From Deltaproteobacteria bacterium (GTDB taxonomy: Bacteria; Desulfobacterota; Syntrophobacteria; Syntrophobacterales; Syntrophobacteraceae), in the NCBI GenBank assembly GCA_012517315.1, contig JAAYVE010000055.1, positions 1 through 64,000 on the forward strand: a stretch of DNA of 64,000 bases. The letters are read 5' to 3'. Positions 1 to 64,000 of this stretch are shown here, in pieces. Numbering within the stretch: position 1 is the first letter of the stretch; each line of letters opens with the position of its first letter. Below the pieces are notes generated by a model. The model was given only the letters and a program-made list of their open reading frames with translations. It was not told the origin of the DNA and did no database searches. The translations under genes were made by a program, and so were the position numbers.

Positions 1-2832
1 GAGGAACAGGCCCTGGCGGAGGCCCGCAAATGCCTCGACTGCATGGTCTGTTGCGAATGCCTCCAGTGCGTGGATGCATGCCTTGCCAAGGCGATCATTC
101 ACAGTGATGAACCCGCAGTGAGAGAGATCCATGTGGGTGCGATCATACTGGCTGCCGGTTTTCAGGCCTTTGATCCTGCACGCTTTGAATCCTATTCGTA
201 CGCATCCCACCCAAACGTAGTAACGGCTTTTGAATTCGAACGGCTTCTGAGCGCAGGGGGACCCACTTCGGGACATCTGGAGCGTCCCTCCTCGATCCAG
301 CTGGACGGCCAAATTCGTCAGCTGGAAAACGAGTGGAGCAAGCTCCTGAAAACCTGCCGGCAGCTGGAGGAAAAGCACGGAACAACCACGCAGAAGATTG
401 CTCAGCAGTATTATGGTGCAACGCCAGAAGATCCTGAGATGGCTTTTTGGATGTCCTTGGCGGAGAAGGTCCGCAAGGTGGAACAGGAAATCGCCCGTCT
501 CAAAGAGAGGGCCGCTGCGGAGCACGAACCTAGAAAGATCGCATGGCTCCAGTGTGTGGGCTCAAGGGAAATCAACCGTTGCGACAACGGGTACTGTTCC
601 GGGGTCTGCTGCATGTATGCCATCAAGGAGGCCGTCATTGCCAAGGAGCATTCAAAGGAAGAGCTGGAAGCGGCCATTTTCTTCATGGACATGCGAACGC
701 ACGGCAAAGAGTTCGAGCAGTACTACGAAAGGGCCAGGGAAAATGGCATACGGTTCATCCGATCTCGCATCCACAGTGTCGAACCCTGTGCCGACTCGGA
801 CGACTTGCGTCTGGCCTATGTGACCGACTCAGGGAAAATGGTCGAAGAGGATTTCGACATGGTGGTCCTCTCGGTAGGTCTTGAATCGCCGCCGGGAATT
901 CAGGAATTGGCCCAAAGGCTCGGAATCGAGCTGGATCACTACAATTTCGCTCGCACCACCAGTTTTAACCCTGTTGAAACATCGAGGCCCGGAGTCTTCG
1001 TGTGCGGGGTCCTCCAGGGACCGAAGGACATACCGGTCTCGGTCATGGAAGCATCCGCTGCCGCCGGAGCAGCTGCAACTCGTCTTGCCGCCGCCCGCAA
1101 CACCCTGGTGAAAAAGAAGACATTCCCCGAAGAGCGCGATGTCAGTTCCGAGAAGCCTCGCATCGGGGTCTTTGTGTGCAATTGCGGTGTGAACATCTCC
1201 AGCGTGGTCCGTGTTCCTGAGGTGGCCCGCTATGCCGCTACCCTGCCTCATGTTGTATACGTTCAGGAGAATCTGTTTTCCTGCTCCCAGGATGCTCAAG
1301 ACCGCCTTGTGAGTGTCATCAAGGAACAGAACCTGAACCGGGTTGTCGTGGCTGCATGCTCACCGAGAACACACGAGCCCCTGTTTCAGGAGACGATGCG
1401 CAACAGCGGTCTGAACAAATATTTGTTTGAACAGGCCAACATTCGTGACCAATGCTCCTGGGTTCATGCAGGGGACCCGGACGCAGCGACGGAGAAGGCG
1501 AAAGATCTCGTTCGCATGGCGGTTTCCCGGGCAGCCCTCATCGAACCCCTGCCCATGCCCTCCGTCCCGGTAACTCCAGCTGCGCTGATCGTCGGAGGCG
1601 GAATCGCCGGCATGGTCGCCGCCCTCACCCTTGCCCGCCAGGGGTTCAAGGCCCACATCATCGAAAAAAAGGGTTTCCTGGGAGGCCATGGCCGCAAGGT
1701 CCGCACCACCTGGAAGGGCGAAAGCGTGGAGGAATTCCTGGCAGACCTCGTGAAGGAAGTGAACGGGCACCCCGACATCGAGGTGTATCTCAACTCCGAG
1801 GTCACAGCCTCTTCCGGTTATGTGGGAAACTTCCGCTCGGTCATCACATCGGGGGACGGAGCGGGTATCCGGGAACTGGAGCATGGGGTGACCATCCTTG
1901 CCACCGGCGCCCACTCCCTCAAGCCGGACGAGTACCTCTACGGGAAGAACGGGCGCGTGTTCCGCTGGCATGAATTGGATGAGGCCTGGGACCAGGATCT
2001 GGTGAAAAACGCCCAGTGCGCGGTGTTCATCCAGTGCGTGGGATCCCGGGAACCTCAACGTCCACACTGCAGCCGCATCTGCTGCACCTTTTCCGTACAG
2101 AAGTCCATCGAGCTCAAGGAACGCAACCCGGAGATGGATGTTTACATCCTCTACAGAGACATGCGCACCTATGGTGAACGGGAAGACCTCTACAGAGAAG
2201 CCCGACGCCGGGGGGTGCTCTTCATTCGATACGATCTGGAAAACAAACCCGAGGTGCAGGAGACGGAGAGTGGGGGGCTGGAAGTGACGGTGATCGACCA
2301 TGTGCTCCAGCGTCCCGTCGTGCTCAAACCGGATTTCGTCACCCTGGCAACCGCCATCGAAACCCGCGACATCGAGCAGTTGGCTCAGCTTTTCAAGGTT
2401 CCTGTGAGCCAGGACAGTTTTTTCCTGGAAGTCCACATGAAGCTCAGGCCGGTGGACTTCGCCACAGACGGAGTTTTCGTGTGCGGCCTCGCCCACTACC
2501 CCAAGCCCATCGACGAAAGTATCGCCCAAGCCCAGGCGGCGGCGGCCCGAGCGGCGACCATCCTTGCGCAGAAAAGCATCGACGTGGACGGGGTGGTGGC
2601 CCATGTGGACCAATCCCTCTGCCGGGGCTGCGGAAAGTGCGTTGAAGTATGCCCTTATGGGGCTCCCCGGTTGACGGAAATCGGCGAGGACATGCGCATT
2701 TCCGAAATCCAGGAGGCCCTTTGCAAGGGGTGCGGTGCCTGTGCCGTTGCCTGCCCTACCGGAGCGGCGGCCATTCGACATTTCAACGACCGGGAGGTCC
2801 TCACCATGGTCGAGGCAGCCCTGTGCAAGTGA
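1..2832 (+). CDS. HdrA-like flavin/iron-sulfur protein HdrA1 (5' end outside window)
   Basis: The reading frame is open from the first base, so the N-terminus is missing; 943 residues are visible. It is a double-lobed HdrA-type protein, expected to be a cytoplasmic electron-transfer subunit carrying FAD and [4Fe-4S] clusters. Visible residues 11-28 form a dense Cys cluster (CLDCMVCCECLQC). The first lobe has the HdrA motifs QCVGSRE and CSGVCCM and ends near residue 370. The second lobe repeats the family plan: IGVFVCNCG at its start, a GxGxxG FAD motif (VGGGIAGM) near 530, QCVGSRE again near 680, and two ferredoxin-like clusters (CRGCGKC, CKGCGAC) near 880-930. Residues about 101-175 are a charged, heptad-like stretch absent from ordinary HdrA. 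The two lobes match the separate downstream proteins HdrA2 and HdrA3, so this is the fused form. Family assignment is strong; the donor and acceptor are not known from sequence. Confidence 0.85.
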   Translation, partial: EEQALAEARKCLDCMVCCECLQCVDACLAKAIIHSDEPAVREIHVGAIILAAGFQAFDPARFESYSYASHPNVVTAFEFERLLSAGGPTSGHLERPSSIQLDGQIRQLENEWSKLLKTCRQLEEKHGTTTQKIAQQYYGATPEDPEMAFWMSLAEKVRKVEQEIARLKERAAAEHEPRKIAWLQCVGSREINRCDNGYCSGVCCMYAIKEAVIAKEHSKEELEAAIFFMDMRTHGKEFEQYYERARENGIRFIRSRIHSVEPCADSDDLRLAYVTDSGKMVEEDFDMVVLSVGLESPPGIQELAQRLGIELDHYNFARTTSFNPVETSRPGVFVCGVLQGPKDIPVSVMEASAAAGAAATRLAAARNTLVKKKTFPEERDVSSEKPRIGVFVCNCGVNISSVVRVPEVARYAATLPHVVYVQENLFSCSQDAQDRLVSVIKEQNLNRVVVAACSPRTHEPLFQETMRNSGLNKYLFEQANIRDQCSWVHAGDPDAATEKAKDLVRMAVSRAALIEPLPMPSVPVTPAALIVGGGIAGMVAALTLARQGFKAHIIEKKGFLGGHGRKVRTTWKGESVEEFLADLVKEVNGHPDIEVYLNSEVTASSGYVGNFRSVITSGDGAGIRELEHGVTILATGAHSLKPDEYLYGKNGRVFRWHELDEAWDQDLVKNAQCAVFIQCVGSREPQRPHCSRICCTFSVQKSIELKERNPEMDVYILYRDMRTYGEREDLYREARRRGVLFIRYDLENKPEVQETESGGLEVTVIDHVLQRPVVLKPDFVTLATAIETRDIEQLAQLFKVPVSQDSFFLEVHMKLRPVDFATDGVFVCGLAHYPKPIDESIAQAQAAAARAATILAQKSIDVDGVVAHVDQSLCRGCGKCVEVCPYGAPRLTEIGEDMRISEIQEALCKGCGACAVACPTGAAAIRHFNDREVLTMVEAALCK

Positions 2833-3042
2833 CTTCCATCGGCTTCCCCGTTCGGCACCTTTCGTGAGATGGGGAAGGCGCGGAAAGACGTGGAAACAAC
2901 GGTTTCCGCTCTCAAAATGGTGAGCCGACAGCAGGGGGGACTCGTCACGACTTGGGTCATTCTCTCAGATTCCGGTCACCTTCAGGACAAGGGGAAACGA
3001 GGAGTGAGTTCCTGCGGGGCATCAAGGGAGGGAGAGTAAATC

Positions 3043-3462
3043 ATGTCAGCGGAGTTCGAGCCGAGAATCGTCGCCTTTTGCTGCAACTGGTGCGCCTATG
3101 CCGGGGCCGACTTGGCCGGCGTGAGCCGGTTGCAGTATCCTCCCAACATTCGGGTGATCCGGGTCATGTGCTCGGGCCGGATCTCGCCGGATTTCATCCT
3201 CAAGGCTTTCCAGCTGGGGGCGGATGGGGTCCTCATCAGCGGCTGACACATTGGTGACTGCCATTACCTGGACGGTAATGAGAAAGCCAGCCGCACCGTG
3301 GAAATGACCCGCGAACTCCTCGCCCTCATGGGCATCGACAACGAGCGCCTGGCCCTCGAATGGGTTTCATCTGCAGAAGGCGCGCGCTTCGCTCGAATCG
3401 TGACCGATTTCACCAACAAGATCAAATCAATCGGGAAGTCTCCATTGGGGGTGGCTGCATGA
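3043..3462 (+). CDS. MvhD/FlpD-family iron-sulfur subunit, selenoprotein (Sec68)
   Basis: MvhD carries a [2Fe-2S] cluster and passes electrons between a hydrogenase or other donor and HdrA. A strong ribosome site (GGAGGGAGAG) precedes ATG 3043. Translation meets TGA at 3244-3246 (codon 68), and the same frame then runs on to TGA 3460-3462, giving 139 residues, the normal size of the family. The TGA falls in [17 protein letters not shown], where relatives have GCHxGDCHY, so it replaces a conserved cluster Cys. Other ligand-type residues are C13, C14, C17, C43 and C73. A 7-bp stem with a 5-nt loop lies at 3262-3280, correctly placed for a bacterial SECIS. The stop overlaps the ATG of the next gene (ATGA). 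Read as a plain stop, the product would be a useless 67-residue fragment. Sec insertion is inferred from sequence. Confidence 0.9.
3262..3280 (+). promoter_or_regulatory. SECIS-like hairpin for MvhD1
   Basis: CATTACC (3262-3268) and GGTAATG (3274-3280) are perfect complements around the loop TGGAC. The stem starts 15 nt after the TGA at 3244-3246, in the range known for bacterial SECIS elements read by SelB, and the loop contains GG. The hairpin lies inside the coding sequence, as is normal in bacteria. No folding energy was calculated. Confidence 0.75.
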
Positions 3463-4580
3463 GCATCGAAGAAGCCATCAAGGCCTACCAGACCTATTAC
3501 TGCCTGGATTGCGGCGTATGCACGGGAAGTTGTCCCGTCTCCAGGGTCAACCCCGGTTTTTCACCCCGCCTGATGGTGGAAAAGGCGCTGCTGGAACTGG
3601 GCGAAGAACTGCTTCAGGACCGTGAGCTCTGGTCCTGCCTCACCTGCAGCCGCTGCTTCGAGCGGTGTCCGACCCATATCAATTTCCCCGAGTTCATGCG
3701 AAGGATTCGGGAAGAAGCCACCCGGAGAGGCTTCGGCCCTGTTCTTGCCCATCACGGGATGCTCCAGAGTGTCATGGAGCTGCAAACCCAGGGAATCCAC
3801 CAGAAGAAGACTCAATGGGCCAGGGAATCCGGCCGCATTGCAGAATCGGGGGACATCTTTTTTTTCGTGGGCTGCATGCCCTATTTCCAGGTCATCTTCC
3901 GAGATATCGGCGTGGACAGCCTCTCCATCAGCCGCAGGGTAATCAAGGTTCTCAACGCAGCGGGAATCGAACCCATCGTGTCCGACGACGAGGTGTGCTG
4001 CGGTCATGACATGTTGTGGAACGGAAAAACGGAGGTCTTTCTGCAGCTGGCCCGGCGCAACGTAGAGGTGATCCGCAGCTCGGGGGCGAAGCAGGTGGTT
4101 TTCAACTGTCCCGAGGGGTACCACCTGTTCCGGAATTTCTATCCAGAGTACTTGGGTCCCCTGGATTTCGAGGTGGTGCATTTTTACGATTTCGTGGAAA
4201 GGTTGCTTGCCGAAGGCCGCATCGCACTGGGCAATGGTGGAGGGGTCTACACGTACCATGATCCCTGCCGTCTCGGGAGGATGGCCCGCATTTTCGACAG
4301 CCCCAGGGGCATTCTGGCACAAATCCCCGGGGGTGAAGTGGTGGAGATGGAGAGAAACCGGGAGAACGCTCTTTGCTGCGGCACGAGCGGCTGGGCGAAC
4401 TGTTCCGTCGGTTCCAAGCAGATCCAGGTGGAACGTCTCAAGGAGGCAAAAGCCACGGGGGCTCACACCCTGGTCACCGCCTGCCCCAAGTGCCAGATCC
4501 ACCTGACCTGCGCACTCAGCAACATGAACCTGGATCTGAAAATCGCAGACCTGACCACCCTCATCGCGGACGGGGTCTGA
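3459..4580 (+). CDS. HdrD-like protein: HdrC ferredoxin domain fused to HdrB CCG domains
   Basis: This 373-residue protein would be the disulfide-reducing or acceptor-binding arm of the Hdr complex. The HdrC-type part has two [4Fe-4S] motifs, C15/C18/C21/C25 and C60/C63/C66/C70. The HdrB-type part has two CCG-like repeats: VGCMPYF with VCCGHDMLW and FNCPEG, then YHDPC with LCCGTSGW and ACPKC. In methanogens the paired CCG motifs bind the two unusual [4Fe-4S] clusters that cleave CoM-S-S-CoB; bacteria have no such disulfide, so the substrate here is unknown. ATG 3459 overlaps the MvhD1 stop by 3 bases, implying translational coupling. HdrB and HdrC are separate genes in most HdrABC systems, while HdrD is naturally fused. 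Confidence 0.88.
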   Translation: MSIEEAIKAYQTYYCLDCGVCTGSCPVSRVNPGFSPRLMVEKALLELGEELLQDRELWSCLTCSRCFERCPTHINFPEFMRRIREEATRRGFGPVLAHHGMLQSVMELQTQGIHQKKTQWARESGRIAESGDIFFFVGCMPYFQVIFRDIGVDSLSISRRVIKVLNAAGIEPIVSDDEVCCGHDMLWNGKTEVFLQLARRNVEVIRSSGAKQVVFNCPEGYHLFRNFYPEYLGPLDFEVVHFYDFVERLLAEGRIALGNGGGVYTYHDPCRLGRMARIFDSPRGILAQIPGGEVVEMERNRENALCCGTSGWANCSVGSKQIQVERLKEAKATGAHTLVTACPKCQIHLTCALSNMNLDLKIADLTTLIADGV

Positions 4581-4619
4581 CGGCATCGGCATGATCATTT
4601 GACGGGAACGAGGTGTATC

Positions 4620-6152
4620 GTGAGCAACGACGTTTTGGTCATCGGAGGCGGGATCGCCGGAATTCAGGCGGCTTTGGACCTGGCTGAAATGGGCATTCAG
4701 GTGCACATGGTGGAGAGGCTCCCCAGCATCGGCGGCAAAATGGCCCAGTTAGACAAGACCTTTCCCACCAACGACTGCGCCATCTGAATTCTCTCGCCCA
4801 AGCTGCTGGATGTCGGTCGACATCCCCGAATCAATCTCCTGGCTTACAGCGAGGTGGAACAGGTCAGCGGTGAAGTGGGGGCTTTCCAGGTAGCGGTGCG
4901 CAAGAAGGCCCGTTATGTCAACGAAAACCTCTGCACCGGCTGTGGGGCGTGTGCGGAGAAGTGTCCCACCATGGTGGTGGATGTTTTCAATGCAGGCCTG
5001 GGCAATCGTAAGGCCATTTACAAGTATTTTCCCCAGGGCATCCCTTCCGTTTTCACCATCGACGCAGCCGCCTGCCGCCAACTGGGGCAGGGGAAGAAGT
5101 GCGGCGTGTGTGCAAAGGTCTGTCAGGCCAAAGCCGTTGACTACGATCAAAAGGACACACTCATCCAACTGGAGGTGGGGGCGGTCGTCATCGCCACCGG
5201 CTACGAGGTTTTCGATCCCTCGGTCATCCCCGAATACGGGTACGACCGCATCCCCAATGTGGTGACGGCCCTGGAGTTTGAGCGCCTACTGAGCGCGAGC
5301 GGCCCCACGGCAGGGCACCTGGACCGGCCGTCGGAATTGGCCTTGGTCAAGGAAATGGAAGAGGCTGAGAAAGAGCACAAAAAGCTTCAGCGCCAGGTGA
5401 GCCAACTGGAGGAGAAGCACGGAAAACCGTCATCTGAGATCGTCGCCGCGTTTCAATCGGGTACGTTACCGGACGATGCGGACCTGCGGAACTGGGCTCT
5501 TCTCGCCCAGGATCTGGCCTCCCTTGAGGCACGACTGGATTCCATGAACCGCCGCAAGGCCACCGCCTCGGTTGCTCGAAAGCTCGCTTTCATCCAGTGT
5601 GTGGGTTCAAGGGACTTCCGCTTCAACCCCTTCTGTTCGTCCTACTGCTGCATGCATTCCGTCAAGGAAGCGATGATCGCCCACGAGCACGACAACGGCG
5701 TCCACTCTTCCATATTTTGCATGGACCTTCGCGCAGTGGGGCGGGGATTCGAGGAATACAAACTCCGGGGGGGCAAGCAGGCCAACATCCGGTATATACG
5801 CGGGCGGGTGGCGGAAATCACACAGGATGAGGCGCTCAACCCCGTGGTTTGGTATGAATCCACCCAGAATCGGCAGGTCGTGCACGAAACCTTCGACCTG
5901 GTGATTCTCGCCACGGCATGCGTTCCATCCCCCGGCGCCGCGGAACTGGCCCGCCAGTTTCAGGTGGAATTGGACCGCAACGGTTTCTTCAAAACGGACC
6001 CACTGGCTCCCCTCAACACTAGTCGACCTGGTGTTTTCGTGTGCGGATGTGCCCAGGGCCCCATGGACATCCCTGAATCCGTGGCCCAGGCCAGCAGCGC
6101 GGCTGCCCGTGCGGCCGAAATTGTCGCCCCTGCCAGGCAGGCGGTTGGGTGA
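4620..6152 (+). CDS. HdrA2, Sec-containing HdrA lobe (Sec56)
   Basis: GTG 4620 with GAGG upstream begins a 510-residue protein if TGA 4785-4787 (codon 56) is decoded as Sec. The N-terminal FAD motif [14 protein letters not shown] is followed by [22 protein letters not shown]; canonical HdrA has Cys at the U position. Two iron-sulfur sites follow: C105/C108/C111/C115 and C152/C161/C164/C168. Then come QCVGSRD, the CCMHSVKEA element and the closing [13 protein letters not shown] motif. Residues about 240-318 are a charged coiled-coil-like insertion between the RPS element and the QCVGSRD strand. The usual HdrA N-terminal domain and C-terminal ferredoxins are missing; they are supplied by the next gene, HdrA3. 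HdrA is a known selenoprotein in methanococci, so Sec here has precedent. Confidence 0.9.
4808..4825 (+). promoter_or_regulatory. SECIS-like hairpin for HdrA2
   Basis: GGATGTC (4808-4814) pairs perfectly with GACATCC (4819-4825) around the loop GGTC. The stem starts 20 nt after TGA 4785-4787. The loop GGUC resembles the G/U apical loop recognised by SelB. Distance, stem length and loop agree with the bacterial SECIS pattern. Confidence 0.78.
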
Positions 6153-6169
6153 TGACGTGAGGTGTCAAA

Positions 6170-7849
6170 TTGAGTGACCAGATTCGTATTGGAGTGTTTG
6201 TCTGCGATTGCGGGAGCAACATCGCGGGATACGTGGATGTGAAGGCATTGGCGGAGTATGCCAAGACCCTGCCCAACGTCGTCTACGTCAAGGAGAACCT
6301 GTACACCTGTTCCGAGAGCGGGATCAACGAGATCAAGGCCGCCATTCGGGAGCAGAGTCTCAATAGGGTGGTGGTGGCATCCTGCACGCCCCGCACTCAT
6401 GAACCCCTCTTCCGGGGGACCTGCGAGGAGGCCGGACTCAACCCCTATCTCTTCGAAATGGTGAACATCCGGGACCAGTGTTCCTGGGTGCACATGCAGG
6501 AACGGGAATCAGGAACCAACAAGGCAAAAGACCTCATCCGCATGGGTGTGGCCAAGGCGGCACTGCTGGAACCGCAGGAATCCATCAAGTCGGAAATGGA
6601 TCCCAATGCCCTGGTCATGGGCGGGGGAATCAGCGGTATGACCGCCGCCCTCGCCCTCGCCAACCGGGGCTATCAGGTTTACCTGGTTGAGAAGCAGGCC
6701 CAGCTCGGCGGTCTTCTTCTCCAATTGGACACGCTGGGGCCCTCCGGTGTGGATGCGGCCGCTTTTGCCGCAAGCCAGGCGGAGCTCGTCCGCAACCACC
6801 CTCGGATCCGACTCATGACTTCCACCCAGGTGAAAGATATCAGCGGGTACATCGGGCATTTCAAGGTCACGACGGCCAGCGACGGGAAGGAGGAGCAATT
6901 CGGGGTCGGCGTGGTCATCGTCGCCACAGGAGCCCAGATTCTCAAGCCTCACGGCCTGTTCGGCTATGACGGCGAGCGAGTGATCACTCAGCTAGAGCTG
7001 GAAGCCCGTTTCAAGAGGGGAACCTTTTCCGCCGGGAACGTCGTCATGATCCAATGCGCCGGTGCGCGCATCGAGGAGCGAAAGTACTGTTCCCGCATCT
7101 GCTGTATGGTGGCCCTGAAAAATGCCATCCAAATCAAGGAAACACACCCCGGCACAGGTGTCCGCGTACTCTACCGGGACATCCAGGCTTACGGGACGGA
7201 GAACGAAGAGATGTACCGCCGTGCCAGGGAACTGGGGGTCATCTTCATCAACTACGATGTGAACGTGCCGCCCAAGGTGCATGGGGAAAAGGTCACGGTC
7301 ACCCACCAACTGCTGGGGAGGGAACTGGATCTCCCGGCGGACCTGGTTGTCCTGTCGACACCGCTCATCGCCGGGGAGGACAACGAAGCCATTTCCAAGT
7401 TGCTCCGCGTTTCCCTGGATGAAAACAAGTTCTTTCTGGAAGGCCACGTGAAACTCAAGCCGTTGGATTTTGCCACGGACGGGGTGTACCTGTGCGGCAA
7501 CGCCCACTACCCTGCAACGGTGCGGGAAGCAATCTCCCAAGCCCTGGGCGCTGCGTCCCGGGCGTCCATTCCCTTGGCCAAGGGGGTGATGACGGTCGAG
7601 CCCATTGTCTCGACGCTGGTGGATGAGGACGCCTGCCGCGGTTGCGGCCTTTGTGTGGCCCTTTGCCCCTACGGTGCCCTGGAGATCGTCCGGACGGAAA
7701 AGGGACGTAAAGTGAGAGTGATTCCCGTGGCATGCAAGGGCTGCGGCGTGTGTGCCGCCACCTGCTATCAGCACGCCCTGTCCATCAACTCTTACACTGA
7801 CAGGCAGATCGCGGAGCAGATCAGCGCGTGTCTCGAGTCGTCAGGATAA
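6170..7849 (+). CDS. HdrA3, second HdrA lobe with C-terminal ferredoxin domain
   Basis: This 559-residue protein starts at TTG 6170 with GAGG upstream, 17 nt after HdrA2. It opens with the HdrA N-terminal domain (IGVFVCDCG, SCTPRTHEPLF, RDQCSWVHM). An FAD motif (VMGGGISGM) follows near residue 145, then the CSRICCM element near 305. The C-terminal end has two [4Fe-4S] motifs, CRGCGLC and CKGCGVC, near 485-535. The FPTxDCxxC iron-sulfur insertion of a full HdrA is absent, so it complements HdrA2. Together the pair equals the fused architecture of HdrA1, and it also resembles the QmoA/QmoB split of sulfate reducers. It probably receives electrons through the C-terminal ferredoxin clusters and bound FAD. 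Confidence 0.85.
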   Translation: MSDQIRIGVFVCDCGSNIAGYVDVKALAEYAKTLPNVVYVKENLYTCSESGINEIKAAIREQSLNRVVVASCTPRTHEPLFRGTCEEAGLNPYLFEMVNIRDQCSWVHMQERESGTNKAKDLIRMGVAKAALLEPQESIKSEMDPNALVMGGGISGMTAALALANRGYQVYLVEKQAQLGGLLLQLDTLGPSGVDAAAFAASQAELVRNHPRIRLMTSTQVKDISGYIGHFKVTTASDGKEEQFGVGVVIVATGAQILKPHGLFGYDGERVITQLELEARFKRGTFSAGNVVMIQCAGARIEERKYCSRICCMVALKNAIQIKETHPGTGVRVLYRDIQAYGTENEEMYRRARELGVIFINYDVNVPPKVHGEKVTVTHQLLGRELDLPADLVVLSTPLIAGEDNEAISKLLRVSLDENKFFLEGHVKLKPLDFATDGVYLCGNAHYPATVREAISQALGAASRASIPLAKGVMTVEPIVSTLVDEDACRGCGLCVALCPYGALEIVRTEKGRKVRVIPVACKGCGVCAATCYQHALSINSYTDRQIAEQISACLESSG

Positions 7850-8009
7850 ACGCGGTATCGAGGGCACGAGAGTTTTGGTTTGTGGTTTTTTCGCCCTTCA
7901 CAGTAGAAGGGTGCCCGGGATGGTCTCCCTCCCCAGGGAAATACTCCTGGGCTTGAGGGAAGGGATGACTCAGAGACTAGAACTCTTGACACTGACGGAG
8001 GTGGAGGGA

Positions 8010-8798
8010 ATGTCCGATTTTACACCGAAGATCCTGGTGTTCTGCTGCACATGGTGAGGCTACGCCGCGGCAGACTTCGCTGGAGTTTCCAGGATGCAAT
8101 ACACTACGGATGCTCGCATTATCCGTATCATGTGTACCGGCCGGGTCGATCCCACTATGATATCCGACGCCTTCCTCAAGGGGGCCGACGGTGTGATGGT
8201 CGTGGGCTGTCATTTCGGGGACTGCCATTACATCACGGGCAACTATCAGGGAAAGATCAAGGTGGGGATCGCGGCCCGCGCCCTTGACTACGTGGGTCTC
8301 AACCCAAAGCGCGTGTTCTTCGGGCAGTGCTCTTCCGCCGAAGGGGAACGTTTCGTCAAGATGGTGACCGATTTCGACAAGGACATCCGCGAGATTGGCC
8401 CCCTCGGGACGGGAGACCGCCTCCCACCCCCCCAGCTCCATGAGAAGATCGAGGTAGCTCACACGGCGCTCGCCAAGGAAAAAATCCGCTGGGTGGTGGG
8501 AAAATTCACCGAGTTCACCACCAAGGGAAACAAATACGGAGAGCGATTCACAGAACACGAAATGTGGCGGACTCTGGACACCATCGTCATGGATGAGGTG
8601 GCCACCTATGAAATCATGAGAGAACTGAACCGAGGCCCCGTATCGGTGAAGACCCTATCCTCAAGGCTCAAGCTTCCCTCAGCCCACGTGTTGAAATACG
8701 TCTTGGCTTTGCAGCGTAGAGGGTTTGCAGAGCTTGCGGGCATCGAGGGGACCTCCCCTCTGTACCGTATCGCCCGGCAGCAGGTCGATGCAGCATAG
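8010..8798 (+). CDS. MvhD2 iron-sulfur subunit, selenoprotein (Sec16), with C-terminal extension
   Basis: ATG 8010 (GGAGG upstream) runs through TGA 8055-8057 (codon 16) to a stop at 8798, giving 262 residues. The start FCCTW-U-GYAAAD matches [12 protein letters not shown] of MvhD1, so the UGA replaces a cluster Cys, here at a different site from MvhD1. C12, C13, C42, C67 and C72 are present. The MvhD domain ends near residue 130. The remaining 130 residues are not part of normal MvhD; about 185-255 (VATYEIMREL, SRLKLPSAHVLKYV, LQRRGFAEL) looks like a winged-helix fold, which is inference. A start codon downstream of the UGA would remove the conserved cysteines, so Sec readthrough is the sensible reading. 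A stem-loop follows at 8080-8092. Confidence 0.88.
8080..8092 (+). promoter_or_regulatory. SECIS-like hairpin for MvhD2
   Basis: CTGGA (8080-8084) and TCCAG (8088-8092) pair around the loop GTT, starting 22 nt after TGA 8055-8057. The stem is shorter than those of the other two genes, but spacing and the G/U loop fit a bacterial SECIS. Confidence 0.6.
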
Positions 8799-8834
8799 GT
8801 TTTCATGCTTCCACACTTTCGGGAGGATGCAATT

Positions 8835-10511
8835 GTGCCAGGAAATCGCGTGATCATATTCGGAGGTGACCCGGCCGGCTTGGCTGCGGCGCTCCAGCAG
8901 GCCGAGGCCGGAAAAGAAGTCACCCTTGTGGAGCCTTCCCCGAGCCTGGGAGAGGGGGGACGAATCCCCCAGACTCGTGTCGTGGAGGGGGGGCTGCCTG
9001 TGGAGGACGTGAACCTCGAAGCCGTCCGCCGTCATCCCAATATCCGGGTCATCACCAACGCAACGATTGAAAGGGTGAGGAATTCCAACGGCGCTTACCA
9101 ATTTCGCATCAGGCGGCGTTCTCCAAGGGTTCATGCGGACAGGTGCAACGACTGCAAGGCATGCATCCGGGTGTGCCCCGTGCATATGTATGACGATTTC
9201 AACGAGGGACTGGGATTCCGCACCGCCATCGACTATTTCAACCCCAAAACGGGGGAATACAACATCTTCAAGGAAGATATGCCCATCTGCCAGGCCACCT
9301 GTCCCGCCAACCTGGACATCCGGTCCTACGTAGGGCTCATCGCCGATGGCAAATATGCCGAATCCTTGGCCAAGATTCGGGAAAGGCTCCCCTTTGCCCT
9401 TTCCATCGGCAGAGTTTGTCCTCACCCCTGCGAGACGGCATGCAACCGAGGTCTGATGGACCAGCCCATTTCCATTTGCACCCTCAAGCGTTTTGTGGCC
9501 GACTGGGAAATGAACCATCAGATCCCAGCTCCCGTCGAGGTACCCGACACTTTCCACCCCGAGCGGGTGGCCATCATCGGGGCCGGCCCGGCGGGACTCA
9601 CCTGCGGGTATTTCCTGGCAAAGGCAGGTTACAGGTCGGTTTGTTTTGAAGCGCTACCCGAACCGGGCGGTATGTTCCGGTACGGCATACCTGAATACCG
9701 CCTCCCCACCCCCACTCTCATGCACGAAATCGATTGGATCCTGTCCCACGGGGTGGAACTGCGTTGCAACGTGCGCATCGGCCGCGATATCGCCTTCGAA
9801 GACCTGCTTAGGGAATTCGATGCCGTCTTCATCGGTGTGGGAGCGCACAAAGGGATGAAGCTGCAGATCAAGGGCGAGGACATGGAAGGGGTCATAGACG
9901 GGGTCGATTTCCTCCGGGACGCGAACATGGGAAAACCCATCAACGCGAAAGGCAAAGTCATCATCATCGGGGGCGGCAACGTGGCCATGGACGCAGCCCG
10001 CGTCAGCTGGCGGGAAGGATTCGAGGAAGTCCACATACTCTACCGGAGAACCAAGAGGGAGATGCCGGCGAGCCCTTGGGAAATTGAAGCCGCCGAGCAC
10101 GAGGGGATCAAGATTCAGTACCTCGTGGCCCCCATTGAGGTCCTGGGAGAAAACGGCCGCATGACCGGACTCAAATGCCTGCGCATGGAACTGGGGGAAC
10201 CCGACGCCAGCGGCCGGCGCAGACCGGTCCCCATCGAGGGCTCCGAATTCGTGGTGGAGGCGGAAACGCTCATACCCGCCATCGGCCAGAGGCCGGACAT
10301 TTCCTTTGTGCCGGAAGGCAGTGGGCTTGAGATCACCCGCTGGAGCACGTTCGCCGTGGACCGGGAGACCTTCATGACGAATGTGCCCGGAGTCTTTTGC
10401 GCGGGTGACGTGGAGACAGGGCCCGACATTGCCATCCGGGCGTGTGCCGGAGGCCGGAAGGCCGCCCTTGGAATCGTGAAGTACCTGGAGGCAAAGCGGC
10501 AGAGCAGATAG
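8835..10511 (+). CDS. HdrA N-lobe remnant joined to a GltD/NfnB-like NAD(P)H flavoprotein
   Basis: GTG 8835 is chosen because GGGAGG sits 8 nt upstream; an ATG at 8805 has no such site. The product is 558 residues. Residues 1-145 follow the HdrA plan: an altered dinucleotide motif (IFGGDPAGLAAA), then CNDCKACIRVCP, then a segment matching HdrA2 after its first cluster. The stretch around FPTNDCAIU is lost. From about 155 it is a GltD-type protein: CQATCPANLDI, VCPHPCETACNRG, FAD motif IIGAGPAGL, NADPH motif IIIGGGNVAMDAARVS, and the closing FCAGDVETGPD. Such proteins oxidise NAD(P)H or reduce NAD(P)+. In this operon it likely links the Hdr complex to pyridine nucleotides; that is inference. 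Confidence 0.85.
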   Translation: MPGNRVIIFGGDPAGLAAALQQAEAGKEVTLVEPSPSLGEGGRIPQTRVVEGGLPVEDVNLEAVRRHPNIRVITNATIERVRNSNGAYQFRIRRRSPRVHADRCNDCKACIRVCPVHMYDDFNEGLGFRTAIDYFNPKTGEYNIFKEDMPICQATCPANLDIRSYVGLIADGKYAESLAKIRERLPFALSIGRVCPHPCETACNRGLMDQPISICTLKRFVADWEMNHQIPAPVEVPDTFHPERVAIIGAGPAGLTCGYFLAKAGYRSVCFEALPEPGGMFRYGIPEYRLPTPTLMHEIDWILSHGVELRCNVRIGRDIAFEDLLREFDAVFIGVGAHKGMKLQIKGEDMEGVIDGVDFLRDANMGKPINAKGKVIIIGGGNVAMDAARVSWREGFEEVHILYRRTKREMPASPWEIEAAEHEGIKIQYLVAPIEVLGENGRMTGLKCLRMELGEPDASGRRRPVPIEGSEFVVEAETLIPAIGQRPDISFVPEGSGLEITRWSTFAVDRETFMTNVPGVFCAGDVETGPDIAIRACAGGRKAALGIVKYLEAKRQSR

Positions 10512-10615
10512 GGGGCATCAGCTCCACATACATTCCGGGTCTTACGGCGCCCCCCCTGAATGACCGTCGATGCGGGGGCCGCCCTCTTCACCAGAAAGAC
10601 ACAGGGATTCGTACC

Positions 10616-11503
10616 ATGATGTATGAAAAAAAGGGACGCTACATCGTTGAATTCCAGGATATCCCCAAGGCGCGGCAGCACCAGATCGAAATCGACGTAG
10701 AAGAGCGCCGTGGGAACTACAAGGAAGTGGAACTGGGTTTCGACGAGGAAAGGGCCTTGAATGAGGCCAAACGATGCCTCAGCTGCCGACGCTGTCTCGG
10801 CTGCGCCCTGTGCTGGGCTGAGTGCAAACCGGAAGCCATCGACTTCGAGATGGAAGACGAGGTTTTCGAACTGGAGGTCGATGACGTGATTGTCGCACCG
10901 GGAGTGGAACGCGACGTGGAACGGATCGGCAGGCATTTCGGCTTGGGGAGCCACCTCAATGTCGTCACCGACCTGCAGATGGAGCGGATGCTCAGTGACA
11001 CGGGTCCCAGCAGGGGGCTCGTGATCCGTCCCCTGGACGGGGAAATCCCCAAAAGGATCGCCTGGGTGCAGAGTTACGAATCCGCGTCACCCCCGATGCA
11101 CCGGGCAGCCCTCTGCCTGGCTGTGAACGAAGCCATTCAGGTGCACGGAAAAATCGAAGGGGCGTGCCTCCAGATTTTTTCCAGGAACATTCAGCCCTTC
11201 TTCACTGAAAACGAAAAGCTCGTTGCTGGACTCTCAGGATTCCGGATGGATGAGGGGGCGGTGGAGTCCCTGGAACCCCAGGATGACGGAAGTCTCAAAC
11301 TCACCCTGGCCATCAACGGAAATAAGGAGGAGAAGACCTTCGACCTAGTGGTTCTGCTGACACAGCCTCGCATATCCAAAGATGCCCAAGCCTTGGCCAA
11401 GAGCCTGGGAATGACTCTGAATTATGCTTCTTTCCTCGCCGGGGAGGACGGAGGTCTTCTCTCCACGGAGAAGGACAAGGTCCAACTGACGCCTGTTCGC
11501 TGA
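10616..11503 (+). CDS. degenerate HdrA C-lobe fragment
   Basis: The 295-residue product aligns with the second part of an HdrA lobe and with the visible start of HdrA1. FDEERALNEAKRCLSCRRCLGCALC corresponds in order to the Cys-rich linker at the start of the window. It continues with the NVVTDLQMERMLSDTGP element. Where HdrA has QCVGSRD and CSxxCCM, this protein has WVQSYESASPP and HRAALCLA, so those conserved Cys are lost. No coiled-coil insertion is present. With the preceding gene it looks like one HdrA lobe split by a GltD domain. The ribosome site is weak, and two in-phase ATGs (10616, 10619) are possible. It closes the operon; a structural or scaffold role is a guess. Confidence 0.75.
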   Translation: MMYEKKGRYIVEFQDIPKARQHQIEIDVEERRGNYKEVELGFDEERALNEAKRCLSCRRCLGCALCWAECKPEAIDFEMEDEVFELEVDDVIVAPGVERDVERIGRHFGLGSHLNVVTDLQMERMLSDTGPSRGLVIRPLDGEIPKRIAWVQSYESASPPMHRAALCLAVNEAIQVHGKIEGACLQIFSRNIQPFFTENEKLVAGLSGFRMDEGAVESLEPQDDGSLKLTLAINGNKEEKTFDLVVLLTQPRISKDAQALAKSLGMTLNYASFLAGEDGGLLSTEKDKVQLTPVR

Positions 11504-11850
11504 GCGGCGAAAAGGCTTTTTCTGATCTCATCGCCCAGCCCCCGTATGCCGACATCTCAACCTCCGCAGGTGTCAGGTGGGGGCTGTTTGTCTCCCTTTC
11601 CCCAACATCTGAGACCAACGTTTTCAAACATCTGCGCAACGGACGCCTCGGGGCCTTGCTCTCTCAACGACATCCCGACACGAGAATCCCGGAATCCCGA
11701 TTCCGGTGACGACGGAACTCCCAAATCCAGACTGTTGGTCTGCAGCTTTTCCAGTGGCATTCAGCTTTGCCCATTTCTTGCGTTGTGTTATAGAAAGCGA
11801 TCACCTGACGCGGAGAGGGCGAGGAGACCACACAAGAGAGGGCAGCGTTG
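11504..11850 (+). other. intergenic region with possible glgP promoter
   Basis: The 347-bp gap has no convincing gene. A candidate sigma-70 promoter lies at 11767-11794: TTGCCC, 16 nt, TATAGA. A purine-rich AGAGAGGG precedes the glgP ATG. No clear terminator for the upstream Hdr operon was seen. Confidence 0.4.
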
Positions 11851-13467
11851 ATGAAAGTTGCGTACTTCAGCATGGAGATCGGCCTGAACGAGAACATTCC
11901 CACATACAGCGGAGGTTTGGGAATCCTCGCCGGAGACCACATCAAGTCCGCCGCGGACCTGAATATCCCCCTTGTTGCCGTCACCCTCCTATATAAAAGG
12001 GGCTACTTCATCCAGACCATCAATCCTCTGGGGCAACAGGAAGAGCTCTACCCTTATTTCGACCCCCGGGCGTTCATGGAACCCCTTCCTTTCAAGGTCA
12101 CCATCAAAATCGAAGGCCGTGACGTCCATGTCGGTGTGTGGAAATATAACCAGGTGGGCATGAACGGGAGAGTCCCCGTCTATTTTCTCGACACCGACCT
12201 TCCCTTGAACGCTCCCGCCGACCGTCTCATCACTCAGTTTCTCTATGGCGGAGATCAGCACACCCGCATCTGCCAGGAGGCTGTTCTGGGTATTGGCGGC
12301 TACCTGGCTCTGAAGAAACTGGAACCCAACATCACCACTTTTCACATGAACGAGGGACATGCCGTTTTCCTCACCCTTGCACTCCTCAAGGACCTCGATG
12401 GAGACGTGCAGAAAGTGCGGGAAAAGTGCGTCTTCACCACCCACACTCCGGTACCCGCCGGTCACGACAAGTTCGCCTACGATCTGGCCGGGAGGCTTCT
12501 GGACGGCTACCTCCCCGCCAACATCAGGAACTTGGCCGGAGAAGACGTCCTCAACACGACGGTCCTCGCTCTGAATCTCTCCCGGGCGAGCAATGGCGTC
12601 AGTGAACTCCACGGGGAAATATCCCGTCAGATGTTTCCAGGGTTCAATATCGGCCACGTGACCAACGGCGTCCACCACTTGAGCTGGACCGGCCCGGAAT
12701 TCAAAGCCCTCTTCGACGCTTACCTTCCCAACTGGCGTCAGCAGCCGCAACTTCTCGCCGACGCCGACAAGATCCCCGACGACGCAGTCAAGGAAGCAAA
12801 GCTTCGCGCCAAGAAGCGTCTCATCAGCTATGTCAATTCCGTGACTGGGGCTGGCTTCACCCATGAACTTCTCACCATCTGTTTCGCTCGGAGAGCTGCC
12901 GCATACAAACGGGCCACCCTCATCTTCACCGATCTGGAATATCTCTCCAACCTCGCTTATGACCGCATTCAGCTGATCTTCGCGGGAAAAGCTCACCCAC
13001 AGGATCAGCCCGGAAAGCAGCTCATCAAGGAAATCGTCAACACGGCCGAGCAGTACGAAAAGCAGATTCGGCTGGTTTTCGTGCCCAACTACAGCATCTG
13101 GCTCGGGGCTCTTTTGACTCAGGGAACTGACGTCTGGCTCAACACGCCCCGCCGACCGCGAGAAGCCAGCGGCACCAGCGGCATGAAAGTCTGTTTCAAT
13201 GGGGGTGTCAACATGAGTGTGCTGGACGGGTGGTGGAGGGAAGGGTGCAAGAACCGAATCAACGGCTGGGCCATCGGAGATGACGAAGACCAGTCGGACG
13301 AGGAGGCAGCCGCCGACCTTTACCAGGATCTGGACGATCTTGTGACTACCTACTACGCCAATCCAAGGCAGTGGCTCTCCATCATGAAGCGGTCCATCGC
13401 CGATCTCACGCCGGTATTCAACACGCACCGGATGGTCATGGAGTACGTCCACAAGTATTATATGTAG
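11851..13467 (+). CDS. glgP: alpha-glucan (glycogen/maltodextrin) phosphorylase, short type
   Basis: This 538-residue cytoplasmic enzyme releases glucose 1-phosphate from alpha-1,4-glucans using phosphate and PLP. The N-terminus MKVAYFSMEIGL and the segment YSGGLGILAGDHIKSA are typical of the short bacterial/archaeal phosphorylases, which lack the long N-terminal regulatory part of E. coli GlgP. The catalytic segment EASGTSGMKVCFNGG contains the PLP-binding Lys (about residue 448). ATG 11851 is used rather than the TTG just before it. It is a single gene with no glycogen genes beside it, so its place in storage metabolism rests on family knowledge. It converges on the barnase/barstar pair. 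Confidence 0.93.
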   Translation: MKVAYFSMEIGLNENIPTYSGGLGILAGDHIKSAADLNIPLVAVTLLYKRGYFIQTINPLGQQEELYPYFDPRAFMEPLPFKVTIKIEGRDVHVGVWKYNQVGMNGRVPVYFLDTDLPLNAPADRLITQFLYGGDQHTRICQEAVLGIGGYLALKKLEPNITTFHMNEGHAVFLTLALLKDLDGDVQKVREKCVFTTHTPVPAGHDKFAYDLAGRLLDGYLPANIRNLAGEDVLNTTVLALNLSRASNGVSELHGEISRQMFPGFNIGHVTNGVHHLSWTGPEFKALFDAYLPNWRQQPQLLADADKIPDDAVKEAKLRAKKRLISYVNSVTGAGFTHELLTICFARRAAAYKRATLIFTDLEYLSNLAYDRIQLIFAGKAHPQDQPGKQLIKEIVNTAEQYEKQIRLVFVPNYSIWLGALLTQGTDVWLNTPRRPREASGTSGMKVCFNGGVNMSVLDGWWREGCKNRINGWAIGDDEDQSDEEAAADLYQDLDDLVTTYYANPRQWLSIMKRSIADLTPVFNTHRMVMEYVHKYYM

Positions 13468-13487
13468 GCATCCCCCCGAGGGAAGAT

Positions 13488-13574
13488 TTCCACATGGACC
13501 GAGCCCCGGTTACGCCGGCAGAGACCCGAAGCGGAGCACCGCAAGACAAGAAGCCGCCTGCCTTCCATGTGGAA
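13488..13574. repeat. inverted repeat between glgP and barstar gene
   Basis: TTCCACATGG at 13488-13497 and CCATGTGGAA at 13565-13574 are exact reverse complements 67 nt apart, in the gap between convergent genes. It may be a bidirectional terminator stem with a large loop, but no T-tract follows either arm. Confidence 0.45.
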
Positions 13575-13600
13575 GGAGGAGGGTTGCCTCCGTGCCTTTC

Positions 13601-13888
13601 CTAGAGCTGCACCTCAAGGCTGATGTCATCGCGCTCGGCCACAACTTCTTCCAGGACGGCCACGAGCCGTTCGAAATCTTCTTTCATGGCTTGTCGCGAG
13701 AGGCCCGCCTGGGTCCACACAATCTCTACGGGTCCTTCCACGTCCGTGGAAAGGACATCCCAAAGCGCATCCAGGTTGTGTCCGAAATACTCGGGGAGGG
13801 AAAGCTGGCTTCCGATGGCGTCGTAGAACTGCTCCAGAGACTGCACTTCCTCCCCAGATATGAAACAGCGCTTCACCTCTACTGGCAC
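13601..13888 (-). CDS. barstar-family ribonuclease inhibitor
   Basis: The 95-residue protein resembles barstar, the intracellular inhibitor of barnase. The inhibitor helix YFGHNLDALWD is conserved, with D40 and D44 matching the barnase-binding Asp35 and Asp39 of Bacillus barstar. No signal peptide is present, as expected for a cytoplasmic protector. The GTG start at 13888 overlaps the end of the barnase gene by 10 bp, so translation is probably coupled. Its direct neighbourhood with a secreted barnase makes the assignment firm. Confidence 0.9.
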   Translation of the reverse strand: MPVEVKRCFISGEEVQSLEQFYDAIGSQLSLPEYFGHNLDALWDVLSTDVEGPVEIVWTQAGLSRQAMKEDFERLVAVLEEVVAERDDISLEVQL

Positions 13889-14397
13889 GGAGGAACCTCG
13901 ACGAAGGTTTTGTAGTGATCCACGGTCACGCGTCTCAATCCGTCCCGGGAATAAAGCAGGCGTTTGGGGCCCCGTTTGCCTCCCTTGAAGTCCAAATCCG
14001 CCTCCCGCCAGAATCTGTTTCCGTCGGGAAGCTTTCCTTCGCGATTTCGAAAGATGTCACCGCCCATGCTCTTTCCCTCAAGACCCTTGCAGGACCAAAG
14101 ATCGGTTCCCGGCCTCCAGCCTGCCGCTCTTGCTTCGCTCTTGGTAATGAACTGGCGCGGAAGAGACTCGTTTCCGGACCGGTTGAGGGTGCGGAGTATC
14201 GAGACAAGTTCCGCTTCATCGATCTTGGGGTTCAGCTTTTCGTTGAGGGCCCGCACCGTCTCAACGCAGCTCTCGGCATTTGAGGGAAATGTCGGGGAAG
14301 CGGACATCCACAAGAGGAGCACCAGGATACCAGCGGCGGTGTAGGACAACCGGGACACACCCCTCTCATGAGCGGTAGGAGGCGTTGATCTTGACAT
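13879..14397 (-). CDS. secreted barnase-type guanyl-specific ribonuclease
   Basis: The product from ATG 14397 is 172 residues: a leader with hydrophobic core (AAGILVLLLWMSA) and likely signal-peptide cleavage near residue 40, then a barnase domain from about 79. Catalytic residues fall at an exact offset of 59 from Bacillus barnase: K86 (K27), E132 (E73), R142 (R83), R146 (R87) and H161 (H102). Motifs ITKSEA, GGDIFxNREGKLP, WREAD and DHYKTF are all present. It would hydrolyse RNA outside the cytoplasm. The start is uncertain: ATG 14397 overlaps argJ by 32 bp and lacks a ribosome site, while GTG 14358 or TTG 14349 also keep the signal core. The barstar gene follows with overlap. Confidence 0.9.
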   Translation of the reverse strand: MSRSTPPTAHERGVSRLSYTAAGILVLLLWMSASPTFPSNAESCVETVRALNEKLNPKIDEAELVSILRTLNRSGNESLPRQFITKSEARAAGWRPGTDLWSCKGLEGKSMGGDIFRNREGKLPDGNRFWREADLDFKGGKRGPKRLLYSRDGLRRVTVDHYKTFVEVPPCQ

Positions 14398-15622
14398 AGT
14401 CGTAGGAAAGATCGCAAGTGTATGCCGTAAACCCGGCGGAACCGGTCCCCAGATCCACCTGGACCCGGATTTCCTTCTGCTTGAAAATCCGGGAGGCCTT
14501 CTCTTCCACTTCTGAACCGGGAACGGGTGTCCCGTTGCGAAAGACGCACAGGTCATCGAAGAACAGCGCCACTTTTTCCGGAATGAGAGGACAACCGGAG
14601 CGTCCTGCAGCCGCCACAACCCTTCCCCAATTGGCATCCTCACCGAAAAAGGCTGTTTTCACCAAGGGCGAGTTGGCGATGGCGAGGGCCACGGTTCGTG
14701 CCGAATCCCGATCCGCCGCTCCCGTGACGTGGATTTCGATAAATTTACTGGCCCCTTCCCCGTCCATGACCACCATCTTCGCCAGTTCCAACAAAACCGC
14801 ATGGAGCGCCGCTCCGAATGCCCGACTGTCCGAGCTTCCAATGTCCGTGATGATGGGGTTCCCAGCACGCCCACTGGCGACAGCCAGAAGGGTGTCATTG
14901 GTGCTCATGTCCCCGTCGATGGTGATGCAGTTGAAGGAGCGGCTGCTGGACCACCGCAGCCAGTGGTCGAGAATAGGGGGCTGTATGGCCGCATCCGTGC
15001 AGACCAATGCGATGAGGGTCGCCATATTGGGGGCGATCATCCCGGACCCCTTGACCACGCCTCCCACGGTCACAAGCTTGCCGGAGATTTCCACACGGGC
15101 GTTCGCCATTTTCGGGACCGTATCGGTCGTCATGATGGCCCGTGCCACGTCCTCCCACCCGTCGCGTCTCAATTTGCCGACGAGCTCGGGCATCACACGG
15201 GAAATGGGGTCGATCTCCACCTGCGGACCGATGATGCCCGTCGAACAAACGAGCACCTCCCTGTGAGAGAAATCGAGGGCATCCGCAGTGAGGCGGGCCA
15301 TTTCCTTCGCCCGTTTGTACCCCTCCTCTCCGGTGCACGCATTGGCGATCCCCGCGTTGATGATCACCGCCTTGACCCTGGCCGATTTCAGGTTCTCTTT
15401 GCAAAGGGTGACCGGAGCCGCACAGAAGCGATTGGTCGTGAACACACCTGCAGCCCGGGCGTTCAGTTCAGGGTCCACCGCGATGAGGGCCAAATCCAGG
15501 CGCTCTTTGTAACGCATGCCCGTGGAAGCTGCAGCGACTCGAAACCCCGGAACCGTGAAAGGGGTTCTATTGACCACAACACTTCTTATATTTTTTTCCG
15601 CTTCCGCATGGACAGGGGTCAT
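14366..15622 (-). CDS. argJ: ArgJ, glutamate N-acetyltransferase / amino-acid acetyltransferase
   Basis: ArgJ moves the acetyl group from N-acetylornithine to glutamate in the cyclic arginine pathway; some members also use acetyl-CoA. The 418-residue chain carries the self-cleavage site [12 protein letters not shown], where the Thr becomes the nucleophile at the new N-terminus of the beta chain. [21 protein letters not shown] and FGEDANWGR are further family marks. ATG 15622 lies 56 bp inside the 3' end of secA, preceded by AAAGG; a GTG at 15577 would reduce the overlap. Whether it is mono- or bifunctional cannot be told. A nearby GNAT enzyme (18272-18832) may provide N-acetylglutamate synthesis. 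Confidence 0.93.
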
Positions 15623-18089
15623 TTCGCCCAACCTTTCGATTCCTTTTCACAGCCGGTCCGGGGGACCCTTCTCCAGCTGGCCCGTAGAACATGGCTTGCT
15701 CTTCCTGTTCGCGGCGCAATTGCTGCACCTCTTCCTGCCGTTGGATCTGAACATGGAAAAGGATTCGCACCGTTTCCTCTTTGACCCGGTCGATCATTTC
15801 CTGGAAAAGGCCATGACCTTCCCGCTTGTAGGCAACAAGGGGATCCTGCTGCCCATAACCGCGTAGGCCAATGCCTTCTTTCAGATGGTCCATGTTCAGC
15901 AGATGGTCTTTCCAGAGGCTGTCCACCGTCTGAAGAAGCACATAGCTTTCCAAGTCCCGCATGATAGTCGACCCGAACTCCCCCTCCCTCGCCTCGTAGC
16001 GCTCCAGAACCCGCTGAAGCATCTCTTCCCGAAACGCTTCCCGTCCCTTGTCGCCAAGGGATTGCACCGTCAGGTCCGCTTGAATGCCGAAGGATTTCCA
16101 CAGCTCCTTGTTGAGTGTTTCGAGGTCCCAATCTTCGGCGTAAGCGTTCTCATCGGTCGTCGCATCGAGGATGGCGTCGAGGACATCCTCCACCATGTCC
16201 TGGATGACGGGTTTGAGGTCTCCTCCGCGCAACGCCTCCCGACGCTGCTGGTAGATGACCTCCCTTTGCTGATTCATCACGTCGTCGTATTCTAGGAGCT
16301 GCTTCCGGATGCTGAAGTTCTGGGCTTCGACGCGGCTCTGAGCGTTCTCTATGGCTCGACTGATGTACCGGTGTTCGATGGGTTCGTCCTCTTCCATTCC
16401 AATCCGCTGCATGAAACCGGAAAGGCGGTCTGCGGCGAAGATCCTCATCAGATCGTCCTCAAGAGAGAGGTAGAACCGCGAAGAGCCCGGATCTCCCTGG
16501 CGCCCCGCACGGCCCCGCAACTGGTTGTCGATGCGCCTCGCTTCATGCCGTTCCGTTCCGATGATGTGAAGGCCCCCGAGTTCAGCCACACCGGGACCGA
16601 GGACGATGTCCGTTCCCCGGCCGGCCATATTGGTGGAGATGGTGACCGTCTTGGGCTGGCCTGCCTGCGCGACGATTTCGGCCTCCTTTTCGTGGTGCTT
16701 GGCATTGAGCACTTGGTGAGGGACTCCCTGCCTCTTCAGCAATTCGCTCAGTTTTTCCGATTTCTCAATGTTCACGGTCCCCACCAGCACAGGTCGACCC
16801 TTCGCGTACAGCTCCCTGATCTCCCTCGCAACAGCCCTGAACTTCTCTTTCTCCGTTCTGTAAATGCAGTCGGGATGGTCGATACGGATCATCTTCTTGT
16901 GAGGAGGGATCACTACCACGTCCAGTTTGTAAATCTTGGCGAATTCCGCCGCTTCCGTTTCCGCCGTGCCCGTCATTCCGGCCAGCTTTTCGTACATCCG
17001 GAAATAGTTCTGAAAGGTAACGGAGGCCAGGGTCTGGTTCTCGTTTTCGACTTTCACCCCTTCTTTTGCCTCCAAAGCCTGGTGCAGTCCCTCGCTGTAA
17101 CGGCGTCCCGGCATGAGACGGCCGGTGAATTCATCCACGATGATCACCTGCCCACCTTTCACGATGTAGTCCACATCCTTCTTGAACAGGGTGTGAGCTC
17201 TCAACGCCTGCTGTACGTGGTGTAGGATGTTGATGTTTCGAGGATCGTACAGATTGTCCACGCCCAGGAGATTCTCCACCCGGGCGACCCCTTCTTCCGT
17301 CAGGGCGACCGTGCGGCTTTTCTCTTCCTTGGTGAAATGTTCTTCCGCCCGCAGTTGGGGAATGATGCGATTGACCCTTATGTAGAGTTCCGTCGATTTT
17401 TCCGCCGGACCAGAGATAATGAGAGGCGTCCGCGCCTCGTCTATGAGGATGCTGTCCACTTCATCCACGATGGCGTAGTGAAGCTCCCTCTGGACGGTGT
17501 CCTCGAGCCTGAACTTCATGTTGTCCCGGAGATAATCGAAACCGAATTCGTTGTTGGTCCCATACGTGACATCGGCGCCGTAGGCTTCCTTCCTTTCCCG
17601 GTCGTCCAAGCCATGGACGATGCAGCTCACGGACAATCCAAGGAATTTGTAAATCTTTCCCATCCACTCGCTGTCCCGACGAGCCAGGTAATCGTTCACC
17701 GTGACCAGATGAACCCCTTTCCCCGACAGGGCATTGAGATACACAGGCATAGTGGCCACCAGCGTCTTGCCCTCCCCTGTCTTCATCTCGGCAATCTTAC
17801 CCTGGTGTAGAACGATGCCTCCGATCATCTGCACGTCGAACGGCCGCATCCCCAGCGCACGGACGGACGCCTCCCGCACGACGGCGAATGCCTCCGGGAG
17901 CAACTCATCGAGCGGTTCTCCCTTCTCAAGGCGCTCTCGAAACTCCCCGGTTTTCCCCCTCAACCGATCGTCACTCAACCGACGCATCTCCGGTTCGAAC
18001 CGGTTGATCTCATCCACGATGGGCGCGATTTGCTTGAGCACCCGCTCGTTGTGGCTTCCAAATATCTTCTTGAGAACAGTGCCAATCAT
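15567..18089 (-). CDS. secA: SecA, preprotein translocase ATPase
   Basis: SecA (840 residues from ATG 18089) drives export of unfolded preproteins through SecYEG by ATP hydrolysis. Visible marks are the Walker [12 protein letters not shown] near residue 100, [15 protein letters not shown] (DEAD-type motif), the helicase motif [10 protein letters not shown], and the C-terminal zinc site [13 protein letters not shown], which binds SecB and phospholipid in other bacteria. Length is normal for proteobacteria. A TTG at 18113 would add eight residues but has poor start context. A good promoter lies 110 bp upstream. The 3' end overlaps argJ. Confidence 0.97.
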
Positions 18090-18199
18090 CGGTCTGTCCC
18101 GTTCCTTTCTCAACCCTCACGCCAGCATCCCTGGGAAATGCCGAGCCCGGACCTTCTCAGAAAAAACCATCACATGCCCTCACACAAAAACATCGAAAT

Positions 18200-18228
18200 T
18201 TTATAACTCACGTGGGTTCACTTTGCAA
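18200..18228 (-). promoter_or_regulatory. sigma-70-type promoter of secA
   Basis: On the minus strand, TTGCAA (18223-18228) and TATAAA (18200-18205) are separated by 17 nt. Transcription would start near 18193, about 105 bp before the secA ATG. Confidence 0.65.
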
Positions 18229-18271
18229 TTCGCCCGGTGGAGAGATGAATGCAAGAAAGAGACCGAATCGA

Positions 18272-18832
18272 TCAGACCCCCCCGCGTTTCCGACGACCGC
18301 GAACTCCGGCAGGAGACGCGGAGGTGGACTGCAACTCTCCCTTTTTCGGTGGCGCAACCAACCTCTGTTCACCTGCCAAATCCAAAAGGAGCGCCACTTC
18401 GTCGCACTCCGGAAACTTCGGGCAATGCAAGCAATCAGCCCAGATCTTTTGGGGAAAGATATGCTTGTCGACAATGCAAAAGCCCAGTCTCTCGAAGAAC
18501 CGGGCTTCGTAAGTGAGAGTGAACACCCGGGCAATCCCCAGTTCCCTCGCTTCCCCGATGCAGGCTTCCACGAGGCGCCGGCCAATTCCCCGTCCCTGAT
18601 GTTTTGTCAACACCGCCAGTGAACGAATTTCAGCCAAGTCTTCCCACATGACGTGCAGACCGCAGCAACCCACTACCTTACCTGACTCCTCATCCTCAGA
18701 CGCGAAGAAATCTCTAACATTTGTATAGAGTTCAATCAGAGAGCGGGGCAGCAGCTTGCCCTGTCGGGCAAACTCGGCAAGTATCTGATGAATAACGACC
18801 ACATCCCCCATTCTTGCCTTGCGGACCATCAT
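18272..18832 (-). CDS. GNAT N-acetyltransferase, ArgA-like
   Basis: The start is ATG 18832, with GATGAGG 6 nt upstream. The 186-residue protein has a GNAT acetyl-CoA site (RSLAVLTKHQGRGIGRRLVEAC). The order MVRKARMGDV, LLPRSLxELY, EDLAEIRSL and KIWADCLHCPKFPECDE matches the stand-alone N-acetylglutamate synthase-like enzymes found in deltaproteobacteria and related groups. The Cys pattern CLHCPKFPEC may bind metal. The C-terminal tail is very basic (RGRRKRGG). With argJ nearby, a role in the first step of arginine synthesis is reasonable but unproven. It follows the cysteine desulfurase gene on the same strand. Confidence 0.8.
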   Translation of the reverse strand: MMVRKARMGDVVVIHQILAEFARQGKLLPRSLIELYTNVRDFFASEDEESGKVVGCCGLHVMWEDLAEIRSLAVLTKHQGRGIGRRLVEACIGEARELGIARVFTLTYEARFFERLGFCIVDKHIFPQKIWADCLHCPKFPECDEVALLLDLAGEQRLVAPPKKGELQSTSASPAGVRGRRKRGGV

Positions 18833-18888
18833 GGAGAACCTCATCCTTTCCACCGGCAGATCCCCTTCGACTGGCCGGAGGTGCTCCA

Positions 18889-20043
18889 TCAACGGGGGGC
18901 TTGCCCTCTTCGAGAGAGCAAGCTCCCAAGGGAATCCAGGAAAGACCGCATCTCTTCAAGGCTGTTGGAAAAACCGGGCGACACGCGCACCGTGCCTTCA
19001 GGGAACGTCATCAACGTTCGATGGGCCAGGGGGGCGCAGTGCAGGCCGGGGCGGACAGCGATCTGAAACAGCTCGTCCAGGAGGTGCGCCACGCTTTCGG
19101 GATTCATCCCGGCGACATTAAACGAGACGGCTCCGGTACCCCGTTTTCCGGGCTTGTATACAGTAATGCCCGGCATCTCCTCCAAACCACCCTCAAGGAT
19201 CCGCGCCAGCTCGATTTCATGCCTGCACAGTTCCGACACTCCCCTGTCCGTGATGAAATCGATACCCGCAGCCAACCCGGCAATTCCCGGCAAATTCAGT
19301 GTTCCACTCTCATGGCGATCGGGAAAAAAGTCGGGCTGGGCATCCTCCTCGGAACGGCTTCCCGTTCCCCCATCCATGAGAGGAAGGACGTCCAGATCGG
19401 GCCGAATGTAAAGGATGCCCACACCCGGCGGACCGAGCAGCGCTTTGTGCCCGGAGCAAGCCATCATCCCGACGCCCCAGGCTTCCAGGTCCAGGGGTTG
19501 AATCCCCGCCGTTTGGGCTGCGTCCAGGAGCAGCGGAACCCCCTTGGCCCTGCATAGCTCAAGGACCGACGCGAGGGGCTGCAATGCCCCATTGACGTTG
19601 GAGGCGTGGTTCAGGACCATCAGTCGGGGAACCTTGGACAGTTCCTCCGCCAATGCCTCCAGATCGATCTCCCCGCGGGGATCACAGGGGACCGTGCGCA
19701 CCTGCACCCCGGCGAGGGATAGTCTGCGCAGGGGTCTCACGACAGCGTTGTGTTCCATGCCTGAAATGATCACCCCATCGCCGGGTCGCAACCAACCCTT
19801 CAAAACGATGTTGATACCCTCGGTGGCATTTTTTGTGAACACAATCCGTCGGGGGTCGGAAACCCCCAGGAGACGGGCAACCTTCACCCTGCAGGAAAAG
19901 ACTGCGGCGGACGCCTCCCGTGCCAAGCGATGACCGGCGCGGCCCGGGCTTCCGCCCAGTTCCTCCAGGGCCTGAACCATGGCCTCGCGGACACCCGCAG
20001 GTTTTGGAAACGTCGTCGCCGCATTGTCCAGGTAAAGAGTCAT
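18889..20043 (-). CDS. cysteine desulfurase-family PLP enzyme
   Basis: The 384-residue class V aminotransferase-fold protein starts MTLYLDNAATTFPKP. The PLP Lys is in ACSGHKALLGPPG, and a candidate persulfide Cys is in RPGLHCAPLAH near the C-terminus. The sequence type is that of the EF2568-like desulfurases, which in other genomes are often found with selenium-use genes. Here it lies 20 bp behind fdhD, and the window holds three candidate selenoproteins, so supply of S or Se to FdhD or selenium metabolism are both possible. The family is certain; the acceptor is inferred. Confidence 0.88.
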   Translation of the reverse strand: MTLYLDNAATTFPKPAGVREAMVQALEELGGSPGRAGHRLAREASAAVFSCRVKVARLLGVSDPRRIVFTKNATEGINIVLKGWLRPGDGVIISGMEHNAVVRPLRRLSLAGVQVRTVPCDPRGEIDLEALAEELSKVPRLMVLNHASNVNGALQPLASVLELCRAKGVPLLLDAAQTAGIQPLDLEAWGVGMMACSGHKALLGPPGVGILYIRPDLDVLPLMDGGTGSRSEEDAQPDFFPDRHESGTLNLPGIAGLAAGIDFITDRGVSELCRHEIELARILEGGLEEMPGITVYKPGKRGTGAVSFNVAGMNPESVAHLLDELFQIAVRPGLHCAPLAHRTLMTFPEGTVRVSPGFSNSLEEMRSFLDSLGSLLSRRGQAPR

Positions 20044-20062
20044 GACCCACCATAGATGACCG

Positions 20063-20920
20063 TCAAGCAAGCCGGCCTTGAGGAGAACAGCCCTGCCAGA
20101 TCCGCTCATGCCCGGCGTAAACCACGAAACGTCCCCCACGGGCATACCCCACAAGAGTGATTCCCAAAGACTCGGCCAGAGTGATGGCGAGGGTCGTCGC
20201 TGTGTTGCGACTGACCACAAGAGGCATTCCCACCTTGGCCAGCTTGATGAGCAGCTCCGACGTGAGCCTCCCCGTCGTGATGAGGAATTTGTCCGAAAGG
20301 GGAATTGCGTGCAGAAAGCAATGTCCCACGATCATGTCCACTGCATTGTGCCGCCCGATATCATCCCGGAAAAGCAACACTTTCTCCGGAGTAGCCAGAA
20401 CCGTGTTGTGGACTCCGTGTGTCCTGCGGTAGGTCTCGCTCAAACGGTTCAGTTCATCCACCCTGTCCAGTACCTGCGCGGGAGAGACAGAGAGGTCCGA
20501 CTCCACGGGCTTGCTCAGCAAAGCGTCGAGGGAATAGTAGAAGAGAGAACCCTTGCCGCATCCCGACGTGACCGTCCGCTTCTCCCACATTCGACCGATC
20601 AGGGAGAGATCTGCGGAAACCCGCACGTCAACCCTTCCCTGCTCCACATCCACGTCAAGTCCTTCCATGTCATTGAGCCCCCTGAGGAAACCCTCTGCAT
20701 GGAGAAATCCCGCCGCCAATTCATCCAGGTGATGCCCAGCGCAGAGAAGCGTCACCAGTTCTTTTCCGTTGACATAGAGCGTCAACGGTTTTTCCCTGAT
20801 AACCCATTCGCTCTTTTCGCAAATGAGTCCCTCCCTGTCATACCGGCGCACCAGGACCGGAGAAACCCGATGATCCCCGTCACCTTGTTCAAGTCCTTGA
20901 TTTTTCCAAGATTCCTTCAT
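20063..20920 (-). CDS. fdhD: FdhD, formate dehydrogenase accessory sulfurtransferase
   Basis: FdhD passes sulfur from a cysteine desulfurase to the molybdenum/tungsten bis-MGD cofactor of formate dehydrogenase. The 285-residue chain has EKPLTLYVNG, CAGHHLDELAAGFL, TSGCGKGS, DDIGRHNAVD and TTGRLTSELLIK, all standard. Only one Cys remains at the site that is CxxC in E. coli, a variant that I believe occurs in this group. ATG 20920 with AGGA upstream lies 13 bp after the Nudix stop; an upstream GTG (20971) would overlap. The cysteine desulfurase gene follows directly, which fits the known IscS-FdhD partnership. Confidence 0.93.
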   Translation of the reverse strand: MKESWKNQGLEQGDGDHRVSPVLVRRYDREGLICEKSEWVIREKPLTLYVNGKELVTLLCAGHHLDELAAGFLHAEGFLRGLNDMEGLDVDVEQGRVDVRVSADLSLIGRMWEKRTVTSGCGKGSLFYYSLDALLSKPVESDLSVSPAQVLDRVDELNRLSETYRRTHGVHNTVLATPEKVLLFRDDIGRHNAVDMIVGHCFLHAIPLSDKFLITTGRLTSELLIKLAKVGMPLVVSRNTATTLAITLAESLGITLVGYARGGRFVVYAGHERIWQGCSPQGRLA

Positions 20921-20933
20921 TAGTTCCTGCAGT

Positions 20934-21401
20934 TCACCGGGATTGGGACAATGAGGATGCCCTGTAATCACTTATGATCTCACCATGATCGAAAGCAAGC
21001 CGGTCAGGGATATCATCGAGGGGAAACAGGCCGATGTTTCTGGCATCGTCTGCGGCTTTGGGTTCACCGCGGCCGATGCCGGCAAAAACCACGCTCACCG
21101 TATGGTGCCTGGGGTCCCGGTCCGGTCGGGAATAAGCTCGAAACTGCTTGAGGGCCTCCACCTCAAGCCCTGTCTCCTCCTTGGCCTCCCGCAGTGCGGC
21201 AGATTCCAGGCTCTCCCCGTAATCCACGAAACCGCCGGGAAGAGCCCAGCCAAAAGGAGGGTTCTTGCGCTCGATGAGGACGATCCCCCTTCCGGGTACC
21301 ATTATGATGATATCCACGGTGAGAAACGGGTTCCGGTAGGTCTTCACCGGGCTGCCGCACTTGGGGCAATTGAGACTGGACCCAGCCTTTTCACCTTTCA
21401 T
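20934..21401 (-). CDS. Nudix hydrolase with N-terminal zinc ribbon-like segment
   Basis: The 155-residue protein has a full Nudix box ([20 protein letters not shown] and following ETGL), which binds Mg2+ and cleaves nucleoside diphosphate-linked compounds. The N-terminal part contains CPKCGSPV, half of a possible zinc site. The substrate cannot be read from the sequence; NADH, ADP-ribose and 8-oxo-dGTP hydrolases share the motif. It begins an apparent Nudix-fdhD-desulfurase run. GGAG precedes ATG 21401. Confidence 0.88.
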
Positions 21402-21508
21402 ATCCTCTCCACCCCCTCATGGACATGACAACGGCAATCCACAACGGCAGCCGTCATCAAATACCTGAAAACGGATTACACCCGTTCGAAGGAAACTCCC
21501 CTCCCTCC

Positions 21509-22807
21509 TCATCCGGGCGATTTCTCTCTCAGAAGAAGATGCTCCAGAAGGAGTGCGAGGAATATTCCCACGACCAGGCCGTTGCTCAGAAAGACCCTCC
21601 ACGCCGCCGGCAGCGACGCCATGAACGCTTCGGGAAAGAAGCCCACTAGGGTGCCAATCATGAGAGGCACACCCACCACGAAATAATCCCTCCCCGAAAC
21701 CCCGTTTGTCGAAATGATGGAGAAAGCCGCCCCCACCTGAGCTCCCATGGCCACGCAAAGGGCCGCCCCCACTACGGGTTCGGGGACCATGGCCAACAAA
21801 GCGGCCAGTTTCGGGACAAAAGCCGCCAAGGCCAGAATCAAACCGCAGGAAAGGGTAGCGTAGCGGCTGGACACCCGGTTGGCAAGAACGACCCCGGGGC
21901 TGATGCTGTAGCTCACCATTCCGACGATACCAAACAACCCCGCGACAATGCCACCGATTCCGTTGAGGAGAATGCCTCTTTTGATGGAGGTTGGCAACCG
22001 CTGCTCTTCGGTGACCCGGGCAATCCCGTGGAGACTGCCCAGGCTGTTCACCAGCACCGCAAGGTAGGAAGCGGAAAAAGCGATCACGGCCGGCCAGTAG
22101 AATTGAGGAGCGGAAGGGACAAGGTTGCGCGGAGCCGACAACCAAGGCGCTTGAGCAAACCGGCTCCAGTGGATTGGAGCCAGGGCGGAATAGCACACTG
22201 TTCCCACGCCCATTCCCAGAAGCAGGGAGATGGTTTTCCAGAAGCTCCTCAGGCGATGGGAAAGAAAGGCGATGAGCAAGGTGAGGAAAAGACTGAAGAG
22301 AAAGACAAGGGGGGATCCACCGGATTCTGAGGGGTCCGCGCCTGCGGACACGGCCCGTGCCATGTGCGGGAGAAGGGAAAATGCGATGAGCATTAAGATG
22401 ACCCCCACCACGTTTGGCGTCGCTAATGGGATGATTCGCCCGAGCTGCCCTGTCCAAACCAGAACCACGAGGAGGACTCCCCCCACCATCGTTCCTCCCT
22501 GGATCACCGGCACACCGTAAGGAACGAGAACCGTGAAGGTGAGTAGAAGTGCAGTGGCAGGGCCGTCCAGAAGCGGATAGCGATGCCCGAAAAGACTCTG
22601 AAGGGCGGTAAGGACACCGGAGACCAGCAGAATCAGTTGGAAGAAGCGCACTTCCTCGGCCGGCTCCATTTGGAGAGCTCTTGAACAGAGATTCGATGCG
22701 ATGATGAGGGCGGGAAACATGATCATGGCCCACTGAAGCCCGTACAGTGCGGCGTGCCCCCATGGCGGCCGGTCATCCAGGCCGTAGATGAATTCGGGTG
22801 CCTTCAT
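21509..22807 (-). CDS. NCS2-family nucleobase permease (uracil/xanthine type)
   Basis: The 432-residue membrane protein has about 12-14 hydrophobic segments and the NCS2 order of motifs: LQWAMIMFPALI at the start, GHRYPLLDGPATALLL, and the late NSLGSLHGIARVT region at the place of the NAT signature. That signature is not typical, so uracil, xanthine, urate or another base cannot be chosen. Transport is likely proton-coupled. ATG 22807 follows an in-frame GTG. The gene lies next to prs, which makes PRPP for base salvage, a sensible functional neighbour. Confidence 0.83.
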   Translation of the reverse strand: MKAPEFIYGLDDRPPWGHAALYGLQWAMIMFPALIIASNLCSRALQMEPAEEVRFFQLILLVSGVLTALQSLFGHRYPLLDGPATALLLTFTVLVPYGVPVIQGGTMVGGVLLVVLVWTGQLGRIIPLATPNVVGVILMLIAFSLLPHMARAVSAGADPSESGGSPLVFLFSLFLTLLIAFLSHRLRSFWKTISLLLGMGVGTVCYSALAPIHWSRFAQAPWLSAPRNLVPSAPQFYWPAVIAFSASYLAVLVNSLGSLHGIARVTEEQRLPTSIKRGILLNGIGGIVAGLFGIVGMVSYSISPGVVLANRVSSRYATLSCGLILALAAFVPKLAALLAMVPEPVVGAALCVAMGAQVGAAFSIISTNGVSGRDYFVVGVPLMIGTLVGFFPEAFMASLPAAWRVFLSNGLVVGIFLALLLEHLLLREKSPG

Positions 22808-22900
22808 CACCGATAGAAACGCTTGGATTTTTCATCAAGGCATGCCGTCGTCTGACGGGTATGCAGCAGGAGATGGTTCGGTGGAATCCCCTTTACCTCC

Positions 22901-23854
22901 TTAGTGAAGGATCTCGAAAAGCGTGCTGATGGAATCTTCGTTATGGATGTTTCGGATCGCTGCCGAGAAGAGATGGCAGGAAGGGAGGCAGACAATCTTG
23001 GAACATTTGGCCGCCTCAGGGCGTAGCGGCAGGGTATCGGTCACCACCAGACTATTGAGCGGACTGCCTTCAATCCGCTCCATTGCAGGGCCGGAGAGAA
23101 CGGCATGGGTCACGCAGGCGTGGACATCCCTGGCGCCCTTGTCCAGGAGGCTCTTGGTCGCCTCGATTAAGGTCCCCGCCGTGTCCACCATGTCATCCAA
23201 TACGATGGCCGTCTTTCCTTCCACCTCGCCGATGATGTTGAGAGCTTCAGCCTGGTTCACGTCGGAGCGACGTTTGTCAATGAGGGCAAGACCCGCTTTG
23301 AGACGACGCGCATAAGCCCTCGCCCTGGGGACCCCTCCGGCGTCCGGCGACACGATGACCAGACCGTTGTTAAAGTTCTCCCGGATGTAAGGAAGCAAAA
23401 TGGGCGATGCGTAGAGATTGTCCACCGGAATGTCAAAAAAACCCTGAATCTGACCCGCATGAAGATCCATGGTCAGAATCCTGTGGGCTCCAGCCCTGGT
23501 GATGAGGTCCGCCACCAGGCGCGCCGTGATGGGAACCCGAGGTTTATTCTTCCGATCCTGCCTCGCATAACTGTAGTAGGGAATGACCGCCGTGATCCTC
23601 CAAGCCGAGGCCCTCTTGAGGGCGTCGATCATCACGAGGAGCTCCATGAGATGATCGTTCACGGGACTGGCACCGGACTGCACCAGGAAAACGTCGGCAC
23701 CCCGAACATTCTCCCCGATTTCAACACGCACTTCCCCATCGCTGAACCGGGTGACCAAAGCCCGCCCCAGATGCATTTCCAGATCTTCACAAATCTGTTC
23801 GGCCAGGGCCTTGTTGCTGTTACCGGCAAAAATCTTCATGCCATAAGTTGCCAT
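22901..23854 (-). CDS. prs: ribose-phosphate pyrophosphokinase
   Basis: The enzyme makes PRPP from ribose 5-phosphate and ATP for purine, pyrimidine, His and Trp synthesis. The 317-residue chain has KIFAGNSN, the flexible-loop segment YYSYARQDRK, the DLHAGQIQGFFDIPVDNL element and the PRPP loop VLDDMVDTAGT. ATG 23854 is preceded by GAGAGG; ATG 23839 (MKIFAGN) is an alternative that matches E. coli more closely. A promoter lies about 60 bp upstream. Length and motifs are normal for class I enzymes. Confidence 0.97.
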   Translation of the reverse strand: MATYGMKIFAGNSNKALAEQICEDLEMHLGRALVTRFSDGEVRVEIGENVRGADVFLVQSGASPVNDHLMELLVMIDALKRASAWRITAVIPYYSYARQDRKNKPRVPITARLVADLITRAGAHRILTMDLHAGQIQGFFDIPVDNLYASPILLPYIRENFNNGLVIVSPDAGGVPRARAYARRLKAGLALIDKRRSDVNQAEALNIIGEVEGKTAIVLDDMVDTAGTLIEATKSLLDKGARDVHACVTHAVLSGPAMERIEGSPLNSLVVTDTLPLRPEAAKCSKIVCLPSCHLFSAAIRNIHNEDSISTLFEILH

Positions 23855-23913
23855 GGACGCCCAACCTCTCACAACAGTTCTTTTTCCGGGGAATCCAAAG
23901 GAAAGAGGCCAAA

Positions 23914-23942
23914 TTCATATTACAGCCCATCGCAAATGGCAA
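23914..23942 (-). promoter_or_regulatory. promoter of prs
   Basis: Minus strand TTGCCA (23937-23942), 17 nt spacer, TATGAA (23914-23919). It sits in the only non-coding gap between the zinc ribbon gene and prs. Confidence 0.5.
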
Positions 23943-24021
23943 CCCTTTTTCGCTGGTTTTTCATCATGTTGGCGCTACGGGGGGTTCTGAATATCTACTT
24001 GAATTGTATGGTGAATGTGAC

Positions 24022-24768
24022 CTAAAGATCTTCCAGGTCTTCTTCATGAATGCAGTAAGCTTCGTGCCCGGGCCAATAGATGAAACGGTGGCAGTGAGGA
24101 CACTGATGAATCTTCTCATCGCGCTGCAGTTCGATGAACTTTTGGGGAGGGATGTTCAAGTGACACACCTTGCAGACACCGTTTTCCACTGGCGCAACGG
24201 CGATGCCTGCCTGTTTTTTCATGAGCGATTCCGACCGCCTCAAAATCTCCGGGTCAAGCCTGGCTCGTACCCTGGCCTGGATGGATTCGATCTTCTCCAG
24301 ACGGCTGTCCAATTTCTCCTTCTCGATCTCCAACGCCCGCTTGTCCTCTTCCAGTTTCTTCCTGCGCTGCTCGATCTCTGCCTCGGCAACCTTCAGTTCA
24401 TGACTCAGGGATTCGATTCGATCCATGAACTCCAGGGTGCCATCTTCCCTTCGACTCTTCTCCTTCTGTAACTCTTCGATTTCTTTCAATATCGCCTGGT
24501 ACTCCTTATTCGTCTTCACTTCTCCCATGCGCTGCTTGCTGCGCCTGATCTTGTTTTCCAGGTCCACGATTTCCTGTTCCAGCGAGCGGTGCATCTTCTT
24601 GGCATGTTCATACTCGGCTTTTCTGGAGCGATACTCTGCTTCAAACTCTTCGAATTCCTTCATGAGCTCCGCGATGCGCAGGGGAGTCTCCGCGCAGCTG
24701 CGTATCAAACGGGCTTTCTTGTCTTCCAGTATTTGAAACTGGATGAGGCATTTGAGCTGTTCAACCAA
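24022..24768 (-). CDS. coiled-coil protein with C4-type zinc ribbon
   Basis: The 248-residue protein is a long, highly charged coiled coil (about 10-190) followed by a zinc ribbon with CKVC and CPHC pairs (about 198-224). It belongs to the widespread COG1579-type family, whose role is unsettled; nucleic-acid or ribosome-associated functions have been proposed. TTG 24768 is chosen because GGGAGG lies 6 nt upstream. It follows the nif3-like gene, a pairing seen in many bacteria. Confidence 0.85.
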   Translation of the reverse strand: MVEQLKCLIQFQILEDKKARLIRSCAETPLRIAELMKEFEEFEAEYRSRKAEYEHAKKMHRSLEQEIVDLENKIRRSKQRMGEVKTNKEYQAILKEIEELQKEKSRREDGTLEFMDRIESLSHELKVAEAEIEQRRKKLEEDKRALEIEKEKLDSRLEKIESIQARVRARLDPEILRRSESLMKKQAGIAVAPVENGVCKVCHLNIPPQKFIELQRDEKIHQCPHCHRFIYWPGHEAYCIHEEDLEDL

Positions 24769-24837
24769 TGCAATCCTCCCGAAAGGTTCTTAAAGGGATC
24801 TCTCCGCAAAACCCGCGTAAATTCCGTTCCCGGCAAT

Positions 24838-25674
24838 TCACCCTTTTCCGACCGCCAGACTTCTGTAAACCCAGAACGGGTCACACTCTGCCTTTGCCGT
24901 GAATACCCTGAGATCAGGTGAACGCCTCTCAGCCTTCGAGCGCAAGTAGTCTGCCAATGGGGCCACCACAATCCTTTCGGAGGCAAAGTGGCCCACATCG
25001 ATGAGACTGAGCCCCCCTTCCGCAGCACGCTGTGCCTCGTGGTACTTCACATCTCCAGTGAGATACACGTCGCAACCCGCCGCGATGACCGATTCCATTA
25101 GTCCGGCCCCGCTGCCAGTGCACAGGGCGACTTTGTGGACCTGGCCGGCCGGGTCTCCCACCACCCTTACATCTCTTGTCCCGAGGAGTCCCGTCACTTT
25201 TTCCACCAACTGCTCGAGACGCATCGCTTGTTCGAGGCGGCCTATACGTCCCATTCCCCCGTACAGCGGCTCGCCCTGCCACTGGGGACTCACATGCAGG
25301 GGCTCCAGGGACCCCAGGGAAAGAAGACCTGCCAAAATGTCGTTGGTCCCCCCCTTCGCTGCGTCGAGACTGGTGTGGGCCGCAATGACATGAAGTCCCT
25401 GTCGAACTACCCTCAGGACGAGGCCGCCAGGGAACTCGTCCTCCCGCAGCGCCTTGAGGGGATGCAAAATGAGCGGGTGATGCGTCACCAGGCAGTCGCA
25501 CCGGCGGGCCTCCGCCTCGGCGATGGTCCCGGAGTTGGGATCGAGAGCCACCAGGACACGGTCAACGGCGGCAGCGGGATCACCCACCTGAAGGCCGCAC
25601 CGGTCCCATTGCTCCGCATATCTGAACGGGGCATACTGGTCCAGCCACTCGAGGATATCTTCCACGCAGGTCAC
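24838..25674 (-). CDS. Nif3-like dinuclear metal center protein
   Basis: The product from GTG 25674 (GGGGG upstream) is 278 residues. Metal-binding motifs of the NIF3/YbgI family are clear: VTHHPLI (two His), AAHTSLDAA and, near the C-terminus, GHFASER. Residues DxCGLQVGD at the start are typical. Members are annotated as GTP cyclohydrolase I type 2 homologs, but their true substrate is unsettled. The reading frame is open further upstream through a perfect palindrome at 25691-25724, but that part looks non-coding. The zinc ribbon gene follows. Confidence 0.88.
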   Translation of the reverse strand: MTCVEDILEWLDQYAPFRYAEQWDRCGLQVGDPAAAVDRVLVALDPNSGTIAEAEARRCDCLVTHHPLILHPLKALREDEFPGGLVLRVVRQGLHVIAAHTSLDAAKGGTNDILAGLLSLGSLEPLHVSPQWQGEPLYGGMGRIGRLEQAMRLEQLVEKVTGLLGTRDVRVVGDPAGQVHKVALCTGSGAGLMESVIAAGCDVYLTGDVKYHEAQRAAEGGLSLIDVGHFASERIVVAPLADYLRSKAERRSPDLRVFTAKAECDPFWVYRSLAVGKG

Positions 25675-25690
25675 GAGCGGCCCCCACAAG

Positions 25691-25724
25691 AAAAGGGGGT
25701 GTTCCTGCAGGAACACCCCCTTTT
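25691..25724 (-). terminator. intrinsic terminator downstream of tRNA(CAU)
   Basis: A perfect 34-nt palindrome (AAAAGGGGGTGTTCC, TGCA, then its complement). On the minus strand it ends in TTTTCTT. It should stop the tRNA transcript and would also reduce readthrough into the nif3-like gene, whose start is only 16 bp beyond. Confidence 0.75.
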
Positions 25725-25862
25725 GGCCTGGATGGTGCGATAAGGCATATGGGAATATGTACGCCCCGTCCTCACGGGACCGGGGTTCTCCCTCAATCGG
25801 CGCATTGTCCCTGAACCGTCCAATTGGAAACTCCCAGTATGCATTTGCCCACCGGTAGCAAA

Positions 25863-25938
25863 TGGTGGGCCCACCTGGCCTCGAACCAGGGACCGACCGG
25901 TTATGAGCCGGTGGCTCTACCAACTGAGCTATGGGCCC
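25863..25938 (-). tRNA. tRNA with anticodon CAU (Ile2 or elongator Met)
   Basis: The 76-nt cloverleaf on the minus strand has a GGGCCCA/TGGGCCC acceptor stem, D arm GCTC/GAGC, anticodon stem ACCGG/CCGGT with loop CTCATAA, T arm CCTGG-TTCGAGG-CCAGG, and an encoded CCA. CAU occurs in initiator Met, elongator Met and lysidine-modified Ile2. C4-G69, C5-G68 and C6-G67 in the acceptor stem, as well as GGCTCATAACC, resemble tRNA-Ile2 (TilS substrate). The amino acid is therefore left open, with Ile2 favoured. Confidence 0.92.
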
Positions 25939-25963
25939 CCATCTTTTTCAGCATAGAATTAGA

Positions 25964-25993
25964 TCTATAATGAGCCATTCAAAACCATGTCAA
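25964..25993 (-). promoter_or_regulatory. promoter of tRNA(CAU)
   Basis: Minus strand perfect -35 TTGACA (25988-25993), 18 nt spacer, TATAGA (25964-25969), about 25 bp before the mature tRNA 5' end. Confidence 0.75.
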
Positions 25994-26152
25994 GACAAAA
26001 TCCGCACACCTGCCTCAAGAGTTTTCGGAGGGTCATTGTCCAAGCGTCCCCGTCACGGGCAACTGCCTCCGTGCAAATTCCGCACGCAATCTGCGGCTTC
26101 CAATCGGCGAACGGCTCACAGGCCCTCTCTCCACGCCTCCAGTCCAGCGCAA

Positions 26153-26170
26153 CTCTCTCGCACGAGAGAG
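26153..26170 (-). terminator. possible terminator stem after rpoD
   Basis: CTCTCTC (26153-26159) and GAGAGAG (26164-26170) form a 7-bp stem with loop GCAC, 12 bp past the rpoD stop. There is no T-tract, so Rho-independent function is doubtful. Confidence 0.35.
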
Positions 26171-26182
26171 ACCCTTAGGCCG

Positions 26183-27988
26183 CTATGTTTCGATGAAGCT
26201 CTTGAGTTCCTTTCTGCGGCTGGGATGGCGCAGCTTTCTCAGGGCCTTGGCTTCTATCTGTCGGATGCGTTCACGGGTCACGGCAAAATCCTGACCAACC
26301 TCCTCAAGGGTATGGTCCGCCTTTTCCCCAATCCCGAAACGCATGCGCAACACTTTCTCCTCCCTGGGGGTGAGCGTTGCCAGGGCTTTCCTCGTCTGTT
26401 CACTCAGATTCAGGTTGATGACCGCATCGACCGGCGAAGCGACCCGCTTGTCTTCGATAAAATCCCCCAGGTGGCTGTCCTCCTCTTCGCCGATAGGAGT
26501 TTCCAGGCTGATGGGTTCCTTGGCAATCTTCAGGACCTTTCGCACTTTTTCCACAGGGAACTCCATCTTTTCGGCGATCTCCTCGGGAGTGGGCTCCCGT
26601 CCCAATTCCTGGACCAGGTAACGGGAGGTGCGGATGAGCTTATTGATGGTTTCGATCATATGAACAGGGATGCGGATGGTCCGCGCCTGGTCCGCGATGG
26701 CCCTGGTGATGGCTTGGCGGATCCACCAGGTGGCATAGGTGCTGAACTTGTATCCCCGCTGATACTCAAACTTGTCGACGGCCTTCATGAGACCGATGTT
26801 CCCTTCCTGAATGAGATCCAGGAACTGCAGTCCGCGGTTGGTGTATTTCTTGGCGATGCTCACCACCAACCTCAAATTGGCCTCGATGAGTTCGCTCTTG
26901 GCCACTTTAGCCCGCAACAGGCCGTCTTCCACACGTCGGAGGATCTGGCGCAGGGACCTGGAATCCATCTTCGCTTCCATCTCCCGCTGGATGATACGTT
27001 CTTTGGCCTCGATCGCTCTCCTGGCGAGTTGGAGAAAATCCTCCCGGGTCAAGCCGATGCGCGCCGCGTAAGAGTCCAGCTGTTCTCCGTCATTCTGGGC
27101 GGTTTCGTACAAGGGCTTCAGTTCCTGAAAAGGCTTGCCGCATCGCAGGAGACAGTCTTCCAGATCTTTTTCGCAGTTTTCGATCTCTTCGAGCTTCATT
27201 TGGAGCTTGGCAATGATGTTGTCGATGTGCCGCCTGCCCAGGTGCAAGCCCTTGAGCAGGCTGACAATCTGCTCCTTGTTGTGCTGAACCTGGGTCTTGA
27301 GGACCATTTCTTCGTCGGGGGAGAGATCCTGGCTGATGAGTCGTGTCTGCATCATCTTATTGGATTCATCCAGCCGGTGCACCTCCTCCAACATGCTGAT
27401 GATGCGGGATCGCTGCGAAGCCTCTTCCTCCGGCGTTATCTCCTCCTCCACCTCTCGCAGGGCGTCGCAGAGCCTGAACGTCTCGCTTTCCAGCCGCTCC
27501 TTGAGGTTCATGATCTCCTTAATACCGATGGAGGACTCCATGATGGCATTGAAAACCTCCCGCTCCCCGGCTTCGATCCTCTTGGCGATTTCCACCTCAC
27601 CCTCCCTGGTGAGCAGGGAAACCTGGCCCATCTCTCGAAGGTACATCTTAACCGGATCGGTGACACGCGCACCGGCATCCCCATCGAGCTGCAGGTCGTC
27701 TTCGTCCTCCTCCATGAGCGCATCCGCGTCGGCACTGACTCCGTCACGGACCACCTGGACCTGCTGCTCCGAATCCACGATCTCTATGTCCATCTCATCA
27801 AAAATCATCATCATGTCGTCAAGTTTGTCCGGTGTCACCAGATCGTCGGGGAGGGCTTCGTTCACCTCATCGTAGGTGAGGTACCCCTTCTCTTTCCCGA
27901 CTGTAATGAGCCGTTTAATGTCATCCATCTCAGGCTTGCTGAGAGCAGGATCCCGGCGCTGCTTCACGTCCTTGTCCGTCATCGGCAT
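26183..27988 (-). CDS. rpoD: RpoD, primary sigma factor
   Basis: The 601-residue sigma-70 factor directs housekeeping transcription. Region 1.1 is recognisable at the N-terminus, with an acidic stretch around residues 75-95. It is followed by region 1.2 ([11 protein letters not shown]), a non-conserved insert, region 2 ([32 protein letters not shown], and [17 protein letters not shown] for -10 recognition), region 3, and region 4 ([30 protein letters not shown]). ATG 27988 has GGGAG 4 nt upstream and overlaps the dnaG stop by 10 bp; ATG 27982 is an alternative. The promoter is expected upstream of dnaG or within it. Confidence 0.97.
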
Positions 27989-29817
27989 GAGTCTCCCTGA
28001 GTTTTCTCCGACGCTGTTCCAACCCTTTTCCTTGTAATGCCAAGCTCTTGAATTTTTGCCAGTAGGCACTTCACTCGATCCATGTCGCCCGATTGCTCGG
28101 CCTGCCTTAAAGCCTCTCTCAGATGGAAACACTCCAGTTTCTTCTGCCGCTCCTGCAGAGCTTCCAGCCAGTCCTCCATGTGAACGCCCGCCTGGTGAAT
28201 CTCCGCCGACTCCATGAGGAATCGGGTGTACAGGCCCCTCGTCTCGGTGTCGGGAAGGCGATCGTACAGCGTCGGAGCAACGCTTGAGTCCCATGAGCCG
28301 TCGAAACATGAAATCAGGGCTTCCGCAAGCCGTTTCAGGTGAGCCTCTCTGAAACACTCCACTGCACGGCAGTCCCTGACCTCTTCGATGAGTTCCGGGT
28401 ACTTGACCATCAGGCGCACGATCCTCTCCTCAAGGCAGGGAGTCTCCTCCAGGCAGGGAGAAACGGGCGCAAAGCCACCAGAAGGATGCCTGGGCATGCC
28501 CCTCTGCCCGTATGCCAACTGGCGTTCAATGACCTTTTCCGACAAGGACAGGCGATCGGATACGATGCGCAGGTATTCGGACCGCAGAAGCGGCTGTTTC
28601 ACCGCATCGAAAATGGGCTGTAACCGTGACATGACCACGCTCTTTCCAGCACTGCTTCCATCCCAGGCGTCCAAAGCCCTTTCAAGGGCCAGGATCCCCA
28701 GATCCCGCCGCTTGTGCACCAGCCGCTCAAAGCCCTCCAATCCCTCCCTGCCGAGGAAATCGTCCGGGTCCATTCCATCGGGAAAAAGTACACCGCTCAC
28801 GGGAACCTCCTCCTGCAGGAACAGAGGAAGCGCTCGGAGCATGGCCTTTTCACCAGCTTCATCGCCGTCGTAGGCCAGAATCACCTCGTCCGCCATACGG
28901 CCGAGAATGCGGATCTGCTGGACCGTCAGAGCGGTGCCCAAGGTCGCGGCCACCCTGTAAAAGCCGTGCACGTGAAACGCGAGAAGATCCATATAACCTT
29001 CCACAAGCACGACCTGCCTCACCTCACGGCAGGATTCCCGAGCCCTGGCCATCTGGTAAAGCATGCGCCCCTTCTGATAGACGGCCGTCTCAGGACTGTT
29101 GAGATACTTGGGCTCACCTCTGGACACGTGAGACAGGCTCCTGCCTCCAAAAGCGACAATCCGCCCACGGTCGTCACGGATAGGAAAAATAAGGCGGTTA
29201 CGAAATCGGTCAAAGAACCTCCTGGCATCCTTGGAACTGATCGCCAGAAGCCCCGCCTTGACTCCCAATTCCATGGATATTCCCGCTCTCCTCAGGTGCG
29301 TGGTCAGGGTGTCCCACTCGGGAGGCGCATATCCCAGGCGCTCCACTTCCACAATCTCTTCCGAAATGCCCCGCTTCAACAAATACTCTCTCGCACCTCG
29401 CCCGGAGACGGCATGCTTCAACTGTCCGTAGAAGAAGTCCCCGCCCATCTGAAGCACGGCGTACAGCTCTTCCCGCTCCTTTCCCGAGACCTGCAAAGCA
29501 CCGCCGGTACCGCTTCCCCCGGCTCCCGTCTCCGGCAGTGCAATGTGATAGCGATCGGCGAGATACTTGACCGCATCCATGAAGGGGACATTCTGGTACT
29601 TCATGACAAAACTCAGAACATCCCCCCCCACCCCGCATCCGAAGCAGTGGTAAAGCTGATTGCTGGAATCGACGTGGAAGGAAGGGGTCTTCTCCTTGTG
29701 AAAAGGGCATAGACCAATATGGCGGTTCCCTGACCGTCGCAGGGGAACCGCCTGCCCAATTACATCAATGATGTCGACAGATTGTTTGACCAGAGTGGCG
29801 AGATCGGAGGTATTCAC
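27979..29817 (-). CDS. dnaG: DnaG primase
   Basis: DnaG lays RNA primers at the replication fork. The 612-residue protein has the CHC2 zinc site ([23 protein letters not shown]), the RNA polymerase core (VAFGGRSL), the TOPRIM motif [11 protein letters not shown] and a DnaB-binding C-terminal part. GTG 29817 gives the family-typical N-terminus; TTG 29850 has a better ribosome site (GGGGGGAG) and would add 11 residues. It overlaps rpoD, the classical macromolecular synthesis operon order. No rpsU was found upstream; the next gene on this strand is yqeY. Confidence 0.95.
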
Positions 29818-29887
29818 TGAATGCAGCCCACTCCGTGCGGAAGTGATCAAAAAACTCCCCCCTCTTTCTGAACTGGCAAACTTTTCA

Positions 29888-29916
29888 TTTCTATCCGTAT
29901 TGAAAATGTAAATCAA
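29888..29916 (-). promoter_or_regulatory. promoter of dnaG-rpoD
   Basis: Minus strand TTGATT (29911-29916), 17 nt, TAGAAA (29888-29893). It lies in an AT-rich stretch about 70 bp before the dnaG start. Confidence 0.45.
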
Positions 29917-30192
29917 GGGGATAAAAAAACTTTGTGAGATATGTGATGAAACGAGGCTGAAAAAAGCAAAGCACCTATTCACTGCAAGTGCATAAGGTGA
30001 AGGCAGTACCAACAAACGCCGTGGCTCTGCGGTGAACACGACGCCCACGGCGGCATCTTCAGAAGATCTCCTCGGACGACAACAACCCCCTTTTCGTTCA
30101 ACCGCTCTCGGATGAACTCCGGAAAGTCTTTCGCGTGATGGTCATCCCCGGGCAGAACGCGATTCAGTGTCGTATGAGCAGGGTAACCACCG
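29917..30192. other. gap between yqeY and dnaG
   Basis: The 276-bp stretch holds no confident gene. On the minus strand a frame from inside the yqeY end to a TGA near 29983 encodes a stretch reading GGYPAHTTLNRVLPGDDHHA then DFPEFIRERLNEKG. It is protein-like but has no start codon with ribosome site, and I do not recognise it. It could be a gene remnant. Confidence 0.35.
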
Positions 30193-30648
30193 TCAGGAAA
30201 GTCTTCCTTGAAGCCTCTGCCGCACCAGTTCGTTCACTTCCTTTCCGTCGGCTCTTCCTGCAATGCGGGGCAGCAAGTCTTTCATGACCTTTCCCATGTC
30301 CTTGGGGGACTGCGCTCCCAACGCGGCAATCACCTCATCCACGAGTTTTTCCAATTCCGCCCTCTGCATGGGTTCGGGAAGAAATCCCTGGAGCACGGCG
30401 ATCTCGGCCAATTCCTTCTCCGCCAGATCCTGCCTTCCACCTTTCTGGAACTGCTCGGCCGAATCCCTGCGTTGTTTGATTTGGCCTGTGATCACCTGTT
30501 GCATCTCGGGCTCTCCCAAGGGTCGCTTAAGCTCCTTTTCCTTCACCTTCATCGCGGTGAGCAGGAGACGCACGGCGTTGCGCCGGTTTTCGTCCTGGCT
30601 GCGCATCGCCTCTTTGAGGCTTTGTTCAATACGCTGCAAGAGTTCCAT
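30193..30648 (-). CDS. GatB/YqeY domain protein
   Basis: The 151-residue protein is a stand-alone YqeY. It has the order LKEAMRSQDENRRNAVRLL, KQRRDSAEQFQKGGR, EIAVLQGFLPEPM and KDMGKVMKDLLPRIAGRADG. The fold matches the tail domain of GatB, which senses tRNA, but the role of the free protein is not known. It commonly lies near dnaG-rpoD, as here. ATG 30648 follows hisA by 8 bp. Confidence 0.92.
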   Translation of the reverse strand: MELLQRIEQSLKEAMRSQDENRRNAVRLLLTAMKVKEKELKRPLGEPEMQQVITGQIKQRRDSAEQFQKGGRQDLAEKELAEIAVLQGFLPEPMQRAELEKLVDEVIAALGAQSPKDMGKVMKDLLPRIAGRADGKEVNELVRQRLQGRLS

Positions 30649-30656
30649 CGCTTCCT

Positions 30657-31418
30657 CTACTGCCCATGGGCGGGCTTCTTCTGCTTTTCCAGGTAATCCT
30701 TCACAAGGGCCAGGGCTTCCCTGAGGTCGAGGGTTCCATCATACAGGGCTCGGCCGGTGATGACACCTGCGAGCCCGTGAGGGACGAGTGGGAGAAGGGC
30801 ACGAATGTCCTCCAGGGACGCCACTCCCCCGGAAGCGATAACAGGCAGGTTGCTGGATTTGAGAAACCGTCGCGTGGCATCCACGTTCACGCCGGACTGC
30901 ATCCCATCCCGGTGAATGTCCGTGTAGATGACCGCTGCAACCCCTGCTTGGGAAAAACGGCGCACAAGGGAAATGGCGTCGGTTCCCGTGGTCTCCTTCC
31001 AACCTTCGATGGCCACGAGCCCGTGGCGGGCATCAATGCCCAGGGCGATGGATCCGGGGTAGAGTGCACATGCCTCTTCCACCAGTTCGGGCTGCCGCAG
31101 GGCCACCGTCCCGAGGATGACCCTGCGCACTCCCATCTCCACGTATTCCCGAATCGTCCCCAGGTTTCGAATACCTCCCCCCAATTGCAGGGGGATGGTC
31201 ACGGCCGCGAGAATCGCCGCGACAACGGCCTTGTTTCTGGGTTCCCTGGCGAAAGCCCCGTCCAAATCGACCACATGCAGCCATTCGGCTCCCAAATCCT
31301 GCCATCTGCGGGCAACTGCAGCCGGGTCGTTCTCATACACCGTGGATTGGCTCATGTCCCCCTGCATGAGGCGCACACACTGGCCATCCTTCAAATCAAC
31401 GGCGGGAAATATGATCAT
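30657..31418 (-). CDS. hisA: HisA, phosphoribosylformimino-5-aminoimidazole carboxamide ribotide isomerase
   Basis: HisA catalyses the Amadori isomerisation in histidine synthesis. The 253-residue TIM barrel starts MIIFPAVDLKDGQCVRL with the catalytic Asp8, has LQLGGGIRN, the second catalytic Asp in YTDIHRDGM, and the C-terminal phosphate site VIASGGVASLEDI with GVITGRALYDG. Its ATG overlaps the stop of the preceding thioesterase (ATGA). Other his genes are not adjacent, except hisC at 37626. Confidence 0.96.
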   Translation of the reverse strand: MIIFPAVDLKDGQCVRLMQGDMSQSTVYENDPAAVARRWQDLGAEWLHVVDLDGAFAREPRNKAVVAAILAAVTIPLQLGGGIRNLGTIREYVEMGVRRVILGTVALRQPELVEEACALYPGSIALGIDARHGLVAIEGWKETTGTDAISLVRRFSQAGVAAVIYTDIHRDGMQSGVNVDATRRFLKSSNLPVIASGGVASLEDIRALLPLVPHGLAGVITGRALYDGTLDLREALALVKDYLEKQKKPAHGQ

Positions 31419-31861
31419 GTGTCTCCCCTCCTTCCCTGCCTGCCATCGTCATCGTCTTTCGCCGACGAATCATCACCCTGCAGAAGTGCTTTCAGATAAC
31501 CGGGAGGTTTGACAACCTTACGATCCCTCGTCACGCAGGCATGAACAGTGTATCCAGTGGCCAAGAGTTCCCCGTCCTTCAGAACCTCGTAATCGAAGCG
31601 CAGCCGGGCCTTCCCCTCAAAGGTGAAAGAACTTCTCACGGTCAGGACGTCGTCGTAGAATGCGGGTTTCACATAGAAACAGCGTGCTTCCACCACTGGA
31701 AGGAACACCCCGTGAGATTCCAGTTCCCGGTAGCTCATTCCCCTGGAACGGAACCATTCGGCCCGCCCGGTTTCAAACCATCTGAGGTAATTCCCATGGT
31801 AAGCCTGCCCCATGGCGTCAGTATCGCCGTAAAGGACCCTCACATTGGCCTCTACTGTCAT
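31415..31861 (-). CDS. YbgC-family acyl-CoA thioesterase (hotdog fold)
   Basis: The 148-residue 4HBT protein has the family signature YGDTDAMGQAYHGNYLRWFE with catalytic Asp15, then the VVEARCFYVKPAFYDD and DYEVLKDGELLATG strands. Such enzymes hydrolyse short acyl-CoA or 4-hydroxybenzoyl-CoA esters; the exact substrate is not evident. The C-terminal tail is rich in Asp and Arg (KDDDDGRQGRR). It is translationally coupled to hisA, which is unlikely to be a functional link. Confidence 0.88.
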   Translation of the reverse strand: MTVEANVRVLYGDTDAMGQAYHGNYLRWFETGRAEWFRSRGMSYRELESHGVFLPVVEARCFYVKPAFYDDVLTVRSSFTFEGKARLRFDYEVLKDGELLATGYTVHACVTRDRKVVKPPGYLKALLQGDDSSAKDDDDGRQGRRGDT

Positions 31862-31969
31862 CGATCCTTTTCTCCGTGACGCGGGTCCCCGGCTGACAAG
31901 GGAGGAACCGGGGGGGTAAAGACAGCTCCATGATCGGGTTTCGGAACGTGAACCAAGCGCAGGAACACT

Positions 31970-33202
31970 TCAGGAAGATGTGCCGATGAAACGATGAAAC
32001 AACTCAACGCCGTCCTTCAGATCGCACGAGGATCCATCTGCCGCTTTCTCACAAAACTTGGTCGAGGGGGGGCATGTTTTGGCCGCTCCATGCAACTCCT
32101 CGAGGAGAAGGAAGGGCACAGGGTCCTTCACGTGGGTCCGCTTGCAGATTGGGGTGAAATGATCCATCAGGGTCAGAATCGACACACGGGAAAACATGCG
32201 CGCCCTCTCTAAGACGGGGCCCACAACCTTGGCGTCAAAGTCTTCGATGGCCTGGATTTTTTTGGGGATGCTGCCCTCGTGACTCGCCTCGTCCGGCGCC
32301 TCGATGTGCACGTAGACGAACTGGCTGCATTCCAGGGAGGCGATGGCCGCCGCAACCTTGCCTTCATAGTTCGTATCGAGATAGCCCGTGGCGCCGGGCA
32401 CTTCGATGGGCTTCAAACCAGCGTAGACCCCCAGACCTTTCAGGAGGTCCACCGCAGAAATCATGGCTCCCCTCAGCCCGAATCGCTCCTCAAGGGTCGG
32501 CAGGGACGGGGCTTTCCCCTGACCCCACAGCCACACGTGACTGGCCGGCTTCTTCCCTGCAGCCACACGCTCCCTGTTGACGGGGTGATCCGCCAGAATC
32601 TCCGACGCACGTTCCACAAACGACGCAAGAACCGGTTCCTTCCGATACACCTCGCAGTGGAGGGCGACGGGTTCTCCGGGAATGTCGTGAGGCGGCGTGG
32701 TGGAAAGGTCCCCTCTGCCCCCTTTCCAGACGAGCAAATGCCGATAGCTGACGCCAGGGTAAAGCTTCAAGGGGGTTCCCTTCACCGCATCCTGAAGGGA
32801 GAGCACCAACCGTTGGGCCTCCTGTGTGCTGATGTGCCCAGCGGAATAGTCGCCCATCCTCATCACCCCTTCGGCATCCCGCAACAGGGTCACCAAATTA
32901 CACCGGAAAGCGATCTCATCTTCTGCCAAACGGATGCCCATGCTGGCAGCCTCAAGGGGCGCCCTCCCCGTGTGGTATTTCATCGGGTCGTACCCCAACA
33001 GACTCATGTTGGCCACATCACTGCCCGGTTCCATGGATTCCGGGATCGTGCGGACCCTGCCCGTTCGGCCGTTGCACAGGAGCCAGTCCATGTGGGGTGT
33101 TCGAGCCACCTCAAGGGGAGTTTTTCCCCCTAATTCATGGAGGGGATAGTCCCCCATTCCATCGCCGACGAGAAGGATATATTTCCTCTCCATTGCTGCC
33201 AT
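31970..33202 (-). CDS. ApgM-like alkaline phosphatase superfamily protein, proposed homoserine kinase
   Basis: The 410-residue protein belongs to the archaeal-type cofactor-independent phosphoglycerate mutase family. It has metal site VGDGMGDYP, nucleophile region PGSDVANMSLLGYDP, MRMGDYSAGHIS, VYVHIEAPDEASHEG and LMDHFTP. The subgroup sitting beside hom in deltaproteobacteria and some other bacteria has been proposed to be a homoserine kinase replacing ThrB. Here hom lies 30 bp upstream on the same strand and no thrB is visible. Either phosphoglycerate mutase or homoserine kinase activity is possible; context favours the latter. ATG 33202 or 33193 may be the start. Confidence 0.85.
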   Translation of the reverse strand: MAAMERKYILLVGDGMGDYPLHELGGKTPLEVARTPHMDWLLCNGRTGRVRTIPESMEPGSDVANMSLLGYDPMKYHTGRAPLEAASMGIRLAEDEIAFRCNLVTLLRDAEGVMRMGDYSAGHISTQEAQRLVLSLQDAVKGTPLKLYPGVSYRHLLVWKGGRGDLSTTPPHDIPGEPVALHCEVYRKEPVLASFVERASEILADHPVNRERVAAGKKPASHVWLWGQGKAPSLPTLEERFGLRGAMISAVDLLKGLGVYAGLKPIEVPGATGYLDTNYEGKVAAAIASLECSQFVYVHIEAPDEASHEGSIPKKIQAIEDFDAKVVGPVLERARMFSRVSILTLMDHFTPICKRTHVKDPVPFLLLEELHGAAKTCPPSTKFCEKAADGSSCDLKDGVELFHRFIGTSS

Positions 33203-33232
33203 TGCACACCGGATCTGTGATGGGGAGAGCGT

Positions 33233-34555
33233 TCAGTAAAGAATTCCCGTTTCCTGGTTTTCCATGCGAATGAGCTGGGTGGGTGCCAGGACCACGTCCA
33301 GCCTGTCGATTTCCTGCAAGGCCAGGCGGACGTTCTTCTCGAGCGCTTTGTGGGTGACCATGACGATGGGCACGGCGCCTTCCATCTGGCGCCCCTTCTG
33401 GATGACCGCCGCAATGCTGATATTGTTCGCCCCGAGAATGCCCGCCACCTTGGAGAGGACTCCGGGCCGGTCCACGGCGGCAAAGCGAAAGTAATAACAG
33501 GTGGTGATGTCCGTGATGGGCTTGATAGGAATGTCCCTGAGGCGATCCGGAAGAAAAGACAAGGCCGGTATGCGGCCGGGAGTTCCCCCCAGAATGTCCC
33601 TGGCGATATCGATGAGGTCACTCACCACGGCACTTCCGGTCGGCATCATCCCCGCCCCCATCCCGTAGAGCATGATGTTCCCCACAGCGTTTCCATGAAC
33701 GTAAACCGCATTGTAGGCTTCCCTCACGCTGGCCAGTACATGGTCCTTGGGGATGAGCGTCGGATGCACCCGCATCTCAATGCCATCGCCACTTCTGCGG
33801 GCAATGGCCAGGAGCTTCAACTGGTAGCCGAACTCCTCGCCGAACTTGACGTCCAGAGGGTCAATGCGGGAGAGCCCTTCCGTGTAGACTTTGTCGAACT
33901 GGATCTGCGTACCGAAGCTGATGGCACTCGTGATGGCAAGCTTGTGGGCGGTGTCCGTCCCCTCGATATCCAAGGCGGGATCGGCCTCTGCATAACCCTT
34001 CTCCTGCGCCCCCCGGAGGGCGTCGGAAAAGGTGAGACCTTCCTCGGTCATGCGGGTGAGGATGTAATTGGCGGTGCCGTTGAGGATCCCGTAAACCGTC
34101 TCCACCTGATTGGCGGCAAGTCCCTCGCGAAGTGCTTTGATAAAGGGAATCCCACCTGCGACGGAGGCTTCGAAACCAATGGCAAGGCCGTTGTCTCTTG
34201 CGACCCTGAAAAGCTCGTTGCCGGCATGGGCCAGAAGAGCCTTGTTGGCGGTCACAACGTACTTCTTCTTCTCCAATGCCTGGACAATGACGTTCTTGGC
34301 GACCCCGGTTCCACCGATGAGTTCGATGACAATGTCGATATCCGGGTCATCCAGGATATCTTCCACCCGGTCGGTCAGCAGATCCCTGGAGACTTTCACC
34401 GGGCGTGAACGTTCCAGGTCCAGGTCGGCAACGCGCTTAAGCCGCACAGGCACACCCAACCGACTTTCAATCACCTGTGCATTGTCCAGAAGCACCTGGA
34501 TCACGCCACATCCCACAGTCCCCCAACCGATCAAACCGACCTGAATGGCTCTCAT
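33233..34555 (-). CDS. hom: homoserine dehydrogenase with C-terminal ACT domain
   Basis: Hom reduces aspartate semialdehyde to homoserine for Met and Thr synthesis. The 440-residue chain has the NAD(P) motif VGLIGWGTVGCGV, the substrate region GILNGTANYILTRM, and KGYAEADPALDIEGTDTAHK. The C-terminal 80 residues (RPGVLSKVAGILGANNISI) are an ACT domain, so feedback by threonine is likely. ATG 34555 has GAGG 5 nt upstream. It is followed by the proposed homoserine kinase and preceded by an alanine-type aminotransferase. Confidence 0.97.
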   Translation of the reverse strand: MRAIQVGLIGWGTVGCGVIQVLLDNAQVIESRLGVPVRLKRVADLDLERSRPVKVSRDLLTDRVEDILDDPDIDIVIELIGGTGVAKNVIVQALEKKKYVVTANKALLAHAGNELFRVARDNGLAIGFEASVAGGIPFIKALREGLAANQVETVYGILNGTANYILTRMTEEGLTFSDALRGAQEKGYAEADPALDIEGTDTAHKLAITSAISFGTQIQFDKVYTEGLSRIDPLDVKFGEEFGYQLKLLAIARRSGDGIEMRVHPTLIPKDHVLASVREAYNAVYVHGNAVGNIMLYGMGAGMMPTGSAVVSDLIDIARDILGGTPGRIPALSFLPDRLRDIPIKPITDITTCYYFRFAAVDRPGVLSKVAGILGANNISIAAVIQKGRQMEGAVPIVMVTHKALEKNVRLALQEIDRLDVVLAPTQLIRMENQETGILY

Positions 34556-34745
34556 CCCTTCCTCGATTCCCCCTTTGGGACGACACTCCCCCTCGCCCTT
34601 TCCACCGCACTCTGGCTGCCGCGGCACGCCTGCAAGGCATTCACCCCCCGGCCGCCTCTTTCTCCCCCCAAAACCCCGCCAAGCACACAAGCGTCGCAGG
34701 ATTCCAACGCAATGCAGGTGGAGCGGTCCATACCCCGAACCTTTT

Positions 34746-35975
34746 TCATCCCCCGGCCGAGGATCGCCGTAACGTTGAAACGTCAGGAAGCCCGCTTTGC
34801 AAAACGCGGCGGATGCCCCGGATGGCCTGTCGCGTGCGCATCTCGTTTTCCACCAAAGCGAAGCGAACGTGCTCATCCCCGTATTCGCCGAAACCCAACC
34901 CGGGTGAGACCGCTACTTTCGCCTCCTCGATGAGATGCTTGGCAAACTCCACCGACCCCATCCCTCGAAACGGTTCCGGGATGCGCGCCCAAACGAACAT
35001 GGTTCCCTTGGGTTTTTCCATCTGCCACCCCACCCGGTTCAACCCGTCCACCAGCACATCCCGCCTGGATTCGTAAACGGACACGATCTCGTTCACGCAG
35101 CTCTGGTCGCCGTTCAAGGCGATGATGGAAGCGATCTGAATGGGCTGGAACACCCCATAGTCCAGGTAACTTTTGATCCGTGTCAGGGCCCCCACCATCT
35201 CCCGGTTCCCCACGCAGAAACCTACCCGCCAACCCGCCATGCTGTAACTCTTGGACAGGGAGAAAAACTCCACCCCCACATCCTTGGCACCGGGCACCTG
35301 GAGGAAGCTTGGCGCCTTGTAGCCGTCGAAAGTCAAGTCCGCATAGGCGAGGTCATGGATCACCATCATTCGATTTTCCCTGGCGAATTGGACGATCTTC
35401 TCGAAAAACTCCAACTCCACCACAGCCGTTGTGGGATTGTGCGGGTACGAAATGATGAGAAGCCTTGGCCTTGGCCAGGTCTGCTTGGTAGCATGCTCCA
35501 GGTCCTCCAGAAAATTCCGATCCGTCCCAATGGGAATGGATCGCACGTCGCCCCCCGCGATGATCGCCGAATACGGATGAATTGGATAGGTGGGATTGGG
35601 GGCGAACACTACTTGCCCGGGAGAAATGAGAGCGAGCACCAGGTGGGAAAGCCCCTCCTTGGCCCCAATTGTCACAACGGTCTCCGTGTCAGGATCCAGG
35701 TCCACGTCGTAGCGCCGGCCATACCAGCCGGCAATCGCTTCCCGCAGCTTGGTGATTCCGCGGGAGGCGGAATATCGATGATTATGGCCTTTCCGCGCGG
35801 CCTCTACCAGTTTTTCGATGATATGTTTCGGCGTCGGAAGGTCCGGATTTCCCATTCCGAGGTCGATGATATCTTCCCCGGCCCTGCGCCGCTCCATCTT
35901 CAGGGCATTGACCTGAGCGAACACATAGGGGGGGAGCCGAACCATTCGACTCGTTTCGGCAATGTTGAAACTCAT
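34746..35975 (-). CDS. class I aminotransferase, AlaC-like
   Basis: The 409-residue PLP enzyme starts [20 protein letters not shown], typical of the alanine/glutamate-pyruvate group (AlaC/YfdZ). Marks are [12 protein letters not shown], the substrate-binding [10 protein letters not shown], the PLP Lys in [15 protein letters not shown] and the late Arg in [14 protein letters not shown] 35975 has GGAGGG upstream. Its position before hom suggests use in the aspartate family, but alanine or another amino acid may be the true product. It is not DapL by sequence motifs I can see. Confidence 0.88.
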
Positions 35976-36315
35976 GGTTTCCCTCCATCGGTTGAGCTTG
36001 GAAAAATAGCCCAGGGGCGAAAACATGTCAAAAGGTTAAAGGACTGCCTGCTGCATGCCTGCCAATTGGAGCGGTTTGATACACGGGCCGGGGAAGGGCA
36101 ACAGGATGAGATCCAACCAGGCGGGGTCCATCGTGGATGTTGCCGGAAGAACAGCGATGGAGCCATCCTCTGTCTTCCTCTACTCCATCCGACCGGTGTA
36201 TCAACCCCCGCCCGGATGCGCCCCTTTATCACCGCGGGGAACCACAACGATCGAAGATCGGCGGAACAAGGTCGCGTTCCATGTCTCAAGCCCGAAGAGA
36301 GGGCATCCAGCAGGA
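35976..36315. other. 340-bp gap between sigma-32-like gene and alaC-like gene
   Basis: No gene, tRNA or clear hairpin with T-tract was seen. Short open frames exist on both strands but none has a family resemblance or a ribosome site. The promoter of the aminotransferase-hom run should lie here, but no confident -35/-10 pair stands out. Confidence 0.4.
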
Positions 36316-37281
36316 CTACACCTCGATCATGCTCTCCTGGAGGAGGTCGATGTCTTCGATTTCCTCTTCAAGATACGCCTTGAGCTTTTTCTTTAGGCGA
36401 CTTTCGATCTGCCTGACCCGTTCACGGCTGATGGCAAAGCGGTCACCGATTTCCTGGAGGGTCATGGGCTCGTCCGTCAGCAGCCTCTTGTCGAAAATCA
36501 CCGCTTCTTTCCCTTTCAACTGAGCCCGGAAGTGCACCAGTTTATCGTGAAGAATGGCCTTGGCCTCCTGATCCGCAATCTGGTCGTCCACGGGCAGGTC
36601 GTCGGACGGCAGGAAAGACTTGTGGGTGTCTTCCGAGTCGTCCTTGAGGGGGCTGTCCAGAGAGACCTCCCAACTGTTGAGCCTCTGGTCCATTTCGATA
36701 ACTTCCGACTCCTTCACATCCAGCCGGTGGCTGAGGAGCTTGGGGGAAGCCTCGATCCCCTGCGCCTCCAACCTCTCTTTCTCCTTGCGCAGATTGAAGA
36801 AGAGCTTTCGCTGCGCCTGGGTCGTCCCGATCTTGACCAACTTCCAGTTGTCCATGATGAATTTGATGATGTAGGCCTTGATCCAGAAGGAGGCGTAATA
36901 GGAAAATTTGTATCCCCGATAGGGATCAAACTTGCGCACGGCCTGCATGAGGCCCACATTCCCCTCCTGGATAAGATCCATCAGGTTCTGCATCCAGTAC
37001 CGCTGAAAATCCATGGCGATCTTGACCACCAGGCGCAGATTGGCCGTGATGATCCTGTATGCCGCCTCGATATCGTTCTTTTCCCGATACCGGATTGCCA
37101 GTTCGGTCTCCTCCTCGCGGCTCAGAAGGGGATACCTTTTGATCTCATCCAGATAGATCCTGAAGGGGTCGAAGGAAACGGGATGAGATTTCTCCGTCGG
37201 AGGCAAGGCCGGCGATTGCTTCTCCCCCCCGTCCGCCGGCATGCTTTCTTCAAAATCCCTCGTCTCGTCGTCACGAATCAT
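36316..37281 (-). CDS. rpoH: RpoH-like heat-shock sigma factor
   Basis: The 321-residue sigma-70 family protein has region 1.2-2 (FRIYLDEIKRYPLLSREEE, LIQEGNVGLMQAVRKF, FSYYASFWIKAYIIKFI) and the sigma-32 box around TTQAQRKLFFNL. Region 4 is IGDRFAISRERVRQIESRL. This makes it the heat-shock class rather than a sporulation or flagellar factor. The N-terminal 45 residues are acidic and not conserved. ATG 37281 has GAGGG 10 nt upstream; an earlier TTG is possible. A good promoter lies 130 bp upstream with a leader that could hold RNA structure. Confidence 0.88.
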   Translation of the reverse strand: MIRDDETRDFEESMPADGGEKQSPALPPTEKSHPVSFDPFRIYLDEIKRYPLLSREEETELAIRYREKNDIEAAYRIITANLRLVVKIAMDFQRYWMQNLMDLIQEGNVGLMQAVRKFDPYRGYKFSYYASFWIKAYIIKFIMDNWKLVKIGTTQAQRKLFFNLRKEKERLEAQGIEASPKLLSHRLDVKESEVIEMDQRLNSWEVSLDSPLKDDSEDTHKSFLPSDDLPVDDQIADQEAKAILHDKLVHFRAQLKGKEAVIFDKRLLTDEPMTLQEIGDRFAISRERVRQIESRLKKKLKAYLEEEIEDIDLLQESMIEV

Positions 37282-37410
37282 CGTATCGGTTCCCTCGCAT
37301 TGGGTCCACAAAGGCAGAGGTCATCCTGGAAATGGTGGAACGCTCTTCCGGCTTTTCCTGTGGGTCGCAGAGGCACGGTCGGTTTTAAAGGCGCTTTTTG
37401 AGCGAATCCT

Positions 37411-37439
37411 ATTACACCTGCTTGGTCATTACAAGGCAA
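37411..37439 (-). promoter_or_regulatory. promoter of rpoH-like gene
   Basis: Minus strand TTGCCT (37434-37439), 17 nt, TGTAAT (37411-37416). The predicted leader is about 120 nt. Confidence 0.55.
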
Positions 37440-37515
37440 ATGAGCATCGTGCAGGCGACCTCAACAAGTGGATTATGATAGCCCGTTCGGGACACCAAGG
37501 AAAGTGATAAACTGA

Positions 37516-37544
37516 TTGCTTTTTCAACACGTTTTCAATATAAG
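37516..37544 (+). promoter_or_regulatory. promoter of hisC
   Basis: Plus strand TTGCTT (37516-37521), 17 nt, TATAAG (37539-37544), about 80 bp before hisC, divergent from the rpoH promoter in the same 344-bp region. Confidence 0.6.
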
Positions 37545-37625
37545 AGCCAGCACTTCGTGTGATAAATCGTTCCCAGGCCATCGCTTCGGGAGCAGACCAT
37601 TCCGTCGGAGTCAGCCAAACACAGC

Positions 37626-38735
37626 ATGAAAATACCCGTGGCCCGCCACATTTCCACAATCGTGCCGTATCCTCCGGGAAAACCCATTGAGGAACTGGAA
37701 AGGGAATACGGCATTCAGGGATCCATCAAGCTCGCGAGCAATGAGAATCCGCTGGGACCTTCGCCCCGCGCCCTCGCCGCATTGAACGACGCCCTGTCGC
37801 GCCTTCATCGCTATCCTGACGGCAGTGGCTATTATCTCCGCCAGAAGATCAGCCGGAAGTATTCCGTGCCTTTCGACGGGATCGTCCTCGGCAACGGCTC
37901 CAATGAGGTGATCGAGTTCGCTATTCGCGCCTTTGTCCAGCCGGGAGACCGGGTGATCGTGCCAGAACCCTCATTTCTCCTCTACAAGCTCGTCACCCAA
38001 ATGGTCGGTGGTGAAACCGTCTCCATTCCTCTGAGGGATTACTCCATCGATCTCGAGGGAATGCTGGCCGCAGTCGACGACAGGACACGGGTCCTCTTCT
38101 TGACAAACCCCAACAATCCTACCGGCACCCTCCTGAGGAAAGCACCTTTTGATGCTTTTCTCGCCGCCGTTCCCCCCGAAGTGCTGGTCGTCCTGGATGA
38201 AGCCTATATCGAATTTGCACGGGACGACGACACCCCTCAGGGTTTCGACTACATTCACCAGGAAGACCCCTGCCTTTTGGTGCTGCGGACCTTCTCCAAG
38301 GCATACGGCCTTGCAGGTCTGCGGATCGGCTACGGCGTGACAAACCCTTCTGTCGCGACTTACCTGAATCGGGTCCACCAGCCGTTCAACACGGGCAGCC
38401 TCTCCCAGGCAGCCGCCATCGCGGCGCTGGACGACGAGGAATTCCTCTCGGAAACCCTCCGGACTGTCTGGGAGGGTATGGAATATCTTTGCCGGGAAAT
38501 GGATCGCATCGGGTTGAACACCCTGCCGTCCCAAGCCAATTTCTTTCTCATTCAAGTTCCCGTCGACGGGAAGAAAGTTTTTGAGCACATGCTGCGCCAG
38601 GGGGTGATCATCCGTCCCATGAACGCTTACGGGCTTCCTCGACATATTCGGGTGAATGTGGGACGGCCGGAGGAAAACAGGCGTTTTGTCAAGGCATTGA
38701 CCCTTGCCCTGGACGAACTCTCACGCACAGATTGA
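37626..38735 (+). CDS. hisC: histidinol-phosphate aminotransferase
   Basis: HisC makes histidinol phosphate from imidazole acetol phosphate and glutamate. The 369-residue fold-type I PLP enzyme has KLASNENPLGPSP, the NPNNPTG loop, the PLP Lys in TFSKAYGLAGLRIGYG, and the C-terminal Arg in RHIRVNVGRPEEN. It may also use aromatic substrates, as many HisC enzymes do. cmk follows 7 bp later, so the pair is probably co-transcribed with rpsA downstream. Confidence 0.94.
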   Translation: MKIPVARHISTIVPYPPGKPIEELEREYGIQGSIKLASNENPLGPSPRALAALNDALSRLHRYPDGSGYYLRQKISRKYSVPFDGIVLGNGSNEVIEFAIRAFVQPGDRVIVPEPSFLLYKLVTQMVGGETVSIPLRDYSIDLEGMLAAVDDRTRVLFLTNPNNPTGTLLRKAPFDAFLAAVPPEVLVVLDEAYIEFARDDDTPQGFDYIHQEDPCLLVLRTFSKAYGLAGLRIGYGVTNPSVATYLNRVHQPFNTGSLSQAAAIAALDDEEFLSETLRTVWEGMEYLCREMDRIGLNTLPSQANFFLIQVPVDGKKVFEHMLRQGVIIRPMNAYGLPRHIRVNVGRPEENRRFVKALTLALDELSRTD

Positions 38736-38742
38736 AAAAACG

Positions 38743-39402
38743 ATGGTCATAGCAGTGGATGGCCCTGCGGGCGCGGGCAAGAGCACCGTGTGCCGGTTGG
38801 TCGCCGAGAGGCTCGGCTTCATCTATCTGGACACTGGAGCCATGTACCGGGCCGTTGCCTGGGCCTTGCGCGAGACAGGTGCGCCTTTCGAGGAAGACGC
38901 GCACCTCGTCATGGGTCTCAAGGGTCTCCCCCTTCACTTCGCCATCCGGGAAAACGCCCTTTCCATCACCTACAAGGGGCGCGAAATCGCCGGTGACCTT
39001 AGGGAACCCGATATCACCCGCCTGGCATCTGAGGTTTCCCAGCGCCCGCCCGTGCGGGATTACCTTACCGCTTGGCAAAGGAAGCTGGCAACTGCGGGAA
39101 ATATCGTCGCCGAAGGCAGGGACATGACAACCGTCGTGTTTCCGGACGCCGACGTGAAGGTGTTCATCACCGCCGATCTTGCAACGCGGACAAGACGGAG
39201 GCAACGGGAATATCTCCAAAAGGGGATGGAAGTGGATTTCTCTCAACTTCTGAAAGAGATCCGGTCCCGGGATGAAGCGGATGCCGGCCGTGGGATCGCA
39301 CCCCTTCGCCCCGCCGAAGACGCCTTCTTCCTGGACACCTCTTGTCTTGAGATCGACCAGGTGGTCCTTCGAATTCTCTCGCTGACTGAAGGCCTGCCAT
39401 GA
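38743..39402 (+). CDS. cmk: cytidylate kinase
   Basis: Cmk phosphorylates CMP and dCMP. The 219-residue protein has the P-loop VDGPAGAGKST near the N-terminus, the YLDTGAMYRAVAW substrate segment, VAEGRDMTTVVFPDA and RDEADAGRGIAPL, all standard. The order cmk then rpsA is conserved widely in proteobacteria. ATG 38743 lacks an obvious ribosome site, consistent with coupling to hisC just upstream. Confidence 0.96.
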   Translation: MVIAVDGPAGAGKSTVCRLVAERLGFIYLDTGAMYRAVAWALRETGAPFEEDAHLVMGLKGLPLHFAIRENALSITYKGREIAGDLREPDITRLASEVSQRPPVRDYLTAWQRKLATAGNIVAEGRDMTTVVFPDADVKVFITADLATRTRRRQREYLQKGMEVDFSQLLKEIRSRDEADAGRGIAPLRPAEDAFFLDTSCLEIDQVVLRILSLTEGLP

Positions 39403-39436
39403 ATCCCCCGAGAGCGGACGAACTTTGAAATTCGCG

Positions 39437-39465
39437 TTGCTTCCATCTTTTTCTTTTGGTAAGCT
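39437..39465 (+). promoter_or_regulatory. possible rpsA promoter
   Basis: TTGCTT (39437-39442), 17 nt, TAAGCT (39460-39465) with a TGG just before it. The -10 is weak; listed because rpsA normally has its own promoter. Confidence 0.3.
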
Positions 39466-39519
39466 AAATCTTTGAGAATCTGGCAGACGCCAAATAAGGA
39501 CAAGGGGGTATTGAGTTCA

Positions 39520-41310
39520 ATGGTTGACAATGGCAGAAACGGAAAAGATGAAATGACCCAGGACACGGCGATGGAAACTCTGTCCATGGACGAAAGCGGC
39601 TTCGACGCAGAGATGGAAGACATGGACTCCATGCGGGACCTGTACGAACAGAGTTTTCAGAACATCCAGGAAGGAGAAGTCATCCAGGGTCGAATTGTAC
39701 AGATCACCGACGATTTTGTCATGGTGGACATCGGCTACAAATCGGAAGGACAGATACCGATCGGTGAGTTCAGGGATGAGGAGGGGACCATCAAGGCGGC
39801 CCTCGGTGACGATGTCGACGTCCTCCTTGAGTATCACGACGACGACGACGGAACCATCCACCTTTCCAAGGAGAAGGCGGCAAAAATCAAGGTTTGGGAT
39901 GACATCAGCCGCATCTACAACGAGGATGGGGTCATCGAAGGAAAGATCATCTCCAAGGTGAAAGGCGGACTGTCCGTAGACATCGGCGTCCAGGCGTTTC
40001 TCCCGGGTTCCCAGGTTGACCTTCGCCCTGTCAGAAACCTTGAATCCCTCCTTGGCCAGACTTTTCCCTTTAAGGTTCTCAAGTACAACAAGAAGCGCCG
40101 CAATGTGGTTCTCTCCCGCCGCGTGCTGCTCGAAAAGGAGCGGGAACAGATGAAGTCCCAGACTCTGGCGAACCTCGAAGACGGAAAGATCGTAGACGGA
40201 GTGGTCAAAAACATCACCGACTACGGTGTCTTCGTGGACCTTGGAGGCATCGACGGTCTGCTTCATATCACGGACATGAGCTGGGGACGGGTTGGCCACC
40301 CGTCGGAGATGTTCCACGTAGGAGACAGGATCAAGGTGGTCGTCCTGAGTTTCGATCGGGAGCACGAGCGGGTTTCCCTGGGACTCAAGCAGCTTGTGGC
40401 CGATCCTTGGACGAACGCCCAGGAGAAATATCCCGTGGGCACCCAGGTGAAGGGTAAAGTGGTGAGCTTGACCGATTACGGCGCATTCGTAGAAATCGAG
40501 GAGGGTGTCGAGGGCTTGATCCACGTCTCCGAGATGTCCTGGACGAAGAAAATTCGCCACCCTTCCAAGATCCTGAGTGTAGGGGACCAGGTGGAAGCGG
40601 TGGTGCTCAGCATCAACCCGGAGAGCAAACGGATCTCGCTGGGAATGAAGCAGCTGGAACCGAATCCCTGGGATGTCATTGCCCAGAAATATCCCGTCGG
40701 AACGACCATCGCCGGCAAGATCAAGAACATCACCGACTTCGGCATCTTTATCGGCATCGATGAAGGGATCGACGGCCTGGTGCATATCTCTGACATTTCC
40801 TGGACCAAGAGGGTGAAGCATCCGTCGGAGGTTTTTCGCAAGAACCAGGAAGTTCAGGCCATCGTCCTCAACATCGACAAGGAAAACGAGCGCTTTTCCC
40901 TCGGCATCAAGCAACTGGAGCCCGACCCCTGGGAGAGTATTCCCGAGCGCTATCCCCTCGGCAGCATCATCTCCGGACCCATCACCAACGTGACGGACTT
41001 CGGACTCTTCGTGGAACTGGAGGAGGGTATCGAGGGCCTCATCCACGTTTCTGAGATCAGCAAGGAAAAGATCAAGTCCCCTGTGGGGCAGTACAAGCCG
41101 GGTGACCAAATCACCGCCAAGGTCATCAACATCTCCCCGAAGGACCGAAAGATTGGACTTTCCGTGAAGAAGATGGAGGAACAGGAAGAGCGGGCCAATT
41201 ACGACGACTATCTCAACACTTCCAAGGCGGCAACATCCAACCTGGGTGAACTTCTGAAAGAGGAACTGGAAGCACGGGCCAACTCAACCCCTCCTGCAGA
41301 CAAGACCTGA
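39520..41310 (+). CDS. rpsA: 30S ribosomal protein S1
   Basis: S1 binds mRNA to the 30S subunit. The 596-residue protein has an acidic N-terminus and six S1 (OB-fold) repeats. Repeats 3-6 are nearly uniform, each with the pattern VxxITDYGxFVxLxxGxxGLxHxSxxSW. Length and repeat number are those of proteobacterial S1. ATG 39520 lies 10 nt after AAGGGGG. The C-terminus is a short, mixed-charge tail. A terminator follows at 41343. Confidence 0.97.
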   Translation: MVDNGRNGKDEMTQDTAMETLSMDESGFDAEMEDMDSMRDLYEQSFQNIQEGEVIQGRIVQITDDFVMVDIGYKSEGQIPIGEFRDEEGTIKAALGDDVDVLLEYHDDDDGTIHLSKEKAAKIKVWDDISRIYNEDGVIEGKIISKVKGGLSVDIGVQAFLPGSQVDLRPVRNLESLLGQTFPFKVLKYNKKRRNVVLSRRVLLEKEREQMKSQTLANLEDGKIVDGVVKNITDYGVFVDLGGIDGLLHITDMSWGRVGHPSEMFHVGDRIKVVVLSFDREHERVSLGLKQLVADPWTNAQEKYPVGTQVKGKVVSLTDYGAFVEIEEGVEGLIHVSEMSWTKKIRHPSKILSVGDQVEAVVLSINPESKRISLGMKQLEPNPWDVIAQKYPVGTTIAGKIKNITDFGIFIGIDEGIDGLVHISDISWTKRVKHPSEVFRKNQEVQAIVLNIDKENERFSLGIKQLEPDPWESIPERYPLGSIISGPITNVTDFGLFVELEEGIEGLIHVSEISKEKIKSPVGQYKPGDQITAKVINISPKDRKIGLSVKKMEEQEERANYDDYLNTSKAATSNLGELLKEELEARANSTPPADKT

Positions 41311-41342
41311 TCACCCGATTTCCTCTTTTTCCTTATATATGC

Positions 41343-41391
41343 ACACCCGGTTCATGCGCCAATGCTTGAAACCGGGTGTTTATGTTTTGGA
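41343..41391 (+). terminator. rpsA terminator
   Basis: ACACCCGGTT (41343-41352) pairs with AACCGGGTGT (41370-41379) around a 17-nt loop, followed by TTATGTTTTGG. A good stem with an interrupted T-tract, 32 bp past the rpsA stop. Confidence 0.65.
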
Positions 41392-41507
41392 TCATGGACC
41401 CGTTTTTCGTCCACCGGTTTGGTTCCCCACAGGACCAGGACGCACTTTTCTTGCGGGGAGGGAAATCAACCGCACCGGTCGTTCCCAAAAGAAAGAAGAG
41501 ACCCCCC

Positions 41508-42389
41508 ATGAAACAAGCCACCGTTTGGCTGACTTGCCTGTTCATGATGGTGATCGGCGGACTCGTGTTTTGGATTTTCTCCCCCGACCTCGCTGTTCTT
41601 GGTGACGGAAACCGCGTCGGCGTCATCGAGATCCGCGGCACCATAGAAAACGCCCAGGAAACGGTCAAATCCTTGAAGGAATACCGAAAAGACAGCAGGG
41701 TGAAGGCGATCGTGCTCCGCATCGATTCTCCAGGGGGAGGCATCGGCCCGTCTCAGGAGCTTTACCGGGAAGTGAAGCGCACCGCAGAGACAAAGCCAGT
41801 GGTGGCATCACTCGGAGGCATCGCCGCATCAGGCGGTTACTATGTCGCTGCGGCAACAAACCGCATCATTGCCAATCCGGGAACCATCACGGGAAGCATC
41901 GGGGTGATCGTTTTGTTTCCCAATTTTAAGGAACTGCTGGAAAAAATCGGCATCTACTCCAACATCATCAAGAGCGGCCGCTTCAAGGATGTGGGAAACC
42001 CGGGGCGCGAAATGACCCTGGAAGAAAGGGAACTGATGCAGACAACCATCGAGGAGGCCCACCGGCAGTTCATCCGGGATGTGGCCACCGGACGTAGGCT
42101 CACCGAGGAAGAGGTGAGAGAAGTCGCGGATGGGCGCATTCTCATGGGACAAACGGCCCTCAGTCTTGGCTTGATCGATGAACTGGGAAACTTTGAGGAC
42201 GCCGTGAACGCAGCGGCCAGCCTGGGGCATATCGACGGCGAACCTGACCTCATCTACGCCAAGAAAAGGAAATATTCCCTACTGGATTTCCTGCTGGGGA
42301 GCGATGTGAGTGAAAAAGTGAAGAGCCAATTGGAAGGGGCATCTCTTTTTCTGCGATATCAGCTGCCCTCCTCAGGAAGTCTTTTTTGA
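41508..42389 (+). CDS. sppA: SppA, signal peptide peptidase (short form)
   Basis: SppA is a membrane-bound serine protease that degrades cleaved signal peptides. From ATG 41508 the chain is 293 residues with one N-terminal membrane anchor (TVWLTCLFMMVIGGLVFWIF). The Ser nucleophile is in GGIAASGGYYVAAA and the Lys base in IIKSGRFKDVG. LRIDSPGGG and GTITGSIGVI are standard. This is the half-length, Bacillus-type form rather than the 600-residue E. coli form. Upstream in-frame starts (41376, 41394) would add a 38-44 residue segment without clear support. Confidence 0.92.
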   Translation: MKQATVWLTCLFMMVIGGLVFWIFSPDLAVLGDGNRVGVIEIRGTIENAQETVKSLKEYRKDSRVKAIVLRIDSPGGGIGPSQELYREVKRTAETKPVVASLGGIAASGGYYVAAATNRIIANPGTITGSIGVIVLFPNFKELLEKIGIYSNIIKSGRFKDVGNPGREMTLEERELMQTTIEEAHRQFIRDVATGRRLTEEEVREVADGRILMGQTALSLGLIDELGNFEDAVNAAASLGHIDGEPDLIYAKKRKYSLLDFLLGSDVSEKVKSQLEGASLFLRYQLPSSGSLF

Positions 42390-42410
42390 CGGGCGGGAAT
42401 GACGGGATCA

Positions 42411-42449
42411 CTCGGCGGCGGCATTTTATCTCCCCGAAGGACCGCCGAG
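42411..42449. repeat. hairpin between convergent sppA and tsaC
   Basis: CTCGGCGG (42411-42418) and CCGCCGAG (42442-42449) are perfect complements 23 nt apart. It may act as a shared terminator, but no T-tract is clear in either direction. Confidence 0.4.
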
Positions 42450-42462
42450 CGCCCGCGCTTCT

Positions 42463-43086
42463 TTATTCACTGCGAAAGATACTGATGTCTCCGCTGCCTT
42501 CTCTCAAGACTTCGGGGGTGTCATCGATGAGTGAAATGACACTGGATGGCTTGCCGGTGGTGGGGCCTCCGTCCACGATGAGATCAATGGCATGGCCAAG
42601 CTTTTCCTTGATTTCCGTGGGAGTGGACAGGATCTGATCGTTTTCGGGATCACTGGCACTGGTGCTGATGACCGGGTGCCCAAATTGCTGGACAATTGCA
42701 AGGCAGATGGCATGATCGGGAACGCGGATGCCCACTGTGTGGCGCTTGGTCAGCATGATCTTCGGGACCAGCCGGGACCCCTCCAGAACGAAAGTGTACG
42801 GTCCGGGAAGGAGCCGCTTCATTGTCTTGTAAGCGTAATTGGTGACCTGAGCATACTCGCTGATGTTCTTCAGGTCACTGCAGATAAAGCTGAAGGGCTG
42901 ATTCGTGGAGCGGCGTTTCAGCTGATAGATCTTTTCTATGGAAGCCTTGTTGAGCAGGTCACAACCGATTCCGTAATACGTGTCCGTGGGGTACGCGATG
43001 ATACCTCCGTTTGCGAGGACTTCGACGACCTTTTGGATTTTCCTCGGTTCGGGGTGTTTGGAGTTGATCTCGAGTATCATAGACAT
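42463..43086 (-). CDS. TsaC/Sua5-type threonylcarbamoyl-AMP synthase
   Basis: The 207-residue YrdC-fold protein makes threonylcarbamoyl-AMP for t6A modification of ANN-decoding tRNAs. The conserved GGIIAYPTDTYYGIGCD and KRRSTNQPFSFIC segments form the ATP/threonine pocket, and LPGPYTFVLEG, VGIRVPDH and STSAS complete it. It is a YciO-like variant in length; the Sua5 C-terminal domain is absent. I cannot exclude a YciO-type protein of unknown role. The gene stands alone on the minus strand. Confidence 0.87.
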   Translation of the reverse strand: MSMILEINSKHPEPRKIQKVVEVLANGGIIAYPTDTYYGIGCDLLNKASIEKIYQLKRRSTNQPFSFICSDLKNISEYAQVTNYAYKTMKRLLPGPYTFVLEGSRLVPKIMLTKRHTVGIRVPDHAICLAIVQQFGHPVISTSASDPENDQILSTPTEIKEKLGHAIDLIVDGGPTTGKPSSVISLIDDTPEVLREGSGDISIFRSE

Positions 43087-43106
43087 GCCTCTCTCGTTTG
43101 AATTTT

Positions 43107-43192
43107 TGCTGAGTCCCCGGGGTGCCGCCGGACTTCACTCCGCCCACACCAAGGCCGGCGGGATTAAGAGGCCTCCTGGCGGTGACTCAGCA
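43107..43192. repeat. nested inverted repeats, possible structured RNA
   Basis: TGCTGAGTC (43107-43115) and GACTCAGCA (43184-43192) are exact complements. Inside them CCGCCGG and CCGGCGG pair again. The 86-nt element lies between the divergent tsaC and Ppx/GppA genes. It is not a tRNA (no T-loop TTCGA) and has no T-tract. Confidence 0.45.
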
Positions 43193-43380
43193 TTGACAAT
43201 TCCGTGAATTGCCGTGTTTCAGCTGAGAAAATACTCGTCGGGAAGATTCCGTGTCAAGAATGGAGTAGGGTTCCTGGATGCATTGTATGATTTTGGATTG
43301 CCATGGGAGATTTCAATGAGACCCTCTCACCCCCTCCCTTCCGTTCCAGGGGGATCGAAACACGATCCGAGGGGCGGATC

Positions 43381-44415
43381 ATGAACGGGACGGCTCCTGG
43401 TGGTGGTCTCCCCCTGGCTTCCATCGATATCGGATCCCACACCATCCGGCTCCTCTCGGCGATCCTGGGCCCAGGCGAGCGCCTCTTCCCAATGCTCTCC
43501 CAGCGGCACATCACGAGGCTGGCAAGAGGCTTCCAGCCGGATGAAAACCTTGAAGAATCGGCCATTCGGGACAGCCTATCCGTTCTCTCCCATTATGCCG
43601 GAATGCTCAAGTCGCACGGAATCCGCTCCGTATGCTGTGGTGCTACCGGGGTCGTGCGCCGTGCCCGCAACCGCAGCGCTTTTCTCAAAGCGATCGAGGA
43701 CTTCACCGGCCTTCGGGTGGACATCCTTTCAGAATCACGGGAGGCCTATCTGTCGGCCAAGGGCACTCTCAGTGTCCTGCCGTCCCACAGCGGCCTCACC
43801 TTGTCCTTTGACTTGGGAGGGAGCAGCACGGAATTCCTCCTGGTCGACGGGGATGAGAACGACGTGCTCTGGAGCACGAGCATTTTTACGGGAGCGGCAA
43901 CTCTGACGGAACGCCACCTTTCGGAAAATCACCTTCCGACCGAGGCGTTGCCCATCGCCAGAACCGCCGTCCGCTCATTGCTTGAGCCGGCAATTTCCAC
44001 CTTAGGCACGCTTGCACGCCGGCGGGGCAAATCCCTCGGCGCGCTGCGTATCGTGGGCACCGCAGGAACCGTCTCCACCCTTGCCGCCATGTTCCTTCAG
44101 ATGCCTGTGTACGATCCCGATCGCGTCAACGGCTTGGTGCTCACCAGTCCATGGGTGGACGCAACCGTTCAACTGCTCGCCGGGATGCCCCCCGCCCTCA
44201 GGAGGGAACTGCCGGGCCTTGAGGAGGGGCGGGAGGACATCATCCTAGGAGGAGCCCTCATCGTTCAGGAAATACTTGCGAGTCTGCACCGGGAGGAATT
44301 CACCGTGACCGACGGCGGTCTCCTGGAGGGCATCCTCTTGGACCTTGCAGAAAGAGAGATGGGGTGGCCCCAGAGGCTCCTGTCGCCCTTGACTTGGGAG
44401 ACTCGAAAAAGGTAG
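43381..44415 (+). CDS. Ppx/GppA-family phosphatase
   Basis: The 344-residue protein is of the exopolyphosphatase/pppGpp phosphohydrolase fold. The ATP-binding-like motifs ASIDIGSHTIRLL, FDLGGSSTEFLLV and GTAGTVSTLAAM are clear. Length matches the short, two-domain members, which usually lack the HD part. Substrate may be polyphosphate or pppGpp. ATG 43381 has GAGGGG 8 nt upstream. It precedes guaB by about 110 bp; purine nucleotides link the two only loosely. Confidence 0.88.
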   Translation: MNGTAPGGGLPLASIDIGSHTIRLLSAILGPGERLFPMLSQRHITRLARGFQPDENLEESAIRDSLSVLSHYAGMLKSHGIRSVCCGATGVVRRARNRSAFLKAIEDFTGLRVDILSESREAYLSAKGTLSVLPSHSGLTLSFDLGGSSTEFLLVDGDENDVLWSTSIFTGAATLTERHLSENHLPTEALPIARTAVRSLLEPAISTLGTLARRRGKSLGALRIVGTAGTVSTLAAMFLQMPVYDPDRVNGLVLTSPWVDATVQLLAGMPPALRRELPGLEEGREDIILGGALIVQEILASLHREEFTVTDGGLLEGILLDLAEREMGWPQRLLSPLTWETRKR

Positions 44416-44522
44416 AGGCCTGTCAGATGAGGATGCATTCGAGGACTCCAGGGTTTTCCGGTCTGCTCCGGGGTTCCACCCAGTCATTTCCAAGGCCGGT
44501 ATGTCAACCATGATGGAGATGA

Positions 44523-46004
<1,482 letters not shown>

Positions 46005-46030
46005 ACCCAGCCGGCTGCAGAAAGGATCCC

Positions 46031-47587
46031 ATGGCTTTTGATCGTCTCCACGAAGACCGCATCCTGATCCTCGACTTCGGATCTCAGTACACGCAGCTCA
46101 TCGCCCGGCGCGTCCGGGAGAGTCATGTCTACTGCGAGATCCATCCTTTCAACATGGCACTGGAATCCATCCAGGCATTCCACCCCAAGGGAATCATCCT
46201 TTCCGGGGGCCCGTCCAGCGTCTACGACCCCGAAGCTCCCATCTCCGACCCGTCGATTTTTTCCATGGGGGTTCCCGTTTTGGGGATTTGCTACGGCATG
46301 CAGCTCATGGCCCTTCAACTGAAAGGAGCCGTGGAGAAGGCGGATCGCAGGGAATACGGCCCGGCCGTCATCAACGTGGACCTTCCCAGTGATCTGTTCC
46401 AGGACATCGACAGGGAGGAGGTGCGGGTCTGGATGAGCCATGGGGACCGGATCCTCCGGCTGCCCCCCGATTTCATCGCCCTGGCGCACAGCGACAACTC
46501 CCCCATCGCCGCCATGGGGCAGCCCGCGCGAAGGCTCTATGCGGTGCAATTCCACCCTGAAGTGGTCCATACACCTTGCGGCAAGGATATCCTGGAGAAT
46601 TTCCTGTTCCGCATCTGCCGCTGCAAACCCACCTGGACCATGAAATCCTTCGTGGAAACCTCCATCGAGACCATGCGGGAAAAGATCGGGGAAGACCAGG
46701 TGATCTGCGCCCTGAGCGGCGGCGTGGATTCCTCCGTTGTGGCCGTCCTTCTCCACAAGGCGATCGGTCCCAGACTCCACTGCATTTTCGTCAACAACGG
46801 CCTTCTTCGAAAAGGTGAAGCCGAGAGTGTTCAGCGGGTCTTTCGCGATCATTTCGACCTCAACCTCATCACCGTCGATGCAACGGATGTTTTCCTGGAA
46901 AGACTCCGGGGAGTGACGGACCCAGAGCAGAAACGCAAGATCATCGGCAATCTCTTTGTGGAGCTTTTCGAAAAAGAGGCAAGGCGTATACCCAACGCCC
47001 GTTTTCTCGCCCAGGGCACCCTTTATCCCGACGTCATCGAAAGCATCTCCTTCAAGGGACCCTCCGCAACCATCAAGACGCATCACAACGTGGGAGGTCT
47101 TCCCGAGCGCATGCGACTGAAACTTGTGGAACCCCTGCGGGAACTCTTCAAAGATGAAGTGCGGCTCGTCGGGCGGGAACTGGGGCTGCCGGAGCGCATC
47201 ATCATGCGACATCCTTTTCCCGGTCCGGGGCTCGCCATCAGGCTTCTGGGAAGTGTCAGCAAAGAGGGTCTTGAGATTCTGCGGGAAGCAGACCGCATCA
47301 TTCTGGAGGAGATGGAAGCCTCCGGCTGGTCGGACCACCTTTGGCAGGCCTTTGCCGTTCTCCTCCCGGTTCGTTCCGTGGGGGTCATGGGAGACGAACG
47401 CACCTATGACCAGGTGGTGGCCTTGAGGGCCGTGGAAAGCGTGGATGCCATGACCGCCGATTGGGCCCGGCTGCCCTATGAATTGCTCCAAAGGATTTCC
47501 AACCGCATCATCAACGAGGTGAAGGGCGTGAACCGGGTCGTCTACGACATCTCCTCCAAGCCCCCCAGCACCATCGAATGGGAGTGA
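46031..47587 (+). CDS. guaA: GMP synthase (glutamine-hydrolysing)
   Basis: GuaA aminates XMP to GMP using glutamine and ATP. The 518-residue protein has the class I amidotransferase domain ([10 protein letters not shown] with nucleophile Cys; the triad His and Glu in [11 protein letters not shown]), the ATP pyrophosphatase P-loop LSGGVDSSV near residue 235, and the C-terminal dimerisation domain ending in [17 protein letters not shown]. Length is normal. Confidence 0.98.
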
Positions 47588-47649
47588 GGCGCGAACGCCA
47601 GGGTGCACTGCACCCGTGAAGCCGCATCCTTCCGGAATCGCCAGAGACC

Positions 47650-48384
47650 ATGGATCCGAAGAGCCAGAGATTCTATCGCTATCATCACCTGGGCAAGAAA
47701 GGATCAGTCAGCTTCCAGGCGAGGGTTCAGGAAACCGACCTGTGGATCCGGGCCGCAAGGAATTTGGAGAAGGAGGCCCTGGAAAGCATAATGACCTGCC
47801 GCCGCCAGTTGGAGCAATACATCGCCCTGCACCCACTCTTCCTTCATTCCCTCTCACCTCTGCCCGAAGACGTTTTGGCTCCCCCGCTCCTGCGGCGGAT
47901 GTTCCAGGCCGCTCTCGCCGCATCGGTCGGACCCATGGCAAGCGTGGCGGGTGCTATTGCCGAGGAGGTCGGCAAGGCCTTGAAGCCCTTGAGCCCCTCC
48001 ATCATCGTGGAGAACGGGGGGGATTGCTACCTGGATCAGGAAGAAGAAATCACCGTTGGGATCTGGGCAGGACCCCGTTCTCCCTTCAGCGGGAAAATGG
48101 GCCTCCGGTTTACGGGGGACCGTTTTCCCCTGGCCATTTGCACTTCCTCGGGGACGGTAGGCCACTCCTTGAGCTTCGGCAAGGCCGACGCCGCCACGGC
48201 GGTGGCCCGGGACGCCGCTCTCTCAGATGCCGCGGCCACAGCCCTCGCCAACCAGGTGAAAACCCCGAAGGATATTGCCGGTGCGCTCGAATGGGCGGCA
48301 ACCATTCCCGGCCTTGAAGGCGTGCTCATTGCCGTGGGAGACCAGATGGGTGCGTGGGGAAACCTCCAGTTGGTCAGGCTCTGA
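47650..48384 (+). CDS. UPF0280-family protein, ApbE-like fold
   Basis: This 244-residue protein matches the UPF0280 group known mainly from methanogens and deltaproteobacteria. The motif PMASVAGAIAEEVG and the later IVENGGDCYL resemble the flavin-transferase ApbE. ApbE attaches FMN to threonine residues; whether UPF0280 does this is unknown. It is separated from guaA by 62 bp on the same strand and could share its transcript. I found no signal peptide. Confidence 0.8.
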   Translation: MDPKSQRFYRYHHLGKKGSVSFQARVQETDLWIRAARNLEKEALESIMTCRRQLEQYIALHPLFLHSLSPLPEDVLAPPLLRRMFQAALAASVGPMASVAGAIAEEVGKALKPLSPSIIVENGGDCYLDQEEEITVGIWAGPRSPFSGKMGLRFTGDRFPLAICTSSGTVGHSLSFGKADAATAVARDAALSDAAATALANQVKTPKDIAGALEWAATIPGLEGVLIAVGDQMGAWGNLQLVRL

Positions 48385-48507
48385 CCATTAGCCTGCTTAC
48401 TGCCCTCCTAGGGAAACGATCTTTCTCTCCCCTCTCGTTCCATCTCCCTTGCCGGGGAACAACACGGCGGCCCCTTTATGCGAGAAGCGACAAGAGGGAA
48501 AAATTCC

Positions 48508-48535
48508 TTGAGTTATGCCCCTTGCCTGCTATACT
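48508..48535 (+). promoter_or_regulatory. promoter of phosphoesterase-HIT-lapA operon
   Basis: TTGAGT (48508-48513), 16 nt, TATACT (48530-48535). Transcription would start near 48542, giving a leader of about 60 nt. Confidence 0.6.
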
Positions 48536-48600
48536 CTCCCGGCGTTAACCTCATGGAATTCCATGATCAATTCCGCCGTGGGAAAGGAAGCCTCTGGAGC

Positions 48601-49077
48601 ATGAGAATCGTCGTCATGTCCGATACGCACCTCGAGAGGGTAAACGACGCCTTCGCAGACATCTGCACTCGCTACTGCAAGGGGGCGGACATGGTGATTC
48701 ATTTGGGAGACTGGTCCAAGGGCCCCGTCTTGGATTTCCTGCAGCAGTATCCCCTGGAAGCAGTGTCCGGTAATTCGGACGACCCCGTTCTCTGGGACAG
48801 GCTTCCCATGAAAAAGGTGATTCGGGTCATGGACTTCCGCATCGGCATCACCCACGGATGGGGTTCCGTTCATGACATTCGCAGGAAGCTCTCCAACGAG
48901 TTCGAAAGAGTGGACGCCGTCCTCTTCGGTCACACCCACCAACCCATCATATCCCGTGAAAAGGGCATCCTATGGTTCAACCCAGGGTCGGTCTTCCACG
49001 GGAGGAACAGCGCTGGATGCAGCCTTGGCATCCTGCATGTCGAGGGTGAACTTCGCGGCGAAATCATCCCTCTTTGA
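48601..49077 (+). CDS. YfcE/MJ0936-type metallophosphoesterase
   Basis: The 158-residue protein has the dimetal motifs of small calcineurin-like phosphoesterases: MSDTHLE, HLGDWS, GNSDD, THGWGS and GHTHQP, closing with NPGS. Such enzymes cleave simple phosphodiesters in vitro. ATG 48601 is taken because the family normally begins 6-8 residues before SDTH; an open frame extends upstream but is not conserved. The HIT gene starts 12 bp later. Confidence 0.88.
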   Translation: MRIVVMSDTHLERVNDAFADICTRYCKGADMVIHLGDWSKGPVLDFLQQYPLEAVSGNSDDPVLWDRLPMKKVIRVMDFRIGITHGWGSVHDIRRKLSNEFERVDAVLFGHTHQPIISREKGILWFNPGSVFHGRNSAGCSLGILHVEGELRGEIIPL

Positions 49078-49089
49078 CTGGGCCGGTCG

Positions 49090-49593
49090 ATGAATAATCT
49101 TTGGGCACCATGGCGCATGGAATACATTCTGGGAAAGCGGGAACCCTATTGCATTTTCTGCCCGGAGGGAGATGGTCACACGGATGCGGAGCGCCTGATT
49201 CTTCATCGTGGAAGACTCACCATGGTCATGATGAACAAGTATCCTTACAACAACGGGCACCTGTTGGTGGCCCCATGGAGACACGTGGGACTGCTCCAGG
49301 ACCTGCCGGACGAGGAAATGCTGGACCTCATGCGGTGGCTCAGGAAGAGTGCGACCATTCTCAAGAATCTCATGCATCCCGATGGGTTCAACATCGGTCT
49401 CAACCTCGGCGCAGCCGCAGGTGCCGGCGTGGACGAACACCTTCACTTCCACATTGTTCCCCGTTGGAATGGGGATACGAACTTTATGACGGTTTTCGCC
49501 GATGTTCGGAGCATCCCGGAGCACCTGGAGCAGACCTACTGGAAGCTGAAGCCTCACTTTGCAAAGGAAGGAAACCCCCATGAGAATTTTTAA
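49090..49593 (+). CDS. HIT-family nucleotide hydrolase/phosphorylase
   Basis: The 167-residue protein has the histidine triad HLHFHIVPRW near residue 118, and the zinc-type CIFC segment near residue 24. The start MNNLWAPWRMEYI is that of the Ap4A phosphorylase-like branch seen in many bacteria and mycobacteria. Likely substrates are dinucleoside polyphosphates or AMP-linked compounds. The stop overlaps the lapA start by 14 bp. Confidence 0.9.
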   Translation: MNNLWAPWRMEYILGKREPYCIFCPEGDGHTDAERLILHRGRLTMVMMNKYPYNNGHLLVAPWRHVGLLQDLPDEEMLDLMRWLRKSATILKNLMHPDGFNIGLNLGAAAGAGVDEHLHFHIVPRWNGDTNFMTVFADVRSIPEHLEQTYWKLKPHFAKEGNPHENF

Positions 49594-49939
49594 GCTCATC
49601 ACCGGCGGTTTGGTGCTCCTCATCATTGCCCTGTTCATCTATCAGAATCTGGCCACATTCCAGACCCAGCTGCCGTTTTCCCTCGACCTCTTCATCAAGG
49701 AGAAGGTGACGGGTCAATTTTCTCTCTACTCGCTTCTCATTGTCGCAGGATTGACGGGGGTTGCCGTGGGGGTTTTTCTCATGCTGAAGCCCTATTTCAA
49801 CGCGAGGCGCCTCCTTGCCCAGGAAAGACAGAAAGCTCCGGCCATTTCCGGAAGCCACGCGCCCGTCGAACCCAACCGCTCCGGCACGTCCCCACTGAAA
49901 GAGGACGTAGTGGAACAGGAGTCGACGGACAACCCTTAG
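49580..49939 (+). CDS. LapA-domain (DUF1049) membrane protein
   Basis: ATG 49580 has GGAAGGAA upstream. The 119-residue protein has two membrane segments, about 6-25 and 50-73, and a hydrophilic tail. This is the LapA/YciS pattern; in E. coli LapA works with LapB in lipopolysaccharide assembly. No lapB is adjacent here, so the role is inferred from family only. Confidence 0.78.
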   Translation: MRIFKLITGGLVLLIIALFIYQNLATFQTQLPFSLDLFIKEKVTGQFSLYSLLIVAGLTGVAVGVFLMLKPYFNARRLLAQERQKAPAISGSHAPVEPNRSGTSPLKEDVVEQESTDNP

Positions 49940-50310
49940 CAGCCGAGGATCCAGCCTCCTCACCACCCGCTTTCTCTTCCTCCTGTCAGGGACTTGGGCA
50001 ATCCCCCCGGATTCAAAGCCCGCCCAACATGCGGGACGCCTCCACACCCCCTTCCGAGGTCTCGGGGAGTGGAGCGGCATCCTGCTTTTTCCATTCTCCC
50101 TTCCCCGCCATCCAACGAGTGTGGATCGGCACACCGCCGCTCCGACCCAAAGGGATCCATAAGGGAACACGCTTGAAGGAATGGCTGGATCGGCATAAGT
50201 ATTGCTAATTATAGAGGTCGACTTCACTCTCACGCGATGGTAGGGCTCAAGGGATGGATTTGCCACCCCTTGCTGCGGACGAACTCTCAAACACCACGAG
50301 GATTTGAGGA
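49940..50310. other. 371-bp gap upstream of HDOD gene
   Basis: No gene was seen. A small CCCGC/GCGGG hairpin lies near 50025. The only other notable feature is the sigma-54-like site listed separately at 50191-50206. Confidence 0.45.
50191..50206 (+). promoter_or_regulatory. sigma-54-type promoter of HDOD gene
   Basis: CGGCATAAGTATTGCT carries GG (50192-50193) and GC (50204-50205) exactly 10 nt apart, near the consensus TGGCAC-N5-TTGCA. It is about 105 bp before the HDOD start. No enhancer-binding gene is adjacent. Confidence 0.5.
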
Positions 50311-51159
50311 ATGGAACAGTCGATCATCGAGCGCATCGTGCAGACAACGGGGGACATCCCGGCAATGCCTCAGGTTGCCAATCTGGTCTTGGACAGGATT
50401 GCAGACCCCAATGTCACCCCCAAGGAAATCCAGCTGATCATTTCAAAAGACCAGGCCATGGCCGCACGGGTCCTCAAGGTGGCCAACTCCTCATACTATG
50501 GTCTCTCCCGTTCCGTCACCAGGCTCTCCGACGCCATTGTGGTCATGGGCTTCAACAGCCTGCGATCCCTCGTCATGACAACGGTGATGAACGATCTGTT
50601 CAAGAGCTTCGGGCTGGCGGAGAAGCTTCTGTGGGAGCATTCGCTGGTGGCGGCAGCCACGGCCAAAAGAATTGCCTCTGCCATTCGGTTTCCGAGGGTC
50701 GAGGAATCTTTCCTGGCAGGATTGATGCACGACATCGGCAAGGTGGTGCTGAATCTCAAAATGCCCGACAAGACTTTGACCATCGTGCAGGAGGTTTACA
50801 ATTCCAAAGGGGCGACCACTTTCACCCAAATGGAGCAGGATCTGTTCGGGTTCACCCATGCGGAGGTGGGAAGGTTGGTGGCCCAAAAGTGGAATTTTGC
50901 CGAGGAGATCGAAGAGGCCATCGGGTGTCACCACAAGCCGGCCGAGGCAAGCGTTTTGCCAGCTCTTTCCCATGTGGTGAATCTCGCCAACGCCGTCTGC
51001 CACAAGCTGGAAATCGGCCCCACCAAGAACCCCGATCTCGATTTGCACCAATTGGCAAGCACAGGGTCTCTGAAGATGCCCAGAGAGCGGCTGGACGAAC
51101 TGGTGGAGGAGATCTCGGGGCTTGTCTTCTCCCAGTCGGGGGGAATTTCCGTCTTCTGA
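50311..51159 (+). CDS. HDOD-domain signalling protein
   Basis: The 282-residue protein is almost entirely an HDOD domain (about 15-210): IPAMPQVANLVL, ISKDQAMAARVLKVANS, AIVVMGFNSLRSLV, LMHDIGKVVL and GCHHKP. HDOD proteins are related to HD phosphohydrolases and act in signalling, motility or DNA-uptake control; catalytic activity is often lost, though HD and HH pairs are partly kept here. No receiver or GGDEF domain is attached. The gene stands alone. Confidence 0.9.
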   Translation: MEQSIIERIVQTTGDIPAMPQVANLVLDRIADPNVTPKEIQLIISKDQAMAARVLKVANSSYYGLSRSVTRLSDAIVVMGFNSLRSLVMTTVMNDLFKSFGLAEKLLWEHSLVAAATAKRIASAIRFPRVEESFLAGLMHDIGKVVLNLKMPDKTLTIVQEVYNSKGATTFTQMEQDLFGFTHAEVGRLVAQKWNFAEEIEEAIGCHHKPAEASVLPALSHVVNLANAVCHKLEIGPTKNPDLDLHQLASTGSLKMPRERLDELVEEISGLVFSQSGGISVF

Positions 51160-51351
51160 AGGAGAAACGGGGGCAAGACAAGAGTTCCTGGAGGTGGTGA
51201 AAAGCGGCCAAGAAGGGGGAGACCGCCCGATCTTTTCGCCTCTTCCTTTTCAGGGAGTCCTTCCCGGAGGATACGCAGCGGGCAGGGATGATCCGCCCTT
51301 CGTGGCCCGTGATTCCGAGGCGGATAAACCTTCGCGACCTTGACCTGTGGA

Positions 51352-52134
51352 TCAACTCTCCTGGGAAAGATACTTGTCAAGGTAGCCTCGCGGCGTGATC
51401 ATCCATCCCCTCCAGACGTAGGTGCGGCTGTTACCCACAATCACCATGGTCTGCATGTCCACTTCCTCGAACGGAATGCTCCCCAGGGAGGTGAGCAGCA
51501 CCTGTTCGCCTTCCCTCATGGCTCGGCGGACGATGGCCACAGGCGTCTGCGGCCCCCTGTATTTCAGGAGGATGTTCGTGGCCGTCTCCAGCAGATCGGG
51601 CCGCGTCTTGCTCCTGGGATTGTACAGGGCCAGCACGAAATCCGCTGAAGCCGCCGCCATCAACCGCTTCTCGATCCACTCCCAAGGCGTCAGATGGTCG
51701 CTTAGACTGACGGCGGCGAAGTCGTGCATGAGAGGGGCTCCCACCAGGGAGGCAGCAGCGTTGAAGGCCGGCACGCCGGGGATGATCTCCAGTTCCAGGT
51801 CCTCCTCGGCATCGTTGCCGTTTTTGGGTCGCGCGACAGTCAGACCCTTTCTGCAGCACAGGTCCAGCACCAGGCCTGCCATGCCATAGATCCCCGCATC
51901 CCCGCTGGACACCAGGGCAACCCGCTTTCCCTCCACGGCAAGAGCGATGGCGTGGTCACACCGCTCCAGTTCCTTGCGCATTCCACTGGAGACAACCTGT
52001 TTGCCCTCCAGAAGATCTGATATAAGCTGGAGATAGGTCTTGTATCCCAGGACAACCTCAGCCGACAGCAGGGCACCCAACGCTTCCGGAATAATGTAGG
52101 AACGCCCCCCAGGTCCAAGGCTCACGACGGACAA
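51352..52134 (-). CDS. cobJ: precorrin-3B C17-methyltransferase (CobJ/CbiH)
   Basis: CobJ contracts the corrin ring and methylates C17 with SAM. The 260-residue protein from TTG 52134 begins SVVSLGPGG, the SAM methylase hallmark, with VVLGYKTYLQLI, SSGDAGIYGMAG and IPGVPAFNAAASLVGAPL following. In the anaerobic pathway this enzyme is CbiH. It overlaps the end of cbiG by 13 bp and is the last gene of the operon. A start at 52230 would add a non-conserved 32-residue segment. Confidence 0.9.
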   Translation of the reverse strand: MSVVSLGPGGRSYIIPEALGALLSAEVVLGYKTYLQLISDLLEGKQVVSSGMRKELERCDHAIALAVEGKRVALVSSGDAGIYGMAGLVLDLCCRKGLTVARPKNGNDAEEDLELEIIPGVPAFNAAASLVGAPLMHDFAAVSLSDHLTPWEWIEKRLMAAASADFVLALYNPRSKTRPDLLETATNILLKYRGPQTPVAIVRRAMREGEQVLLTSLGSIPFEEVDMQTMVIVGNSRTYVWRGWMITPRGYLDKYLSQES

Positions 52135-53216
52135 TCGACCCGGGCGACGGCCAGGGTGACGTTGGGAGACTTTCGCTTGGGGATCACCAGGTGTCCTTTC
52201 CCTGCGCTCAGGAGAGCTGCCGCTTCGCATACGCTTTGCACTCCGATGTGTGATTCCACCACTGGCGAGGGGTTCGGCACGTCTATCCCTCCCAATTCAC
52301 CGGCGGCGAAAAAGTCAATGGGGCGGTTCAAGCGTTCCGCCGCCAGAAGCAGCCCCGGTTCTTCCCTCTTGAGGTCCACCGTCGCAAGGTTCCGGACGGA
52401 TTCCAAGGAAAATCCAGACTCCCGAAATATCTCCCGAAGGAGACCGAGAATTTCCTGCGAACCCGTCCCCCGGTTGCAACCCACACCGACGACCAGGTTG
52501 CGGGGACGCAGAAACAGGCACTCCAATCCCTTCGGCGCAATCCTTTCCGAAACCCAGATGACTGTCTGCTTCCCGAAAGCGGGGCTCCTTTCTAAATCCA
52601 AAATCTCGTCCCCAACCCAAACCACACGATCCAGACCGTGGAGATGTTCTCTCAGGCGACCTTCGGGATCGAAAACCCAGAGCGACTCGTCTTCAAGGAT
52701 GGCACGCGCCGCTCGTGGAAGCTTCGCCGCATTTTCCACATGGAGTCCCATACTCCTGGCGATGACATCCAGGGAGGGACGCTCGTTAACATCCGAGGCG
52801 GTGGTGATGACCGTCTGCCCCCCCGTCAGTGACGCCACTTCCCTCGCCAAGTCATTGGCCCCCCCCAAGTGTCCCGAGACCAGGCTGATGGCGAACCGAG
52901 CCCTCTCGTCCAACACCACCACAGCCGGATCCGTGGCCTTGTTGCGCAAAAGCCGTGAGAGGAGGCGAACCACAATGCCGGTGGCCATGATGCACACCAT
53001 CGCCCGGTGATTTTTCCAGATTTCGTCAAAGGCGCTTCCCAGATGGTCGAAACCGGTCGCACCCATGGCGAGGGCAAACTCGTGTCGGCGCGGCACAAAG
53101 CAGACACTCCCGGGCAGCTTTTCCCGCAACCGGAGGGCAAGCCCAACACCGTTTCGCGTGACCGCCACGATGGCAATGGGCTTTTCACGGTGAGGGCTCT
53201 GAATCCCGGTACGCAT
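52122..53216 (-). CDS. cbiG: CbiG, cobalt-precorrin-5A hydrolase
   Basis: CbiG opens the delta-lactone of cobalt-precorrin-5A, releasing acetaldehyde. The 364-residue protein has MATGIVVRLLSRLL, VVVLDERARFAISLVSGHLG and GGANDLAREVA in the N-terminal half, and VVGVGCNRGT in the C-terminal domain. Its presence marks the anaerobic, early-cobalt route. ATG 53216 lies within the 3' end of cbiF (32-bp overlap). Confidence 0.93.
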   Translation of the reverse strand: MRTGIQSPHREKPIAIVAVTRNGVGLALRLREKLPGSVCFVPRRHEFALAMGATGFDHLGSAFDEIWKNHRAMVCIMATGIVVRLLSRLLRNKATDPAVVVLDERARFAISLVSGHLGGANDLAREVASLTGGQTVITTASDVNERPSLDVIARSMGLHVENAAKLPRAARAILEDESLWVFDPEGRLREHLHGLDRVVWVGDEILDLERSPAFGKQTVIWVSERIAPKGLECLFLRPRNLVVGVGCNRGTGSQEILGLLREIFRESGFSLESVRNLATVDLKREEPGLLLAAERLNRPIDFFAAGELGGIDVPNPSPVVESHIGVQSVCEAAALLSAGKGHLVIPKRKSPNVTLAVARVDCPS

Positions 53217-53964
53217 GCTGAAAACCCTTGTCGTATAGTTTGGAGCGCTTCAGTCCATCCCCTCGACGAACGCCGAACACCTTTCCCACCATGATGACCG
53301 CCTGCCGCTTGATGCCCGTCTCCTGCACCAGGGAAGCGATGTCGGCAAGGCAGCCTTCCACCAGTTTCTGGTCCGGCCATCCCACCCGGTAGGCCACCAC
53401 CACGGGGGTCTCCGGAGGGTAGAAAGGCGTGAGTTCCGACACCACCCTTTCCATTTGCTGTACACTCAGATAGATCACAAGAGTCGCTTCATGGGCCGCC
53501 AGGGAGGCAATGGCCTCCTTCTCCGGCACGGGGGTCCTCCCCGAGAGGCGGGTCAGGATGACCGTCTGGGAAATCTCGGGAAGGGTGAGTTCCTGCTTGA
53601 GCGCGGCCGCGGCGGCGAAAGCGGCGGAGACCCCAGGGACGACGGAACAGGGAATGCCTTCCCGCTCCAGGAGTTGCATCTGTTCCTGAATGGCCCCGTA
53701 GAGGCTCGGATCTCCCGTGTGGAGGCGCACCACCCGCTCTCCATTGAGATAACCCTCTTTGAGCAGCGCATGGGTTTCCTCAAGGGTTAGGGGAGCACTG
53801 TTGAAAATCCTGGCGCTTTCCTTCCTCGTGATGAGCAGGGTCTCCGGAACCAGGGAGCCTGCATAGACGATCCGGTCCGCCTCTTCCAGAAGTCGCTTTC
53901 CCTTCACCGTGATGAGCTCCGGGTCTCCAGGACCAGCACCGACAAATTGGACGGGATGCTTCAT
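53185..53964 (-). CDS. cbiF: precorrin-4 C11-methyltransferase (CbiF/CobM)
   Basis: The 259-residue SAM methylase has VQFVGAGPGDPELITVKG at the start, YAGSLVP, HTGDPSLYGAIQEQ and VPGVSAAFAAAAALK, diagnostic for the C11 enzyme. Start ATG 53964 overlaps the cbiET stop by 4 bp. It acts just before CbiG. Confidence 0.95.
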   Translation of the reverse strand: MKHPVQFVGAGPGDPELITVKGKRLLEEADRIVYAGSLVPETLLITRKESARIFNSAPLTLEETHALLKEGYLNGERVVRLHTGDPSLYGAIQEQMQLLEREGIPCSVVPGVSAAFAAAAALKQELTLPEISQTVILTRLSGRTPVPEKEAIASLAAHEATLVIYLSVQQMERVVSELTPFYPPETPVVVAYRVGWPDQKLVEGCLADIASLVQETGIKRQAVIMVGKVFGVRRGDGLKRSKLYDKGFQHAYRDSEPSP

Positions 53965-55226
53965 GCAACACCTCTCGAGAAGGCGGTGATGACAAAAACG
54001 GGATTCATGGCGTCCAGTCTCACGGAACCGCCGATGGAAGTGGACCGGCTCGAATGAAGCTGGGTGACGCTCACTTCCATCCCCATGGTTTTCCAGAAGC
54101 GTCTTGCCGTTTCGAGGGTCTCCAGAGTCACCGCCGTCTGGACGACCCGGCCGCCGGGTCGAAGACGGGGGGACAACTTCCCGAGCATCCTCTCCAACTC
54201 TCCGCCGCTTCCTCCTACGAAGACCCTGTCCGGGTCGGGGAGACCGTCCATGACATCCAGGGCATTCCCATGCACCGCTGAAATCTCGTAGCACTGAAAA
54301 CGCCGAAGGTTCTCCCTCAAGTCCCGGATGCGATTTTCGTCCCTTTCCACTGCAATCACCCGCCCCAGGGGAGCGATCCTGGACGCCTCAATGGACACCG
54401 AGCCGCTGCCAGCACCGAGATCCCACAGAACCTGCCCCGGCCCAAGCTGAAGGCTGGCCAGCACCAGCGCCCGAACTTCCACTTTGGTGATGAGACCGGC
54501 CTCGTGCTGAAACATCTCCTCGGAAAAGCCGAAAACGGGAATCCCTGTTAAGTCTCTTCTGCCGCTTCTTTCTTCGCAGAAGACGGCCACCAGGTTCAAG
54601 GACGAAAACTCCCGCAAGAGGACCTCCTCCAGGGAGTATCTTCCGATGTTTTCCGTGGCTTGGCCGAGATCTTCCGCCACCACCATCCTCCGACCCGCAA
54701 CGCCCGCATCCAGCAATTTGCGGGCGATCCATCCGGGAGTGTGAACGGGATCCGTGAAAACGGCCAGGCGAGGGTACCGGCCTACGGCATACAGGAGCTT
54801 CCACTCCAGCCCCTCTTCTTCCCTGCCGTGGAGGCTCAAGACTCTGACGTCTTCCCACGGTTCCCTCAATCGCCCGAAAAGAGCCTGTACACTGGTGATA
54901 CCGGGAACAATGACGACTCTGTCCCGCCCCATTTGCCGGATCAACCGGCTCCCAATCCCGAAAAAGAGAGGATCACCGGAGGCCAGCATCACCGTGCGCT
55001 CATAGCGCGACGCTTCGTCGAGACGTTCGAGAAAAGGTTCCAAACCAGACTGCCAGGCGATTCTTCTCCCGGGATGCTCCGGAAAGAGTCCAAGGTGCCT
55101 TGCCGCCCCGGCAATCACCTGTCCCCGGGCGATCCATCGCAGGGCATCCCCCGTCAAGTCCCCCGGGCCCACGCCGACGCCCACCAGAACCATGACCGGT
55201 GGTTCCCATTTCTCAGGCCCGGTCAT
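53961..55226 (-). CDS. cobL: CbiE-CbiT fusion, precorrin-6/7 methyltransferase-decarboxylase (CobL-like)
   Basis: The 421-residue protein fuses CbiE (about 10-210; VGVGVGPGDLTGDALR, LASGDPLFFGIG, VPGITSVQALFGRL) with CbiT (about 225-421; VLWDLGAGSGSVSIEAS, VIAVERD, VFVGGSGGE). It methylates C5 and C15 and removes the C12 acetate carboxyl. The fusion is the CobL form, though the neighbours are of the anaerobic pathway. It overlaps cbiD and cbiF by 4 bp each. Confidence 0.93.
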   Translation of the reverse strand: MTGPEKWEPPVMVLVGVGVGPGDLTGDALRWIARGQVIAGAARHLGLFPEHPGRRIAWQSGLEPFLERLDEASRYERTVMLASGDPLFFGIGSRLIRQMGRDRVVIVPGITSVQALFGRLREPWEDVRVLSLHGREEEGLEWKLLYAVGRYPRLAVFTDPVHTPGWIARKLLDAGVAGRRMVVAEDLGQATENIGRYSLEEVLLREFSSLNLVAVFCEERSGRRDLTGIPVFGFSEEMFQHEAGLITKVEVRALVLASLQLGPGQVLWDLGAGSGSVSIEASRIAPLGRVIAVERDENRIRDLRENLRRFQCYEISAVHGNALDVMDGLPDPDRVFVGGSGGELERMLGKLSPRLRPGGRVVQTAVTLETLETARRFWKTMGMEVSVTQLHSSRSTSIGGSVRLDAMNPVFVITAFSRGVA

Positions 55227-56464
55227 GTCCCCACCTTACCTTCCTGACTCACATCCGCGAGGAGGGTCCCATCATAATCGAAAAGGAGCAAGCGGACGAA
55301 GAGAGCCTTTTCCGCCAGAAGCCAGGATCGTTCCACCGCCGCCATGGCGATCCCCTCGACGACGTCGGTGGCTCCCTTCTCCAGGAGCAGTTTTAAAGCA
55401 TGCCTTGCGGTGTTGGAGAAAGCAAGCTCCCTGCAAAATGCCCTTTCGTATCCCTTTCCCCTGGCCAGTTCCGCCAAGGGACCCAGATCCAGGGAAACCC
55501 TGTGAGCATGGGTGTAGGGATGTCCCTGGGCCATCTTCAGCACTTTTCCGAAAAAAGCACTGTGGACAAGGGACTGAAATCCCAAACGCCGGACCTCCGC
55601 GACTGCGAACGCAAAGAAATCCGCAATTTGGACAAACGCCTCCTCGGCAAGGTCGGGCCGATGTCGCCTGGCATACTGTTCGCTCTTTCCCCCCGTGCTG
55701 AGAACCACTTCATGGCAGTGACACGCAGCCGCAACAGACAGGGCGGCCTGGATGGTTTCCTCGTAGGCTTCATGGGAAAAAGGCTTCACCAGGCCTGTCG
55801 TTCCCAGGATGGAAATCCCGCCGAGAATCCCAAGGCGCGGATTCAGTGTCTTGGGGGCAAGACGCTCCCCTTCCGGCACCTCGATGGTCACGGAAAGCAT
55901 CAGCCCCTGAAGAACCTCTCCCCCAGGGTCCAATGGGAGGAGAAAGAAGGGAGAGGAGGGTTTCTTCCGGACATCTGCCGGCAAGGGCAGGGCCTTTTTC
56001 CGTGAAAGTGAAACGAGCAGTTCCTCTTTGAGGTTTTCCAGTAGCATTTCACGGGGAACCGGGTTGACCGCCGGCTCCCCGATCTTCACGGGAAGTCCCG
56101 GCTTGGTCACCACCCCGACACCTGCACCAGCGATGACAGTGATCGCGGCCCCCCACCCCGCCGCATCGCGGCCTTGTGGTTCCCCATCCTGGGCAAAGAG
56201 AGCGACGCCGACCCGGATTTCCGCACCGTCCGTCACATCCGGATCATCACCCCCGTCTTTCGTCACACTCCCCCACGTGATACCGTCCGTGATTCCGGCG
56301 GCACGGAACGGCACAGGGAGATAATATCCCAACGGCAGCCGGACCGCCACCACCGCGCTCTCCTCACCATCGAGCAGATACCTCAGCGCCCCCCTGGCCG
56401 CAGCCACCGCGGCCGTTCCCGTACTGAAGCCACTGCGCAGCCTGGTCTTGCCTCCTTTACGCAT
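55223..56464 (-). CDS. cbiD: CbiD, cobalt-precorrin-5B C1-methyltransferase
   Basis: The 413-residue protein has RSGFSTGTAAVAAARGAL, the family start, then VTKDGGDDPDVTDGA, ITVIAGAGVGVVTKPGLPV, ILGGISILGTTGLVKPFS and LSTGGKSEQYAR. CbiD is the oxygen-independent counterpart of CobF. ATG 56464 has AGGGA 8 nt upstream. Confidence 0.95.
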   Translation of the reverse strand: MRKGGKTRLRSGFSTGTAAVAAARGALRYLLDGEESAVVAVRLPLGYYLPVPFRAAGITDGITWGSVTKDGGDDPDVTDGAEIRVGVALFAQDGEPQGRDAAGWGAAITVIAGAGVGVVTKPGLPVKIGEPAVNPVPREMLLENLKEELLVSLSRKKALPLPADVRKKPSSPFFLLPLDPGGEVLQGLMLSVTIEVPEGERLAPKTLNPRLGILGGISILGTTGLVKPFSHEAYEETIQAALSVAAACHCHEVVLSTGGKSEQYARRHRPDLAEEAFVQIADFFAFAVAEVRRLGFQSLVHSAFFGKVLKMAQGHPYTHAHRVSLDLGPLAELARGKGYERAFCRELAFSNTARHALKLLLEKGATDVVEGIAMAAVERSWLLAEKALFVRLLLFDYDGTLLADVSQEGKVGT

Positions 56465-56498
56465 CTTCCGTCCCTGGAATCGCTCTCTTCCCCAATCA

Positions 56499-57407
56499 TC
56501 AAGGGGACTTCTTCCGGCGAAGTTCTGCCGCCAATTGCTCCACCGCATCCACACAACGGGGTCCCGGGCGTGAAAAAAGCAGCTCATCCACAAAGATCAC
56601 GCGTCCCTCCCGAATCGATCGCAGCCGTGGGAAATGAGCCCTCTCCGCCGGCGGAAGGGGATTGCGGTTCATAGGACCCCGCTGCACGATGTAAATGTCC
56701 GGGTCATCCAGCAGAAGGGACTCAAACCCGTACTGGACAATGGCCTTCTCACTCTTGAGAACGTTTTCGGCTCCGGAGAAATTCAGAATGTCCTGTACGA
56801 TTCCTCCACGGCCCGCCCCCGTGAGGGGCTCGGCCCTCACCTCAAAAAAAACCCGGGGCCGCCTGTCACCGGGGTCGATGATGCTCGTTGCTTTTTCCAA
56901 TCGGCCTCTCAGCTCCGCCTCTTTTGCAAGGGCCTCTTCCTCCCGCCCGGTGAGCACACCCAGCCGATGCATGGTGGAAAAGAGCTGCTGGAAGCTGTTG
57001 GGAGCAAAAACGGCGAGGGGGATCCCAGCCGCCCGCAACCGCTCCATCTCGGCCGTGGCCTCCCTTCGGCTCGCGCTTTGGACCACCAGGTCAGGCTTGA
57101 GACCGAGGATCATCTCCACATTGGGCCGCATGTGGGTCCCTACTGAAGGCAGTCTGACAATGGCTTCCGGATACTCATCTGCCTGTGTCCGGGCAATCAC
57201 CCGGGACCCCGCCCCTATGGCGAAGAGTATCTCGGCAAAGGCGCCATACAAGGGAATGACACGCTCGGCCGGCTTCTCCAGAACAATCGTCTCTCCCGAA
57301 TCGTCCTGTACCTGAACGGCCGGGGCTCCATCGTGGCACAAAGCAAAAGAACCAAAAAAACAGAGCATGACCGTCAGCGCCTTTTGCTGCCGCTTCCGTT
57401 TCCACAT
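56499..57407 (-). CDS. btuF: BtuF-like periplasmic corrinoid/iron-siderophore-binding protein
   Basis: The product from ATG 57407 is 302 residues with a signal peptide (KRKRQQKALTVMLCFFGSFALC) and a class III binding-protein fold: PAERVIPLYGAFAEILFAIG, GLKPDLVVQ and the long linking helix. It serves the BtuC/BtuD transporter encoded upstream. In a B12-riboswitch operon, vitamin B12 or another corrinoid is the likely ligand; cobalt or a siderophore cannot be excluded. A possible lipobox Cys (FALCHDG) lies at residue 23. Confidence 0.85.
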   Translation of the reverse strand: MWKRKRQQKALTVMLCFFGSFALCHDGAPAVQVQDDSGETIVLEKPAERVIPLYGAFAEILFAIGAGSRVIARTQADEYPEAIVRLPSVGTHMRPNVEMILGLKPDLVVQSASRREATAEMERLRAAGIPLAVFAPNSFQQLFSTMHRLGVLTGREEEALAKEAELRGRLEKATSIIDPGDRRPRVFFEVRAEPLTGAGRGGIVQDILNFSGAENVLKSEKAIVQYGFESLLLDDPDIYIVQRGPMNRNPLPPAERAHFPRLRSIREGRVIFVDELLFSRPGPRCVDAVEQLAAELRRKKSP

Positions 57408-57696
57408 GTCCGGGCACTTCTCCTTCGGGAGACTGTCCCTTGACCGGGACTTCCCCATTCCTCCGGCTGGAAATTCACTCTTCTTCCCCGTCAATCCTTC
57501 ACTTCGAAGGACGCAAAAACACTTCCTCGAAAACGAGGAGAACCATCCCGCCGGTCCATCGGGGGCGTGAAGGTCCTTCGCAAGACATTCCCTCTTCTGC
57601 ACATCCTCTCCTTGGGTGCAAGTCGCTGAATTCTTCGCCCGTTCAGGAGGAAGCCGGCGGGAGGACCGCATCCGTTCCCCCGCCGTTCGTTGAGTG
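57408..57696. other. 289-bp gap between btuD and btuF
   Basis: No gene and no second B12 aptamer (no CCTGCC box) were seen. Open frames run through it, but none matches a family. It separates the transporter core from its binding protein. Confidence 0.45.
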
Positions 57697-58473
57697 TCAT
57701 GGAGGCGGCAGGAATACGACCTGTTTCCTGCCGACGGCTCCTGGCTTGTGGATCAGCACAGGGGTCTGGTATACGGTTTCCAGGTTCTCCTCGGTGAGCA
57801 CTCCTTCCGTGGGGCCGTCCGCCACCACCTTGCCCTCCTTGAGGAAGATGATCCTTCGGCAGAACAGGGCCGCCACGTTCACGTCATGGAGCACGGTGAC
57901 GACGGTGAGGCCGTCGTCCCTGTTCAATTTCTCCAGGACCCGGAAAATCTGGAGTTTTCGATGCACGTCCATGGCGGAGGTGGCTTCGTCCAGCAGGAGG
58001 ATTGGCGTTTCCTGGGCGAGGGCCTTGGCCATGAGAACCCGCTGCTGTTCCCCCCCGCTCAAAGCCGTGATCAGTCGCTCGGCCAGGTCCTGTGTTTCGG
58101 TGATCGCCATACAGCGAAATACCACGGCAGCATCATGACGGCTCTCCATCTGCCAACGTTTCTGGTGAGGGTAGCGGCCCATGTGCACCACCTCAACGCA
58201 GGGGAATGGGAAGCGAATGTCGGAATTTTGGCAAAGGGCTGCGATCCGCCTGGCGAGTTCTTTGGGCCTGAGCCGGTTCAGGGGTGTTCCCAGGACCGCC
58301 ACTTCCCCTCCGGAAGGAGGAAGAATGCCCCCGAGAGCCAGCAGGAGAGTCGTCTTGCCGGAGCCGTTGGGTCCGAGGATCCCGACAAACTCCCCTTGGA
58401 GGAAATCGAACGACACCCCGCCGATCACCTCATGACCGGGATAACCACAACGCAGGTCCCTCACTTGAATCAC
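57697..58473 (-). CDS. btuD: BtuD-like ABC transporter ATPase
   Basis: The 258-residue ATPase has Walker A GILGPNGSGKTTLL, signature LSGGEQQRVLMAKAL, Walker B ILLLDEATSAMD and switch His in VLHDVN. It is of the FecE/BtuD group that powers vitamin B12, heme and siderophore importers. GTG 58473 overlaps the btuC stop as GTGA; TTG 58512 would extend it into btuC. Confidence 0.9.
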   Translation of the reverse strand: MIQVRDLRCGYPGHEVIGGVSFDFLQGEFVGILGPNGSGKTTLLLALGGILPPSGGEVAVLGTPLNRLRPKELARRIAALCQNSDIRFPFPCVEVVHMGRYPHQKRWQMESRHDAAVVFRCMAITETQDLAERLITALSGGEQQRVLMAKALAQETPILLLDEATSAMDVHRKLQIFRVLEKLNRDDGLTVVTVLHDVNVAALFCRRIIFLKEGKVVADGPTEGVLTEENLETVYQTPVLIHKPGAVGRKQVVFLPPP

Positions 58474-59549
58474 AGCTGGAGGTATTTTCTGCGATGGAGC
58501 AGCAGGTAGCAAAAGAAGGGCCCTCCAAGAATGGCCGTGACAACACCTACCGGCAGTTCTTCGCCGCTCGCCAGAAGACTGCGGGCGATGGTGTCGGCGA
58601 TGAGCACGAGAAGTCCGCCTGCAAGGAATACCGCAGGAAGCAGGGTGCTGTGCCGGGGTCCGATGAGCAGTCTCACCAAATGCGGTACCACAAGTCCGAC
58701 AAAACCGATGACTCCACTCACCGCCACAGCAGCCGCGGTGATGAGAGACGCGGTGAAGAGCATCCAGAAACGGACCCTTTGAACATCCACTCCCATTTGC
58801 TGGGCTTGAATATCGCCCAGTGAGAGGATGTCCAGTTCACGGGCAAAATAGAGAATGGTGAGGCTTCCAGCGGCAACGTACGGCAGAATCAACAGCACAT
58901 GGACCCAACTCCTGCCGGACAGGCTCCCCATGATCCAGAAGACGATGGTCGAAACCGAATCTTCGTTGAGGCTTTTGAGGAGGCTGATGAGAGAAGAGAG
59001 AAAGGTGGAGACGATGATCCCCGCAAGCACCAGGGTGGTGGTGTGCAGACGCCCGTCGATGCGCCCCAGAAGATACACGAGGTAGAGGGCGAGCATCGCC
59101 CCGGCGAACGCCGCCGCAGGCAGCGCACTCAAGCTCAGGAGATGAATCCCCCCGATTCCCAGGATGATGGCGGCCGACGCCCCGAATGCCGCGCCGGTGG
59201 AAACACCTAGGGTGAAAGGGTCTGCCAGGGGGTTCCGCAGTATTCCCTGGTAAACGGCACCAGCCAAGGCCAGGGCCCCTCCCACCGCCACGGCCAGGCA
59301 GACCCGGGCGAGCCTCACGTGAAGGACGATGTAACGGATCCGCTCGTCGACACCCAATCCCCCCGTCTCTTCAAAAGGAGAAAACCACAGATGCAGGACC
59401 GTCTTGTACGGGATGTGGAACTGCCCAATTCCCGAAGTGACAAAGGCCGTGGTGATAATCAGGACAATGAACGCTGAGTAGCAGGCCAGGCGAAACCTCA
59501 GGGAGCTCCGCCCGTGGATGTTCGGCTGAAAGCAAGTCGTCCCGTTCAC
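58470..59549 (-). CDS. btuC: BtuC-like ABC transporter permease
   Basis: The 359-residue permease has about ten membrane segments and FecCD/BtuC marks: GGALALAGAVYQGILRNPLADP, GVSTGAAFGA, IMGSLSGRSW, and GVIGFVGLVVPHLVRLL near the end. GTG 59549 overlaps the cobI stop (GTGA) with GAGGTG upstream. It forms the membrane channel of the corrinoid importer with btuD and btuF. Confidence 0.9.
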   Translation of the reverse strand: MNGTTCFQPNIHGRSSLRFRLACYSAFIVLIITTAFVTSGIGQFHIPYKTVLHLWFSPFEETGGLGVDERIRYIVLHVRLARVCLAVAVGGALALAGAVYQGILRNPLADPFTLGVSTGAAFGASAAIILGIGGIHLLSLSALPAAAFAGAMLALYLVYLLGRIDGRLHTTTLVLAGIIVSTFLSSLISLLKSLNEDSVSTIVFWIMGSLSGRSWVHVLLILPYVAAGSLTILYFARELDILSLGDIQAQQMGVDVQRVRFWMLFTASLITAAAVAVSGVIGFVGLVVPHLVRLLIGPRHSTLLPAVFLAGGLLVLIADTIARSLLASGEELPVGVVTAILGGPFFCYLLLHRRKYLQL

Positions 59550-60349
59550 AAATAGCGCACCTCGTGGGGACAGGTACGGTTCACCATGCGGGTGCGATGC
59601 AACCCCCGGTGGGATGCCGGGATCGTCTGCGGCATTTCCAGCCCACGCTTTTTGATGATCATGAGAGAGAGGTAATGGGGTTGTTTCATCCCCGTCATCC
59701 GGGCAAAATCCTGCTCCACAATCTCCCCTTCCAGCCCGCAGCGACTGATGAAGCAACAGTTGTCCTGAAGACCCGATTCTTCGATCTGGGCGAGAATCGC
59801 AGGGAAATGGCGGTATGTTTTCATGAGCACCACGTTGTCAGAGACCTTGAGCGCCTCCTTGAGCAGATTTCCACCCTTGGCCCCCGACAGGATGGTGACC
59901 GCCTCCTCACCTTCCGCCAGGGGCAGGTTGGCACAGGCGGCAGCCGCATGGAAAGACGTGATCCCCGGAACCGTGCAGATGAGGATTTCCGGAAGTCTCT
60001 CCCGGATCTTCCTCATGAGGTAGATGAAGGTGCTGAAGGTCAGCGGATCCCCCAGGGTGATGAACGCCACATCCTTTCCAAAACCCAGCTACTCTAAGAC
60101 CCGGTCGCAATTGGCCGTCCAGGCCCGATCAAGACTTTGATGATGAAAGGTCATGGGAAAAGCCAAGTGCTCCACAGGCGTACCGGGGGAGAGATGATCC
60201 TTGACGATGGCCAGGGCAAGGCTGTAGTCGTTCTTGCTGGAGGAGGCTGCAAACACGTGACCTACTTCCTTAAGAATTCTCACCGCCTTAAGGGTCAGCA
60301 GCTCCGGATCCCCCGGGCCCACACCGATACCATACAGAGTGCCGTGCAT
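59546..60349 (-). pseudogene. cobI: precorrin-2 C20-methyltransferase with internal amber codon
   Basis: ATG 60349 (GGGAGG 4 nt upstream) begins GTLYGIGVGPGDPELLTLKA, the CobI/CbiL start. At codon 87 (60089-60091) the frame meets TAG in DRVLE-stop-LGFGKDVAFITLGDPL, then runs on in the same frame to 59546. Both halves match one methylase: TLGDPLTFSTF, VPGITSFHAAAA and a normal C-terminus. No frameshift is needed; one base change from a Tyr codon would make TAG. It is either a true nonsense mutation, a suppressed codon or a sequencing error. CobI is essential for de novo corrin synthesis, so the state of this gene decides whether the pathway works. Confidence 0.88.
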
Positions 60350-60359
60350 AGAGCCTCCC

Positions 60360-61034
60360 TCATTTCTCCGAAGAATGCGCCAGTTCCAGCAAGGCATGGA
60401 TGATTGCAACCGCCACCGTGCTGCCGCCCTTGCGGCTCAAGATCGTAATGGAGGGCAGGTCCTTCGTGTTCCACAGCAATTGCTTGGATTCAAGAGCCTG
60501 CACAAATCCAACGGGAACTCCGATAACCAGAGCCGGGCGGATTGCCTCTTCCTCAACCTGCCGAATGACCTCCAGCAGGGCTGTGGGAGCATTGCCCACC
60601 GCGACGATGCTCCCATTCAACCGCTCTCTGCAGTGACGAAAAGCGGCGACCGAGCGAGTGGTTCCCGTGGACTCGGCCCATTGCTGACTTCTCGGGTCCG
60701 CAGCGGGGGTGAGGACCGAGTTCCCGAACCACCTGAGACGCCAAGGGGAGAGCCCCACTTCGATCATGCGGGTGTCCGCGATGATACTCGCCCCCGAGCG
60801 CAGGGCCGCCACACCGGACGAAACGGCCCTCGAATGGATCCGAACCCGTGCCGCATGATCGAAATCCCCGGTGGTGTGGATCACGCGCCGCACGATCTGC
60901 CATTGGTCTTCAGGGAAGTCATGAGGACCCATTTCGGCATCGATGATGCGGAAACTCTCCGCTTCGATCCTACGCCCCGCTTCCACGAGGCTGCTGCGAT
61001 TGCCGTGAGCATTCTCCGGGATGTCCGATTGCAT
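60360..61034 (-). CDS. cobH: precorrin-8X methylmutase (CobH/CbiC)
   Basis: The 224-residue protein moves the C11 methyl group to C12 to form hydrogenobyrinate or its cobalt form. The catalytic His is in RRVIHTTGDFDHA; GASIIADTRMI, VAVGNAPTALLEVI and GVPVGFVQALESK are typical. ATG 61034 has GAGGGTGGC upstream. An open frame extends toward the riboswitch but is not conserved. It is the first gene after the B12 leader. Confidence 0.93.
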   Translation of the reverse strand: MQSDIPENAHGNRSSLVEAGRRIEAESFRIIDAEMGPHDFPEDQWQIVRRVIHTTGDFDHAARVRIHSRAVSSGVAALRSGASIIADTRMIEVGLSPWRLRWFGNSVLTPAADPRSQQWAESTGTTRSVAAFRHCRERLNGSIVAVGNAPTALLEVIRQVEEEAIRPALVIGVPVGFVQALESKQLLWNTKDLPSITILSRKGGSTVAVAIIHALLELAHSSEK

Positions 61035-61136
61035 GCCACCCTCTGCTTTGTTGCCCGCCGCCTGCGGGAGCGCTTTCCCTCGTCGATTTGGCAGTCCATG
61101 GTCGCGTCCACCGGATCGGGATTCGCTCACCCCCCC

Positions 61137-61177
61137 AAAAAAAAAGCCCTTGAACCCTCTTTTCCGGGAATTCAAGG
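61137..61177 (-). terminator. intrinsic terminator of the B12 leader
   Basis: Minus strand CCTTGAA, an inner CCC/GGG pair and TTCAAGG form a stem, followed by GC and nine T. It lies between the B12 aptamer and cobH, so it is the likely switching platform: ligand bound, transcription stops. Confidence 0.82.
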
Positions 61178-61319
61178 ACTGCACCCTGTTTGCTTGGTCC
61201 TCATGGGCCGAGGAATCGACCGTTACCCCGAGGCAATCCACCCCCCTCTCCAACCGGCGGCGATTGCCTTTCTCGTGGGACAGCACCCGCAAAGGGCCGG
61301 AACACGAGAACCCATAAGG

Positions 61320-61482
61320 CATCAGGCAGGTTTTCTGACTCACGGATTCACCTACTCGCCGGGCCTTCCCAGCTCAGTTCCTCTGAACCAGTGGCATTTC
61401 CGGCTTTCGTCCCCGTTCACAGCGGCGGGACCATGACGGACTTACACCGTCTTCCCTTTTAAACCTTGGCTCTCTTAAGGTA
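61320..61482 (-). promoter_or_regulatory. cobalamin riboswitch
   Basis: The minus strand carries the B12 aptamer landmarks in order: AAAAGGGAAGACGGTG, TAAGTCCGTC, GTCCCGCCGCTGTGAACGGG and, at the 3' end, the B12 box TCAGAAAACCTGCC. It precedes cobH and the whole cob/btu operon. The ends are approximate. Confidence 0.92.
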
Positions 61483-61622
61483 CCTGATCCTGTCCTGCGT
61501 TTTGATCGTGATCCTGCCACCGGACCTCTATCGCCATTCCTGATTTGCCAAGCTCGGGATTGCTGAGAATGTTTCTGCATGAGGGTGGGGGAGGCGGCAA
61601 AAGGACCGTGGCAATCACATCC

Positions 61623-61651
61623 ACGATATAGTATTTGCACGAGCAGGTCAA
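61623..61651 (-). promoter_or_regulatory. promoter of the cob/btu operon
   Basis: Minus strand TTGACC (61646-61651), 17 nt, TATCGT (61623-61628). Transcription would begin near 61616, about 130 bp before the aptamer. Confidence 0.5.
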
Positions 61652-61804
61652 TCCAAATAAATTGGAACGGTGGCATATTGCCGCGGCCGTAACAATTCGC
61701 TTTTGCCATGATCTTGCTTGGGCTATCATTCCAGGGGCTTGAGACAGGTTCCCACGGAATGCGTGTCAAACGCCCTCTTTGATTCACCCCACAAGGAGTC
61801 TTTC

Positions 61805-64000
61805 ATGAACGGCTGGAAGCAACGTCTGCCTCGATTGATCGTCACGCTCTTGGTCCTCCTCGTGCTGCTGTTCCCGTTGAGTCTTGTCGGCACGAACTTC
61901 CTGGTGGAAGTCTGGTGGTTCGAATCCCTGGGCTACCTCTTCTATTTCTTCCAACGACTCCTTTACCGGTACATCGTTTTCGGATCGGTCACCCTGGCCT
62001 TTTTTCTCATCTTCTTTCTCAACTTCTGGGTGGCTTCCCGCTATCTTGGAACCGGCGCGCCGCCCGGTTCATCGGAGAAAAGAGCGTCGCGCCTGGCCAC
62101 AAGAGAACTCGCGCGAGCCTTCAGGACAGGATCCATGTGGGTCTACACGCCCGTCTCCCTGGTTCTCTCCATTGTCATTGCACTGCCCCTGTTCGAAAAG
62201 TGGGAATCCTTCCTCCTTTACCTTTCGGCCCCTCGAATGGGGGCCACGGACCCGGTATACGGCAATGACATCAGCTATTACCTCTTTTCATATCCCATAT
62301 ATATCCTCATTCAACGCAGGTTGCTCATCGCCTTCGCCCTTTTGCTCATTGCCCTCGTCATTCTCTACTGGCTGGAAAGACGCCTCCTGACCGTCCAGGA
62401 GCAACGTCTGCCAGGGGGGGCAAAATGGCATCTGAGTATCGTCATCATGCTGATTTTCATCATCGAAATCGGAGATTACGTCCTGCAGCGACATACTCTC
62501 CTTTACGAGGGAAGTCACATGCCTCTCTTCTACGGGCCCGGATTTACGGAAATGCGGGTCATTCTTCCCCTCATCTGGATCTCTCTTCTTTTGTTGCTGG
62601 CCACCAGCTTTTCCTTCATCTATTTCATTCACCGGAACAAGGGCCTGAAGGTCGTGATCCTCTTCGCCGCCGCTTTCGCCCTGTCCCTTGGCGGTCGTTA
62701 TTCAAGCATCCTGCCTGATACCGTGCAAAAATATATTGTCAAGCCCAATGAGATATCGCGCGAGCGTCTATACATCGAGCGCAACATCCAGGCAACCCTC
62801 GCCGCCTACAACCTGGATACGGTGGAGATCCGCAGCTTCAGTCCCATGAACCTTCCCTTGGAGGGATCCAGTCCCAATATCAAGGCGATCTTAAGAAACA
62901 CTCCGGTCTGGGACGGGGAACTGCTGGAAACGGTTTACAAACAATTGCAGCAACTCCGCACTTACTACGATTTCCCAAGCGTTGACGTGGGGCGCTACAC
63001 TGTGAACAACGTCTACCAGCAGGTCTTCCTCTCGGCGCGGGAAATCAACCGTGAACTGCTCCCCGCCGGTGCCCGCAACTGGGTCAACGAGCACCTCTCC
63101 TACACCCACGGGTTCGGCGTCGTCATGACTCCTGCCAGCCAGGACGGGGATGAACCCATGACCTGGTTTCTCAGTGGAATCCCGCCCGAGTCGGAATACG
63201 GTTTCCGCGTGGAGCAACCCAGAATCTATTATGGGGAGGGCAACTACACCTACGTGATCGCGCCCAATGACAGCGGCGAGATCGATTACCCCAAAGGGGA
63301 ATCCAATGTGATGAACAACTACGACGGTAAAGGGGGGGTTCCCATCGGCTCCCTCTTCCGAAAGGCAATTTTTGCTTATTATTTCAAGGATAAAGAGATT
63401 CTGTTCACCACGAAGACAAATCGTCAGAGCAAGATCCTTTTTCGCCAGAACATCGTGGAGCAGATCCGGACCATCACTCCTTTTCTAAAACTGGACAAGG
63501 ACCCCTATCTCGTGGTGACGCCCACGAAGCTTTACTGGATCCAGGACGCCTACACCACGTCCAACCTCTACCCCAATGCGACGCCTTACACGACGGAAGA
63601 CGGCCCCATCAACTACATCCGCAATTCCGTCAAGATCGTGGTGGACGCCTATGACGGGACTGTCGACTACTACATCCACGAAGACAAGGACCCCATCGTC
63701 ATTGCCTACAGCCGCATTTACCCGGGCCTGTTCAAGTCTGCGGAGCAGATGCCGCAGGAACTCGCCTCCCAGGTGCGCTACCCTCGGGATATTTTTCAGA
63801 TCCAGATGGACATTTATGCCATATACCACCAAACCGACCCGGACGTCTTCTACCAGCAGGAGGATGCCTGGGAACCGGCCAAAGGTTATCGTGCCCAAGA
63901 GGATCTCAGCGTCCAGCCCGACTATCTCACCCTTGATCTCATTCAGCCGGGACGCTTCGACTTTCTGCTTCTCGATCCGATGAGCCCTAAGGGGAGGGAC
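61805..64000 (+). CDS. UPF0182-family large membrane protein (3' end outside window)
   Basis: ATG 61805 has AAGGAG 6 nt upstream. The visible 732 residues begin with about seven membrane segments (near 10-300), including WWFESLGYLFYFFQRLLYRY. They are followed by a large extracytoplasmic part with ISRERLYIERNIQATLAAYNL, YTHGFGVVMTPAS, PRIYYGEG and YPRDIFQIQMDIYAIYH. This is the UPF0182 pattern found in actinobacteria, cyanobacteria and deltaproteobacteria, usually 850-1000 residues, so the C-terminus is missing. Function is unknown. It diverges from the cobalamin operon. Confidence 0.9.
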   Translation, partial: MNGWKQRLPRLIVTLLVLLVLLFPLSLVGTNFLVEVWWFESLGYLFYFFQRLLYRYIVFGSVTLAFFLIFFLNFWVASRYLGTGAPPGSSEKRASRLATRELARAFRTGSMWVYTPVSLVLSIVIALPLFEKWESFLLYLSAPRMGATDPVYGNDISYYLFSYPIYILIQRRLLIAFALLLIALVILYWLERRLLTVQEQRLPGGAKWHLSIVIMLIFIIEIGDYVLQRHTLLYEGSHMPLFYGPGFTEMRVILPLIWISLLLLLATSFSFIYFIHRNKGLKVVILFAAAFALSLGGRYSSILPDTVQKYIVKPNEISRERLYIERNIQATLAAYNLDTVEIRSFSPMNLPLEGSSPNIKAILRNTPVWDGELLETVYKQLQQLRTYYDFPSVDVGRYTVNNVYQQVFLSAREINRELLPAGARNWVNEHLSYTHGFGVVMTPASQDGDEPMTWFLSGIPPESEYGFRVEQPRIYYGEGNYTYVIAPNDSGEIDYPKGESNVMNNYDGKGGVPIGSLFRKAIFAYYFKDKEILFTTKTNRQSKILFRQNIVEQIRTITPFLKLDKDPYLVVTPTKLYWIQDAYTTSNLYPNATPYTTEDGPINYIRNSVKIVVDAYDGTVDYYIHEDKDPIVIAYSRIYPGLFKSAEQMPQELASQVRYPRDIFQIQMDIYAIYHQTDPDVFYQQEDAWEPAKGYRAQEDLSVQPDYLTLDLIQPGRFDFLLLDPMSPKGRD

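Follow-up and report, generated by a model that had tools for sequence, protein, structure and literature searches.

The question raised by the reading frame at positions 8010..8798 (plus strand) of the window, i.e., of the whole 64,000-nucleotide stretch of DNA analysed here, is whether the UGA codon that interrupts it is translated and, if so, which residue is placed there. The frame, designated mvhD2, runs from ATG 8010 to TAG 8796-8798, is preceded by a ribosome-binding site GGAGG (7997..8001, 8 nt before the ATG) and contains a single internal stop, TGA 8055-8057, which begins 45 nt after the A of the start codon. Read through, it encodes 262 aa, comprising an MvhD/FlpD [2Fe-2S] domain (residues 1-134) and a C-terminal extension (residues ~140-262), and the UGA occupies codon 16, in the CxxU part of an FCCTWU motif (...ILVFCCTW-U-GYAAADFAGVSR...). 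The preliminary description regarded the product as a selenoprotein with selenocysteine (Sec) at this codon, and the position and context of the UGA that it gave can be read directly in the frame. Its expectation that gene callers would choose the internal ATG 8094 was borne out by a mechanical ORF caller, which returned 8094-8798 (234 aa); with a start at that codon, the protein lacks the FCCTWU/CCxxC motif as well as the initial strand of its FlpD domain. A post-UGA start would thus remove the putative cluster-binding N-terminus of MvhD2, and the annotation is corrected here.

Profile and structure comparisons place the segment before the UGA within the protein. The Pfam FlpD/MvhD profile (PF02662) matches MvhD2 residues 8-130 over its whole length (E 9e-48, 161.8 bits, cut-off 22.3), and, since the match spans these residues, the segment upstream of the UGA is part of the FlpD/MvhD domain, the conserved Cys motifs of which are present in MvhD2. 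The MvhD chains in the PDB align from MvhD2 residue 1 and have Cys at position 16 (5odc_D: MSEWEPKIIGFCCNWC...); the alignment of residues 1-134 extends along the entire MvhD chain of the Mvh-Hdr, Fdh-Hdr and Elp-Hdr complexes (5odc, 7bkb, 8rvu; fold match E 1e-12), which, unlike MvhD2, has no C-terminal extension. The score against the model of VhuD proper (NF045873) is 119.4 bits, below the curated cut-off of 215 bits, and by this measure MvhD2 is a relative of VhuD and not VhuD itself. The extension is predicted (mean pLDDT 72) to be helical at first and to finish in a winged-helix-like part, for which a Foldseek search revealed only weak matches to winged-helix regulators (E ~3e-3).

MvhD2 was sought in 40 genomes, namely its own and 39 relatives, and full-length orthologues with 65-90% identity were found in 13 genomes of the class besides its own, each with exactly one internal stop, which is TGA at codon 16. 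When 297 genomes of the phylum were searched with a profile, 11 further genomes belonging to three other families were added, again with one TGA each, at codon 16; 20 loci of a named genome collection (several of them from genomes already counted), including those of Desulforhabdus sp. TSK and Desulfoferrobacter suflitae, carry the UGA at codon 16 as well. No full-length orthologue with Cys at codon 16 was present among those found, and the comparison with Cys homologues, proposed in the preliminary description, was supplied by the PDB chains mentioned above. At the level of sequence comparison, these results confirm that the MvhD2 UGA is a translated codon.

Downstream of the UGA, a comparison of orthologues delineated a nearly nucleotide-invariant SECIS region covering codons +7 to +14 (8076..8099, plus strand), with the core hairpin CUGGA(GUU)UCCAG at 8080-8092, exactly where it had been reported as short but well placed; 22 nt separate the UGA from the stem and 27 nt from the loop. 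The 13-nt hairpin CUGGAGUUUCCAG is found unchanged in 22 of the 27 distinct sequences, which come from several families, and the other five have a different, well-placed hairpin, CUUCGC-N-GCGAGG, in the same place. Codons for invariant amino acids also have invariant nucleotides in 7 of 10 cases in the stretch from +4 to +14 vs. 1 of 59 elsewhere (hypergeometric 8.5e-7). The published bSECIS model has G in the first two loop positions followed by G/U, a loop of 3-9 nt, a stem of 4-16 bp, a distance of 16-37 nt from the UGA and a minimum free energy (MFE) of no more than -7.5 kcal/mol (PMC13188914). The mvhD2 hairpin agrees with it in the loop (GUU, G first and then U), stem (5 bp) and spacing (27 nt); the calculated MFE is -4.0 kcal/mol for the 13-nt hairpin, -6.4 for nt 16-42 after the UGA and -11.2 for 43 nt, so the energy limit is reached only with the longer stretch. 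In the SECIS folding suggested as a check, the fold of the single sequence is not significant (z = +0.2), 5.5% of synonymous variants of mvhD2 forming a 5-bp stem in an allowed place; what is decisive is the comparison of orthologues, with their conserved UGA and frozen hairpin codons. Single-sequence folding was therefore dropped as a proof, and the case for the SECIS rests on comparison. No covariation was found inside the hairpin, because it hardly varies, and the sequence CUGGA-GUU-UCCAG is absent from Cys homologues of the motif.

The genome, which is that of a sulfate-reducer-like bacterium, encodes the machinery for Sec insertion, including SelA, a canonical SelB (contig C25), two copies of SelD, one of which itself contains an in-frame TGA, and a tRNA-Sec with full score and the anticodon UCA (contig C56); a lack of such machinery, which the preliminary description considered fatal to its proposal, is thereby not what was found. 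A full-scoring tRNA-Sec was not found in two fragmented relatives that have the mvhD2 UGA (G001 and G010), which is put down to incomplete assembly. What looked like a fourth SelB on contig C53 is an EF-Tu frame at the contig end, and several RF01852 matches correspond to tRNA-Ser, -Leu, -Tyr and -Trp of the ordinary kind. Taken with the conserved UGA, the frozen hairpin codons and the two further UGA genes of the operon described below, this machinery supports the assignment of MvhD2 as a selenoprotein with Sec at codon 16. Translation would start at ATG 8010 and proceed through codon 16, where tRNA-Sec would be delivered by SelB bound to the in-frame SECIS at 8080-8092. It is very probable, judging from these comparisons, that mvhD2 is read through its UGA in this way and yields the MvhD subunit of an Hdr-type bifurcating complex; the residue inserted is almost certainly Sec, and we infer for Sec 16 the role of a cluster ligand or redox residue.

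The genome also has components that could give the UGA another meaning. A second Sec-like tRNA with the anticodon UCA lies directly upstream of a gene for a SelB variant, SelB* (C43:53507-55682; L027, L083, L178); it has an 8-bp acceptor, a 4-bp T stem with a bulged A, G1:C72, A73 and an encoded CCA. Sets of selC*, SelB* and CysRS* (the system of Mukai et al. 2017) have been described in Syntrophobacterales and Desulfobacterales, and reviews present them as a proposed route for Cys insertion at UGA (PMC7609411, PMC9437257). Of this system, the present genome shares the UCA tRNA next to SelB*, but it deviates in the A73 of this tRNA and in a CysRS paralogue that is unlinked and poor in motifs. 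Two SelB* proteins are encoded, and they might insert another residue; the second one (C28:2151-5402; L028, L181) is 45% identical to the first, has no tRNA nearby and adjoins an HdrA-MvhD fusion that is apparently frameshifted and interrupted by a transposase gene. The CysRS paralogue (C34:19106-20356; L167) has 424 aa, matches only positions 1-405 of the 466 of the cysS model, lacking the C-terminal part, and has WNIQDPAVI in place of ECSAM; it is possibly the CysRS* partner or has another function.

With such components, the UGAs of mvhD2 and of the other operon genes may, in this genus, have two readings, Sec via SelB and tRNA-Sec or another residue, probably Cys, via the A73 opal selC*-like tRNA and SelB*, with the selenium supply choosing between them; this seems rather unlikely. 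A reading of the mvhD2 UGA as Cys by the selC*-type opal tRNA and SelB*, either wholly or as a low-selenium fall-back, is less probable still. The UCA tRNA beside SelB*, the two SelB* proteins, the partial CysRS paralogue and the sets known from related orders speak for it, but the opal tRNA has A73, as opposed to the U73 of tRNA-Cys, and the paralogue is devoid of the canonical ECSAM motif. Moreover, of the 14 close genomes that have the mvhD2 UGA, just three possess SelB* (G000, G001 and G003), and one of these (G003) has a selC* with the anticodon GCA, which cannot read UGA; the other 11 have the same UGA and hairpin. Since these 11 genomes are without SelB*, Sec would be the ancestral reading, and it is therefore the ordinary Sec system that would maintain the UGA and the hairpin. 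The MvhD genes in SelB* neighbourhoods also argue against Cys insertion at UGA: a search for UGA genes beside SelB* gave only Cys codons in MvhD. On this evidence, the selC*/SelB*/CysRS* system is not needed to explain the conserved mvhD2 UGA.

Among the relatives, the selC*-type tRNA of G001 and G034 has UCA with A73, and that of G003 and the f2 genomes has GCA with U73. In relatives, the selC*/SelB* loci frequently have as neighbours MvhD genes with CxWC encoded by TGT (L182 1020-1323, L180 3613, L087 432, L089 348), as though SelB* belonged with the Cys type of MvhD. The occurrence of an opal selC*-like tRNA and two SelB* alongside the Sec system makes this species a test case for the assignment of UGA.

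A start at ATG 8094, or at another codon after the UGA, with the upstream part left untranslated, is most improbable. Besides the output of the ORF caller, it would have in its favour the GGAG at 8082-8085, which sits 8 nt before ATG 8094. However, codon 29, to which this ATG corresponds (M29), is CTA, ATT or ATC (Ile/Leu) in 12 of the 27 distinct orthologous sequences, so ATG 8094 is not the start shared by the orthologues; residues 1-15 are conserved, with synonymous changes from ATG 8010 on, whereas the DNA before ATG 8010 is not conserved, and the truncated protein would be left without CCxxC and the initial strand of its FlpD domain. A GGAGG-like site precedes the start at ATG 8010 in most orthologues despite the otherwise unconserved upstream DNA. 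A convincing start after 8057 in orthologues, which had been named as evidence that would count against Sec, did not appear on comparison, the N-terminus and the UGA being always kept. That the TGA is a nonsense mutation or a sequencing error in a decayed gene, for which nothing but the stop itself speaks, can practically be dismissed, as the same TGA is found in independently sequenced genomes of several families and the frame is conserved on both sides of it.

The gene belongs to an operon, all on the plus strand, that contains hdrA1 (43..2832), encoding an HdrA2-like flavoprotein of 929 aa; mvhD1 (3043..3462); a gene for an HdrD/TfrB/GlpC-like Fe-S and CCG-domain protein (3459..4580); hdrA2 (4620..6152); hdrA3 (6170..7849), encoding an HdrA-like flavoprotein with two [4Fe-4S] sites, directly upstream of mvhD2; a gene for a GltD/NfnB-like NAD(P)H oxidoreductase (8805..10511), directly downstream; and a gene for an HdrA/NfnB-fragment-like Fe-S protein (10442..11503), the last one of the conserved order. 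This order is kept as far as the contigs reach. Two other genes contain an in-frame UGA: mvhD1 in the second motif (3244-3246, SG-U-HIGDCHY), with the SECIS CAUUACC(UGGAC)GGUAAUG, and hdrA2 (4785-4787, NDCAI-U-ILSPK), with the SECIS GGAUGUC(GGUC)GACAUCC. Both hairpins have 7-bp stems, with the loops UGGAC and GGUC, respectively; both codons are TGA in every relative in which the region is long enough to read, and in two relatives (L122, L124) an A-U pair of the mvhD1 stem is replaced on both sides by G-C. Thus, one operon has three separate Sec sites (two in MvhD and one in HdrA) kept across the family, which suggests that the dependence of electron bifurcation on selenium is a fixed trait of the enzyme. 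Gene callers would truncate both mvhD1 and hdrA2.

The product of mvhD2 would be the MvhD (FlpD/FrhD/VhuD) electron-transfer subunit, with Sec where the N-terminal CCxxC motif has its last Cys, and its setting would be the Hdr-type electron-bifurcating complex encoded by the same operon. In the Hdr complexes with solved structures, the [2Fe-2S] cluster of MvhD is positioned close to the bifurcating FAD, and the subunit links the donor module with HdrA (PMC12350162). By analogy, MvhD2 probably passes electrons between the HdrA2-HdrA3 flavoproteins and a donor, which is plausibly, but not necessarily, the GltD/NfnB-like NAD(P)H module.

Sec-containing proteins of this family have been known since 2006, when 19 sequences of Sec-containing FrhD were reported, eight of them in Syntrophobacter fumaroxidans (PMC1794560), and mvhD2 is a further example. 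Four Sec-containing MvhD proteins are encoded by Desulfobacterium autotrophicum HRM2 (PMC2702500), and a 2026 review lists CxxU as the Sec motif of the MvhD/FrhD family (PMC13188914). MvhD2 belongs to the same family as the MvhD/FrhD/VhuD selenoproteins (PF02662) of Deltaproteobacteria and methanogens, with its Sec likewise in CxxU, and shares their association with HdrA, hdrA genes being present in the same conserved operon. It differs from them in the C-terminal extension of ~130 aa with the winged-helix-like end, and, unlike the known MvhD selenoproteins, it is found with HdrA2-HdrA3 and the GltD/NfnB-like gene and with no adjoining MvhA/MvhG. No separate description of a subfamily with this extension and the HdrA2-HdrA3/GltD context was found in the literature. 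Sec-containing HdrA (CxxU), a protein different from MvhD2, has its counterpart in the operon hdrA2, which has such a Sec site.

Elsewhere in the same genome, an MvhD paralogue (C33:118970-119407; L125, 7125) has a UGA at the motif-1 site (FLCTW-U-AYAAAD), followed by a different downstream sequence, and UGA is found at motif 2 at C33:114026 and C28:293185. The window also contains a cobalamin riboswitch (61308-61502, minus strand, 116 bits).

Follow-up and report, generated by a model that had tools for sequence, protein, structure and literature searches.

The locus studied here raises the question of why an MvhD protein should carry a second domain, and whether this domain makes an electron-transfer selenoprotein into a redox sensor with a DNA-binding module, as a preliminary description of the sequence proposed, or is a part of the enzyme. 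The protein, MvhD2, is encoded in a 64,000-nt stretch of contig JAAYVE010000055.1 (the window). Its extra C-terminal part is real: residues 131-262 (8400-8798) lie beyond the Pfam FlpD domain (residues 8-130), the motifs first quoted for this region (VATYEIMREL and others) are present in the translation, and the expectation that an MvhD is normally of about 140 residues agrees with the matching solved MvhD chains, which have 129-141 residues. The gene and its parts are as follows.

8010..8798, + strand: MvhD2, a 262-aa selenoprotein with an FlpD domain and a C-terminal winged-helix module (translation, Pfam, full-length AF2 model)
8055..8057, + strand: in-frame TGA, the Sec16 codon of MvhD2 (translation; relatives' alignment; genome tRNA-Sec match)
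8031..8399, + strand: FlpD domain, MvhD2 residues 8-130 (Pfam PF02662, E 8.9e-48; Foldseek TMt 0.96 to 8rvu_F)
8400..8552, + strand: stalk of short helices with conserved RW..G and GN.YGE.FT motifs (34-sequence alignment; AF2 helices at extension residues 12-24, 27-34 and 36-41)
8553..8771, + strand: winged helix, extension residues 52-124, i.e. protein residues 182-254 (AF2, Foldseek, VIA)
8679..8717, + strand: recognition helix, extension residues 94-106 (AF2; helix-residue comparison)
8727..8771, + strand: two-stranded wing, extension residues 110-116 and 119-124 (AF2)

The FlpD domain scores 161.8 bits against PF02662 (curated cut-off 22.3), and the cysteine and selenocysteine positions of MvhD2 are conserved in the alignment, from which [2Fe-2S] binding and electron passage to HdrA are predicted. 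Residue 16 is encoded by TGA in 26 of 41 relatives, and the remaining 15 have no TGA. The assignment of Sec16 rests on this alignment and on a tRNA-Sec match (74.2 bits) in the MvhD2 genome, because a SECIS-like fold 3' of the TGA at 8055 was no better than in shuffled sequence (z +1.5); an Rfam search of window positions 1-12000, with E up to 1, returned no match.

Structure prediction gives the C-terminal domain of MvhD2 as a winged helix carried by a stalk of helices, in agreement with the fold originally suspected from its sequence pattern; AF2, comparison with PDB entries, ArsR/MarR profile matches and Pfam HTH models all support this fold. When the extension was modelled alone (pLDDT 85.6), the three stalk helices were followed by a long helix (52-77), by helices at 83-90 and 94-106, and by the two wing strands, that is, by the three-helix core and two-stranded wing of a winged helix, as was also found with VIA. 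The VIA alignments, which span mainly extension residues 54-129 with the stalk fold outside them, gave Z 11.2 and rmsd 2.3 Å over 72 residues to the Zalpha domain of ADAR1 (1qgp) and Z 11.1 to the ArsR homologue PH1932 (1uly). With Foldseek the best E value for the extension was 2.2e-3, none being below 0.001, and the domain is absent from solved structures. For the full-length protein AF2 gave a confidently packed model (pTM 0.86), in which the N-terminal half resembles MvhD chains from Hdr complexes (TMt 0.90-0.96).

Profile comparisons point the same way. As a single sequence the extension gave weak, sub-threshold HTH matches in Pfam (TrmB, E 0.0076; IclR, E 0.02), and TrmB, IclR and Rrf2 all fell below the curated cut-off for MvhD2, some relatives scoring higher; among the 34 aligned members, matches at E ≤ 0.05 were obtained for IclR in 24, TrmB in 21 and ArsR in 17. 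The profile of these 34 sequences matched ArsR/MarR-type regulators among solved chains, with E down to 2e-6. Neither an NCBIfam search with the extension alone nor Pfam yielded a family dedicated to it.

The domain is not confined to this genome. A search of 395 genomes of the phylum with the single extension sequence found matches in 85 (E ≤ 1e-3), and one with the extension profile in 142, the MvhD2 genome included (E ≤ 1e-6); among genome contigs, those that encode the fused protein bear the names Desulfobacterota/Deltaproteobacteria, Thermoplasmata, Methanophagales, Methanofastidiosia, WOR-3, Hydrothermota and Bacillota. In a sample of 40 profile matches (every fourth of the first 148 listed, giving 37, plus rows 105, 121 and 149) the domain lies directly behind FlpD in 35; the other five are four stand-alone forms (L129, L134, L137 and L172, the last a fragment of 54 residues at the end of a contig) and one partial form between HdrA and HdrD (L171). 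HdrA is encoded within the stretch in 38 of the 40, the exceptions being short contigs, L137 (HdrB and MetF) and L168 (NuoE and NuoF).

Three architectures are seen: the fusion of MvhD with the winged helix; a separate winged-helix gene of about 120 codons in hdrC-hdrB-wH-hdrA-mvhD-metV-metF operons, in which the GltD-bearing hdrA encodes some 1470 residues; and HdrA-FlpD-winged-helix proteins of about 810 residues adjoining NuoF, sometimes with NuoE and FrhB too. A Thermoplasmata archaeon contig (L074:1-10783) carries three tandem genes of the first type alternating with HdrA genes as a repeating bifurcation array. When 113 FlpD domains, of which 55 carry the winged helix, were placed in a tree, its presence and absence could be explained by 5 changes, as compared with a mean of 37.8 after shuffling, so the fusion appears to be old and stable; starred branches of this tree force just one change, many of its forks are unresolved and long branches are present.

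The neighbours of MvhD2 in the window are as follows.

43..2832, + strand: HdrA-type protein, truncated by the contig start
3043..3462, + strand: MvhD1, a plain MvhD without winged helix, with an in-frame TGA (probable Sec) at 3244-3246
3456..4580, + strand: HdrD-type protein (HdrCB fusion, CCG domains)
4596..6152, + strand: first half of HdrA2, start codon not settled, with an in-frame TGA (probable Sec) at 4785-4787
6170..7849, + strand: second half of HdrA2
8805..10511, + strand: type-III/HdrL-like HdrA with an inserted GltD domain, an NAD(P)H module (Pfam Pyr_redox_2 and Fer4_20; 48% identity to the GltD-bearing HdrA of L126)
10616..11503, + strand: remaining part of the type-III HdrA (relatives share 31-38% identity with the large HdrA of L126; no Pfam match at 1e-8)

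HdrA genes flank MvhD2 on both sides, the two halves of HdrA2 upstream (4596-7849) and the type-III HdrA downstream (8805-11503). The contig begins within the first HdrA gene, so that the 5' end of the operon and its promoter are absent and genes further upstream unseen; in the 64-kb window, tblastn at 1e-8 gave no match for NuoEFG, AOR, BamC, MetVF, FrhB, FdhA or MvhAG. The candidate input module of the MvhD2 locus is the GltD-bearing HdrA at 8805-11503.

The gene context of the domain separates it from hydrogenases. MvhA or MvhG matches were found in none of 81 winged-helix loci, that is, in 0/40 of the sampled loci and in 0/41 of a second set (L046-L085 plus L090), which may share records with the first (L055 and L150, of equal length and frame, look like one contig). 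MvhG was present in 22, and MvhA in 19, of 39 loci (L086-L125 minus L090, lower-ranked in the contig search) that we call mostly plain since their matches end at about residue 130-151, individual hidden winged helices being possible. NuoE/F, GltD or MetVF accompany 33/40 and 26/41 of the winged-helix loci, as compared with 9/39 of the mostly plain ones. In the MvhD2 genome itself, MvhG and MvhA each match in 1 of 13 plain-MvhD stretches, and NuoF, GltD or MetVF in 5 of 13. For the input-module genes, Fisher tests gave 1e-7 (33/40 vs 9/39) and 0.004 (33/40 vs 5/13), values to be read with the rows being related and the groups differing taxonomically. The idea that the winged helix occurs only where the hydrogenase has been lost was rejected, since in the same genome MvhA and MvhG are missing from the majority of plain-MvhD stretches as well; absence of the hydrogenase hence does not require the domain. 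Five archaeal loci (L080-L084) have the winged helix, but neither an NAD(P)H nor a MetVF module was found in them, and a strict NADH-module reading was therefore rejected as universal.

The MvhD subunits of HdrABC-MvhAGD-type complexes (5odc, 7bkb), whose partners are MvhAG or formate dehydrogenase according to the entry titles, share 43-46% identity with the FlpD domain of MvhD2 (TMt 0.90-0.91), but their chains of about 140 residues are without a C-terminal domain. BamF of the class II benzoyl-CoA reductase (Gmet_2083 of G. metallireducens) is an MvhD/FlpD subunit encoded after HdrA (BamE), as is MvhD2, and BamF-type genes beside AOR/BamB homologues encode the same C-terminal winged helix; MvhD2, too, combines FlpD with this domain in a gene that follows HdrA. 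One class of winged-helix loci, ordered HdrD-HdrA-MvhDwH-NuoE-NuoF-NuoG, matches the bamB-bamH gene order tabulated in PMC1924859, and upstream of BamF-type loci an aldehyde ferredoxin oxidoreductase (AOR, BamB homologue) and a BamC-like ferredoxin were found in 6/6 extended stretches (by Pfam for five of the AORs, by tblastn for the rest); L145 likewise encodes a partial AOR and a BamC-like ferredoxin. The MvhD2 locus differs in having no AOR, BamC or NuoEFG, and in having MvhD1, HdrD, a split HdrA2 and a GltD-type HdrA. Because the stoichiometry of the benzoyl-CoA reductase complex is given as (BC)2DEFGHI (PMC13328260), proteins of the BamF build are enzyme subunits.

The combination of FlpD with an HTH-like domain has been glimpsed before, since the 2007 table in PMC1924859 labels bamF 'hydrogenase, delta subunit; HTH mo'; in the open-licence literature this label is the sole published trace that we found, with no description of the domain as a family. 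The extension is thus in part a known MvhD-associated domain, an outcome that the preliminary description had named as counting against its proposal, but one that has no Pfam or NCBIfam family of its own.

Two further systems resemble the present one. The Moorella and Sporomusa MetVF-HdrABC-MvhD enzymes (PMC9430772) have the same gene set as the Desulfobacterota metVF operons, which carry the separate winged-helix gene before the GltD-bearing hdrA, whereas the available text of PMC9430772 describes six subunits of the methylene-THF reductase and no winged-helix subunit. The stand-alone protein encoded at L126:6758-7138, within an hdr-mvhD-metV-metF operon, is a candidate for a seventh subunit of the Hdr-type methylene-THF reductase. 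In Desulfobacterium autotrophicum (PMC2702500), HdrA/HdrL (GltD-like) genes are each followed by mvhD, several with Sec; a winged-helix extension is not mentioned there, 'winged' and 'C-terminal' having no occurrence in the main text.

On balance, we think it somewhat more probable than not that MvhD2 transfers electrons within a bifurcating complex built around HdrA, and that its winged helix, a domain found across many anaerobes in Hdr complexes with no [NiFe] hydrogenase encoded nearby, serves in docking or assembly. The domain would act through protein-protein contacts, seating MvhD on HdrA and docking or orienting an alternative electron-input module in the hydrogenase's place: the GltD-type HdrA at the MvhD2 locus, and NuoEF, MetVF or FrhB elsewhere. 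MvhD2 itself would relay electrons between HdrA2 and the product of the next gene, the GltD-bearing HdrA. The fusion to FlpD and the presence of HdrA in most sampled loci (35/40 and 38/40), the separate gene in metVF operons, the HdrA-FlpD-winged-helix fusions beside NuoF or FrhB, the frequency of NuoE/F, GltD or MetVF and the lack of MvhA and MvhG at winged-helix loci, the BamF-type enzyme subunits, the predicted fold and the hydrophobic residues at two recognition-helix positions argue for such docking; the lack of a solved structure with the domain, the plain-MvhD stretches of the same genome, the archaeal loci L080-L084, comparison sets that differ in taxonomy and contain related rows, and persistent Lys/Arg residues (see below) argue against it. 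Hdr-based electron bifurcation is central in anaerobic energy metabolism, and little is known, beyond the hydrogenase and formate-dehydrogenase complexes, of the way in which different donors connect to the shared HdrA/MvhD core. The conserved winged-helix module, characteristic of complexes that have no hydrogenase nearby, is a testable candidate for the joint between HdrA/MvhD and donor; the BamF class is among these complexes, and in Hdr-type methylene-THF reductase operons the module has its own gene.

Winged helices often act as protein-protein parts, which is also consistent with a more general role, in which the domain strengthens the Hdr complex, through the HdrA-MvhD contact or dimer formation, and docks no particular input, its link with NuoEF, GltD and MetVF reflecting lineage. 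That it accompanies very different input modules, including archaeal loci with none found, and that the FlpD tree shows few old lineages favour this account; its occurrence as a separate gene in MetVF operons and its absence from hydrogenase loci (0/81), however, suggest a tie to the type of input, and we consider the account possible, though rather doubtful.

A gene switch is a different matter. That MvhD2 senses redox state through a redox- or selenium-controlled DNA-binding module and regulates its own operon, in the manner of PutA-type moonlighting enzymes, would accord with the nearest folds and profiles being nucleic-acid binders (ArsR, MarR, Zalpha), with the basic residues in which the recognition helix ends, and with the stand-alone form, which resembles a small ArsR protein and matches HTH_20 above the cut-off. 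The extension has the winged-helix fold in common with ArsR/SmtB-type factors (CzrA, SmtB, HlyU, PH1932), with rmsd of about 2-3 Å over about 65 residues for PH1932 and CzrA, but, unlike these, is fused to an Fe-S protein, has its own stalk and is mostly hydrophobic at two DNA-facing helix positions. Position 98 is hydrophobic in 22/27 members, as against Ser in 3 of 4 ArsR-model matches of the same genome (compared by eye), and position 102 in 18/27; ArsR helices carry Ser/Lys at these positions. Lys/Arg is retained at positions 99, 106 and 107 in 18, 22 and 19 of 27 members, respectively, and MvhD2 itself has Leu98 and Leu102 but keeps Lys99, Arg106 and Arg107. Among fused members most wings are neutral or acidic, and the recognition helix of HdrA-fused members is not basic (net charge -1 to -2).

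The residues of the recognition helix and wing thus lean towards a protein surface over a DNA-binding one. BamF is part of an enzyme complex (PMC13328260), and access to DNA would be expected to be poor inside so large an assembly. We therefore regard regulation by MvhD2 as improbable: the domain is an old and widespread companion of HdrA and MvhD, is shared with BamF-type enzyme subunits and has a recognition helix in which residues are mostly hydrophobic at sites of Ser and Lys in ArsR proteins. Of the 'DNA- or protein-binding module' first proposed, the protein-binding half fits the enzyme-operon contexts better and the DNA-binding half is not supported. An arm that holds the enzyme together is more likely than a gene switch, because numerous anaerobic bacteria and archaea have the arm, next to the same enzyme genes; small stand-alone 'HTH' genes in Hdr operons may likewise encode enzyme subunits rather than regulators. 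A combined role, in which oxidised or unoccupied MvhD-winged-helix protein (or the stand-alone protein of metVF operons) would bind DNA and adjust the bifurcation operon that encodes it, appears very improbable; if it were true, an electron-transfer selenoprotein would read redox or selenium state directly.

The extension is conserved across alignments of 34 sequences (MvhD2 and 33 of 39 relatives, i.e. 34 of 40 available extensions, the six omitted being mostly near-copies) and of 27 (rows chosen), and its dN/dS is 0.06-0.22 in 8/8 close pairs, with dS saturated in some and FlpD lower in 6/8. Although MvhD is usually of about 140 residues, and the domain is missing from 16 of the 17 FlpD matches of this genome (E ≤ 10), MvhD2 alone having it, the reading of the extension as read-through, an assembly artefact or a degenerate, functionless domain is refuted to the point of being exceedingly improbable by phylum-wide matches, conservation over phyla and archaea, an open frame under purifying selection and identical architecture in independent assemblies.

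The other in-frame TGA codons of the operon lie in different settings. In the N-terminal frame of HdrA2 the codon at 4785-4787, in the context ...PTNDCAI(TGA)ILSPK..., probably encodes Sec at a cluster-ligand position, and ordinary ORF calling splits the gene there. That of MvhD1 falls at residue 68 (GUHIGDC) and that of MvhD2 at residue 16, i.e. at different cysteine sites.
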